NCBI GenBank assembly: GCA_029261195.1
Contig: JAJDBU010000031.1
Span: 1-42,594, forward strand
Source of the DNA: Nitrospirota bacterium
GTDB taxonomy: Bacteria > Nitrospirota > Nitrospiria > SBBL01 > JAADHI01
Direction: 5' to 3'
Length of the DNA: 42,594 nucleotides
The notes beneath the pieces are model-generated. The model had not been told where the DNA came from. It searched no databases and was given only the letters and a program-made list of their open reading frames with translations. Shown one piece after another: positions 1 through 42,594 of this stretch (the stretch's first letter is position 1; the number at the start of each line of letters is the position of its first letter). Both the position numbers and the translations under genes were made by a program.

Positions 1-56
1 GGACAAAAGATGCCGCTTATGAGCTTCCGAGTGACATGAGTGAAGGATCAGATCAG

Positions 57-81
57 AAAAACGTGAGAAATTTTTCTCACG
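57..81 (-). terminator. Rho-independent terminator of the minus-strand operon
   Basis: A perfect 9-bp inverted repeat (CGTGAGAAA / TTTCTCACG, 2-nt loop as DNA) at 62-81 is followed on the minus strand by five T residues (the A run at 57-61 on the plus strand). It lies 44 bases beyond the stop codon of the last gene of the minus-strand operon, where a terminator is expected. The very short loop means the innermost pairs probably open in RNA. Confidence 0.7.
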
Positions 82-124
82 AAATCGCTGTGCTCCTTCT
101 GAGGGGTAAGCGGGCCTGACTTTT

Positions 125-973
125 TCAGCAAGCCCTAATTAAAGGCTGATATCCCGATTGATAGTTCGGGAACTTAAAAACGTACCCTAGTGATTTGATT
201 CGTTCATTATGGCATCTTTTGTTTTGCGAATGTGCTCTGCCGTTTTTTCCTCTGGCTCCATCCCCGACCTTCATTTGCTTAGACAACCATGAGATCACTT
301 CATGCAAGGGAGCCGGTTCATCATCACTTGCCAGATAACACTGTGCCAATGATTGTCCGGCTAATCGTCGCTCAAATAAAAAGGCCAAAATCCCTGCACA
401 ATCTTCTTGATGAATACGGTTAGTGTAATAAGGGGGGTCGGATTGAATGGCTTCTTTGTTGTGTGCGATACGGAGCAATCGTTCCCTGCCCGGACCATAA
501 ATACCGGAAAAGCGGACGATGACATTCTGTCTGTTTTCAGCGAGGATACGCTCTTCCGCCCGACAGAGAATTTGTCCCGTCCTTGAGTCCGGTTCAGTCA
601 CAGAGGATTCATCTACCCACTCGCCTCGATTTTGTCCGTAAACACGGGTGGATGAAATAAAAATCCAATGGGCTTGTGCCTGATGTCTGGAAAAATAGGC
701 CAAAAGGTTTTGAATGCCTGCTTCATAAATGCTGCGGTAATGCACCTCGTCCCGTTTGTCGGGGGCGATGGCGAAAAAGACTTGCTCAAAATCCGAATCC
801 AAATTAGAGAGATCTTGAGGCAAGGTGACATCTGCCAGAAAGGTCAACATTTGAGGACTTGGATTGATTGGAGGCGTCCGTCTCAAACCTACGACCACAT
901 GTCCCTTTTGAATCAAGATTTTTGCCAGACGCCCACCAATATCTCCCGAACCGACAATGAGAATTTTCGCCAT
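125..973 (-). CDS. NAD(P)-dependent SDR-family epimerase/reductase, YeeZ-like
   Basis: A 282-residue cytoplasmic protein of the extended short-chain dehydrogenase/reductase superfamily. The N-terminus holds a dinucleotide-binding beta strand and glycine loop (ILIVGSGDIGGRLA, residues 4-17). SSTRVYG in mid-protein supplies a Ser/Thr-Tyr pair typical of SDRs, followed by IVRFSGIYGPGR. The C-terminal stretch ending KFPNYQSGY resembles the YeeZ/NAD-epimerase group. The substrate cannot be read from sequence. It is the last gene of a three-gene minus-strand operon, starting 3 bases after the thioesterase, and a hairpin terminator follows. The family assignment is firm; the reaction is unknown. Confidence 0.8.
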   Translation of the reverse strand: MAKILIVGSGDIGGRLAKILIQKGHVVVGLRRTPPINPSPQMLTFLADVTLPQDLSNLDSDFEQVFFAIAPDKRDEVHYRSIYEAGIQNLLAYFSRHQAQAHWIFISSTRVYGQNRGEWVDESSVTEPDSRTGQILCRAEERILAENRQNVIVRFSGIYGPGRERLLRIAHNKEAIQSDPPYYTNRIHQEDCAGILAFLFERRLAGQSLAQCYLASDDEPAPLHEVISWLSKQMKVGDGARGKNGRAHSQNKRCHNERIKSLGYVFKFPNYQSGYQPLIRAC

Positions 974-976
974 TTT

Positions 977-1489
977 TCAATCCGACTCCAACTCGATCTC
1001 ACCCAATAGTCGTCGCCAATTATCGGGAAGTTGATCGATCCCGGCAATCATCCTGAGCTTCTCCGATGCTAAGGGTACAACTTTGAAACGACCTGCCACC
1101 AATAGAATACCTTCTTCGTTATGGGCCTTGGTATGAACAACAACGGGTTTCCATGGTTTTTCTGCCTTTGGAATGGAGGCCGAAAGTGTCAAGGGCAATG
1201 CTGCATGGGCAGGTTGCAAGTACTTTATCTCTGCCGAACGAAGAATCCAGGCGGCCTTCATTTCGGGTATCAAAATCGTCGGTGTCCAGGAGGCAAGGCA
1301 GTCAAGCGCGGTATAAACGGCACCGCCATGGGTAATGCCGGGGAAACCGATCATGTGAGCCTTGGGTTTAAAATGTCCGATCAGGCGCTCCTGATCACCA
1401 TCCCGGAAAACTTCAATTTGAAGACCATGCTCATTTTCATGTCCACAGCCGAAACAATCATTACCCGGCAAAACAAGTTTGTTGATCAT
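977..1489 (-). CDS. PaaI-family hotdog-fold thioesterase
   Basis: A 170-residue protein with the hallmarks of the PaaI/YbgC-like hotdog acyl-CoA thioesterases: an N-terminal CFGCGHENEHGL segment, then GFPGITHGGAVYTALDC with the HGG motif on the central helix, where the catalytic acidic or polar residue usually lies. Such enzymes hydrolyse acyl-CoA thioesters in the cytoplasm. The CFGCG segment is common in a subgroup that includes human THEM4-like and many bacterial PaaI proteins. It sits in the middle of the minus-strand operon, 23 bases after the methyltransferase gene and 3 bases before the SDR gene. The acyl substrate is unknown. Confidence 0.82.
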   Translation of the reverse strand: MINKLVLPGNDCFGCGHENEHGLQIEVFRDGDQERLIGHFKPKAHMIGFPGITHGGAVYTALDCLASWTPTILIPEMKAAWILRSAEIKYLQPAHAALPLTLSASIPKAEKPWKPVVVHTKAHNEEGILLVAGRFKVVPLASEKLRMIAGIDQLPDNWRRLLGEIELESD

Positions 1490-1512
1490 CTCCGGTCCAT
1501 TTGAAGAATTCT

Positions 1513-2298
1513 TTAATGCATGTGCTTTACCATGACAGAAACGGTAGCATAATAAACCGCCCAGTAAGTGCCATCTCTTGCGTTCTTGATATAGTTTTCT
1601 ATGTCTTCTTTGTTTGCCTCACCGCTGGCAATATATTTTTCACGCAAAGCCGTCGCTGAGGCAGCCATGACCTTTGCGGCTGGAGAATTGCCCCTGCAAA
1701 AATGAAGGGCTGCATCAAGATGAATGATATCATATCCGGTTTTCATCAGTTTATCAGGCAGGTGGATGCCGTACATCGGGTCGAGGTCCATATCGAGAAA
1801 CATTTTACAAATGGCCTGATTCACTTTTTGCACACATCGGTCAGCAGTTGGATTCAGGATCAGCGCCGAGTTGAAATCAGGCTCTTCTAATACGACGCAG
1901 CCCCCAGGTTTCAGGTGGTGCCGGATTCTCTTCAGAATCTCCAGGTCATGTTTGTTATGAATCAAGACATAACGGCAGTGGATCAGATCAAACTGTCCTT
2001 CGAGACTGGCCTCTAAAATATCCCCTTGAATCACCTCACAGTTAATCCCTTTCAAGACTTGAAGGTGTGTTGTGTTCTTGTCGATTGCGACAACCTTTCC
2101 GGAAAGCCCGACCTGTTCAGACATCCAAAGCGCGATGGAACCGGCCCCGGCTCCGATTTCCAAACAACGCCATCCTTCTTTGATCCCGGTTTTTTTGAGT
2201 TTCGCAATCGTTGCCGGATCAAAGGCAGACTCAATCATGCGAAGACGTTGCATTTCCTTGTCTTCCGTCTGCCTTTCAAAAATGTATTCGCTCATCAT
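1513..2298 (-). CDS. Class I SAM-dependent methyltransferase
   Basis: A 261-residue protein with the Rossmann-type SAM-binding core. Motif I is CLEIGAGAGSIA; the acidic motif II is VVAIDKN; a later strand reads QGDILEA; and LKPGGCVVLEEPD is the post-core strand typical of UbiE/Methyltransf_11-25 families. The C-terminal 80 residues are less conserved and probably form the substrate lid. The coding start at 2298 begins with two in-frame ATG codons and a GAGAAG ribosome-binding site lies a few bases upstream. It is the first gene of the minus-strand operon with a thioesterase and an SDR protein. This combination suggests modification of a small molecule or lipid, but no substrate can be named. 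Confidence 0.82.
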   Translation of the reverse strand: MMSEYIFERQTEDKEMQRLRMIESAFDPATIAKLKKTGIKEGWRCLEIGAGAGSIALWMSEQVGLSGKVVAIDKNTTHLQVLKGINCEVIQGDILEASLEGQFDLIHCRYVLIHNKHDLEILKRIRHHLKPGGCVVLEEPDFNSALILNPTADRCVQKVNQAICKMFLDMDLDPMYGIHLPDKLMKTGYDIIHLDAALHFCRGNSPAAKVMAASATALREKYIASGEANKEDIENYIKNARDGTYWAVYYATVSVMVKHMH

Positions 2299-2431
2299 TT
2301 TCTTCTCTATTTTTCCTCATAAGGCGGGCAGATAGGCATCGCTTTTTTATGTGGTAAACTGATATTCGTGTAATGTGGACGCATCATACGAATATGTTTA
2401 ATGAAAGTCTTAATATGATTTTTAAAAAAAC

Positions 2432-2456
2432 ATAGTATCTTATTCGCGCATACTAT
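2432..2456. repeat. Inverted repeat ATAGTAT/ATACTAT upstream of the endoglucanase gene
   Basis: Two 7-bp arms (2432-2438 and 2450-2456) are perfect reverse complements separated by 11 bases. It lies in the 322-base AT-rich gap between the divergent methyltransferase and endoglucanase genes, a plausible place for an operator, but no regulator is known. Confidence 0.4.
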
Positions 2457-2469
2457 ATCATCCCTCCAT

Positions 2470-2499
2470 TGTATAGATGAAAAATGTATAGATGAAAAA
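2470..2499. repeat. Exact tandem duplication of a 15-bp unit
   Basis: The unit TGTATAGATGAAAAA occurs twice back to back (2470-2484, 2485-2499) in the leader region of the GH8 gene. Nothing else was recognised in the intergenic stretch 2299-2620 beyond this and the inverted repeat at 2432-2456. No convincing -35/-10 pair could be fixed. Confidence 0.85.
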
Positions 2500-2620
2500 C
2501 GGTTTTTGACACTCTATCACTCATATGCACTTAGCAGAGGCAGGTGGGGCATAGAGAAAACCGTTTTGCGGAAAAGACTCAATGATAGAACAGAAACACA
2601 GGTACGAGGCTATTTTTGTA

Positions 2621-3742
2621 ATGCGTTTCTACTATTTTCTCCTGCTCCTCACAATGATCGTGGTGTTGCCGGGAACATCTATGGCAAAAAGTAAATCAAA
2701 CTGGCCTCTGTGGGAGTCCTACGCATCTCGATTTATTCAGGAAGATGGTCGGGTCATAGATATCAGTGGTGGTTTTTCTACCTCAGAAGGTCAATCCTAT
2801 GCCTTATTCTTTTCCTTGGTTGGCAACGACCGGGAACGATTTAAAACAATTCTCAAATGGACGGAAGAAAACCTGGCGCAGGGTGATTTATCGGCTCGCT
2901 TACCCGCTTGGCATTGGGGGAGAGCAGAAAATGATGAATGGAAAATTCTGGACAGCAATTCGGCGAGTGATTCAGATCTTTGGATGAGCTACACATTAAT
3001 CGAAGCGGCACGTCTGTGGGAAAAGCCAGCCTATGAACGCTTGGGTCAAAAACTTCTGGAACGCGTAATCAAGGAGGAAATACGGCATCTTCCCGGTCTT
3101 GGCATTATGTTATTGCCCGGTCCGGAAGGGTTCTGTCTAAAAGACGATGTATGCCGCTTGAACCCAAGCTATCTACCGATTCCAATATTGAGGCGCTTTT
3201 CACAATACTATAAAAGTGACTTATGGGATAGACTGGCCGAAAACACGGTACACATGATTCAATCGACCAGCAAGGAAGGCATTGTTCCCGATTGGGTGGC
3301 CTACAAAAACGGACAGGGATTTATTCTCGACCCTGTTGAAGGGGATGTCGGAAGCTACGATGCCATACGGGTTTATCTCTGGGCGGGCATGCTCGATCGA
3401 AAAGACCCACTTTCATCACGCTTGCTATCGGCAATATCGGGTTTGGCAAGGTCTATGAACACCCGGCAATCCATTCCAAGAATATTGTATGGCAATACCG
3501 GCGAGGCGGAAGGGATTGGCCCGGTGGGTTTTTCAGCAGCAGTACTTCCTTACCTCGAATTACTCGGAGAACAGAGCCTTTTGGATCGGCAAATTGTGCG
3601 TGTACGCAATGATTTAATGAAGGGCTTACTTGGGGGAAACCCTGTTTACTATGATCAAAACCTAGCCCTGTTCGGCACGGGTTGGTTTGAAAATCGTTTC
3701 TTTTTTGATGCGCAGGGTCGGCTTATTCCAGATTGGCATTGA
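2621..3742 (+). CDS. bcsZ: Glycoside hydrolase family 8 endoglucanase, BcsZ-type periplasmic cellulase
   Basis: Family GH8 enzymes such as BcsZ cleave beta-1,4-glucan in the periplasm and are normally part of bacterial cellulose operons. With the ATG at 2621 the protein has 373 residues and starts with a hydrophobic signal peptide (FYYFLLLLTMIVVLPG) that probably ends near SMA. An upstream in-frame ATG at 2582 would add 13 residues; I prefer 2621 because the two key residues then fall at Glu56 (motif TSEGQSYALFF) and Asp247 (motif SYDAIRVYLWAG), very close to the acid/base pair Glu55/Asp243 of E. coli BcsZ. LPAWHWG and the DSDLWMSYTL motif are also typical of the family. The other recognisable cellulose gene, a BcsA-type synthase, is about 32 kb away at 35815-38181, which is unusual. 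No BcsB or BcsC is present. Confidence 0.85.
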   Translation: MRFYYFLLLLTMIVVLPGTSMAKSKSNWPLWESYASRFIQEDGRVIDISGGFSTSEGQSYALFFSLVGNDRERFKTILKWTEENLAQGDLSARLPAWHWGRAENDEWKILDSNSASDSDLWMSYTLIEAARLWEKPAYERLGQKLLERVIKEEIRHLPGLGIMLLPGPEGFCLKDDVCRLNPSYLPIPILRRFSQYYKSDLWDRLAENTVHMIQSTSKEGIVPDWVAYKNGQGFILDPVEGDVGSYDAIRVYLWAGMLDRKDPLSSRLLSAISGLARSMNTRQSIPRILYGNTGEAEGIGPVGFSAAVLPYLELLGEQSLLDRQIVRVRNDLMKGLLGGNPVYYDQNLALFGTGWFENRFFFDAQGRLIPDWH

Positions 3743-3912
3743 TGGCGATCTTAAAATCAGAAGTCCAATTTACGATTCAAAAGGCTTCATTCCCTACGTA
3801 AATCACGCAACATTAGCCTGAGCCCCTGATCAAGAATATCTTTCAGTCTACTTTTCCCCTTAGTATTGTTTTGCCATGAGAGTCTGTCCGCGAGAGGCTC
3901 AGGAGAGGCTAA

Positions 3913-3941
3913 TTGACAGCCTATCTGGGGGGCTGTATCAT
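3913..3941 (+). promoter_or_regulatory. Sigma70-type promoter of polA
   Basis: TTGACA (3913-3918) and TATCAT (3936-3941) are separated by 17 bases, so only one position differs from consensus. The predicted start of transcription is about 25 bases before the polA ATG. An inverted repeat ACAGCC-N9-GGCTGT (3916-3921 and 3931-3936) overlaps the spacer and could be an operator or chance. Confidence 0.7.
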
Positions 3942-3971
3942 CACCGCGCCCTAAAATAACTGAGCTTTTTG

Positions 3972-6629
3972 ATGCCTAAAACATTCTACATTCTCGACGG
4001 AACCGCTTACATCTACCGAGCCTTTTACGCGATTCGGGAGCTGTCAAACGCTAGGGGTCTTCCGACTAATGCGGTTTACGGTTTCACAAAGATGTTACAA
4101 AAAATTGTCGAGGAGAAAAAACCGGACTACATTGCCATCGCCTTCGATGCGAAAGGCCCGACATTTCGTCACGCTTTGTACGACGGATATAAAGCCGACC
4201 GTCCTCCCATGCCCGATGCCCTCTCTCCTCAGCTCCCCTACATCGACAAGATCGTTGATGCCTTCCGCATTCCCACTTTTCGAGAGCCGGGGCTTGAAGC
4301 CGATGACCTGATCGGCACCCTGGCGAAAAAGGGGACGGCAGCCGGTCTCGAAGTCGTGATTGCAAGCGGCGATAAGGACATGTACCAACTGATCGGAGCC
4401 CAGGTTTCTGTCTACGATCCGATGAAAGAAAAAGTTTTCACAACTGAGACGATTGAAGAGCAGTTCGGCATCAAACCCGATCAAATTGTTGAGATGATGG
4501 GTCTGATGGGAGACAGCTCCGATCAGATCCCCGGTGTGGCCGGCGTTGGGAAAAAGACGGCGATGCAGCTCATTCACACTTTCGGCAGCATCGAAAACCT
4601 ACTCAGCCACCTGAAAGAAGTGAAGAAGCCGAAGTTGCGGGAGAAGTTGGAAGCAAGTAAAGAGATCGCCCGTTTAAGCCTTGAGTTGGTGACCATCCGA
4701 ACAGACTGCGACATCCCCTTTGCGCTGGATTGTTTTATAAGCCGTTCTCCCGATGTCGAAAAACTCCGCCCACTCTGCGAAGAATTGGGTTTCTCGACCC
4801 TCTTAAAAACCCTTATTCCGCCGCCCGGGAAGCCAAAGCAAAGGAGGCAGATCGGCCGGATTGTCGATGCCGCAGGCTTTTCAGCTCTCATCTCCGGGAT
4901 CACAGAAGGACAAGCCATCACACTCAGGCCCTTCACAACAGGAGAGGGTGCAATGGACACCCAGCTAAGAGGCATCGCATTGGCAACCCACACAGGCAAG
5001 GCGATATATCTCCCCCTTCAAAAGGGCGAGGGACTTCCCGCATCCCTCAAAACATTGCTGTCATCCGGCAGATCCCCCGTTTATGGTCACGGCCTCAAAA
5101 TACTGTTGACGATATTGAAACGGCAGGGCATTGTGTGTCGGGCACAGCTTTACGATACGGAAATCGCCCACTATCTGCTCAACCCGACACGGAGAGGCCA
5201 CTCCCTGGAGGCGGCTGTTCTTGAATACCTGCCTGAAGATTTGAATGAAGGCATTCATGCTCAGCAGGCACAGGGGAATCTTTTTGCCGAAAGCCCTGCC
5301 TCAATGGAAATTGTCTCCCCGGAAGTCGTCTCGCCGAGACTCTGCCGGGAGGCTGCACTCATTCTTCCGCTTTCGGAAGTCTTAAGCGAAATGCTGGCGT
5401 CCCAGTCCTTGAACACCCTCTTTCGGGATGTAGAGATGCCGCTGGTCTCCGTCTTATCCGATATTGAACAATGTGGCGTCAAAATCGACCTCCAGGCCCT
5501 GAAGGCCATGTCCACTACGCTTGCAGAAAAACTGGCATCCATCACAGCAAGGATCTATGAACTTGCGGGGCGTGAATTCAACATCAATTCACCCAAACAA
5601 CTGGCCGACATTCTCTTTGTTCATCTCGGGCTCACACCGATCAAAAAAACAAAAACCGGCTATTCAACCAATGAAGAAGTCCTCAAAAAACTGTCCCTCC
5701 ACCATCCTCTGCCGGAGGAGATATTAAACAGTCGACAGATCACCAAGCTCAAATCGACCTATATTGACGCCCTGCCAAAACTGGTGCATCCGGAAACCGG
5801 TCGTGTCCATACCCAACTCAATCAAACCATCACCGCTACCGGCAGGCTGTCATCCAGTGATCCCAACCTCCAAAACATCCCGGTGCGGGGGGAAATGGGC
5901 CGACACATTCGAGAAACCTTTATTGCCGACGAAGGATATTACATCCTCTCCGCTGACTATAATCAGATCGAACTGCGTATTCTGGCCCACCTTTCTGAAG
6001 ACCCCCAATTGATCGCTGCCTTTCAAAGCGGGGAAGATGTTCACACACAAACCGCAGTCGAACTCTTTGGTCTGTCAAAAGATGAGATCACTCAGGAAAT
6101 GCGCCGAGCCGCAAAAACAGTGAATTTCGGAATCATCTACGGCATCAGTCCCTTTGGCCTTTCCAACAACCTGGGTGTTTCAATGAAAGAGGCTAAACGC
6201 TACATCGATCTCTACTTTGAGCATTTTCGCGGGGTGAAACATTTTTTCGAGAAGACCCTGATTACGGCAGGAAAAACGGGCTATGTGACCACCCTTTTTG
6301 ATCGCCGCCGCTTCATTCCCGAGCTTGCGAGTATGAACAGTTTTACTCGCGGGATCGGAGAACGCCTGGCGATGAATACACCTGTGCAGGGCAGCGCCGC
6401 CGACATCATTAAGTTGGCAATGATCAAAGTGGCCTCCTGGATGACTGATTCAAAGCTCAAAAGCAAAATGACTTTACAGGTACATGACGAACTCCTTTTT
6501 GAAGTGCCGGAAGAAGAGCTCACCATAATGAAAGAGAATGTGACGCGTTTAATGGAAGAAGCTGCCAATCTGAAAGTCCCGCTGATCGTTGATGTCGGTG
6601 TCGGGGCGAATTGGAGCGAAGCGCATTAG
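3972..6629 (+). CDS. polA: DNA polymerase I with an inactive proofreading domain
   Basis: A family A polymerase of 885 residues used in Okazaki fragment maturation and repair. The N-terminal 5'-3' nuclease domain (about 1-290) has the expected aspartates in ILDGTAYIYRAF, GLEADDLIGTLA and SGDKDMYQL. The middle domain (about 290-490) corresponds to the 3'-5' exonuclease but lacks the metal-binding DxE: the position reads AITLRPFTTG, and the later catalytic Asp region reads GHGLKILLTIL. The polymerase domain has motif A (DYNQIELRILAHL, Asp662), motif B (RRAAKTVNFGIIYG) and motif C (QVHDELLFE, Asp839). A TTG codon directly precedes the ATG in frame; I chose the ATG at 3972. The gene has its own promoter and no operon partners. 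Confidence 0.96.
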   Translation: MPKTFYILDGTAYIYRAFYAIRELSNARGLPTNAVYGFTKMLQKIVEEKKPDYIAIAFDAKGPTFRHALYDGYKADRPPMPDALSPQLPYIDKIVDAFRIPTFREPGLEADDLIGTLAKKGTAAGLEVVIASGDKDMYQLIGAQVSVYDPMKEKVFTTETIEEQFGIKPDQIVEMMGLMGDSSDQIPGVAGVGKKTAMQLIHTFGSIENLLSHLKEVKKPKLREKLEASKEIARLSLELVTIRTDCDIPFALDCFISRSPDVEKLRPLCEELGFSTLLKTLIPPPGKPKQRRQIGRIVDAAGFSALISGITEGQAITLRPFTTGEGAMDTQLRGIALATHTGKAIYLPLQKGEGLPASLKTLLSSGRSPVYGHGLKILLTILKRQGIVCRAQLYDTEIAHYLLNPTRRGHSLEAAVLEYLPEDLNEGIHAQQAQGNLFAESPASMEIVSPEVVSPRLCREAALILPLSEVLSEMLASQSLNTLFRDVEMPLVSVLSDIEQCGVKIDLQALKAMSTTLAEKLASITARIYELAGREFNINSPKQLADILFVHLGLTPIKKTKTGYSTNEEVLKKLSLHHPLPEEILNSRQITKLKSTYIDALPKLVHPETGRVHTQLNQTITATGRLSSSDPNLQNIPVRGEMGRHIRETFIADEGYYILSADYNQIELRILAHLSEDPQLIAAFQSGEDVHTQTAVELFGLSKDEITQEMRRAAKTVNFGIIYGISPFGLSNNLGVSMKEAKRYIDLYFEHFRGVKHFFEKTLITAGKTGYVTTLFDRRRFIPELASMNSFTRGIGERLAMNTPVQGSAADIIKLAMIKVASWMTDSKLKSKMTLQVHDELLFEVPEEELTIMKENVTRLMEEAANLKVPLIVDVGVGANWSEAH

Positions 6630-6729
6630 TGAATTCCTGACCAAAATGTCCAAACTTTATACGGCATTCCGGAAATCTAAGAGCAGGAATCCCCATTGGC
6701 AAACTGACCTAAAATCTGCCCACCTATCT

Positions 6730-7641
6730 CTACTTCACTCCAGCCTGGTAAACCTCCGTTTCCGGATGAAAGGCAGTCCATGCGAACCAGTAGGCAACCA
6801 CGGTCGGGAGATCCTCTCCAGCTTGGTTTTGTATCCGGGCGCTACGGCTTGAAAGGTCATAGGTAATCTGAACAATCTCTGACCCAATACGATCATTAAA
6901 AGAGTGAGGGCCGGACGATAGAACCGGGAAGGGGTAGGCTCTTGTGACGCCGAGATACTCAATCCCGATAATCCAGGTCTTCGTGGGATAGCGTCTGTCG
7001 ATTTTTCCAACTGGAAACATCACGCGATCATTTTTTCTGTAAGAGACATAGGGGTCGCGATCATAGTCTCTCCGGTAGCCGGTATCACTTGATAAAACCA
7101 CACTATTTGAATGTTCCTGTTTCCAGGCTCCAAAACTGGTGTGGACCAGCGGGAGTAGCTTCAAAGGTGTTCCGGTTCGGGGTCCCGTGACTGCTTTCCT
7201 GCTGATCTGAGACCAGAGACTTTCTGTCTGATGGTCGTACATCAGCACATCACTCTTATAGAGCAGACCGGAAACACCAAAGGTGTGATGCTTTCCTTCA
7301 ATTGTCGCATCGAAGGCCATCCCTGTTCCACAAAGAGGGCAATAACTCACAATAACTTTTTTGCCTCCGACTGTATCATTGACAATTTCGTGCCAGTTCA
7401 AAATCTTAATCGGATACGCCTTCGATTCTCCATTGATAACGAGACCGAGTACGCGATCATCATTTTTAAGAAAGTGAGCCTTCTTTGCCGGAATAAATGT
7501 GGGTTCAAGTATGGCAGGGATACCATCCTTTGGAGGCCCCCCCGATAGTATTTCCGAAGGTGGAATACTATGTTCTGAAAAATCAAAGCCACTCAGAACA
7601 GGCAAACTCAATAAGAGTAAAAACAAAAAAATAGACTTCAT
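6730..7641 (-). CDS. Exported DUF3179-family protein
   Basis: A 303-residue protein with a Sec-type signal peptide (SIFLFLLLLSLPVLSG). It then follows the DUF3179 pattern: IPAILEPTFI, VLGLVINGESKAYP, LNWHEIVND, SYCPLCGTGMAFDA with Cys101 and Cys104, and LYKSDVLMYDHQTESLWSQ. The biochemical role of the family is not established; the CPLC pair and the conserved His suggest metal or redox chemistry, but that is inference. An ideal ribosome-binding site (AAGGAGAT, 5 bases before the ATG) fixes the start. The gene is convergent with polA and monocistronic, separated from polA by 100 bases with no obvious terminator. Confidence 0.88.
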   Translation of the reverse strand: MKSIFLFLLLLSLPVLSGFDFSEHSIPPSEILSGGPPKDGIPAILEPTFIPAKKAHFLKNDDRVLGLVINGESKAYPIKILNWHEIVNDTVGGKKVIVSYCPLCGTGMAFDATIEGKHHTFGVSGLLYKSDVLMYDHQTESLWSQISRKAVTGPRTGTPLKLLPLVHTSFGAWKQEHSNSVVLSSDTGYRRDYDRDPYVSYRKNDRVMFPVGKIDRRYPTKTWIIGIEYLGVTRAYPFPVLSSGPHSFNDRIGSEIVQITYDLSSRSARIQNQAGEDLPTVVAYWFAWTAFHPETEVYQAGVK

Positions 7642-8006
7642 GTTGATCTCCTTCTAAAGAAAACTCTGGCCAAAAGTTCGACCTTTACGCCATCCCGGAG
7701 ATGATGTATTCCGATAGGAGCACGCAGGAATAAGGTGCAAGGTGTTTTTAGCCCGGTCACAAACGATGATAGGCTTAACGCTAACATTCCCACTTTTTAA
7801 AATATGTAGGCAGGCCCACAGGAAACTCTGAAAGATGGCGACTTTCGGGTAGAGGACTAATCTTTAGTTGTCTTACGACCGAATCCAAATCTATCGCCTT
7901 TAGGAGATAGTCGTTTAATTATGCAGGCCCGTTGAGAAAGTAGCCCTTAGAAATACGAAGCCCTGTCTTCAGAATGAATTTTCCTCTGAAATTAAGCAGC
8001 AGTTCG
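7642..8006. other. Gene-free intergenic stretch
   Basis: This 365-base stretch between the divergent DUF3179 and DUF512 genes holds no convincing reading frame. A short imperfect hairpin (7891-7910, arms CTATCGCC and GGAGATAG, one mismatch) is the only structure noticed. The DUF512 promoter begins immediately after it. Confidence 0.5.
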
Positions 8007-8036
8007 TTGACATCATTTGAGAGGGCTTCCTATAAT
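8007..8036 (+). promoter_or_regulatory. Perfect-consensus sigma70 promoter for the DUF512-aroE operon
   Basis: TTGACA (8007-8012) and TATAAT (8031-8036) both match the consensus exactly, with an 18-base spacer. Transcription would start around 8043, leaving a leader of about 30 bases that contains GGATGGAGA as ribosome-binding site. This supports the start codon at 8074. Confidence 0.85.
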
Positions 8037-8073
8037 CGACTTTCCAAAAAACTAACAAGGGATGGAGAATTAC

Positions 8074-9462
8074 ATGTCCTACAAAGGTTTAACCATTTTA
8101 GAAGTTGAGGCCGAGAGCATTGCGGAAGCCGTCGGGATTTCACCTGGAGACCGCCTAATCAGCCTGAACGGCGAAGAAATTCGGGATCTGCTTGACTACC
8201 GTTTTTATGTCGGAGATGAAGCCCTGATTATCGAGCTTGCAAAGGCCAACGGGGAAGTCTGGGAAGTTGATATTGAAAAAGAACTCGATGAGGATCTGGG
8301 CCTTTCCCTGAAGGAGATGAAAATTCACCAATGTCCGAACAAATGCGTTTTCTGCTTTGTGGATCAGATGCCGGAAGGACAGCGTGAGGGGCTTTATATT
8401 CGAGACGAAGATTATCGCTTTTCCTTCCTTTTCGGAAACTATATTACCCTCACCAACCTGACCCGGCGCGATAAAGCCCGAATTTTCGAGATGCGCTTAA
8501 GCCCGCTCTATATCTCTGTCCATACGACTGACCAAGCCTTGCGGAGAAAATTACTCGAAAATCCAAGAGCCAAAGATATCCTTGAGGCGATTTGCGAAAT
8601 GGCTGAACATCAAATTGCGATGCACACTCAAATTGTACTCTGCCCCGATCTCAATGACGGAGATGCCCTGGAAAAAAGCGTTGAAGATCTCGCAAATCTC
8701 CACCCTTCGGTGCTCTCGCTGACGCTTGTCCCGGTCGGTATGACACGCCATCGCCAAGGTCTACCTGAGTTAAAAGAAGTCTCAGCTACATATGCCCGGG
8801 AAGTGCTGCTTATGATTGCGGCTTGGCAACAGCGCTTCAAAAAAGAGCTGGGCACCGTCTTTGTTTTTCCTGCCGATGAATGGTACGTGATTGCAGGCCT
8901 TCCCTTTCCAGAAGTGGATGCTTACGAGGGCCTTCAACTACTCGAAAACGGTGTCGGCATGGTACCGCTCTTTCTATCGGATTTTCCCTCATCTCTCCCT
9001 GACGATCTGTGGGACAAAGACGAGACTTTAACGATTTTTATGATCACCGGCACCTCATTTGGCGATATCTTGAAGCGCTGCATAGAAAGGCTTCAGATCA
9101 AGCAGGTTTGCTTAAAGGTTGTCACGACCACCAATCACTTTTTTGGCGATTCAGTGACCGTCGCAGGCCTGCTTACCGGCAGTGACATCATCAAGGCGAT
9201 ACAGGAGCTTAAAACACTAGAAAAAAAACACTCCCGACCAGAGACGGGAGGAAAAGAAATTCTGATCATTCCATCAGTCATGCTTGATGACAGTGGCCAA
9301 CGCTTTTTAGATGGCAGCCTTCCCAAAGAAGTCGGAGAAGCCTTGAATATGTCTCTGGAAATTGTTCCCCCCGAGGCCCTAGGGTTTATTGGTGCGCTCG
9401 AGAAAATCATCCGTTCCTATGCCTGTGAGTTTGGAAATGACAGCATTCAGATTGTCGGGTAA
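8074..9462 (+). CDS. DUF512 protein: PDZ-like plus radical-SAM-type Fe-S protein
   Basis: A 462-residue protein of the DUF512/COG1625 group. Residues 1-70 form a PDZ-like domain (SIAEAVGISPGDRLISLNG). A cysteine cluster CPNKCVFCF (Cys87, Cys91, Cys94; CxxxCxxC) follows and would bind a 4Fe-4S cluster as in radical-SAM enzymes. DEDYRFSFLFGNYITLTNL and LSPLYISVHTTD continue the radical-SAM-like barrel, and the DUF512 domain makes up the C-terminal half (VVTTTNHFFGDSVTVAGLLTG). The substrate of the family is not known to me. An ATG at 8062 is also in frame, but the ribosome-binding site GGATGGAGA overlaps it, so 8074 is chosen. The aroE start overlaps its last 26 bases, so the two are co-transcribed. 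Confidence 0.9.
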   Translation: MSYKGLTILEVEAESIAEAVGISPGDRLISLNGEEIRDLLDYRFYVGDEALIIELAKANGEVWEVDIEKELDEDLGLSLKEMKIHQCPNKCVFCFVDQMPEGQREGLYIRDEDYRFSFLFGNYITLTNLTRRDKARIFEMRLSPLYISVHTTDQALRRKLLENPRAKDILEAICEMAEHQIAMHTQIVLCPDLNDGDALEKSVEDLANLHPSVLSLTLVPVGMTRHRQGLPELKEVSATYAREVLLMIAAWQQRFKKELGTVFVFPADEWYVIAGLPFPEVDAYEGLQLLENGVGMVPLFLSDFPSSLPDDLWDKDETLTIFMITGTSFGDILKRCIERLQIKQVCLKVVTTTNHFFGDSVTVAGLLTGSDIIKAIQELKTLEKKHSRPETGGKEILIIPSVMLDDSGQRFLDGSLPKEVGEALNMSLEIVPPEALGFIGALEKIIRSYACEFGNDSIQIVG

Positions 9463-10312
9463 AACCGGCACCTTCGGCATCTTAGGCAATCCAATTCGCC
9501 ATACGCTGTCACCACAGATGCATCTGGCGGCCTTCGAGGCGCTCGGCCTCGACAATGTCTATCTGCCTTTTGCTGTAAAGCCTGCGCAACTTAAAAAAGC
9601 GATGGAAGCCATCATCCCATTGGGGATGCGGGGGCTGAACATCACGATTCCCCACAAAGAGTCGGTTCTGCCTTTTTTAGATGAGATCTCTCTATCAGCA
9701 AAAAGGATTGGTGCCGTCAATACAATAGAGGTCTCCGCCGGTCGCCTGATCGGCCACAATACCGATGGCAAAGGGTTTGTGAAGTCCTTACTTGAAGCAG
9801 GCCTTGATCCTTCGGAAATGTCAGTCTTGATGCTCGGTGCAGGCGGCGCAGCAAAAGGGGTGGCCATTGCCCTGCTGGACGCCGGCGTTTCAGAAATGAC
9901 CCTCCAAGTAAGACGGCAGGAAAAGGGAGCCGAACTGGCAAAACGCCTCTATGCAATGTCGCCTCAAGTCAGGCTATCGGTCAGCACATTCAGTCCGAAA
10001 ACAACGCCAGCGTCCACAACAGGTCGACCGATTCTTCTAATCAACACCACGCCTTTAGGCATGAAAGCGGATGACCCGCTTCCCTTCCTCCCCTCACATA
10101 TCCAGGCAAACTGGGTCGTTGCCGATCTGATCTACAATCCTTACGAAACGCCACTGCTCATCGCCGCCAAGGAAATTGGTGCCAAGACTGTCCCGGGACT
10201 CGGTATGCTGCTGCATCAGGGCGTACTTGCATTTGAGATCTGGACAAAACAAAAACCCCCGGTCGAAGCCATGAAAAAGGCCCTTTTTCAGGCATTGACT
10301 GACTTGCAATAG
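9437..10312 (+). CDS. aroE: Shikimate dehydrogenase
   Basis: AroE reduces 3-dehydroshikimate to shikimate with NADPH in aromatic amino acid synthesis. With the ATG at 9437 the protein has 291 residues. The substrate site shows HTLSPQMHLAAF and NITIPHKESVLPF with catalytic Lys74, and GHNTDGKGF with catalytic Asp110. The cofactor domain has the glycine loop MLGAGGAAKGVA. The C-terminal motif GLGMLLHQGVLAFEIW is also standard. A longer in-frame start at 9389 would reach deeper into the preceding gene and lacks family support. It overlaps the DUF512 gene by 26 bases, implying translational coupling. A DAHP synthase of the same pathway lies 13 kb away at 23652. Confidence 0.95.
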   Translation: MTAFRLSGKTGTFGILGNPIRHTLSPQMHLAAFEALGLDNVYLPFAVKPAQLKKAMEAIIPLGMRGLNITIPHKESVLPFLDEISLSAKRIGAVNTIEVSAGRLIGHNTDGKGFVKSLLEAGLDPSEMSVLMLGAGGAAKGVAIALLDAGVSEMTLQVRRQEKGAELAKRLYAMSPQVRLSVSTFSPKTTPASTTGRPILLINTTPLGMKADDPLPFLPSHIQANWVVADLIYNPYETPLLIAAKEIGAKTVPGLGMLLHQGVLAFEIWTKQKPPVEAMKKALFQALTDLQ

Positions 10313-10428
10313 ACTAGGTCTGAATCTTCTCGTTTGGTATAAGCAAAGCCCGTAAATCACCCCTGCTTCTGTTTGACAGAAAAGTGATCATCGGATAAGC
10401 TTTTTTTATCCAGATTGTGTGAACTTTT

Positions 10429-10500
10429 CCGCCCACGCCATGGATAGCGACCGTTAAAAGCAACAGAAAAGTAGTGGCATCGCTGTAACTCAGGGGGCGG
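10429..10500 (+). other. Possible structured leader of the pilus operon
   Basis: In the 229-base gap before pilB, CCGCCC (10429-10434) can pair with GGGCGG (10495-10500), enclosing a second 7-bp helix between 10444-10450 and 10480-10486 (one G-T wobble). The closing helix lies about 40 bases before the pilB start. It does not match the cyclic di-GMP riboswitch consensus as I remember it. Upstream, TTGACA at 10373 with an ATAAG-like element about 16 bases further on is a weak promoter candidate, and a small hairpin (10393-10411) follows it. Confidence 0.35.
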
Positions 10501-10541
10501 GTTCTTTTGTCTAAGCATTCCTGTATGGGGTTTTTATATTG

Positions 10542-12350
10542 ATGACCGGCAGGCTTGGATCATTGCTTGTCAAGGCCGGATTGGTCTCTGATGAAGATGT
10601 CCGGAAAGCCCTCAAGATTCAGGCAAAAAAGGGGGGTCGGCTCGGCAGCATCCTCATCCATCTGGGTTTTATTGAGGAAGAGAAACTCCTTACTTTTTTA
10701 AGCCGCCAGCACGGGGTTCCCGCCATAGACCTCAGTACCATTGAAATCGATCCGGACATTATGAAACTGGTACCGATTGGTGCTGTTAAGAAGTACCGGC
10801 TTGTTCCCATTAAACGCCGTGGCACCACTCTGACCCTCGCGATGGCCGATCCGGGCGATGTCTTCGCTATTGATGATGTGAAGTTTATGACCGGTTACAA
10901 CATAGAACCGATCATCGCAACTGAATCAGGCATTATCGCCACAATTAAACAAGGTTACGGAGAAGATGTCGGTGGATCGGCTCCGAAAGACAATACTTTC
11001 CTGATTGAGGCGAAGGATTACACCTTGGGCGGGGAGGAAGATCCAGATCTTTTCGGTGATGACGGTGGAGAAGAATCGGTTGTATCGGTTGAAGATTTTG
11101 ATTCGGTGGTCGGAGATGCCCTCGACAATGTCGATGTTGTTGATGAAAAAGCGGACGACGCCGGAGTACAGGATGTCGAGGCCCCGATCGTGAAATTAGT
11201 CAACGGCATCCTGGTCAATGCAATCAAGGTGGGTGCCAGCGATATTCATATTGAACCCTTTGAGACGGTCTTTCGCATTCGCTTTAGAATTGACGGTACC
11301 CTGCGGACCGTGATGAACCTGCCGACAAAGATTAAAAGTGCCGTTATTTCACGCCTTAAGATTATGTCAAAATTAGATATTGCCGAGCGTCGTCTGCCTC
11401 AGGACGGTCGGATCAAGCTGAAATTGGGCAAAAAACGAGAGGTCGACTTTCGTGTCTCCAGTTTGCCCTGCCTGTTCGGTGAAAAAGTCGTCATGCGAAT
11501 ACTCGACAAGGGCAACCTGACTCTGGATCTTACCAAATTAGGCTTTGATGAAAAGCCCTTGCAGGAATTTCAGAATGCGATTCATTCCCCTTACGGCATG
11601 GTTCTGGTGACGGGGCCGACGGGAAGCGGCAAGACGACTACCCTTTATTCCGCCCTCAGCACAATTAATACTCAGGACATCAATATCATGACGGCAGAGG
11701 ACCCGGTAGAATATAATCTGCTCGGCATCAATCAGGTTCAGATGAAAGATAACATCGGCCTCAACTTTTCTGCCGCCCTCCGAGCATTTCTAAGACAGGA
11801 TCCGGATGTGGTTATGGTCGGAGAGATTCGGGATTATGAAACAGCGGAGATTGGCATCAAGGCGGCCTTGACCGGTCATCTCGTTTTGTCGACCCTGCAT
11901 ACCAATGATGCGCCCAGCACGGTCAACCGCCTTTTGAACATGGGCATTGAACCCTTCCTCGTGGCCTCTTCTGTGGTCTTGATTTTAGCTCAGCGGCTGG
12001 TACGGCGAATCTGTACTAAATGTAAAGAAGTTGCGCCTTCAAAGCCTACGGCGCTCACCCGCGCGGGTTTTAAAGAGGCCGAGCTTGAGGGCCTGGTTGT
12101 CCACAAAGGAAGCGGGTGCGACCACTGCACACAAACCGGTTACAAGGGCCGTGTCGCCCTCTATGAGGTGATGCCGGTGACGGATGACATTCGTCAGCTT
12201 ATCCTGCAAGGCGCGACATCTGATGAAATTAAAGAAAAGGCGGTTGCATCGGGCATGAAGACGCTACGCGTCAGCGGACTAGACAAGGTGAGAGAGGGAC
12301 TCACAACGGTCGAAGAGGTCCTGGACAACACGATGGCCGATATACGATAA
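10542..12350 (+). CDS. pilB: Type IV pilus extension ATPase PilB with MshEN domain
   Basis: PilB is the cytoplasmic hexameric ATPase that drives pilin polymerisation. The N-terminal MshEN domain (about 1-140) carries two consecutive copies of the 24-residue motif that binds cyclic di-GMP in MshE-type ATPases: one starts RLGSLLVKAG and the other RLGSILIHLG. An acidic linker of about 60 residues (rich in Asp and Glu, 160-215) follows. The ATPase core has Walker A (GPTGSGKTTTLYS, about 359-370), Walker B (VVMVGEIRD), a His box (GHLVLSTLHTND) and two CxxC pairs (CTKC, CDHC) for zinc. A TTG codon precedes the ATG in frame; the ATG at 10542 is used. It heads the pilB-pilT-pilC-pilS-pilR operon; no pilin gene is in the window. 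Confidence 0.95.
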   Translation: MTGRLGSLLVKAGLVSDEDVRKALKIQAKKGGRLGSILIHLGFIEEEKLLTFLSRQHGVPAIDLSTIEIDPDIMKLVPIGAVKKYRLVPIKRRGTTLTLAMADPGDVFAIDDVKFMTGYNIEPIIATESGIIATIKQGYGEDVGGSAPKDNTFLIEAKDYTLGGEEDPDLFGDDGGEESVVSVEDFDSVVGDALDNVDVVDEKADDAGVQDVEAPIVKLVNGILVNAIKVGASDIHIEPFETVFRIRFRIDGTLRTVMNLPTKIKSAVISRLKIMSKLDIAERRLPQDGRIKLKLGKKREVDFRVSSLPCLFGEKVVMRILDKGNLTLDLTKLGFDEKPLQEFQNAIHSPYGMVLVTGPTGSGKTTTLYSALSTINTQDINIMTAEDPVEYNLLGINQVQMKDNIGLNFSAALRAFLRQDPDVVMVGEIRDYETAEIGIKAALTGHLVLSTLHTNDAPSTVNRLLNMGIEPFLVASSVVLILAQRLVRRICTKCKEVAPSKPTALTRAGFKEAELEGLVVHKGSGCDHCTQTGYKGRVALYEVMPVTDDIRQLILQGATSDEIKEKAVASGMKTLRVSGLDKVREGLTTVEEVLDNTMADIR

Positions 12351-12361
12351 GGAGAAAGTTT

Positions 12362-13510
12362 ATGGCAAACTTGCATCAATTGCTCCAGACCATGATTGAA
12401 AAGGGGGCATCGGATCTCCATTTGACGACCGGTGCACCACCCAAAATTCGGATCAATGGAAAACTCATGTCGGTAGAGGGTCCTGCCCTTTCGGCCTCTG
12501 ATACGAAGCACTTGCTTTACAGTGTTTTGACCGATGCGCAAAAGCACCGCTTCGAGGAAGAGAATGAACTGGATTTTTCGTTTGGATTGAAGGGACTCAG
12601 TCGGTTCCGGGGCAATGTCTTTGTTCAGCGGGGCGCCGTTGCGGGGGCGATTCGGACGGTTCCTTTTGAAATTAAATCCTTTGAGTCTCTGGGTTTACCG
12701 CCTGTCGCAAGCGAACTGTCTAAAAAACCGCGCGGGCTGGTGCTTGTCACGGGACCGACGGGTTCCGGAAAATCGACAACCCTGGCGGCTATGATTGACC
12801 AGATCAATTCAACGCGGCAAGATCATATTATTACTGTTGAAGACCCGATTGAGTTTTTACACCCGCACAAACAATGTATTGTCAACCAGAGAGAGGTCAA
12901 ATCCGATACCGAGAGTTTTAAAAAGGCCCTTAAGTATATTTTGAGGCAGGATCCGGACGTCGTTTTGATCGGAGAACTGAGGGATCTCGAAACGATTGAA
13001 GCAGCCCTCACGATTGCAGAAACAGGACATCTGACCTTGGGCACCCTCCATACGAATTCCTCTGCCCAGACCGTCAACCGAATCATTGATGTCTTTCCCT
13101 CCGCCCAGCAACCTCAGGTGCGTGCCCAGCTTTCCCTCGTACTGGAGGGGGTACTTTCTCAGCAGTTGATCCCGAAAAAGTCGGGGCAGGGAAGAGCAAT
13201 GGCGATGGAAGTCATGGTGCCGACCACGGCGATCCGGAATCTAATCCGGGAAGACAAACTTCACCAGATCTACTCTGCAATGCAAACCGGTCAGGGACAA
13301 AACGGGATGCAGACGATGAATCAATCCCTTGTTCAACTTTTTGAAAAAGGGGAGATCACACTGGATGACGCCAACGCGAGATCAAGTAAACCGGAAGAGT
13401 TACTCGCAATGATTCAACGGGGTTCGAGAGGCGGTATGAGCGGGCAAGGCTTAGGCGCTCAGGGTTACGGTCGACCCGCAGGCCTTGCAGGAAAGAGACC
13501 GCTCCGGTAG
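12362..13510 (+). CDS. pilT: Type IV pilus retraction ATPase PilT
   Basis: PilT depolymerises the pilus and powers twitching. The 382-residue protein starts with the PilT signature (LLQTMIEKGASDLHLTTG), then Walker A (GPTGSGKSTTLAA), Walker B (DVVLIGELRDLET), the His box (GHLTLGTLHTNS) and AIRNLIRE, the C-terminal motif required for retraction in PilT proteins. A glycine-rich tail of about 25 residues (GGMSGQGLGAQGYG) ends the protein. A strong ribosome-binding site (AAGGAGA) is found in the 11-base gap after pilB. Absence of an MshEN domain and presence of AIRNLIRE separate it clearly from PilB. Confidence 0.95.
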   Translation: MANLHQLLQTMIEKGASDLHLTTGAPPKIRINGKLMSVEGPALSASDTKHLLYSVLTDAQKHRFEEENELDFSFGLKGLSRFRGNVFVQRGAVAGAIRTVPFEIKSFESLGLPPVASELSKKPRGLVLVTGPTGSGKSTTLAAMIDQINSTRQDHIITVEDPIEFLHPHKQCIVNQREVKSDTESFKKALKYILRQDPDVVLIGELRDLETIEAALTIAETGHLTLGTLHTNSSAQTVNRIIDVFPSAQQPQVRAQLSLVLEGVLSQQLIPKKSGQGRAMAMEVMVPTTAIRNLIREDKLHQIYSAMQTGQGQNGMQTMNQSLVQLFEKGEITLDDANARSSKPEELLAMIQRGSRGGMSGQGLGAQGYGRPAGLAGKRPLR

Positions 13511-13559
13511 GATCACCCACGGTGCCACTTAAAGAACGATGATGTATTTAGGGAGATAG

Positions 13560-14762
13560 ATGGCGACATTCACCTGGACAGGGAAATCAAGACAAGGCGT
13601 AATCCAAAAGGGGGAGTTGGATGCGAAGACCCGGGAAGAGGTGATGGGTCTTCTTAGAAAAGATCAAATCCTGGTCACATCGGTTAAGAAAAAACCAAAG
13701 GAATTTACAATCCCCGGATTCGAAAAAAAGGTAAACGACAAAGACATCGTCATTTTTACACGGCAGTTCGCGACAATGATTGATGCCGGGCTTCCGCTCG
13801 TGCAATGCCTCGAAATTCTCTCAGGTGCATCTGAAAACCCCGTACTTAGCAAAGCGATTGAAGTGGTTCGCGGCGATGTCGAAGGGGGTGCAACCTACGC
13901 GGATGCGCTTCGGAAACACCCTGCTGTCTTCGACGAACTCTATGTCAACATGGTTGCAGCGGGTGAGTCGGGTGGCATCCTGGATACCATTTTAAACCGT
14001 CTTTCAAAACATATCGAAAAAGCGATGAAACTTAAGAAACAAATCAAATCGGCAATGGTCTATCCGGCGACTATTCTGGGCGTTGCCGGAATCGTCATCA
14101 TCATCCTCATGGTCTTTGTGATTCCGATTTTCGCCAAAATGTTCACCGATTTTGGTGGAACGCTGCCCACGCTGACACAATATGTGATTAACACAAGCCA
14201 TTTCATGCAGGACAACATCGTTTACATGATTGTTGCCACTGCAATCGCAGTAAAGCTCTTTAAAAGATATTATCTTACCGAAAAGGGCCATTTCAGAGTG
14301 GATCAGTTTGCCCTGAAAATTCCGGTTGTCGGCGACCTGATCCAAAAGGGGAGCATTGCCAAGTTCACCCGGACCTTAGGGACCCTCATTTCGAGCGGAG
14401 TACCCATATTGGAAGGTCTTGAAATCGTCGCAAAAACCTCCGGGAACAAGGTGGTTGAAAAAGCCATTATGAATGCACGCCAGGGCATTAGCGAAGGGAA
14501 AACCATCGCCGAACCCCTGTCAAAAGAGCCTGTTTTCCCTACGATGGTTGTCCAGATGATTGCGGTCGGTGAAACCACCGGAGCCATTGATACCATGCTG
14601 GGCAAGATTGCAGACTTTTATGATGATGAAGTCGATTCTGCAGTTGCGGCGCTGACATCATTGCTCGAACCCTTGATGATGGTCTTTCTGGGTATCACTA
14701 TCGGGACCATCGTCATCGCCATGTACCTTCCGGTCTTTAAAATGGCTTCGATTGTCGGATAG
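13560..14762 (+). CDS. pilC: Type IV pilus inner-membrane platform protein PilC
   Basis: PilC is the polytopic membrane platform on which PilB and PilT act. The 400-residue protein contains two T2SSF domains: the first around residues 68-190 (FTRQFATMIDAGLPLVQCLEIL), the second around 270-395 (FTRTLGTLISSGVPILEGLEIV). Hydrophobic segments lie near 168-190, 215-235 and at the C-terminus (MMVFLGITIGTIVIAMYLPVF). The ribosome-binding site GGGAGA lies just before the start. It follows pilT by 49 bases and precedes pilS by 18, in the usual order. Confidence 0.95.
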   Translation: MATFTWTGKSRQGVIQKGELDAKTREEVMGLLRKDQILVTSVKKKPKEFTIPGFEKKVNDKDIVIFTRQFATMIDAGLPLVQCLEILSGASENPVLSKAIEVVRGDVEGGATYADALRKHPAVFDELYVNMVAAGESGGILDTILNRLSKHIEKAMKLKKQIKSAMVYPATILGVAGIVIIILMVFVIPIFAKMFTDFGGTLPTLTQYVINTSHFMQDNIVYMIVATAIAVKLFKRYYLTEKGHFRVDQFALKIPVVGDLIQKGSIAKFTRTLGTLISSGVPILEGLEIVAKTSGNKVVEKAIMNARQGISEGKTIAEPLSKEPVFPTMVVQMIAVGETTGAIDTMLGKIADFYDDEVDSAVAALTSLLEPLMMVFLGITIGTIVIAMYLPVFKMASIVG

Positions 14763-14780
14763 AAACAAAAAACAATTGCT

Positions 14781-16484
14781 ATGATGCGCACAGTGGGTAA
14801 GGAAGAAAAAATTCTTTTCGCCCGGCTTAAGCGGATGATCGAACTGCGGGCCGTGCTTGTGACCGCCTTACTCGGCCTGCCACTCCTTTTTCAAGTCAAA
14901 ACATTTGAGAACCGCTGGGCGGTGACGACTTTTTACATCCTGATTGGCGCGACCTCTTGCCTCAGTCTCTCCTACCTCTTCTATCTAAAAAAAAGAAAAA
15001 TAACGTCTTCCTTTATTGCGACACAAATTGGCCTCGACCTGCTCTTCGAAACAGCGCTCATCGCCGTCACCGGTGGTCTCGGTAGTCTTTTCCCCTTTCT
15101 CTACATCATCACCATTGTCACTGCATCGATCTTCTTTCATCAGCGAGGCGGTCTTCTAATGGCCGGTATGGCCTCCTTGCTCTTCTGTCTAATGGCCTTT
15201 CTTCAGCAGTATCAGCTGACACCCTTTGAGACTGCGGCCCCTTTCGGAGGGAAAGAAACCCTCTACGCGCTTTTCCTCTACGTGATTGCATTTTATACTG
15301 TTGGTGGATTAAGTGGTCGTTTATCGAGCCGTTTGCATGAAAAAGAGATGAGGCTGCTGAATCTCCGCGTTTTTCATGAGGACATTGTCCAGAGCATCGC
15401 AAGCGGTCTCATCACGACCAACCTAAGCGGAGTCATCACTTCAATCAATCGGTCTGCGACCAAGATTACGGGATTTAAACCGGAAGACATGATTGGCAGG
15501 CGCTGGGAGAAGGCTTTTGGGTGGACGCATTTGAAACAGCACTTTCTTAAACTCAAAGAAACCGGTATTTCGCAACGATTCGAGGGGGAAATTGTCAATC
15601 CATCCGGGAAACACGCTCTTCTGGGTGTGACCATCTCGAGCCTGCAAGGAGAGCAAGGTGGGGTGATCGGGACTTTTCAGGATTTAACGCAAATCAGAAA
15701 TCTGGAAGAAGAAATGCAAAAAAAGGAACGCCTCGCCACGATTGGAGAGATGGCTGCAGGTATGGCGCACGAGATCCGGAATCCGCTAGCTTCACTCAGC
15801 GGATCGATTCAGGTCTTGAAAAATGAATTGCCTTTAGTCGGTGAAAACCTCCAGTTGATGGAAATAGCCCTCAAAGATACAGAACGCCTGAGTCAATTCG
15901 TCAGCGATTTTCTCCGGTTTGCCCGGCCGATTCCTCCTCGCCGTGAATGGATCGATTTACAAAAGCTCTTATACGAAACAGTTCAACTCATCCAGAATGA
16001 TCTTGAGGCGACGCTTCGTGTCAAGGTCGTGCTTGCCGATGCCCCTGAACCGATTCTAATCTTTATTGACCCGAATCAATTGAAGCAGGTTTTCTGGAAC
16101 CTCGGTAACAACGCCTTCCAGGCGATGCCGGCAGGAGGGCAGCTTAGTTTAAGCGCTAAGAGAATGAGCACAAGGGGAAAAGAAACCTTAGCGGAGATTC
16201 TCATCGAAGACAGCGGAGAAGGTATTTCGCAAGAAGATCTTCCTCATATATTTGATCCCTTCTTTACAACAAAAAGCGCCGGTTCCGGCCTGGGTTTAGC
16301 CATTGTTCAGCGAATCATTGAGGAGCATTACGGACGGATTACAGTGACGAGTCATCCGGGCAAAACACAGTTTCGCATCACGCTTCCGATCAATGCATCA
16401 AAGGCTTGGGTTCCGGAAGTATCCATTGGCAGCGCACATCATGAACTCGATTTCGAGCGGAGTGAGCAGGAAGTGAAAAAATAA
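14781..16484 (+). CDS. pilS: PilS-type membrane sensor histidine kinase
   Basis: PilS senses pilin in the inner membrane in model organisms and controls PilR. The 567-residue protein has about six membrane segments in the first 180 residues, a PAS domain (about 200-305; GLITTNLSGVITSINRSA), a dimerisation helix with the phosphoacceptor His330 in MAHEIRNPLASL, and an ATPase domain with the N box (QVFWNLGNNAFQAMP), G1 (DSGEGI) and G2 (GSGLGLAIVQRI) motifs. It overlaps pilR by one base (TAATG), so translation is coupled. Its position directly after pilC supports PilS rather than a general nitrogen sensor. Confidence 0.9.
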   Translation: MMRTVGKEEKILFARLKRMIELRAVLVTALLGLPLLFQVKTFENRWAVTTFYILIGATSCLSLSYLFYLKKRKITSSFIATQIGLDLLFETALIAVTGGLGSLFPFLYIITIVTASIFFHQRGGLLMAGMASLLFCLMAFLQQYQLTPFETAAPFGGKETLYALFLYVIAFYTVGGLSGRLSSRLHEKEMRLLNLRVFHEDIVQSIASGLITTNLSGVITSINRSATKITGFKPEDMIGRRWEKAFGWTHLKQHFLKLKETGISQRFEGEIVNPSGKHALLGVTISSLQGEQGGVIGTFQDLTQIRNLEEEMQKKERLATIGEMAAGMAHEIRNPLASLSGSIQVLKNELPLVGENLQLMEIALKDTERLSQFVSDFLRFARPIPPRREWIDLQKLLYETVQLIQNDLEATLRVKVVLADAPEPILIFIDPNQLKQVFWNLGNNAFQAMPAGGQLSLSAKRMSTRGKETLAEILIEDSGEGISQEDLPHIFDPFFTTKSAGSGLGLAIVQRIIEEHYGRITVTSHPGKTQFRITLPINASKAWVPEVSIGSAHHELDFERSEQEVKK

Positions 16485-17899
16485 TGGCACAAATTCTGAT
16501 TGTCGATAATGAAGAAAGTATGCGGGAGTTTCTTTCGATTGTTTTAAAAAAAGAAGGCTACGCGTGTCTGACGGCAGAGGATGGCGATCATGCCTTGCGC
16601 GTCATTGAAAAAGAGCCCATCGATCTGGTGCTCAGCGACATCAAGATGCCGAGGATGAACGGACTCGAACTCCTGAAAGCGCTCAAAGAGGTTTCTCCTG
16701 AAACCGTCGTCGTCATGATGACTGCCTTTGCTTCAACAGAAACTGCGGTCGAAGCAATGAAGGAGGGTGCCTTGGATTATTTGACCAAACCCTTCCAGAT
16801 CGACGAAGTCAAACTGATTATCAAGAATGCTCTAGAGCGAAAAAGCCTGAAAAGTGAGAACCAGAGGCTTCGGAGCGCTTTGAAATCGAAGGCCGACTTT
16901 ACAAAAATTATCGGAAGAAGTGAAAAAATGCGGAAAGTCTTGACCCTTGTTGAAAAGGTGGCCGACAACCGCAGTAATGTCTTGATTACCGGAGAGTCCG
17001 GAACCGGGAAAGAACTGATCGCCCGTGCCATTCATTACAACAGCGGGCGGCGGGATCATCATTTTGTCGCCGTCAATTGCAGCGCACTCCCTGAAACCCT
17101 GCTCGAAAGCGAACTCTTCGGACATATGAAGGGTTCCTTTACCGGTGCCATTGCGAACAAAGCAGGGCTTTTTGAGATGGCGGATAAGGGAAGCATCTTC
17201 CTGGATGAAATCGGGGAGACCTCTCTGGCGATCCAGGTGAAGCTTCTGAGGGTCCTTCAGGAACGGGAAATACGACGAATTGGAGGAACAAAGGATACCA
17301 AAGTGGATATCCGGATTATTACGGCGACGAACAAAGACCTCGAAAAATTAATCGAGCAGGGGACTTTTCGGGAAGATCTCTACTATCGACTGGATGTCAT
17401 TCCAATCCACCTGCCTCCTTTGAGGGAGCGACCTGAAGACATTCCGCTTTTAACTGACTATTTTTTAAAAAAATATAATCAAAACCTGGAAAAAGAGATT
17501 GAGGGTTTTACACCCGATGTGATACGAAGTCTCAGTCAGAACGAATGGAGGGGCAATGTCCGGGAGTTGGAAAATGCCATCGAACGCGCCGTTGCCCTCA
17601 CCTCCAACACTATCCTGTCTTCCGATGATTTCAGCGGCAGCCTGCCGAAGGCGGCCATGACTGCTGATGTGGAATACGACATACCGGAAGCAGGCCTTAA
17701 TCTCGAAGCCTTAATAGAAAAAATCGAAAAACAGATTCTTTTAAAGGCGCTTGACGCGTGTCACTGGGTCAAAAAGGATGCGGCCGAACGCCTTCATCTC
17801 AATTTTCGTTCTTTCCGGTATCGACTTCAAAAGTATGAGATCAAGCGTAGTCACTCGCTATCCGAATGTGCTGATAGTGACGAGTGGGAGGAAAACTGA
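16484..17899 (+). CDS. pilR: PilR-type sigma54-dependent response regulator
   Basis: A 471-residue NtrC-family activator. The receiver domain (1-120) has phosphoacceptor Asp52 (LVLSDIKMPRMNG). In the N-terminal acidic pocket one of the usual two Asp residues is replaced by Asn9 (IVDNEES). The AAA+ domain has Walker A (GESGTGKE, 170-177), the sigma54-contacting loop GSFTGA (217-222, the serine variant of GAFTGA) and Walker B (GSIFLDEIGE). The C-terminal Fis-type helix-turn-helix ends in NFRSFRYRLQKYEI, typical of PilR. It probably activates pilin genes elsewhere with sigma54 RNA polymerase. It is the last gene of the pilus operon; ispE follows after 58 bases. Confidence 0.92.
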   Translation: MAQILIVDNEESMREFLSIVLKKEGYACLTAEDGDHALRVIEKEPIDLVLSDIKMPRMNGLELLKALKEVSPETVVVMMTAFASTETAVEAMKEGALDYLTKPFQIDEVKLIIKNALERKSLKSENQRLRSALKSKADFTKIIGRSEKMRKVLTLVEKVADNRSNVLITGESGTGKELIARAIHYNSGRRDHHFVAVNCSALPETLLESELFGHMKGSFTGAIANKAGLFEMADKGSIFLDEIGETSLAIQVKLLRVLQEREIRRIGGTKDTKVDIRIITATNKDLEKLIEQGTFREDLYYRLDVIPIHLPPLRERPEDIPLLTDYFLKKYNQNLEKEIEGFTPDVIRSLSQNEWRGNVRELENAIERAVALTSNTILSSDDFSGSLPKAAMTADVEYDIPEAGLNLEALIEKIEKQILLKALDACHWVKKDAAERLHLNFRSFRYRLQKYEIKRSHSLSECADSDEWEEN

Positions 17900-17957
17900 T
17901 TCAAAAAGAGTTCACGGTAAAAGTACTTGGGGTGAGTTTCTCTGGAAAGGTTCCGGA

Positions 17958-18887
17958 ATGATCACCCTGAAAGCACCCGCCAAGATTAATCTCTATCTTG
18001 AAGTTCTGAACAAACGCGCAGATGGATACCACAACCTTTGCTCTCTCTTTCAGATGCTCGGGTTTTATGACAACCTCAGTATGAGGGAAGCATCGGAGGA
18101 ACTTCATTTGACGATTGAAGGTATGCCTGAAGGCACATCCTTGTCGGCGGATTCCTCAAACCTTGTACTCCGGGCAGCGACCCTGTTACGAGAAGAGATG
18201 CAGATGAGAGGTCTCCCGCTCAGAGGGGCACACATTCACTTGATTAAAAAAATTCCAATTGCAGCAGGCATGGGCGGCGGCAGCAGTGATGCGGCGGCAA
18301 CCCTGATCGGATTAAACCGGCTTTGGTCGCTTGACTGGCCACGGGAAAAATTGGCAGAACTTGGATGTCGGATCGGGAGTGATCTTCCCTTCTTTTTTTA
18401 CGGGCCGACGGCATGGGTCTCCGGAAGGGGGGAAATCGTTGAGACAACACCGTCGATCATAGAGGGGGTTGTTCTCCTTGTGCATCCGAATTTTGCCGTT
18501 TCAACGGAAGAGGTCTTCGGGGCCTATGCAAAAGTCCATGAACGCAAAGTCAAAAACAGGAAAATCGAGTTGACAAGAGAGCCTCCTCCCCTTAATATCC
18601 ATCCTGATATTAAGAGGCGGCCGGAGATAAATGAGATCTTGCTGCATCCCCGTAATGATCTCGAAAAAGTCACCCTGGATGCCCATCCGGAATTGGAGGC
18701 CTTGAAAGATTTGCTGAAATCTCTGGAAGGTGAAAGCGTGTTGATGTCGGGAAGCGGACCAACTATTTTTTCATTTTTTAAAGACCCTCAGGCTGCAAAT
18801 GCTGCGGCAGAGCACATAAAAAAAGAGGGGTATCATGTTACGGTCGCATCGATTTTGAGACAATCACCCTTTGAGGAGTTTCTATAA
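17958..18887 (+). CDS. ispE: 4-diphosphocytidyl-2-C-methyl-D-erythritol kinase
   Basis: IspE phosphorylates CDP-ME in the non-mevalonate isoprenoid pathway. The 309-residue protein opens with the GHMP-kinase pattern APAKINLYLEVLNKRADGYHN. The ATP loop is IPIAAGMGGGSSDAA, and the C-terminal GHMP motif is MSGSGPTIFSFF. The reading frame is open back to 17751, inside pilR, but the family begins at the ATG 17958 (ITLKAPAKIN), so the extension is rejected. The gene is followed within 11 bases by tRNA-Gln. Many proteobacterial genomes have ispE, tRNA-Gln and prs in a row; here the ispE-tRNA-Gln part is kept but prs is absent. Confidence 0.95.
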   Translation: MITLKAPAKINLYLEVLNKRADGYHNLCSLFQMLGFYDNLSMREASEELHLTIEGMPEGTSLSADSSNLVLRAATLLREEMQMRGLPLRGAHIHLIKKIPIAAGMGGGSSDAAATLIGLNRLWSLDWPREKLAELGCRIGSDLPFFFYGPTAWVSGRGEIVETTPSIIEGVVLLVHPNFAVSTEEVFGAYAKVHERKVKNRKIELTREPPPLNIHPDIKRRPEINEILLHPRNDLEKVTLDAHPELEALKDLLKSLEGESVLMSGSGPTIFSFFKDPQAANAAAEHIKKEGYHVTVASILRQSPFEEFL

Positions 18888-18898
18888 GACATACAAAC

Positions 18899-18973
18899 TG
18901 GGGCGTCGACAAGTGGCAAGTCACGAGTTTTTGGAGCTCGCATTCCCAGGTTCGAACCCTGGCGCCCCAGCCA
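18899..18973 (+). tRNA. tRNA-Gln (anticodon TTG)
   Basis: The 75-base sequence folds as a full cloverleaf. Acceptor TGGGGCG (18899-18905) pairs with CGCCCCA (18963-18969), with the U1-A72 pair typical of bacterial tRNA-Gln. D stem is GAC/GTC, anticodon stem CGAGT/GCTCG with loop TTTTGGA and anticodon TTG at 18931-18933. T stem is CCAGG/CCTGG with loop TTCGAAC. The discriminator is G and the CCA end is encoded (18971-18973). A run of seven T residues follows immediately and may end transcription. Confidence 0.95.
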
Positions 18974-19417
18974 TTTTTTTGTTTTGATATTTTTTACAGA
19001 AATATTTAGTTTTTTCTATAGCTCAGGTGAAATGACCGTCTTTCAGAGTACTATTCGATAGTAGAAAGCCTCCTTCGCTTCCCTCCAAAATATACCCTGC
19101 TATGAGGGCAAACATGATCTGTTTTAGATTGTCATCGTCCACTCTTCACTGGCATTCTGTATTATCAAATGGCAGTTCAAACAAACAATCCTCATTGAAA
19201 AAATTACTTTTGTTCGTGGTCAATTTTATAAATTTCTGTTGTCGCACCTCCGTGATCTTGGTCGCGTCAATAATTATGAGGATGTCTTTTGGAGATTCAG
19301 GGAAACTCTATAGTTATCACCAGGGCTTCCCTGTGCCGCTTGTATTCCTAAGCCCAATAGACCTGCGAGGTCAGCAATCGAACTGTGACAGTCCGTTCTG
19401 CTTATTCTAAGATTTTA
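18974..19417. other. Gene-free stretch downstream of tRNA-Gln
   Basis: This AT-rich 444-base stretch holds no reading frame with recognisable protein character; a 102-codon frame at 19102-19410 lacks a ribosome-binding site and has an unlikely composition. A small palindrome (TACTAT, 3-base loop, ATAGTA) occurs near 19049-19063. The tRNA 3' end is not repeated, so no attachment site is seen. It may be decayed DNA. Confidence 0.5.
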
Positions 19418-19864
19418 ATGAAACGATTTTTTGTTATAGCCGGCGCTATTACATTACTTGCGTCAGCAGCGATTCCGATATATTCGCGCCTGCGCCCGGA
19501 AGGCCAGCCGATTCTCTTTCCTAGTGGAATAACACTTTACGCTGAAGTGGTCGATACCCCGGAAACCCGGAATCAGGGCCTGATGTTTCGAGATCACTTG
19601 CCGATTGGCGGAGCGATGCTCTTTGTTTTTCAGAAGTCTCAGGCCTATCGCTTCTGGATGAAAAACTGTAAATTTCCAATTGATATCATCTGGTTGAATC
19701 GAAAAAAAGAAATTGTCTATATTTCAAAAAACACGCCCCCCTGCAAATCGGAACCCTGTACGACCTATGGGCCTGAGAAAACCAAAGCCCTCTACGTACT
19801 CGAAGTCGCAGCCGGTTTTTCAAAAAAAGAGCGCCTGAAACTCGGCACGACGATCCAGTTTTGA
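19418..19864 (+). CDS. DUF192-family exported protein
   Basis: A 148-residue protein starting MKRFFVIAG, with a hydrophobic N-terminal segment (FFVIAGAITLLASAAIPIY) that serves as signal peptide or membrane anchor. The DUF192 domain follows: TPETRNQGLMFRDHLPIGGAMLFVF, then FWMKNCKFPIDIIWL and VLEVAAGF near the end. The family is widespread and of unknown biochemical function; some members act near the envelope. An in-frame start at 19385 is possible but would put charged and polar residues before the signal segment. It stands alone: 163 bases separate it from pcm, which has its own promoter. Confidence 0.85.
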   Translation: MKRFFVIAGAITLLASAAIPIYSRLRPEGQPILFPSGITLYAEVVDTPETRNQGLMFRDHLPIGGAMLFVFQKSQAYRFWMKNCKFPIDIIWLNRKKEIVYISKNTPPCKSEPCTTYGPEKTKALYVLEVAAGFSKKERLKLGTTIQF

Positions 19865-19970
19865 TGTCCTTAACTTGGCCGCTAAAAATAAGCAAAAAAA
19901 CAGCCCTACCCGAACCCTCTCCCGTTCCACAGGGACGAGCGCCTAAAGAATCCTCCCTCGAAATACCACC

Positions 19971-19999
19971 TTGCCTATAGCTGCCGCCTCAGTTAAAAT
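19971..19999 (+). promoter_or_regulatory. Likely sigma70 promoter of the pcm-cysS-rlmB operon
   Basis: TTGCCT (19971-19976) and TAAAAT (19994-19999) with a 17-base spacer: two mismatches in -35, one in -10. Transcription would start about 20 bases before the pcm ATG. Confidence 0.55.
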
Positions 20000-20027
20000 C
20001 ACCCTTTTTTTGTCGGAGTGATTTATA

Positions 20028-20702
20028 ATGGGCCGATTTGATCGGGTGCGTCGGCGCATGGTCGATGAACAACTGATTCCCAGAGGCATTGAGGATGAGC
20101 GTGTCCTAAAGGCCATGAGAAAGCTTCCCCGACATCTCTTTGTTCCAGAGGCCCTTCGGGAACAATCCTACGGTGATCACGCGCTTCCGATTGGTACACG
20201 TCAAACCATTTCTCAACCCTACATGGTCGCCCTGATGACCGAAGCACTTGCCTTGAAAGGGGATGAAAAAGTCTTGGAAATAGGAACCGGGTCGGGTTAT
20301 CAAACTGCAATCCTGGCAGAACTTGCTGAAAGGGTTTATTCCATTGAGCGCATAGAGCACTTAATGGAACAAGCGCAACAGCGCCTTGATGCCCTGAACT
20401 ATACAAACCTTATTCTGCGTCTGGCAGATGGCAGTTGCGGCTGGGAAAGCTGTGCCCCATTTGATGCCATCCTGGTCACCGCCGGAGGACCTAAAATTCC
20501 GCAGGGTCTGGTCGGACAGCTCAAGGTCGGCGGACGCCTGGTCATTCCCGTCGGCACGCGAGAAGTACAGACCTTGAGGCAGATCATAAAAGGAAACAAT
20601 TCAATCCGTGAAACATCGTTGGCCTCCTGCCTTTTTGTCCCTCTAATCGGTGAGGCCGGCTGGGGAAGTCGAGATGACAAGGCAAAGGAAAGACAGGCAT
20701 AA
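20028..20702 (+). CDS. pcm: Protein-L-isoaspartate O-methyltransferase
   Basis: Pcm uses SAM to methylate L-isoaspartyl residues and so starts repair of aged proteins in the cytoplasm. The 224-residue protein shows the family's signature RQTISQPYMVALMTEAL (from Arg58) and the SAM motif VLEIGTGSGYQTAILA (glycine loop about residues 84-90). VYSIERIEHLMEQA is the acidic second motif, and VTAGGPKIPQ lies near the active site. The ribosome-binding site CGGAGTG is 7 bases before the ATG. The stop codon directly abuts the cysS start codon, so the two are co-translated. Confidence 0.95.
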   Translation: MGRFDRVRRRMVDEQLIPRGIEDERVLKAMRKLPRHLFVPEALREQSYGDHALPIGTRQTISQPYMVALMTEALALKGDEKVLEIGTGSGYQTAILAELAERVYSIERIEHLMEQAQQRLDALNYTNLILRLADGSCGWESCAPFDAILVTAGGPKIPQGLVGQLKVGGRLVIPVGTREVQTLRQIIKGNNSIRETSLASCLFVPLIGEAGWGSRDDKAKERQA

Positions 20703-22163
20703 ATGCTGAGCATTAGCAATACACTCACAGGAAAAAAAGAAAGTCTACTTCAACAGATTCCGGGCGAAATCGGGCTGTATGTTTGCGGTATGACGGTTTA
20801 TGACGACTGTCACATCGGCCATGCCCGATCTGCAATCATTTTTGACACCATAAGGAACTACCTTGAATACAAGGGGCAGAAGGTTCGTTACGTTAAAAAC
20901 TACACCGATGTGGATGATAAAATCATCCACCGTGCCCAAGTAGAAGGACGAGATTTCAGGGAAGTTGCAGAGCAATTCATCGCCTCTTACGAAGAGGATA
21001 TGGGCAAGCTCGGTGTTCGTCCGCCCACATTGATACCGAAGGCGACCGATCACATTCCGGAAATGCTTGACTTGATTGCCGACCTGGTTTCAAAAGACAT
21101 GGCCTATCCCGTAGAAGGAGATGTCTATTTCAAGGTGAGCGCCTTTCCCGCTTATGGCTTACTTTCACACCAAAAGACCGATGAGCTAAAAGCCGGCACA
21201 CGCATCACCCCCGATCCTCGGAAACAAAGTCCTCTTGATTTTGTCCTTTGGAAGAGCGCTAAACCGGGAGAACCCTCATGGCCCAGCCCCTGGGGGCCTG
21301 GTCGGCCCGGATGGCACATCGAATGTTCTGCGATGGCGATTAAATATCTCGGCGCAACAATCGATATTCATGGTGGTGGTGAAGATCTTGTTTTTCCCCA
21401 CCATGAAAATGAAATTGCCCAATCAGAAGCCTCAACAGGTTTACCCTTTGCTTCCTGCTGGGTGCATCACGGCTTTGTTACGATTGATCAGGAAAAAATG
21501 TCAAAGTCACTGGGAAATTTTTTTACGGTGAAGGAAATCTTTCTTAAGTCGGCGAGATTCCCTGAACAGATCACTGCGGAACTGCTACGGTTCTACCTGC
21601 TCTCGACCCATTACCGCTCTCCGATCGATTTTTCAGATCATGGCCTTAAAGTCGCTAAGAGCGGGCTTGATAATTTTTACACCCTTTTCCAAAAGGTTCA
21701 TGAGGCGGAAAGTCATTCGACCGAGCAGTCTGATCTTTCCAATCCCTTACAGCAGGATGAAACTACACAATTTCGCAGGGTCTTTGAAGTTGCAATGGAT
21801 GACGATTTCAATACGGCGGTGGCGATGGCAAGCCTTCAAAACCTTCGATCGGAGAGTAACCGTCTCTTGCTGGCCGGGGATGTCCCTGGAGCGCGTGCTG
21901 GCTGTCAACTTCTACTCTCTCTCGGAAAACTACTGGGCCTCTTTCAAATTCCGGATCAGGACTGGAGCTTCCAAACATGGGATCTCACATTGGAAGGACC
22001 TTCAAGCCTCAATGAGGTCGCGGTTGCCAATCTGATTTCAGAACGAGAAGAGGCTAGAAGGCAGAAGGATTGGGGAAAATCGGATAAAATTCGCGAACGT
22101 CTCGCTGCGGCAGGCATTGTGATTGAAGATCGCCCCGACGGGACAACTCGAGTTAAAAAATGA
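20703..22163 (+). CDS. cysS: Cysteinyl-tRNA synthetase
   Basis: A class Ia synthetase of 486 residues that charges tRNA-Cys. The HIGH motif (CHIGHARSA, 37-40) and KMSKS (265-269) mark the catalytic core. The zinc that discriminates cysteine is bound by Cys28 (YVCGMTVYD), Cys208 (WHIECSAM), and His233/Glu237 (FPHHENEIAQ). The length matches the family. It starts immediately after pcm and its last 4 bases overlap rlmB (ATGA). Confidence 0.97.
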   Translation: MLSISNTLTGKKESLLQQIPGEIGLYVCGMTVYDDCHIGHARSAIIFDTIRNYLEYKGQKVRYVKNYTDVDDKIIHRAQVEGRDFREVAEQFIASYEEDMGKLGVRPPTLIPKATDHIPEMLDLIADLVSKDMAYPVEGDVYFKVSAFPAYGLLSHQKTDELKAGTRITPDPRKQSPLDFVLWKSAKPGEPSWPSPWGPGRPGWHIECSAMAIKYLGATIDIHGGGEDLVFPHHENEIAQSEASTGLPFASCWVHHGFVTIDQEKMSKSLGNFFTVKEIFLKSARFPEQITAELLRFYLLSTHYRSPIDFSDHGLKVAKSGLDNFYTLFQKVHEAESHSTEQSDLSNPLQQDETTQFRRVFEVAMDDDFNTAVAMASLQNLRSESNRLLLAGDVPGARAGCQLLLSLGKLLGLFQIPDQDWSFQTWDLTLEGPSSLNEVAVANLISEREEARRQKDWGKSDKIRERLAAAGIVIEDRPDGTTRVKK

Positions 22164-22927
22164 ATCGCCAGATGAATAAAAAAGAAGCCCTGATTTACGG
22201 GGTCAATCCAATCAGAGAAGTCTTGCTTACAGAAGGTCAACAGCTCGACAAAATTTTTCTCCTTCATAATCGGGGCGGAAAGGCCATTGACGAAATTAGG
22301 CTGCTCGCAAAACAACAACATACGACGGTCACAGTCGCCAATCGGGAACGGCTTGATCAGATGGCACAGACCACAAAACATCAGGGTGTCGTCGCATTGA
22401 TGGCCGCGACAAGCTATTGCGATTTAGACGACCTCCTGTTAAAGGCAAAAAAGGGACCTAATCCTCCCTTTCTTTTCCTGATTGACGGGGTCGAAGACCC
22501 GAGGAACTTAGGGGCCATCCTTCGCACCGTTGATGCCGTGGGGGGGGACGGCGTCGTTATTCCGGAACGTCGGGCCTCAGGCCTGACCGCCGTCGTTTCA
22601 AAGGCCTCTGCCGGAGCAAGCGCCCATGTCCCTGTCGCAAGGGTCGTTAACCTTTCCAATGCAATTGACCGGATCAAAAAAGAGGGGATCTGGGTCGTCG
22701 GACTTGATCTGGGAGGAGAGATCTCCTATCTTGAATACGATTATAGAGACCCGCTGGCCATTGTGTTGGGAGGAGAAGGAAAAGGAATCGGACGAAAGGT
22801 ACTCTCACGTTGCGATCAATGCGTTTCTCTCCCCATGTATGGGCATGTGAGTTCACTTAATGTCGGCGTTTCGCTGGGTATTATTGCCTATGAAGTCTTG
22901 AGACAGCGACGTAAGAGCAGTACTTAA
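22160..22927 (+). CDS. rlmB: SpoU-type 23S rRNA 2'-O-methyltransferase, RlmB-like
   Basis: A 255-residue SPOUT methyltransferase. The N-terminal substrate-binding domain begins ALIYGVNPIREVL. The knot-forming catalytic domain has motif 1 (DGVEDPRNLGAILRT), motif 2 (IVLGGEGKGI) and motif 3 (LPMYGHVSSLNVGVSLGI). RlmB methylates G2251 of 23S rRNA; the close relative TrmH acts on tRNA. The presence of the N-terminal domain and the adjacency to cysS, a common pairing, favour RlmB. An alternative ATG 12 bases downstream is possible. It is the last gene of the pcm-cysS-rlmB operon. Confidence 0.9.
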   Translation: MNRQMNKKEALIYGVNPIREVLLTEGQQLDKIFLLHNRGGKAIDEIRLLAKQQHTTVTVANRERLDQMAQTTKHQGVVALMAATSYCDLDDLLLKAKKGPNPPFLFLIDGVEDPRNLGAILRTVDAVGGDGVVIPERRASGLTAVVSKASAGASAHVPVARVVNLSNAIDRIKKEGIWVVGLDLGGEISYLEYDYRDPLAIVLGGEGKGIGRKVLSRCDQCVSLPMYGHVSSLNVGVSLGIIAYEVLRQRRKSST

Positions 22928-22961
22928 TAAAGCATCAGGAAAGAAAGAGGATAGAAAAATT

Positions 22962-23423
22962 TTGGAAATTACAAGAGATACACACTTAAAGGTGGCCTTT
23001 TTTATCTGGGGCCTTGTTGGCACAGGGCTGCTCATTGCCGGAGGCGTCTTTTTATTTGGAGATCGTTCCCTCAGCGTTCTCAGTGGAGAAACCGCCGTTT
23101 CCTGGCAGGCGGAAAGCATCGGTCTGGCTATCGCTCTAGTAATCGGTTTTATTAAAGGCCGGTTTGTACTCACGAAAATAGCCCGAAAATACATTGCCCG
23201 TATTCTGAGACTGCCGGAGCCCAGCCCCTTTTACATGACCTTCAGTCGTAAGAGCTGGTTCATGGTCTTGGGCATGATGCTGCTCGGACGGGTCATCCGG
23301 GCACTGGGAGCGCCTCACCTGATTGTCGGGTCGATTTATGTTGCCGTAGGTTTTGCCCTAATTTTAGGCTGCCTCAACTACATCAAACCTCCGCAACCGC
23401 AAGAACCGCACCTCACCTCATAA
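22962..23423 (+). CDS. Small four-helix membrane protein, unknown function
   Basis: A 153-residue protein that starts with TTG at 22962, 13 bases after an AGGA sequence. Four hydrophobic segments are visible: about 11-33 (FFIWGLVGTGLLIAGGVFLF), 51-67, 95-112 (SWFMVLGMMLLGRVIRAL) and 118-139 (LIVGSIYVAVGFALILGCL). Between segments two and three lies a basic loop (KGRFVLTKIARKYIARILRL). I do not recognise a named family. It lies 34 bases after rlmB and 17 bases before a 56-residue protein gene, so the two may form a unit or extend the operon. Confidence 0.65.
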   Translation: MEITRDTHLKVAFFIWGLVGTGLLIAGGVFLFGDRSLSVLSGETAVSWQAESIGLAIALVIGFIKGRFVLTKIARKYIARILRLPEPSPFYMTFSRKSWFMVLGMMLLGRVIRALGAPHLIVGSIYVAVGFALILGCLNYIKPPQPQEPHLTS

Positions 23424-23440
23424 AGGAGCTAGAGCTTACA

Positions 23441-23611
23441 ATGGCCGTGACAGAAAGTGAATTCAAAGGAAATCCGATGATCGTACTCAGCCAGGGAGAT
23501 GAGGACAGGTATCCCTTCCAGTTCGGACTAAAAAAAGCAAAGCTGGTGATTGAGCATATCGATGCCATCAAGCAGTTTATTGAAAAATACTCAAAAGAAG
23601 AACAAGAATAA
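23441..23611 (+). CDS. Small 56-residue soluble protein, unknown function
   Basis: A short gene (56 codons plus stop). It has an excellent ribosome-binding site (AAAGGAG) ahead of its ATG. The product reads FKGNPMIVLSQGDEDRYPFQ in its first half, followed by a helix with many Lys and Glu (LKKAKLVIEHIDAIKQFIEK). The composition and start signal argue that it is real; the pattern NP..VL......YPF.FG..KAK looks like a conserved small-protein family, but I cannot name it. It sits 17 bases after the membrane protein and 40 bases before the DAHP synthase gene. Confidence 0.7.
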   Translation: MAVTESEFKGNPMIVLSQGDEDRYPFQFGLKKAKLVIEHIDAIKQFIEKYSKEEQE

Positions 23612-23651
23612 CCCTCCTGAACCCCACCCTATGTAATAACCCAGGCAGAAC

Positions 23652-24719
23652 ATGACGGAAGATCAGCTCTATAATTTAAATGTCATCTCAAGAGATCTCC
23701 TGCCAACTCCGGCAGAAGTAAAAGAGAAATATCCCCTGAGCGCTTCGGCCGTTATGACGGTCGCTACAGGACGGAATGCCATTCAGGACATCCTCAACCG
23801 TAAGGATCCCCGTCTTTTTATGGTGGTCGGTCCCTGTTCGATCCATGATCTGGAAGCAGGCAGGGAATATGCCAGTCGTTTAAAAAAACTGGCTGATGAG
23901 GTTTCGGAAACGCTTGTTCTGATCATGCGGGTCTATTTTGAAAAACCCCGCACGACCGTCGGCTGGAAAGGCCTGATCAACGACCCCGACATTGACGGAT
24001 CTTTTAAAATTGAAAAAGGCTTTCAATTGGCCCGTGCCTTTCTCTTAGAACTGGCAGAGCTTGGCCTGCCTGCATCCACCGAGGCCCTGGATCCGATCAC
24101 ACCTCAGTTCGTCTCCGACCTGATTACATGGACGGCGATTGGTGCGCGAACAACAGAATCCCAGACCCACCGGGAGATGTCGAGCGGCCTCTCCACACCC
24201 GTTGGTTTTAAAAATGGTACGGATGGCGGCTTCCAGTCCGCAATCAACGCCCTCTGCTCCGTTTCACAGTCTCACCATTTTCTTGGAATCAACCAGTTCG
24301 GGCAATGTGCTGTCTACAATACCCGCGGCAATGCTTACGGCCACATTGTTTTGCGCGGAGGCGTGCTGCCCAACTACGATGTGAGCAGCATTGCAGAGTG
24401 CGAGGTGGCACTCAAGAAAGCATCACTTGCAGAAAACATTGTCGTCGATTGCAGCCACGGTAATTCAAAAAAAGATCCGGCCATGCAATCGACTGTTTTA
24501 AAAGACTGCGTCGATCAAATTCTGAATGGAAACCGTTCGATTGTCGGATTCATGCTTGAAAGCTACCTCGAATGGGGAAACCAGAAGATCCCGAAAGACT
24601 TATCTCAACTCCGCTATGGCGTATCGATTACCGATGCCTGCATCGACTGGTCAACCACAGAAGAGATTTTGCGTGCGACCGATGAGAAACTCAAAGGGGT
24701 TCTGCATAAACGACTCTAA
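23652..24719 (+). CDS. aroG: 3-deoxy-7-phosphoheptulonate synthase, type I (AroG-like)
   Basis: DAHP synthase joins phosphoenolpyruvate and erythrose 4-phosphate in the first step of the shikimate pathway. The 355-residue protein has the full type I alpha pattern: VVGPCSIHD with the metal-binding Cys, KPRTTVGWKGLINDP, PASTEALDPITPQF, GARTTESQTHREMSSGLS, VGFKNGTDG and DCSHGNSKKDP. The N-terminal extension (about 45 residues) suggests a feedback-regulated AroG/F/H form, but the sensitive amino acid cannot be told. The next gene begins within its last 38 bases. Confidence 0.95.
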   Translation: MTEDQLYNLNVISRDLLPTPAEVKEKYPLSASAVMTVATGRNAIQDILNRKDPRLFMVVGPCSIHDLEAGREYASRLKKLADEVSETLVLIMRVYFEKPRTTVGWKGLINDPDIDGSFKIEKGFQLARAFLLELAELGLPASTEALDPITPQFVSDLITWTAIGARTTESQTHREMSSGLSTPVGFKNGTDGGFQSAINALCSVSQSHHFLGINQFGQCAVYNTRGNAYGHIVLRGGVLPNYDVSSIAECEVALKKASLAENIVVDCSHGNSKKDPAMQSTVLKDCVDQILNGNRSIVGFMLESYLEWGNQKIPKDLSQLRYGVSITDACIDWSTTEEILRATDEKLKGVLHKRL

Positions 24720-26859
24720 TCGCCTAAAGTTTATCCTTTTCAATCTCATCCTCCTTTCCGCCTTACTTTTTACAGGTATAAAATCAGCCTTTGCCCAAGA
24801 GGCGACCAAACCTTCTGTTCCGGCAGTCTCGCTAGGAAAAGCAGAGATCCACATCGACGGGGTTTTGAACGAGACCATCTGGCAATCTCAAAAATCAGCA
24901 AAACAATTTATCCAGCAAGAACCCCATGTCGGCCTGGCAGCATTGGCACGATCATCCGTCTTTGTCACCTACGACGATAAGCATCTCTACATTGCTGCGG
25001 TACTCGATGATCCTGAGCCAGGCCGGGTACAGGCAGATGAGCGACAGGAAGATGGACAATTTGATCGAAGTGATGCCTTTGCCATTTTAATCGACAGCTA
25101 TCACGACCATCAAAATGCTTTTTTCTTTGAAACCAATCTTCTTTCGGCCATGTCTGACGCCCTGGTCAGCCAGGAAGGCGCTCAGGTCAATCGGGACTGG
25201 GATGCCATCTGGCAGGTTGCCGCGAAGCCAACTGCGACCGGCTGGTCGGTCGAATTTAAAATCCCCTTTGAAAGCATTCGTTTTAAAACCGGCGACTCAC
25301 AGCGCTGGGGCATTCAATTTCGTCGCCGTGTCCCCCATCTAAAAGAAATCTCCTTCTGGAGTCCGCTGACCACTGAACAGGATTTTTTTGAAGTCTCTCG
25401 ATCCGGTCATCTTAGCGGTATCAGTGTGGTAGAACAAAAACGGGCGCTTTCGCTCACTCCTTACACAAAGGCTTTCTATCACAAAGATCAAACCGGGAGA
25501 AAGGATCTTTCAGAGTCCGACTTTGATGGCGGCATTGATCTCCGTTATCAATTGCAGACTAACCTCAGCCTTGATCTCACCGTCAATACCGACTTTGCGG
25601 AAACAGAGGTCGATCGACTTCAGGTAAACTTAACGCGCTTTCGGCTTTTTTTTCCCGAGAAACGGGCATTTTTTCTTGAGGGCAAGGGCTTCTACAATTT
25701 TGGACTCTCCGGTCGCGTCCAGCCTTTTTTCAGTCGGCGTATCGGTCTTTTAAGTGGCCAAGCTGTTCCAATTTTGTTGGGAGGGAAACTCAGCGGCAAG
25801 GTCGGACCTTATGGAATCGGGACCCTCTTGATGCAGACTGAAGCAGAAAACGGCCAGGCTGCGGAACAGTTTGCTGTGGTTCGACTGTCGCGGGATGTGG
25901 GACTTCGTTCAAAATTGGGATTAATTGCAACGGAACGCAGGGAGAGAAACGGCGCCTCGGGCGATAGCACCTTCGGCATCGACGGGACACTGGCCCCGAA
26001 TGAACATCTGAGTTCTGAAGGGTTTTTAGTCTACACGGAGGGAAATCAAAACTCCTTACGGGGTAGGGCCGCTTTTGCTGAAATCAACTGGCAAGACCCT
26101 AAATGGCGCATTAAGTTAAACCACTTGCAGGTGACCCCCGATTTTTCTCCCGAACTGGGCTTTGTACGGCAAAGCGATCTTCATGAAACCGTCGGCTACC
26201 TTGATATCCGACTTCAACCCGTAAAGGGATGGGTGAGAGAATTCGGGTTTAAGACTGAGGAAACCTATCAGACGGATGACTCCGGCAACTTTTTATACCA
26301 AAGCAATTACAACCGCATCCAAGTCGATGCCCGGTCTGGAGACTTTTTACTGCTTAGCGTCGATCCGCAACGGGAACGACTTCAGGAAGATTTTGAAATT
26401 CGTTCGGGCATTATCATTCCGACAGGCACTTACACCTACACACATTACAACATCATTTTCATGAGTGATGAGCGGCGGCCTCTTTCCACTGTCGCCAACC
26501 TTTTGTGGGGTGGTTTTTATGAAGGCCGAAAGACCTCCTTTGATCTGACATTGACTGCGGCCCCCGCTGAGGGCTTTAAAATCGGAGCGGGCTGGGAGAT
26601 GAATCAGGTCAAACTTCCACAGGGCGACTTCACAACCCAGATATTAGATGCCGACCTTTCATGGTCGGTGACAAACCAACTCCTCCTCCAGGGCCTGATA
26701 CAGTGGGACAAAGAAGATGATACCCTTGCAGCCAATCTGAGGCTTTCCTGGGAATATCGTGAAAGTAGCTGGTTCTACCTCATCATCAATCCCAATCATG
26801 AAAAAGATGGGGAGAACTACCTCATTTTGAGCAAGCTCACCTTTAGATTTGAACCCTAA
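24682..26859 (+). CDS. DUF5916-type outer-membrane protein with CBM9-like domain
   Basis: A predicted exported protein of 725 residues. A signal peptide (FNLILLSALLFTGIKSAFA) follows a short N-region. Next comes a CBM9-like beta-sandwich domain (about 45-240): IHIDGVLNETIWQ, FVTYDDKHLYIAAVLDD and GWSVEFKIPFESIRF are its strand patterns. The remaining 480 residues match the DUF5916 pattern (FFPEKRAFFLEGKGFYNFG, then alternating beta strands), consistent with an outer-membrane barrel. Function is unknown. The ATG at 24682 lies inside the DAHP synthase gene (38-base overlap); the frame stays open to 24526 but nothing before 24682 looks like protein of this family. The start has no strong ribosome-binding site, so coupling to the upstream gene is likely. 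Confidence 0.8.
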   Translation: MRNSKGFCINDSNRLKFILFNLILLSALLFTGIKSAFAQEATKPSVPAVSLGKAEIHIDGVLNETIWQSQKSAKQFIQQEPHVGLAALARSSVFVTYDDKHLYIAAVLDDPEPGRVQADERQEDGQFDRSDAFAILIDSYHDHQNAFFFETNLLSAMSDALVSQEGAQVNRDWDAIWQVAAKPTATGWSVEFKIPFESIRFKTGDSQRWGIQFRRRVPHLKEISFWSPLTTEQDFFEVSRSGHLSGISVVEQKRALSLTPYTKAFYHKDQTGRKDLSESDFDGGIDLRYQLQTNLSLDLTVNTDFAETEVDRLQVNLTRFRLFFPEKRAFFLEGKGFYNFGLSGRVQPFFSRRIGLLSGQAVPILLGGKLSGKVGPYGIGTLLMQTEAENGQAAEQFAVVRLSRDVGLRSKLGLIATERRERNGASGDSTFGIDGTLAPNEHLSSEGFLVYTEGNQNSLRGRAAFAEINWQDPKWRIKLNHLQVTPDFSPELGFVRQSDLHETVGYLDIRLQPVKGWVREFGFKTEETYQTDDSGNFLYQSNYNRIQVDARSGDFLLLSVDPQRERLQEDFEIRSGIIIPTGTYTYTHYNIIFMSDERRPLSTVANLLWGGFYEGRKTSFDLTLTAAPAEGFKIGAGWEMNQVKLPQGDFTTQILDADLSWSVTNQLLLQGLIQWDKEDDTLAANLRLSWEYRESSWFYLIINPNHEKDGENYLILSKLTFRFEP

Positions 26860-26868
26860 GGGGAAAGC

Positions 26869-27264
26869 ATGTCGCCAGAAAAAGAGACTGACCCGCAAGC
26901 ACGCCCTCCAACTAAACCAGAGCCATTCTCCACCGACAGAGATAGCCTGGAAAAAGAGGTGGTCATTCATACCTTTAAAGGGAGTGGTCCGGGGGGGCAG
27001 CACCGGAATGTGACTGATTCCGGTGTGCGCATCGTGCATGAAGCCTCAGGTCTGGTCGTCACTGCAACGGAATCCCGTTCTCAGGGGAAAAATAAAGAGA
27101 AGGCCTTTGAGCGGTTGATCAAGCGTTTAGAGGAACTGAACCAGGTCGAGAAACCTCGCATTCCTACAAAAAAGCGACGGGGAGCCCGCGAGAAAGAGCT
27201 TCAAATCAAACGGCAGACCCAAGGGAAAAAGCGCCTGAGACAAAAACCGAAACTAGAGGAATAA
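26869..27264 (+). CDS. GGQ-domain peptide-release/ribosome-rescue factor
   Basis: A 131-residue protein holding only the catalytic domain of class I release factors. GSGPGGQHRNVTDSGVRIVH contains GGQ (42-44), the loop that triggers peptidyl-tRNA hydrolysis. A Lys/Arg-rich tail (KKRRGAREKELQIK and onward) resembles that of ArfB and of mitochondrial C12orf65, which places itself in the mRNA channel of stalled ribosomes. No codon-recognition domain is present. AAGGGG lies 5-10 bases before the ATG. It is 9 bases after the DUF5916 gene. It is probably a rescue factor; a tRNA-Cys-like or damaged-ribosome role (PrfH) is less likely because PrfH is longer. Confidence 0.85.
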   Translation: MSPEKETDPQARPPTKPEPFSTDRDSLEKEVVIHTFKGSGPGGQHRNVTDSGVRIVHEASGLVVTATESRSQGKNKEKAFERLIKRLEELNQVEKPRIPTKKRRGAREKELQIKRQTQGKKRLRQKPKLEE

Positions 27265-27299
27265 AAATCCACGGTTTAAGGAAGTAGGGAGTAGTAGCG

Positions 27300-29522
27300 T
27301 TATAAAATTTTTGGCCCAGTCGCAACAAAATTGCGATAATGGCGGTGGGCTCTTTTCATGTGCTGCCGGATTGTTTCTGCGAGCAGCCTGCTTCCTTCTT
27401 TCCAGTCTCGACGGGCAAAACCCATACGACGGGACAAAAAAATGAATTCCTCTGAAGTCTGATCCGGGAGGAGGAGGTCTCGGGCATTGCCTCGAACCAT
27501 ACGTAGTGCGTCTATCAGTTTTCTGATAAAAATGTAGGCTTTTCGCAGGTCTGTGACTGTCTCTTTCGTGAGAATCCCTTTTTTTGAGAGTCCGGCCAAG
27601 GTTTCCAATGTGTTTGTTTTCCGTAAGTCCAGATCGTCTTTTCCATAAATAATTTGCAGGTATTGAGTCAGGTATTCGATGTCGATTAATCCCCCGGAAC
27701 TATATTTCACGTTGATCTGCCCTGCCTTGACCAGCTCATTAATCTGTCTGTCTCGTAGCTCAAGGGCATTTTCTTTGTCCCAGGCTGCGCCGCTGTAGAC
27801 AAATTGGTCTCGCACCGCCTCGCATTTTCGTCCAAGCGCCCGGCTTCCCGCGATGGTTCGCAGTTTTATCAATGCCTGTCTTTCAAAAGCAGCCGCTTTG
27901 CCCTCCTGGTGGTAGTACTTTGTAAACTGAGCGAGTGAGAGGGCGGGCGGGCCGGAATTCCCGTAGGGGCGCAGACGGGTATCAATCGAAAAAATCCCTT
28001 CCTGTCTTGCTGAAATAAAATCAATGATCTCTCGGGTTAAAAGTTCAAAGTATCTTTTATTTTCAATGATTTTTGGCCCAAGGGTTTGTCCCTTGCTTTC
28101 ATAAATAAAGAGCAGTTCAATGTCGGAGGCATACCCTAATTCCCGGCCCCCGAACTTTCCGAATGCACAAATGGTGAAAGCAGTGACTTTCTCTGTATGA
28201 CCTTCCTGTATGGCTGGACCGTAGATATTTCTAAGCGACTTATTACAAATGCTCAAGGTGGCTTGAATTACCACCTCCGCAAGCTCAGAAAGTGCCACCG
28301 AGAAGTCGTCCAAACTAGATTTTGCTTCGAGCATGTGCCGCATATCGATTCTAAACATCTCTTCGTCTTTGTAGTGATTGACAATTCGGCGCGCCTCATC
28401 ATGATCTGTCACTGAGCGAAGCCTTCTCTGAAGTTCCTGAGTCATCGCTTTTTTCCCGATTTGCATCGGTTTTCTTTTGAGGTCTTCCAGAATGGGAAAG
28501 AAATGATCAAAACGGATTCTTAAAAAATCTTCCCACAAAAAATCACTGGTCCCGAAAAAACGGGCCAAAAGGTTCATCGTCTCTTTTTTCTTTAGGAATG
28601 TAATGAGGGAGTCTGAGTCCTCCATGTCCAGGATTTTATCCAGGAACTGGTCGAAGTGGGTGATCGCCTTCATCGGATCGGGCGCGACATTTAAAAAATG
28701 AATGAATTGTTTGATCAGTATGGCAGAAATTTCAAGTGCCCTTTGCTCGCTTTCCTTCTTAATTTTTTTGCCGTGCCGGTTTGAGATGTAGAGACGATTG
28801 TGGATTGTCCCGTCAAGCGGGTCGATTTTTATTTTATGAATGTAGATGTTTCGCATTGCCAGAGCATTTGAAAAGGCATAGAGGAAAGCCGGGGTGTCTT
28901 TCCCATGAATGCTGAGAATCGTCCATTGTTTTGAATGGTGGTTGTCAAAGCGAATTTTGATGGGTGTGAGCAATCCGGCAAAGGGGAGTTTTTTCTCAGT
29001 GTCTTCTGCTTCAAGTTTTCCGATATTTGCAATAAGACGATGGTTGACTTTTTTTCGAGCCTCACGAAAATGCCCTTTTTCGAGGAGCATCACAAGGTTC
29101 AGGAGTTCGGCTTCGAAGGATTTTTGAGTGGATGCATCAAATGGCTTGTTCCCTATCAATTTGACCTCAAACAGGTCAATAATTTTTTTTCTTCCAGGAC
29201 CGAGACTAAAGGTCTGAACCGATCCGGCCTCAATATCGAGGCCGAAGGAGGCGAGCAGTCCACAGAGGATTGAAAAGGCCGAAAAATAATCATAGGCAAC
29301 GACGACGATCTTGTACTGCTTCCCACCCACTTTCATGACGCGCAGGTGGACGGGTCGGCTCGGTGTGAGAATTTGTGAAAGATTGAGGTGCTCGGCGATT
29401 TCGTCTGGAGAACAGAGTAGGAGGTAATAACGGTTCAGTTCGCTCAGAATCTCCCGAAGTTGATCGGGCTCGAAGCCTTCGCATCTTGATTTAATTTGGT
29501 CTTCTAAAGATTTTATAAGCAT
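27300..29522 (-). CDS. ACT-ACT-GlnE fusion: AT-C-like glutamine synthetase adenylyltransferase half
   Basis: A 740-residue protein. Residues 69-120 (KIVVVAYDYFSAFSILCGLL) and 198-250 (TILSIHGKDTPAFLYAFSNA) look like two ACT domains, arranged as in the C-terminus of GlnD. A helical region with FGTSDFLWEDFL, typical of GlnE, follows. The nucleotidyltransferase domain reads GKFGGRELGYASDIELLFIY, resembling the adenylylating half (AT-C) of GlnE. Asp467 is kept, but the second carboxylate of the DxD pair is Glu469. DTRLRPYGNSG (Asp514), GGLIDIEYLTQYLQ and a GlnD_UR-type helical tail complete it. Normal GlnE has two such units in about 950 residues; here there is one, with ACT domains in place of the other. 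Likely role: nucleotidylylation of glutamine synthetase or a PII-like protein, with amino-acid sensing. The target is inferred. Confidence 0.8.
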   Translation of the reverse strand: MLIKSLEDQIKSRCEGFEPDQLREILSELNRYYLLLCSPDEIAEHLNLSQILTPSRPVHLRVMKVGGKQYKIVVVAYDYFSAFSILCGLLASFGLDIEAGSVQTFSLGPGRKKIIDLFEVKLIGNKPFDASTQKSFEAELLNLVMLLEKGHFREARKKVNHRLIANIGKLEAEDTEKKLPFAGLLTPIKIRFDNHHSKQWTILSIHGKDTPAFLYAFSNALAMRNIYIHKIKIDPLDGTIHNRLYISNRHGKKIKKESEQRALEISAILIKQFIHFLNVAPDPMKAITHFDQFLDKILDMEDSDSLITFLKKKETMNLLARFFGTSDFLWEDFLRIRFDHFFPILEDLKRKPMQIGKKAMTQELQRRLRSVTDHDEARRIVNHYKDEEMFRIDMRHMLEAKSSLDDFSVALSELAEVVIQATLSICNKSLRNIYGPAIQEGHTEKVTAFTICAFGKFGGRELGYASDIELLFIYESKGQTLGPKIIENKRYFELLTREIIDFISARQEGIFSIDTRLRPYGNSGPPALSLAQFTKYYHQEGKAAAFERQALIKLRTIAGSRALGRKCEAVRDQFVYSGAAWDKENALELRDRQINELVKAGQINVKYSSGGLIDIEYLTQYLQIIYGKDDLDLRKTNTLETLAGLSKKGILTKETVTDLRKAYIFIRKLIDALRMVRGNARDLLLPDQTSEEFIFLSRRMGFARRDWKEGSRLLAETIRQHMKRAHRHYRNFVATGPKIL

Positions 29523-29555
29523 TTTTAATGAGTTAGTCTAGATAACTTAAAGTAC

Positions 29556-29587
29556 TTTATCTCTCTTTGAGACAGAAGAGAGATAAA
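29556..29587. repeat. Perfect 12-bp inverted repeat between the divergent GlnE-type genes
   Basis: TTTATCTCTCTT (29556-29567) and AAGAGAGATAAA (29576-29587) are exact reverse complements around an 8-base centre (TGAGACAG). It lies 34 bases from the minus-strand start and just upstream of the -35 box of the plus-strand promoter at 29602. No T run follows in either direction, so an operator is more likely than a terminator. Confidence 0.75.
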
Positions 29588-29601
29588 TGCCGAACTTCAA
29601 A

Positions 29602-29630
29602 TTGCGCTCCAATTTTTCAGAGCGTATAAT
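29602..29630 (+). promoter_or_regulatory. Sigma70-type promoter for the AT-N-like gene
   Basis: TTGCGC (29602-29607) and a perfect TATAAT (29625-29630) with a 17-base spacer. The predicted transcript starts near 29637, 22 bases before the ATG at 29659. This promoter lies inside the longer reading frame that starts at 29587, which argues for the shorter protein. Confidence 0.7.
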
Positions 29631-29658
29631 GCTGAAAATAATACTCGGGAGTCAACAG

Positions 29659-31308
29659 ATGGTAAAAGACCTGATACTTGCACCAAAGCTGAATAAGGAT
29701 GAGGTCGCCATCCTTCTCAAGCCTTACGGATTTAAGGATGTCGATAAAGCCGATGTCAATATTCAGTCGATCGCACAATCGGTCGCGGATGATATTGATA
29801 TACGAATGCGCTTTGCTGAGATTCTAGAGGATGCCCTGTCTGCCTTTTCGGATTCCCCCTGTCCTGATCAGGCGCTCAATAATTTTGAACGTTTCTGCAA
29901 AACGACCTTAAGCAAAAGCAGCCTATTGTCATTTCTCCAGGACGCGCCGCTGACTCTGCGTCAATCCGCCAGAATATTTGGCGGCAGCCCTTTTCTCTCT
30001 GATATTCTGATCAGAAATCCTGAGTATTTTTATTGGGTTTTTGGAGAAAAGCAACTCAGGCAGTCAAAAAACAAGGCCTCTTATAAAAAGGAATTAGGGC
30101 AGGCCTTTCGCTTGTTGAAGAATAAAAATAGCCATCTAGACATGCTCCGTATTTTCAAGCGGAAGGAAATCCTTCGCATCGGGGTGCGAGATCTCCTGGG
30201 TGAAGCCACAGTAAAAGAGACTTTAAGAGAGTTGTCGAGTTTGTCTGATGTGTTAATTGAACGTGCGCTTTGGATCTGTGAGAAGGGGTTGCGACAGAAA
30301 TACGGGCGGCCACTAATCAAAGATGAGACAAAGCTTTTGACAGAAAATGGATTTACTGTTATAGCGCTTGGAAAGTTGGGCAGTCTGGAGTTGAACTTTA
30401 GCTCTGATGTCGATTTACTCTTTGTTTACGCTTCCCGTTTAGGCCTAACTTCCGGTGTGACTCATGCCGGAAACAACAGACCGGCGCAGGGTTTGCCCGA
30501 TAAAAATTTTGAGGCTCAGAAAGATTTAAGCGGTCAGATTGAAAATGTCGAGTATTTTAACCGTCTTTCAAAAGAGATTGCCTCCGTATTAAATGACAGT
30601 AGTGAGCAGGGCTATGTTTACCGCGTTGACCTGCGTTTGAGGCCGGAAGGAGATGCAGGTCCAATCGCACTGTCATTGGAGGCTTACCGCCGGTATTACG
30701 ACAAACGCGGAGAGGTTTGGGAACGTCTGGCCCTCTTGCGTGCACGCGCTGTGGCAGGAGATTGCCAGCTCGGGCAGTCCTTTTTAATGATGGCTTCCCA
30801 TTTTGCGTACAAACGGCCCTTTGAGCGACAAGGACTGGATGCCGTAAAAGACTGCAAAGAAAAAATCGACAAGAAAGTCAGCCTAAAAGGTGAAATGGAG
30901 ATCAATGTAAAGTTAGGACTCGGAGGCATCAGAGAAATTGAGTTCATCATTCAGTCTCTTCAGCTTTATTTTGGTCGAAATGATATCAGCTTGCGAAAAA
31001 TAAGGACGACGGATGTTTTAAAACGTTTGACCATAAAAAGACATCTCTCTTCTAAATCAGAATCAGTTTTGTATGAAGCCTATTTGTTTCTGAGGGATCT
31101 TGAAAACAAACTTCAGATGGTGAATGATCATCAGACCTACTTGCTTCCAAGCGATCCGGGCGAAGTTCGGAGGTTTGCGCTCAGACTTGGTTATACAAAT
31201 TCAGAGGCTGTATCTGCCTCGGACCAGTTGAGAGATGATTATAAGTCCCACACAGGGAAAGTCCACGAGATCTTCCTTAATCTGTTTTATCCCCAGAAAA
31301 AAAAGTAG
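29659..31308 (+). CDS. Single-unit GlnE protein: AT-N-like (deadenylylating) half
   Basis: A 549-residue protein with one GlnE unit. ARIFGGSPFLSDILIRNPEY is the helical entry motif of GlnE. The nucleotidyltransferase motif LGKLGSLELNFSSDVDLLFV (Asp250, Asp252) and YRVDLRLRPEGDAGPIALS resemble the N-terminal, deadenylylating half of GlnE, as does YYDKRGEVWERLALLRARAV. GGIREIEFIIQSLQL lies in the GlnD_UR-type domain. The frame is open from an ATG at 29587, but a promoter overlaps that stretch and GGGAG lies 7 bases before the ATG at 29659, so the shorter start is chosen. It is divergent from the AT-C-like gene; together they would rebuild GlnE as two proteins. priA follows after 17 bases. Confidence 0.85.
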   Translation: MVKDLILAPKLNKDEVAILLKPYGFKDVDKADVNIQSIAQSVADDIDIRMRFAEILEDALSAFSDSPCPDQALNNFERFCKTTLSKSSLLSFLQDAPLTLRQSARIFGGSPFLSDILIRNPEYFYWVFGEKQLRQSKNKASYKKELGQAFRLLKNKNSHLDMLRIFKRKEILRIGVRDLLGEATVKETLRELSSLSDVLIERALWICEKGLRQKYGRPLIKDETKLLTENGFTVIALGKLGSLELNFSSDVDLLFVYASRLGLTSGVTHAGNNRPAQGLPDKNFEAQKDLSGQIENVEYFNRLSKEIASVLNDSSEQGYVYRVDLRLRPEGDAGPIALSLEAYRRYYDKRGEVWERLALLRARAVAGDCQLGQSFLMMASHFAYKRPFERQGLDAVKDCKEKIDKKVSLKGEMEINVKLGLGGIREIEFIIQSLQLYFGRNDISLRKIRTTDVLKRLTIKRHLSSKSESVLYEAYLFLRDLENKLQMVNDHQTYLLPSDPGEVRRFALRLGYTNSEAVSASDQLRDDYKSHTGKVHEIFLNLFYPQKKK

Positions 31309-31325
31309 AGCGCGTAAATATCCGG

Positions 31326-33755
31326 ATGCAGTACATCGAGTGTGTTCTTCCTGAAACCGATGGCCGCTATCATTATCACCTTCCCCCGGACATTGAAAAA
31401 AAAGCGATGGTTTCCGGCACTCGCCTCCTTGTCCCTTTTGGACGAAGCTGGAAGGTCGCCTTTTTTGTTCGCCAACTCGTCACGGCCGATGTGCCAAAGA
31501 CCCGGGCCGTCCTGTCCCTTTTGGATGAGACCTCTCTCATTCGACCCAGCCTTTTTAAAATCCTGCTTTGGATTTCCGATTATTACCAAACCCCGCTCGG
31601 CATGCTGATCAAGACCGTGCTGCCATCCGGCATTCATGTGGTCCCGAGACGGTATTTCAAAGCAACATCGGATGCAAAGGCCTTGATGCTTAACACACCT
31701 TCTCTGATTCAGGGGGAAATTATTGGCTGCCTCCTTGAAAAAGATCGAATGACGGAACAAGAACTAAAAAAACGTATGGGGCGTTCCGGATTAGGCCGAT
31801 CACTTGCTGAGTTAAAGAAAAAGGGCGCGATTGAGATGTTCTGGGAGACCCAGAAACCCAGTGTCAAAATAAAATGCCGACAGATGATTGCCTTGAAGGA
31901 GACGCTTGATGAGTCCGTATCTCGTGAACGTTCACTTCAAAAATCGGCCCCAAAGCAGGCGGAAGTCATTAGAGGCCTGATTGCCTCCGGAGGAATGATG
32001 CCTTTGGAGGATTTTGAAGGAGGTTCTGCCCGCTCGGCAGTCCGGCGTCTTCTTCAAAGTGAACTCATTAAAAAAATAGAAATACCTTTGAATAGAATGC
32101 CTCGTAGAGAAGATGGCCCTCGGGATATTGGTGAAATTATCCTGAATAAAGATCAGGCCATTGCAGTCGCTACTATCAAAGCGTCCATCCAATGTAGACG
32201 TTTTGCGCCCTATCTTCTACACGGGGTGACGGGCAGTGGCAAAACGGAGGTCTATCTTCAGGCAATTACGCAGACATTGCAACAAAACAGGGGCGCAATC
32301 CTTCTTCTGCCGGAGATTGGCTTGACGACCCATATTGCAGCCCGATTTTACGAGCGCTTCGGGGATCAGGTCGCCTTGCTCCATAGTGGCCTTTCGTCGG
32401 GAGAACGCTATGACGAGTGGCGACGGATAGAGTCAGGCAAAGCCCTCTTGGCCATTGGTGCACGTTCGGCCGTTTTTGCGCCTTTTGCATCGCTCGGAGT
32501 CATCATTGTTGATGAAGAGCACGATGCCTCCTATCGCCAGGAAGAAGGCAGCCGTTACAATGCCCGGGATGTTGCCATGGTGCGTGGTAGAGATGAGGCG
32601 GCGGTCGTTATTCTCGGATCGGCAACCCCGTCATTCGAGTCCTACCACAACAGCCAAACGGGGAAATATGGCTATCTGGAGCTAGCGGATCGCGTTGAGA
32701 AACGTCCTCTTCCTCCTGTGCGTTTGCTTGACCTTAAGGAAAAATCAGAATGGCTCCATCCCTTTTTCACGAAAGCGCTTTTTACTGCGATACAGAAGCG
32801 TCTTGATGACAGGGAACAGATCCTGCTTTTTGTGAATCGCCGTGGGTTTTCGCCTTTTCTGCTCTGCCGCTCCTGTGGTCATACACCTGCCTGTATTCGT
32901 TGTAGTGTCTCATTGACCTACCATAAAGAGGCCAAGCGTCTCATCTGCCATTATTGCGGGTTTGGAACCGTCTCTCCCACTGAGTGTCTCGAGTGTCACG
33001 GCACTGAGCTCAACTTTATGGGAATCGGGACGGAACAGTGCGAAGAAATTGTCCGTCGCCTTTTTCCCGAGGCGAGAGTCGCTCGGCTGGATAGAGACAC
33101 CACTCAAAGAAAGGGCTCACACGGCAAGATCCTGAGTGAGATGGGCAGGGGAGAGATCGACATCCTCATCGGCACACAGATGATCGCTAAAGGACATGAC
33201 TTTCCAAAGGTCACATTGGTTGGCGTGTTGTCGGCAGACATGTCCTTGCACCTGCCGGACTTCCGTTCTTCGGAGCGTACCTTTCAGCTTTTGACTCAGG
33301 TTGCCGGGCGTGCAGGACGTGGGAAGCTGCCGGGAGAAGTCATCCTTCAGACCTTTCATCCTGAAGATATCGCCATAAGAGCGGCGACGACACATGATTA
33401 TCTTTCCTTTTATGAACAAGGGATTAAATTAAGGAAGGAGCGGGTCTATCCCCCTTTCAGCCGTCTGACTCTGCTTCTTTTGAGACACCCGAAAGAGGAG
33501 CTTGTTGCTGCCGGAGCCGCCTCGCTTGTCACTTGTTTGCAAAGGGCCTTACTTGGAGACGGAGTACGCATATTAGGGCCCGCCCCCGCACCGCTTCTAC
33601 GGATCAAGCAGGTCTATCGTTATCAAATTCTATTAAAGGGAAAAAATCAGAGTGAAATTTCGAGAGTCTTGCGCATTGCGCTTCCGAGCTGGAGAAAGTC
33701 ATTTAAAGGCGGTTTTCGTGTCGATATCGAAATCGACCCGCAGCAGTTTGTTTGA
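31326..33755 (+). CDS. priA: Primosomal replication restart helicase PriA
   Basis: PriA recognises stalled replication forks and reloads the replisome. The 809-residue protein has an N-terminal DNA-binding domain (VPFGRSWKVAFFV), a helicase core with Walker A (GVTGSGKTEVYL, about 300-308), the DEEH box (IIVDEEHDASYRQ) and ILGSATPSFES. The zinc-binding insertion carries four CxxC pairs: CRSC, CIRC, CHYC and CLEC. QVAGRAGRG is the helicase motif VI. The gene follows the AT-N-like GlnE gene by 17 bases in the same direction and is probably co-transcribed with it. A clear ribosome-binding site is not seen. Confidence 0.95.
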   Translation: MQYIECVLPETDGRYHYHLPPDIEKKAMVSGTRLLVPFGRSWKVAFFVRQLVTADVPKTRAVLSLLDETSLIRPSLFKILLWISDYYQTPLGMLIKTVLPSGIHVVPRRYFKATSDAKALMLNTPSLIQGEIIGCLLEKDRMTEQELKKRMGRSGLGRSLAELKKKGAIEMFWETQKPSVKIKCRQMIALKETLDESVSRERSLQKSAPKQAEVIRGLIASGGMMPLEDFEGGSARSAVRRLLQSELIKKIEIPLNRMPRREDGPRDIGEIILNKDQAIAVATIKASIQCRRFAPYLLHGVTGSGKTEVYLQAITQTLQQNRGAILLLPEIGLTTHIAARFYERFGDQVALLHSGLSSGERYDEWRRIESGKALLAIGARSAVFAPFASLGVIIVDEEHDASYRQEEGSRYNARDVAMVRGRDEAAVVILGSATPSFESYHNSQTGKYGYLELADRVEKRPLPPVRLLDLKEKSEWLHPFFTKALFTAIQKRLDDREQILLFVNRRGFSPFLLCRSCGHTPACIRCSVSLTYHKEAKRLICHYCGFGTVSPTECLECHGTELNFMGIGTEQCEEIVRRLFPEARVARLDRDTTQRKGSHGKILSEMGRGEIDILIGTQMIAKGHDFPKVTLVGVLSADMSLHLPDFRSSERTFQLLTQVAGRAGRGKLPGEVILQTFHPEDIAIRAATTHDYLSFYEQGIKLRKERVYPPFSRLTLLLLRHPKEELVAAGAASLVTCLQRALLGDGVRILGPAPAPLLRIKQVYRYQILLKGKNQSEISRVLRIALPSWRKSFKGGFRVDIEIDPQQFV

Positions 33756-33831
33756 TGGACTGAGAATAGGGGCGCTTGAAGCCTATGGGTAAAATCTTGA
33801 CTGGCTTCATTAGCTCACGGCAGCTTACGGC

Positions 33832-34518
33832 CTAAGCACAAAGTTCTTCAAGGTCCTTCGGTTCAAGTTCAAGCAAGCTATCGACGACTCGATCTGCCTT
33901 GCCCTTGAGGGCAGAACGAGGGTAGGAACTTGTCACAGCAAGACATTTCATTCCTGCTGACCGGGCCGCCGCGACACCATGCAGGGAATCCTCTATCACA
34001 ACACATTGTGCCGCTTCGATATCAGAATCGGAAGTCTTCATCTCGTTTAGCTTCGCAAGCGCCGTGAGGTAGGATTCAGGATGTGGTTTTCCGTGCTTAA
34101 CATCCTGAGCGCTGACAATCACGGGAAAAGCCTGCCGGATGCCTCCTTGATCCAGCGCATACTTGATTTCTCCTCGAAAGGCCCCTGAAGCAACTGCGAG
34201 TTGGTAAGAGCCAAGGGCCTTCTTCACAAAATCAACCACTCCGGGGTAAAGCAAGAGTTCTTCTTCTGCCATTTTTTTGTAGAGGGGCATTTTTTTGATA
34301 ATCAGACGTTTGAGCACCTGATTGTTGACCGGTCTTTGGTGCAGCGACAGCAGTGTTTCAAAAAGTCCTTTGTCATCCAGAGCGAGATACTTCTCATAAT
34401 ACTCTTTGTTGCTAAGGGTAATGCCTTCCCCTTCCAGGACAATCTGGAAGGCCTTTAAATGATGGGATTCGCTATCAACAATCACCCCGTCACAATCAAA
34501 TATAATGGCTCTTAACAT
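33832..34518 (-). CDS. HAD-superfamily phosphatase/phosphoglucomutase-like hydrolase
   Basis: A 228-residue HAD hydrolase of subfamily IA. Motif I is IIFDCDGVIVDSE with nucleophile Asp8 and acid/base Asp10. A helical cap (about 18-85) follows. Motif II is VASGAFRGE, motif III Lys is in KHGKPHPESY, and motif IV is VVIEDSLHGVAAARSAG. It resembles beta-phosphoglucomutase and sugar or glycolate phosphatases; the substrate is not readable. The gene is convergent with priA. The ribosome-binding site GGAG lies in one arm of a 7-bp inverted repeat immediately upstream (34525-34551). Confidence 0.85.
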   Translation of the reverse strand: MLRAIIFDCDGVIVDSESHHLKAFQIVLEGEGITLSNKEYYEKYLALDDKGLFETLLSLHQRPVNNQVLKRLIIKKMPLYKKMAEEELLLYPGVVDFVKKALGSYQLAVASGAFRGEIKYALDQGGIRQAFPVIVSAQDVKHGKPHPESYLTALAKLNEMKTSDSDIEAAQCVVIEDSLHGVAAARSAGMKCLAVTSSYPRSALKGKADRVVDSLLELEPKDLEELCA

Positions 34519-34524
34519 ACATGT

Positions 34525-34551
34525 TCTCCACCGTTTAATCGGACGTGGAGA
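34525..34551 (-). promoter_or_regulatory. Inverted repeat covering the ribosome-binding site of the HAD gene
   Basis: TCTCCAC (34525-34531) and GTGGAGA (34545-34551) are perfect complements with 13 bases between. On the minus strand the arm nearest the gene contains GGAG, 8 bases or so before the ATG at 34518. In the mRNA a hairpin could hide the ribosome-binding site. Confidence 0.4.
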
Positions 34552-34847
34552 CTACCTTTGTTCGATAAAAACCGCAAGCGGTTCATTAGAAAAAAATCAG
34601 TAGAAATCCTCTTCTCGGATTTTCCAGTATATTCTGCATTCTTGCTGTCCTGTTCATGGGTTTACATTTATTATGAATTCTGGTAAAAGGTCCTCATTGT
34701 TCAGGCTCTTTCAGCTCTGAAGCGAACAAAATACGCTACATTCCTGTTTCCTGAGGACTTCAGGTTCTGAGAACGCTTGTAGAAAAATGCAGGGTGATCA
34801 GAACAATTCGGCAATATAAGGTGTAGAGTCCTTTTTTTAATTTAATC

Positions 34848-34888
34848 GCAAGGAACGACGGCTGCGGTACCAAATCATTGTTCCTTGC
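34848..34888 (+). other. Leader hairpin before the predicted beta-barrel gene
   Basis: GCAAGGAAC (34848-34856) and GTTCCTTGC (34880-34888) form a perfect 9-bp stem with a 23-base loop. It ends 10 bases before the ribosome-binding site GGAG (34899-34902) of the next gene. The rest of the 392-base gap 34519-34910 shows no gene and no clear promoter. Confidence 0.5.
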
Positions 34889-34910
34889 CATTGGGTATGG
34901 AGAAATAAAA

Positions 34911-35591
34911 GTGAATCAATTGAGAAGTCTATTCAATATGAAAGTTACCTTAAACATTGTAATGGGTCTGATGATTTGTTCATACTTGATTGCTTTCACT
35001 TCTTCTGCTTTGGCAGAGGAAGTGATCAAGAGTTCGGGCGTGTTCTATACCCGATTACCGGATGATGTGGATCTGCACCAGATTAATCTAAATCACGTTA
35101 ATGTAGCCGGTCCTGGAGCGGATGAGTTAGATGCGGCTTTTAGAGTGGGAATATTCACCTCAAAAGCAAAATTTAAAGACAGGGAACTAGGACGTGCTTA
35201 TTTTACTGAGATCTTTTATTCAAACTTTGATTTTGAAGGAGGACGGGACAAATTTTCTTTTCAATCACTTGGTTTGGATGTTGGCTATGGACCCGCAGTG
35301 AATCTCTTCCAAAATGTTTATTTCCAAGCGCTTCCATTTCTTGGAGCGGGTATTATGTTTGCTGAATTTGAGTCGGCAGGCATTCAAACGGGTTCAGAAA
35401 CGGCATTTTTTGGGGAATATGGCATTAAGGCCGGTTTAAATATAATCTTGCAGAGAGACTATCAACTGGGTGTCTTTGGAGGATATATGAGAACCCAGGC
35501 AGTGAAATTTGAAGAGGGACCTTTTTCATCTAATTTTGGTCTGGAGAATTCTGGAGCATTTGGTGGCGTTTCTATCAGTAGGATCTTTTAG
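34911..35591 (+). CDS. Exported protein with beta-barrel-like pattern, unknown function
   Basis: A 226-residue protein. The GTG at 34911 is chosen because GGAG lies 8 bases upstream; a TTG at 34878 has no such site and an ATG at 34938 is the other option. A hydrophobic signal peptide (NIVMGLMICSYLIAFTSSALA) is followed by short alternating strands (LGLDVGYGPAVNLFQNVYF, AFFGEYGIKAGLNIIL) and ends in FGGVSISRIF, whose C-terminal Phe is typical of outer-membrane barrels. No named family was recognised. It lies upstream of the BcsA-like gene but a terminator separates them. Confidence 0.65.
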   Translation: MNQLRSLFNMKVTLNIVMGLMICSYLIAFTSSALAEEVIKSSGVFYTRLPDDVDLHQINLNHVNVAGPGADELDAAFRVGIFTSKAKFKDRELGRAYFTEIFYSNFDFEGGRDKFSFQSLGLDVGYGPAVNLFQNVYFQALPFLGAGIMFAEFESAGIQTGSETAFFGEYGIKAGLNIILQRDYQLGVFGGYMRTQAVKFEEGPFSSNFGLENSGAFGGVSISRIF

Positions 35592-35657
35592 ACCTTTGTG
35601 TTCAAACTTTACCCAAGGTTCTAGAATATACTTTTCAAGCTGATAGGGGGAAATCTT

Positions 35658-35691
35658 AAAAAATGGAAGCATATTTGCTCCCATTTTTTTT
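35658..35691 (+). terminator. Rho-independent terminator
   Basis: A 14-bp stem with one mismatch (35658-35671 paired with 35676-35689, four-base loop TATT) ends in a run of eight T residues. The A run on the other side could make it work in both directions. It closes the transcript of the predicted beta-barrel gene 66 bases after its stop codon. Confidence 0.85.
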
Positions 35692-35814
35692 GGTATCTGA
35701 AGGCTCGTACACCAAATGTCATTGAAAGAAAAAAGGGAAATACCGGAAGGTAGAAATTCTGGGTTTTGATGATGATTTCGAAAAAAAATCAATTTCCTGA
35801 AGCCTTCCCTTTGG

Positions 35815-38181
35815 GTGCCTGACAGGGTGTTGCAGACGGTTCAAACGACGGATCTCTACATTTTACTAGGGATCTCTTCTGCGATCCTGATCTGGCTCTT
35901 CGCGCTGTTTTATCTGCGGCGCCACCAACGCAAACAAGCTAAACGCCACACCTCCCAGGAAGCCTTTTTTTCTCATGTTGTGGTCTGTATCGCCGTTCCT
36001 GTCGCTTTTTATTATATAAGTTGGCGTGCGATGAACACCATTAATTGGGATGGCTGGTGGAGCGGTCTACCCCTTTTTCTGGCGGAGTTGTACGGTATCA
36101 TCGTTACATCGATCCATTTTTTTACAGTCTGGCGTCCAACAGAGCGAAAATCACTTCCTCCACTCATCGGGCGGAGCATTGACGTTTTTGTCACCACCTA
36201 CAATGAACCTTTAGGCATCATTCGCAAAACCGCTCACGCCTGTGTCGCTTTGAGACTGCCTCACACGACCTACATCCTGGATGACGGCAACCGTTCCGAG
36301 GTTGCCCAACTGGCGGATGAGCTGGGTTGTCTCTATATCACCAGAACAGATAACACAAACGCCAAGGCGGGCAATTTGAACAATGCCTTGCGGCAAACAA
36401 ATGGAGAATTCATTGCGACTTTCGATGCCGATCATGTACCGCAACCCCAATTTTTGGAGGCCCTGCTCGGCTACTTCGTAGATGAAAAACTCGCTTTGGT
36501 TCAAACGCCTCAGGATTTTTATAATATTGATTCCTACCAACATCGCTTTGACCTGAAAAATAAAAAAATCTGGGAGGAACAGGCACTTTTTTTCACTGTG
36601 ATTCAAGCAGGAAAAGACTATTGGAATGCAGCTTTTTGGTGCGGAAGTTGCGCCATATTACGGAGAAGCGCCCTTGATGAGATCGGTGGCGTTGCAGAGG
36701 GAACGGTCACGGAGGATCTACATACCTCAATCCGGCTTCATGCCAAAGGCTATCGATCACTCTACCACAATAAAAGCCTTGCTTACGGACTTGCCCCTGA
36801 GACCTTTATTCCCTTTCAGGTTCAGCGTTTGAGGTGGGGAGAAGGATCAATGCAGCTCCTTTTTCACCGAGACAATCCATTCTGGATCAAGGGGCTCAGC
36901 TTTACGCAGCGGCTTGCCTACTCTGCGTCGATGACAACCTATTTTGACGGCTTCCAGAAGCTTGTCTTTTACACCATTCCGATGCTCTATTTTTTTACCG
37001 GCGTGCTTCCGATTGTTTCTCTTAACGCAGTCTTCATGGCCCACTTTCTCCCATATTTCGGACTTTTTTCACTCGCCCACATATTAATGGCTCGAGGAAA
37101 AGGCTCACTCATTGTCGATGAACAGTATAATATTGCAAAGGTATTTATTTTTATTCGATCGACTGTCGCCTTAATTTGGGGGAAAGACTTACGTTTCAAT
37201 GTGACGCCAAAGTCAAGCGGAGAGAATGCCTCCTTTCGTTTGCTGCTGCCGCAATTGATAATTTTTTTGATGAATGCAATTGGTGCAGGGGTCGGCATCG
37301 TCCGTTATTTTTGGCTGGGAGATCTAGATACCGCTGCATTTGTAGCCAACCTTTTCTGGTCACTTTGCATCGCGGGTTATGCGATGGGCATGCTGCGCTT
37401 TAGTCAAAAAAAGGTTCAGACCCGCCATGGTTTTCGTTTTTGGTTTTATGTGCCCTGTCTCATCATGAACAGTACATCCGACTCCTCAGATACAGACTCC
37501 GAAGATACGGAATCCTACCAGGTGGGGCTGGTGCGGGATTGTCACGAATCTGGTGCGTCCTTGCTTTTGCCAACACAGATTGGAAAAGGAAAAACCCTTG
37601 AGGTGACAATGATTCTGGAAAAACGGCCAATTGTGCTCAGGGCAGTTGTGATAGGACCGGAATATCCCAAAAAAGAAACCTCCGGCTTTTATTGTCTGAA
37701 TACAAAGTTCATTGATCTGAAACGAGATGACCGTTATGAAATTTTAAAATATTGCTTTGATTTTTCCGTCCCAAGATTTATGGCCCGGCTCAGCCGAGAT
37801 GCGACTATTTTTGATCGTTCAGAGAATTATTTTTTATCAGACTCACGTGAAAAAAAACGCTACCCCATTCACCTTCCGATTTCATATCGATTTTCAACTT
37901 CAAGCGGTCCTTGTGAAGTTTTGGGTAGCAGTGAAGACGTCAGCGAATCAGGGCAGTCAGTACTTTGTCCTGATTCGCTGCCTCTCTTAAAGATACTTGA
38001 ATTTACAATTGACCTTGCCCCGCAACGCATTGACGGGCGGGCAGTGGTTTTGCGGGAGAAAAGCGTCCAGTTCGGAGGGATAGAACGACGGCACTACGCC
38101 TTGAAAATTGAGGAGGTGAAGTCCGGCGATCTGAAGGTCTTACAAACGCTCAGTAAAACAGACTACCTGGTGCGGGCTTGA
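35815..38181 (+). CDS. bcsA: BcsA-type GT2 polysaccharide synthase with two PilZ-like domains
   Basis: A 788-residue inner-membrane enzyme of the cellulose synthase family, which polymerises UDP-sugars while moving the chain across the membrane. Three membrane segments precede the GT2 domain (about 120-345) with DDG (156-157), DAD (204-206), TED (299-301) and QRLRW (337-341). Further segments span about 385-525. A first PilZ-like region has RHGFR (537-541) but DCHESG (575-580) instead of DxSxxG. A second, at the C-terminus, has both cyclic di-GMP motifs: REKKR (678-682) and DVSESG (708-713). Known BcsA proteins have a single PilZ. The GTG start has no good ribosome-binding site. No bcsB or bcsC is nearby; the product may be cellulose or another glucan. 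Confidence 0.85.
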   Translation: MPDRVLQTVQTTDLYILLGISSAILIWLFALFYLRRHQRKQAKRHTSQEAFFSHVVVCIAVPVAFYYISWRAMNTINWDGWWSGLPLFLAELYGIIVTSIHFFTVWRPTERKSLPPLIGRSIDVFVTTYNEPLGIIRKTAHACVALRLPHTTYILDDGNRSEVAQLADELGCLYITRTDNTNAKAGNLNNALRQTNGEFIATFDADHVPQPQFLEALLGYFVDEKLALVQTPQDFYNIDSYQHRFDLKNKKIWEEQALFFTVIQAGKDYWNAAFWCGSCAILRRSALDEIGGVAEGTVTEDLHTSIRLHAKGYRSLYHNKSLAYGLAPETFIPFQVQRLRWGEGSMQLLFHRDNPFWIKGLSFTQRLAYSASMTTYFDGFQKLVFYTIPMLYFFTGVLPIVSLNAVFMAHFLPYFGLFSLAHILMARGKGSLIVDEQYNIAKVFIFIRSTVALIWGKDLRFNVTPKSSGENASFRLLLPQLIIFLMNAIGAGVGIVRYFWLGDLDTAAFVANLFWSLCIAGYAMGMLRFSQKKVQTRHGFRFWFYVPCLIMNSTSDSSDTDSEDTESYQVGLVRDCHESGASLLLPTQIGKGKTLEVTMILEKRPIVLRAVVIGPEYPKKETSGFYCLNTKFIDLKRDDRYEILKYCFDFSVPRFMARLSRDATIFDRSENYFLSDSREKKRYPIHLPISYRFSTSSGPCEVLGSSEDVSESGQSVLCPDSLPLLKILEFTIDLAPQRIDGRAVVLREKSVQFGGIERRHYALKIEEVKSGDLKVLQTLSKTDYLVRA

Positions 38182-38199
38182 AAAACTTGTGTTTTTCCC

Positions 38200-38228
38200 T
38201 TGACAGGTTGGACTTGCCTTTGTAAAGT
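38200..38228 (+). promoter_or_regulatory. Sigma70-type promoter of the envelope gene cluster
   Basis: TTGACA (38200-38205) and TAAAGT (38223-38228) are separated by 17 bases. GACAGG (38202-38207) and CCTGTC (38230-38235) form an inverted repeat spanning the promoter, a possible operator. The leader to the ATG at 38377 would be about 140 bases. Confidence 0.6.
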
Positions 38229-38259
38229 GCCTGTCGTTTCCTAAGTCGTTCATCTATTA

Positions 38260-38290
38260 TCAAGGTGCATTTAGCCCTTGAACTTTTTTT
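38260..38290 (+). terminator. Terminator-like hairpin within the leader
   Basis: TCAAGG (38260-38265) pairs with CCTTGA (38276-38281), followed by seven T residues (38284-38290). It may end the bcsA-like transcript. Because the promoter at 38200 is upstream of it, it could also act as an attenuator for the downstream genes. The 6-bp stem is weak. Confidence 0.45.
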
Positions 38291-38376
38291 AGAAAAAATT
38301 TCATATAACTCGGAAGAAACCTCGTCCATATAACGAAGATCTCTGACATGAAATCCGGGAAATCTTCAAGGATAAT

Positions 38377-39969
38377 ATGCTGATGATAAGAGCGGTAACA
38401 TTGCTTTTTGTACTTGCGGAAATGATAGCTTTTCTAAGTGTTATGGCCGTCGACGCTAAAGGTGATGACTCCTATCGGCCACAGCAGTCCCAAGCCGATC
38501 ACTGGTTTGAGGACTTCAATGCAGAATTTGTAGAACCAAAAGTTGTCAAACCGCCATCGCTATTGGCTTCCGCAGATGAGTTTGATGATTTTATGAAACA
38601 GGAGTTAGGCGAATTCAAAAAATATCAGGATGAACGTGACAAGGCCTTTTCCGACTTACTCAACAAGGACTGGCGTGAATTTCAGATGAACTTTGGCATC
38701 ATACGTGATGCCAAACCAAAGCCGGTGGTGTTCCCCGTCGCACCCCTATCTACTACTCCTGCCGTTCCGGAAGAGAAACCTGAAGAGGTCGTCAAGGTGG
38801 AGAAAGTTAAGCCTTCCCCGGCACCCAGGACACCCCGCCCTAAGAAAGTGCCCTCAAGCCAATTTAAAGGCAAGTCTCTTAAAATTGAATTTTTTGGTAT
38901 GACGGTTGTGCTGAAAATCGATCCCAAGTTCGCCACAGCACTTGGCCAACCTATCAACAAAACGGCGATTAGTGACTTTTGGAAGGTACTCAGTACTTCT
39001 GATTACAAACCCCTGATGAAACAGCTGCAAAACTATCGTCAGTCCATGACCTTGAACGATTGGGGCTACGCCCAGTTGGTTAACAAAGTTGCACAGACCA
39101 TTTATAGAAATCGCCCCAACGAAGTTAAAATGTTTGATTGGTTTGTACTCACTAAAGCGGGCTACAGCGCACGCATTGGTTATAACGATAGTACAATCTA
39201 TTTAATGTTGCCGGCAAAGACGCAGTTTTATGAGGTCCCTTACTTTACCTATGATGGGCGTCAATACTATGTGGTGTCATTTTCCGGGCGTGCCGACAAG
39301 GTGAGCAAACTCTATTCATACGAAGGAAACTATGCCCGAGCCAATAATCCAATTGATCTAGCACTGAATCAACTGCCACAGTTTGAGGCCGCTGCACAGC
39401 AACGAGCCTTGCAGTTTAAGTTTGAAGAGAAGCAATATGACCTGTCCGTTCAGTATGATCGCAACCTCGTGGACTATCTAAAAGTTTATCCCGTGACAGA
39501 ACTGGATGTTTATTTTCGCTCCACGCTTTCAGAACAGCTTCAGTTCACGCTCTTGAATGCGCTCAAACCAATGGTGGAGGGACGGTCGGAAGAAACTGCA
39601 GTCAACCTCTTATTGCGTTTTGTCCAGACGGCCTTTGAATACAAAACAGACGGCGATCAATTTGGTCGGGAGAAGTATTTTTTTCCGGAAGAACTTTTTT
39701 TGTATCCCTATTCAGACTGTGAAGACCGCTCGGTCTTATTCGCTTATTTAGTGAAAAATCTGCTTGGACTTGATGTGGTCGCCCTTGATTTTCCGGGGCA
39801 TGTCGCCACCGCTGTTAAATTTAAAGGGAAGGTGAAGGGAAGCGCAATTACCTATCAAAATCAGAGGTATGTGATTAGTGACCCGACTTACATCAATGCA
39901 CGGGCGGGTATGGTGATGCCCCGCTACAAAAGTACAAAACCGAAAGTCGTTCCGATTGCCACGCACTAA
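38377..39969 (+). CDS. Exported transglutaminase-like cysteine protease/transferase
   Basis: A 530-residue protein with a signal peptide (TLLFVLAEMIAFLSVMAVDA). Residues 65-105 form a charged helix with a YQDE...KDW pattern that recurs in the MltC-like protein of the same cluster. A Pro-rich linker (about 112-160) follows. The C-terminal domain (about 400-520) has the transglutaminase-type triad: Cys448 (YSDCEDRSVLFAYL), His475 (DFPGHVATAV) and Asp502 (YVISDPTY). Such domains act as cysteine peptidases or cross-linking enzymes; the substrate is unknown, but the neighbours point to the periplasm or peptidoglycan. AAGGA lies just before the ATG. It is the first gene of the cluster and is 34 bases from the LPP20 lipoprotein gene. 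Confidence 0.75.
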   Translation: MLMIRAVTLLFVLAEMIAFLSVMAVDAKGDDSYRPQQSQADHWFEDFNAEFVEPKVVKPPSLLASADEFDDFMKQELGEFKKYQDERDKAFSDLLNKDWREFQMNFGIIRDAKPKPVVFPVAPLSTTPAVPEEKPEEVVKVEKVKPSPAPRTPRPKKVPSSQFKGKSLKIEFFGMTVVLKIDPKFATALGQPINKTAISDFWKVLSTSDYKPLMKQLQNYRQSMTLNDWGYAQLVNKVAQTIYRNRPNEVKMFDWFVLTKAGYSARIGYNDSTIYLMLPAKTQFYEVPYFTYDGRQYYVVSFSGRADKVSKLYSYEGNYARANNPIDLALNQLPQFEAAAQQRALQFKFEEKQYDLSVQYDRNLVDYLKVYPVTELDVYFRSTLSEQLQFTLLNALKPMVEGRSEETAVNLLLRFVQTAFEYKTDGDQFGREKYFFPEELFLYPYSDCEDRSVLFAYLVKNLLGLDVVALDFPGHVATAVKFKGKVKGSAITYQNQRYVISDPTYINARAGMVMPRYKSTKPKVVPIATH

Positions 39970-40003
39970 CTACTTTATAAACCGAATCACAAGGAGGAAA
40001 AAG

Positions 40004-40624
40004 ATGAAGGAAAAGACAATGGTCAAAAAACTAATGTCAACAGGGGCAAGCTTGGCGCTTGCAATTATTGTTGCTGGTTGTGCGGGCCAGCAGGTGGTTC
40101 CTCAAGTGGTGGCGGATTGCGTTTTCCCTGACTCACCCGAAATTGCAGCGCCTAATTGGGTTTGTGATATGCCAGTAGATGGTATTACTGTTTCGGCTGT
40201 GGGTTCATTTCGTCAGACCAAGGCGGGAGTTCAGTTTCAAAAAACACAAGCCACTGCCGCCGCACGCAACGCCCTGGCTTCCCAAATGAAGGTTCACGTC
40301 AAACGCCTGATTAAAAACTATACCGAGACAACGGGTGTGGGAGATGATGAGACGGTTGATACAGTGAGTTCCGATGTCAGCAAACAGGTTACGAGTGAAA
40401 CCCTGCATGGATCAAAAGTATACCGGACCCGGACGAATCCCTCGACCAGAACCCTATATGTCCTGGTCGGAATGGATCCCAGTCAGGCAGCAGCAAATGC
40501 TCAAGAGGCGCTCAAGACCAGTTACAAAAACAAAAAGGCGATGTGGCAGCGTTTCATGGCGAAAAAAGGACATGACGAGCTGGATGCTGAACTGGAAAAA
40601 ATTGCAAACCAGGATTTGAAGTAA
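40004..40624 (+). CDS. LPP20-family lipoprotein
   Basis: A 206-residue lipoprotein. AAGGAGG lies 7 bases before the ATG at 40004 and decides the start; an earlier ATG at 39956 would overlap the preceding gene. The signal peptide ends in lipobox VAGC (Cys26). The body has an LPP20-like pattern: PNWVCDMPVDGITVSAVG, then a long helix with repeated Ala (AAARNALASQMKVHVKRL), and a Lys-rich C-terminal helix. The LPP20 domain occurs in lipoproteins such as FlgP and Helicobacter Lpp20. Its role here is unknown. A strong terminator follows 8 bases after its stop codon. Confidence 0.8.
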   Translation: MKEKTMVKKLMSTGASLALAIIVAGCAGQQVVPQVVADCVFPDSPEIAAPNWVCDMPVDGITVSAVGSFRQTKAGVQFQKTQATAAARNALASQMKVHVKRLIKNYTETTGVGDDETVDTVSSDVSKQVTSETLHGSKVYRTRTNPSTRTLYVLVGMDPSQAAANAQEALKTSYKNKKAMWQRFMAKKGHDELDAELEKIANQDLK

Positions 40625-40632
40625 TTTTAAAA

Positions 40633-40663
40633 CGGGCCACAGTTTTTGTGGCCCGACTTTTTT
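40633..40663 (+). terminator. Rho-independent terminator inside the envelope cluster
   Basis: A perfect 9-bp GC-rich stem (CGGGCCACA 40633-40641, TGTGGCCCG 40647-40655) with a 5-base loop is followed by ACTTTTTTT. It separates the LPP20 gene from the second lipoprotein gene only 39 bases further on. Confidence 0.92.
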
Positions 40664-40701
40664 GTTTGATGACGGGACAGAAAGAATCTTAAGCAGTATA
40701 G

Positions 40702-41175
40702 ATGGTGAGAAAAAAACGAAGGCATCGACATGAACCTGGAAGCCGAAGAAGAGCATGTCCTTCCCTCATCCTGATCGTGTTTGCTCCCCTGATCCTGGTC
40801 GCTTGCGTTTCCTCTCCTCCTAAAAGGCAAAATCTCCGACCCGATTGGATCGCTTCTCCTCCTAGCGAAGGGAATGCGGCAGTCGGTGCCGCAAGTTATG
40901 AAGTTTTCGGCGAAACAAAAGCGAGAGAAAATGCTTTGATGAAGGCCTTGACCCAACTGGCGTTGCAGAAGGGTGGGACGGTTGACCTCGAAAGTAAAGT
41001 AGACAGTCAACAGGTCACAAATGTCGCCAATTCGGGTGAGTCTTTTCATGAGCGTGCTTCCATCAGTACTAAAGCGATTGTCCGGGGGAAAGAAATTCCC
41101 ATCAACGCAAAAATCAAGGCATTCTGGAAAGATACACAAGGGAGACGGATATGGGTACTCGTCGTCGAAGAATAG
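40702..41175 (+). CDS. Second LPP20-like lipoprotein
   Basis: A 157-residue protein. A very basic N-region (VRKKRRHRHEPGSRRR) precedes a hydrophobic segment (SLILIVFAPLILVAC) ending in lipobox LVAC (Cys35). DWIASPPSEGNAAVGAASYE resembles the LPP20 start (xW...PP......VG), and a helix (KARENALMKALTQLALQK) follows. The start has no clear ribosome-binding site and the basic N-region is long for a signal peptide, so the true start is uncertain. Its last 25 bases overlap the lytic transglycosylase gene, so the two are translated together. Confidence 0.65.
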   Translation: MVRKKRRHRHEPGSRRRACPSLILIVFAPLILVACVSSPPKRQNLRPDWIASPPSEGNAAVGAASYEVFGETKARENALMKALTQLALQKGGTVDLESKVDSQQVTNVANSGESFHERASISTKAIVRGKEIPINAKIKAFWKDTQGRRIWVLVVEE

Positions 41176-42302
41176 CGTTATTTTGTGCGCTTGTATGCCT
41201 TGTTTCCCTGTGGAGTCTGCCACTCCGGGCGGACGATGCTGACAGTGACGGTTTTGAGCAATGGCAAAATGAACTCTCTAAGGCATTTCAAGAGCATGTT
41301 TCCGAGGAAGAAAAGGGCTATGCCGCCTATCAACAAGAGATTGAGCAAGAGTGGCAGGTCTTTGTCGGTTCGACTCGAAAGGATTGGGTAGAGTACTCCG
41401 GTGACAAAAGTACGCGCAGCATCGTCGATTTTAAGCAGGGGGAAATTACATTGGAGGCGGTCATTCCCGTCAATGATGATAAGAACTCAGCCACTGCAAA
41501 AAGAAAAATACTGGAGAAAATCGCCAATCAGCTTTTAGTGAAACGCCTGAGGGAAATTTTGGCAGATAAGAGTGTGGCCGGCAAGAGTCCCATCGCCGGG
41601 CAAGTGATGTTAAAGGATGGCAAGGAACTCGGCTCCGGCAATGTGAATCGCTTTGCTGAACAAAAATTTAAAGACAGAATCAAAATAGAGACTTCTCCCT
41701 ACATCGCAAAGGACGGCAAAAAGCGAATCAAGGCAAAGGTCAGCGTGAAGATGGTACCCGACCATTTAAAAATTCGCGCAGAAAAATTCAGAAAGCCGGT
41801 TGAAACCTTCAGCAGAAAGTATGGCGTTGACAAATCCCTGGTCCTGGCGGTGATCCATACCGAGTCCTATTTCAACCCTAAAGCGCGCTCAGCTGCACCC
41901 GCCTATGGTTTGATGCAGTTGGTTCCGACTTCCGGTGGGAGAGACGCTTATCGTCGTGTCCACGGTAAAGATCGCCCACCTACACTGAACTTTCTCTACA
42001 ACCCGAACAACAACATCGAATTAGGCACTGCCTACCTGGATCTGCTGGGAAAACGGGACTTTAAGCGTGTAAAAAATGCAGAGAGCCGCTTATATTTGAT
42101 TGTCGCCGCTTACAATACGGGCGCGGGAAATGTCAGTCGAGCCATTGCGGGTCATACAAATCTGCGTAAGACGATCGACAAAATCAACAAGATGTCCCCT
42201 GATGTACTCTTTACGACCTTGAAGCGAGATCTGCCGTATAAAGAAACGCGCGACTATCTGCAAAAGGTTGTGAAACGGCAGTCCATCTACCAGGGTTTTT
42301 GA
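41151..42302 (+). CDS. MltC-like murein transglycosylase (DUF3393 plus SLT domain)
   Basis: A 383-residue enzyme that would cleave the glycan strand of peptidoglycan to 1,6-anhydro products. A Sec signal (FCALVCLVSLWSLPLRA) lacks a lipobox, unlike E. coli MltC, which is a lipoprotein. Residues 35-205 match the MltC N-terminal domain (KDWVEYSGDKSTRSIVDFKQ). The SLT domain (about 215-345) has catalytic Glu238 in AVIHTESYFNP, AYGLMQLVP, and VAAYNTGAGNVSRAI. GGGAGA before the ATG at 41151 serves as ribosome-binding site. The 383-residue length is close to that of MltC (359). Confidence 0.88.
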   Translation: MGTRRRRIALFCALVCLVSLWSLPLRADDADSDGFEQWQNELSKAFQEHVSEEEKGYAAYQQEIEQEWQVFVGSTRKDWVEYSGDKSTRSIVDFKQGEITLEAVIPVNDDKNSATAKRKILEKIANQLLVKRLREILADKSVAGKSPIAGQVMLKDGKELGSGNVNRFAEQKFKDRIKIETSPYIAKDGKKRIKAKVSVKMVPDHLKIRAEKFRKPVETFSRKYGVDKSLVLAVIHTESYFNPKARSAAPAYGLMQLVPTSGGRDAYRRVHGKDRPPTLNFLYNPNNNIELGTAYLDLLGKRDFKRVKNAESRLYLIVAAYNTGAGNVSRAIAGHTNLRKTIDKINKMSPDVLFTTLKRDLPYKETRDYLQKVVKRQSIYQGF

Positions 42303-42423
42303 TCGAGACACATTAAAAAGTTTTGAAGTGCCAGGCTTCCGGGAGAAAGACGCTGTTTCCTTATAGATCAATTATTTTCATTTTTTTCTTCGTGCTCTCG
42401 GGTTGCTTAAGCAAATAAATAAT

Positions 42424-42533
42424 CCCCGCAGCAAGCTACGGGGTATTAAACCCAGTGCGACACGAAGTCGCCAAGAAGAGTTGTCTCCACTCTTTAAAAA
42501 AAAAAAAGAGGAGACCACCCGTGCCACCGGGTG
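42424..42533. repeat. Run of four hairpins, possible REP-like or structured RNA element
   Basis: Four inverted repeats lie in 110 bases: CCCCG-AG/CT-CGGGG (42424-42443), GCGAC/GTCGC with a 5-base loop (42457-42471), GTCTC and CTCTTT paired with AAAGAG and GAGAC around an A-rich loop (42483-42515), and CACCCG/CGGGTG (42516-42533). The first hairpin resembles short GC-rich palindromes that I recall near REP-associated transposases in other genomes; no transposase gene is in the window. No coding frame was recognised in 42303-42594. Confidence 0.5.
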
Positions 42534-42594
42534 AATCTAGGAGTCTGAATAAAGAGCGGCTCTGACAATGTTCCGAAGTGGTTTTTTTTCACGG

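Follow-up and report, generated by a model that had tools for sequence, protein, structure and literature searches.

The window, a stretch of 42,594 nucleotides from a Nitrospirota bacterium (contig JAJDBU010000031.1), carries two neighbouring genes on opposite strands, placed head-to-head, which encode separately the two halves of GlnE (Table 1). The ACT-AT gene joins a GlnD-type tandem ACT module to the AT-C half, and the AT-N gene encodes the other half alone; both open reading frames (ORFs) lie where the original prediction had placed them. No match to a sigma-54 (nitrogen) promoter was found in the 64-bp intergenic region of the window, nor any convincing promoter, the sigma-70 matches being too weak for use. 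The translation of AT-N may start further in, at Met25 (29659), in which case the intergenic region would be wider than 64 bp.

Table 1. Features of the ACT-AT and AT-N genes and of the region between them, in window coordinates.
Feature	Residues	Position	Strand	Length
ACT-AT gene: GlnD-type tandem ACT module and GlnE AT-C (predicted adenylylating) half	1-740	27300..29522	-	740 aa
ACT-AT C-terminal helical domain PF08335, AT-C type GGLIDIEY motif	601-732	27327..27722	-	
ACT-AT third catalytic carboxylate, IDTRLRP motif	D514	27981..27983	-	
ACT-AT nucleotidyltransferase motif GKFGGRELGYASDIELLF	455-472	28107..28160	-	
Within GKFGGRELGYASDIELLF: class residue (AT type) and catalytic pair, E469 replacing the usual Asp	G463, D467, E469		-	
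ACT domain 2	189-277	28692..28958	-	
ACT domain 1	58-148	29079..29351	-	
Helical pre-ACT segment, like the GlnD region that links HD to ACT1	1-57	29352..29522	-	
Intergenic region between the head-to-head genes		29523..29586		64 bp
AT-N gene: GlnE (predicted deadenylylating, adenylyl-removing) half alone	1-573	29587..31308	+	573 aa
AT-N motif GKLGSLELNFSSDVDLLF: class residue N270 (removal type), D274, D276	262-279	30370..30423	+	
AT-N third catalytic carboxylate	D348	30628..30630	+	
AT-N C-terminal helical domain PF08335, AT-N type GGIREIEF motif	434-567	30886..31287	+	

GlnE is a two-headed enzyme, whose opposing activities are held in one chain with one regulatory centre. In the E. coli enzyme, AMP is removed by AT-N and added by AT-C (PMC12409994). 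Both proteins of the locus contain the GlnE domain PF03710 (residues 318-568 in ACT-AT, E 1e-43; E 2e-61 in AT-N) followed by GlnD_UR_UTase PF08335, all above the curated cut-offs, and ACT-AT also matches PF24931 at residues 190-264, within ACT domain 2. In domain trees, the plus-strand protein groups with the AT-N and the minus-strand protein with the AT-C units of full-length GlnE; the separation of AT-C plus ACT-AT from both kinds of AT-N has an SH-aLRT of 99.7, which supports the side on which ACT-AT falls and not its exact joining point. Actinobacterial GlnE was left out of the second domain tree because both its halves grouped together and its composition was odd. A class-specific duplication, by which the two proteins would be copies of one unit, was rejected (p-AU 0.006). 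Moreover, with profiles built from the AT-N and AT-C units of full-length GlnE, the plus-strand protein favours AT-N in 18/18 cases, by 46-94 bits, and the minus-strand protein favours AT-C in 17/17, by 10-41 bits, a consistent but modest preference.

The residue that marks each class agrees with this assignment. Asn169 of GlnE is essential for adenylyl removal (PMC4454073), and the equivalent residue is Asn in all 30 plus-strand proteins compared, which likewise keep D274, D276, and D348 without exception. The Gly697-type position is Gly in 32/32 minus-strand proteins, matching Gly697 of E. coli AT-C; the full-length AT-C units of other classes vary at this position, being non-Asn in 21/22. 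By trees, profiles, and class residue, the division of GlnE into two genes and the identity of each half, both part of the original prediction, are confirmed at the level of sequence. The catalytic set of ACT-AT is D-x-E with a third Asp in 32/32 proteins, compared with D-x-D and Asp in the usual AT-C, so that the carboxylate is kept and the residue changed; Glu replaces the second catalytic Asp in 80/80 fusions. Together with the long stem branch of ACT-AT (0.89 in the domain tree), this replacement makes a changed chemistry or substrate possible.

The two ACT-like domains that had been proposed for the minus-strand protein, with their resemblance to the GlnD C-terminus, were recovered both by profile alignment and by structure prediction. 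By hhalign, residues 44-264 align to the whole tandem-ACT C-terminus of GlnD (probability 99.3, E 7e-21, 201 columns), whereas the control alignment of GlnD with the AT region of the same protein reached a probability of only 0.3. The AlphaFold2 model contains two beta-beta-alpha-beta-beta-alpha units, which coincide with ACT domains 1 and 2 (mean pLDDT of the module 88), and helices within residues 2-50. The predicted module has the beta-alpha-beta-beta-alpha fold and matches ACT-containing structures, the best solved ones being the ACT domains of the large 180-kDa glutamate dehydrogenase, threonine deaminase, and SerB, enzymes unrelated to ACT-AT that have the fold alone in common with it. 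ACT domains do lie in the proposed interval of residues 60-260, but the GlnD-like part starts earlier, residues ~6-57 corresponding to the helical stretch that precedes ACT1 in GlnD; positions 676-916 of NCBIfam GlnD PRK05092 align to residues 6-264. ACT-AT and GlnD thus have the pre-ACT segment and both ACT domains in common and are nucleotidyltransferases of one superfamily, but the module is N-terminal in the former and C-terminal in the latter. A GlnD paralogue was rejected as the identity of ACT-AT, which lacks an HD domain, has a GlnE-type catalytic part, and scores 66.6 bits against a GlnD equivalog cut-off of 519 bits.

In ACT domains of the ligand-binding type, the loop between beta1 and alpha1 contains a Gly that is almost invariant (PMC3173338). 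This Gly is absent from ACT1 in 31/32 fusions and from ACT2 in 30/32 (present in 1/32 and 2/32), and other ACT positions are nearly invariant (YDYF..F..CGL, DTPxFLYAFxNAL). Its loss weakens, without excluding, simple glutamine or amino-acid sensing of the kind first suggested for the adenylylating half. ACT1 of E. coli GlnD likewise lacks the loop Gly, thus its loss need not end sensing.

The two halves are homologues of the catalytic units of E. coli GlnE (b3053; PDB 1V4A, 3K7D; NCBIfam PRK11072) and share with it the N169-type and G697-type residues, the catalytic carboxylates, and the presence of PF03710 plus PF08335 in each unit. Unlike GlnE, the units are encoded by two genes on opposite strands rather than as one polypeptide, the AT-C unit carries GlnD-like ACT domains, and its motif is DxE instead of DxD; the two ORFs score 207 and 325 bits, below the full-length equivalog cut-off of PRK11072 (487 bits). 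The nearest relatives of the AT-N gene are full-length GlnE proteins from the other classes of the Nitrospirota, such as L150 (1073 aa, encoded downstream of glnA), with 41% identity over ~545 aa and the same helical segment ahead of the nucleotidyltransferase; unlike the Nitrospiria pair, they are unsplit and lack ACT domains. In those classes, glnE is a single ORF in the genomes sampled, lying immediately downstream of glnA in one of them (G068), and a standalone ACT gene adjoining it, a candidate fusion precursor, was found in none of 20 loci.

The fusion occurs in 102/104 matched genomes of the Nitrospiria, the class of Nitrospira and manganese-oxidiser relatives, and in 0/125 matched genomes from other Nitrospirota classes. 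Among the best 80 matches of a contig scan, 79 were titled Nitrospirota or Nitrospira and one Nitrosospira, and the GlnE of a plasmid collection was all of the ordinary kind. The split arrangement is also found in single-contig genomes and in N. moscoviensis NSP M-1, and in nearly every genome the presence or loss of one gene goes with that of the other. They are adjacent, on opposite strands and never co-directional in 20/20 genomes, in differing surrounding gene contexts. Their orientation is head-to-head in some Nitrospiria families and tail-to-tail in others (f7-f11), so what is conserved is not a shared divergent promoter, and the idea that a divergent layout is essential, its promoter setting the ratio of the activities, finds no support in that form. 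Literature searches returned no description of a GlnE that is split or fused to ACT domains. The original prediction had mentioned neither the extent across the class, nor the change from Asp to Glu, nor the pre-ACT segment.

A whole-genome search of the organism of the window (completeness 99.07%) revealed no full-length glnE, hidden or otherwise, in line with the original prediction; its only two PF03710 proteins are ACT-AT and AT-N, ACT-AT being the sole AT-C candidate. The remaining cascade is present in the same genome, with a canonical, complete, and separate glnD, a PII with the T-loop Tyr among seven PII family members in total, and a GlnA with the NLYDL target-Tyr motif.

We consider it likely that the two opposing activities of GlnE reside here in two proteins under separate control, ACT-AT acting as an adenylylase with a transplanted GlnD tail and AT-N as a deadenylylase. 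The starting point would have been an ordinary glnE with two units, of the kind seen in the other classes; split and graft would have taken place on the Nitrospiria stem, with the GlnD pre-ACT helices and two ACT domains coming to occupy the former place of AT-N. AT-N would strip AMP from the GlnA Tyr by phosphorolysis, and writer and eraser would share this one GlnA site. Without a joining chain, both would require separate control; unmodified PII and/or a nitrogen metabolite, via the ACT module, would most likely turn the writer on, and PII-UMP would act on the eraser. A bolder version, which we regard as rather doubtful, is a Nitrospiria GS AMPylation cycle with independent writer and eraser, a DxE active site, and a metabolite sensor that the writer has taken over from the upstream GlnD; the adenylylase would then itself read a metabolite and shut off GS in response, possibly without PII.

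Alternatively, the ACT module could be a structural or docking part that binds no amino acid but serves dimerisation or binds PII or AT-N, replacing the lost tether, so that the halves would still form one complex. This is a credible possibility, albeit not the one we favour: loss of the loop Gly amid nearly invariant ACT positions and the constant adjacency of the genes, as with complex subunits, would fit it, but genes that are never co-directional are unusual for obligate complexes, and the E. coli ACT1 shows that sensing may survive without the Gly. It is unlikely that ACT-AT has changed its target and now nucleotidylylates a different protein, such as one of the seven PII homologues, with AT-N alone reversing GS adenylylation or persisting as a relic. 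The long stem branch, the Asp-to-Glu change, and the number of PII proteins point that way; however, a conserved deadenylylase with intact N/D/D/D makes sense only alongside a GS adenylylase, the genome offers no AT-C candidate besides the fusion, the pair is kept or lost jointly in nearly all cases, and GlnA retains its target-Tyr motif. That a normal glnE was broken up by an assembly or frameshift error has nothing in its favour and is ruled out by the same arrangement, with halves on opposite strands, in more than 100 genomes.

The textbook tether of GlnE is thus missing, and a GlnD sensor module sits on one head, throughout a class of central environmental importance, with nitrite oxidisers, complete ammonia oxidisers, and manganese oxidisers among its members. 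The separate halves are a natural separation-of-function experiment, in which each activity, PII form, and effector can be assayed apart; what each half of GlnE senses, a long-standing question, can therefore be tested directly. In Nitrospira genomes, glnE is currently scored as one gene, present or absent (PMC9239080); the split calls for a different reading of nitrogen control from these genomes, and suggests a rewired nitrogen switch across a class of nitrifiers.

The two nucleotidyltransferase units that E. coli GlnE joins in one enzyme are encoded in the window by two separate ORFs lying head-to-head, with 64 bp between them, and in each the helical PF08335 comes after a GlnE nucleotidyltransferase domain (PF03710). 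No further PF03710 protein, and thus no normal two-unit glnE, was found elsewhere in the genome (3.04 Mb, 99.07% complete), which bears out the original prediction of GlnE as two genes on opposite strands. The plus ORF may truly start at Met25, where the proteins of relatives begin. A short RF-1 domain protein (ArfB-like, with a GGQ motif) adjoins the pair.

Coordinates of the split glnE pair and associated features in the window
Feature	Position	Strand	Description
Minus ORF (ACT-AT)	27300-29522	-	740 aa
Plus ORF (AT-N)	29587-31308	+	573 aa
E469 codon, minus protein	28116-28118	-	Glu at second catalytic carboxylate
RF-1 domain protein	26869-27264		ArfB-like, GGQ motif

In E. coli GlnE, the C-terminal unit (AT-C) adds AMP and the N-terminal unit (AT-N) removes it, both being switched by PII and PII-UMP (PMC12409994). 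The predicted assignment of the minus protein to AT-C and the plus protein to AT-N is upheld by trees, profiles and a published class-specific position. In a tree with the units of full-length GlnE from other Nitrospirota classes, Pseudomonadota and one actinobacterium, the plus proteins form a single clade beside AT-N, and the minus proteins another, which sits on the AT-C side and has a long stem (0.89). When the composition-biased actinobacterial rows were removed, the separation of AT-C plus minus proteins from AT-N plus plus proteins received an SH-aLRT of 99.7, which fixes the side on which the minus clade lies, though not the point at which it joins. Origin of both proteins by one recent duplication was rejected (p-AU 0.006). 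Profiles built from full-length enzymes only were preferred accordingly, AT-C by 17/17 minus proteins (margin 10-41 bits) and AT-N by 18/18 plus proteins (46-94 bits). Independent evidence comes from N169 of E. coli GlnE, a residue required for AMP removal, at which the AMP-adding unit usually has Gly (G697) (PMC4454073): 30/30 plus proteins carry Asn there, and 32/32 minus proteins Gly.

The plus proteins keep D274, D276 and D348 (30/30) and the minus proteins D467 and D514 (32/32). However, minus proteins have Glu (E469) instead of the second Asp of the D-x-D pair, in 32/32 proteins and in 80/80 loci, whereas the AT-C units shown from full-length enzymes all have Asp. This change marks the ACT-AT clade and, since a carboxylate is kept, catalytic activity of ACT-AT is plausible.

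Residues 44-264 of the minus protein match the tandem ACT region of GlnD, C-terminal there and N-terminal here, over 201 columns (hhalign probability 99.3, E 7e-21; 0.3 for the AT part as a control), and GlnD NCBIfam models reach back to residue 6, into the segment preceding ACT1. AlphaFold2 models (pLDDT 83 for the whole protein, 88 for the module alone) contain two ACT-like units, 58-148 and 189-277, in agreement with the ACT domains expected at residues 60-260, and Foldseek matches include ACT-containing large glutamate dehydrogenase, threonine deaminase, SerB and plant ACT-like domains. The predicted GlnD-like fusion is thus corroborated, while the proposal of amino-acid sensing on the adenylylating half is weakened in its simple form. 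In ACT domains a loop Gly falls at the ligand site (PMC3173338); the fusions keep it in only 1/32 ACT1 and 2/32 ACT2 domains, in contrast to 14/14 GlnD ACT2 domains compared. Since it is mostly lost, the module is a strongly constrained, derived pair of ACT domains, and classical amino-acid binding is uncertain.

The two genes adjoin on opposite strands in 20/20 genomes of the class read in detail, and a same-strand arrangement occurs in 0/20; this conserved adjacency supports a functional pair. Divergent transcription holds for the window and families f1, f5, f6 and f13, but not for f7-f11, where the pair is tail-to-tail. A shared divergent promoter is therefore not conserved, leaving the idea that expression ratio sets the two activities unsupported as a class-wide rule. 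In five tail-to-tail loci (L044, L045, L046, L047, L053) the 3' ends overlap or touch; the change of orientation is a local inversion with adjacency kept. Flanking genes vary; of those compared, the window's family alone has priA after AT-N. In four Nitrospira genomes (G039, G049, G055, G056) glnD lies ~10 kb from the pair.

Among the best 80 contigs of the scan, ACT-AT relatives occur in Nitrospira, including N. moscoviensis NSP M-1, Candidatus Manganitrophaceae and other Nitrospirota, named as in contig titles, from which they are read as class Nitrospiria. One contig titled 'uncultured Nitrosospira' (L130) has a Nitrospira-type fusion and is probably a mislabelled bin. A sample of 296 genomes of the phylum gave matches in 229; tallied from the match table, the fusion is present in 102/104 matched genomes of the window's class versus 0/125 of other classes, whose adenylyltransferases, where examined, are single ORFs, mostly of 930-1080 aa, with two PF03710 units. 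Split and fusion thus arose inside the phylum, along the stem leading to Nitrospiria; beyond Nitrospirota, coverage comprised those 80 contigs and a plasmid collection. Full-length glnE follows glnA in G068. At the sister-class locus L150 (3901-5352 and 569-3790) it comes immediately after glnA in the same orientation, and a nadE-like gene lies farther along; glnA of the window genome (L029) likewise follows a nadE-like gene. Both split genes are lost in some class members, and glnE has been reported absent from Great Lakes Nitrospira (PMC9239080). No mention of a GlnE split was found in the open-access literature, subscription journals being outside that scope.

The glnA, glnD and glnB-type PII genes sought elsewhere in the window genome are all present: glnD is canonical (a frame of 874 aa), the best of seven PII-family genes encodes the T-loop YRGAEY, and in GlnA the Tyr that matches the adenylylated site sits within DKNLYDL. 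In the E. coli proteins, the T-loop and DKNLYDL tyrosines are the ones modified. The PII-family genes lie on contigs C1, C15, C43, C55 and C63 of this 3-Mb genome (G000), three within 6 kb on C1. A second glutamine-synthetase-like gene (L030, 1156-2523), beside an aldehyde dehydrogenase, lacks the NLYDL adenylylation motif and is probably a gamma-glutamyl-polyamine type ligase. The simplest reading would be that an E. coli-type cascade is retained with GlnE divided into two proteins of predicted opposite activities, the AMP-adding half being fitted with a GlnD-type regulatory tail that could respond to a metabolite, PII or the partner half, or serve only its own dimerisation.
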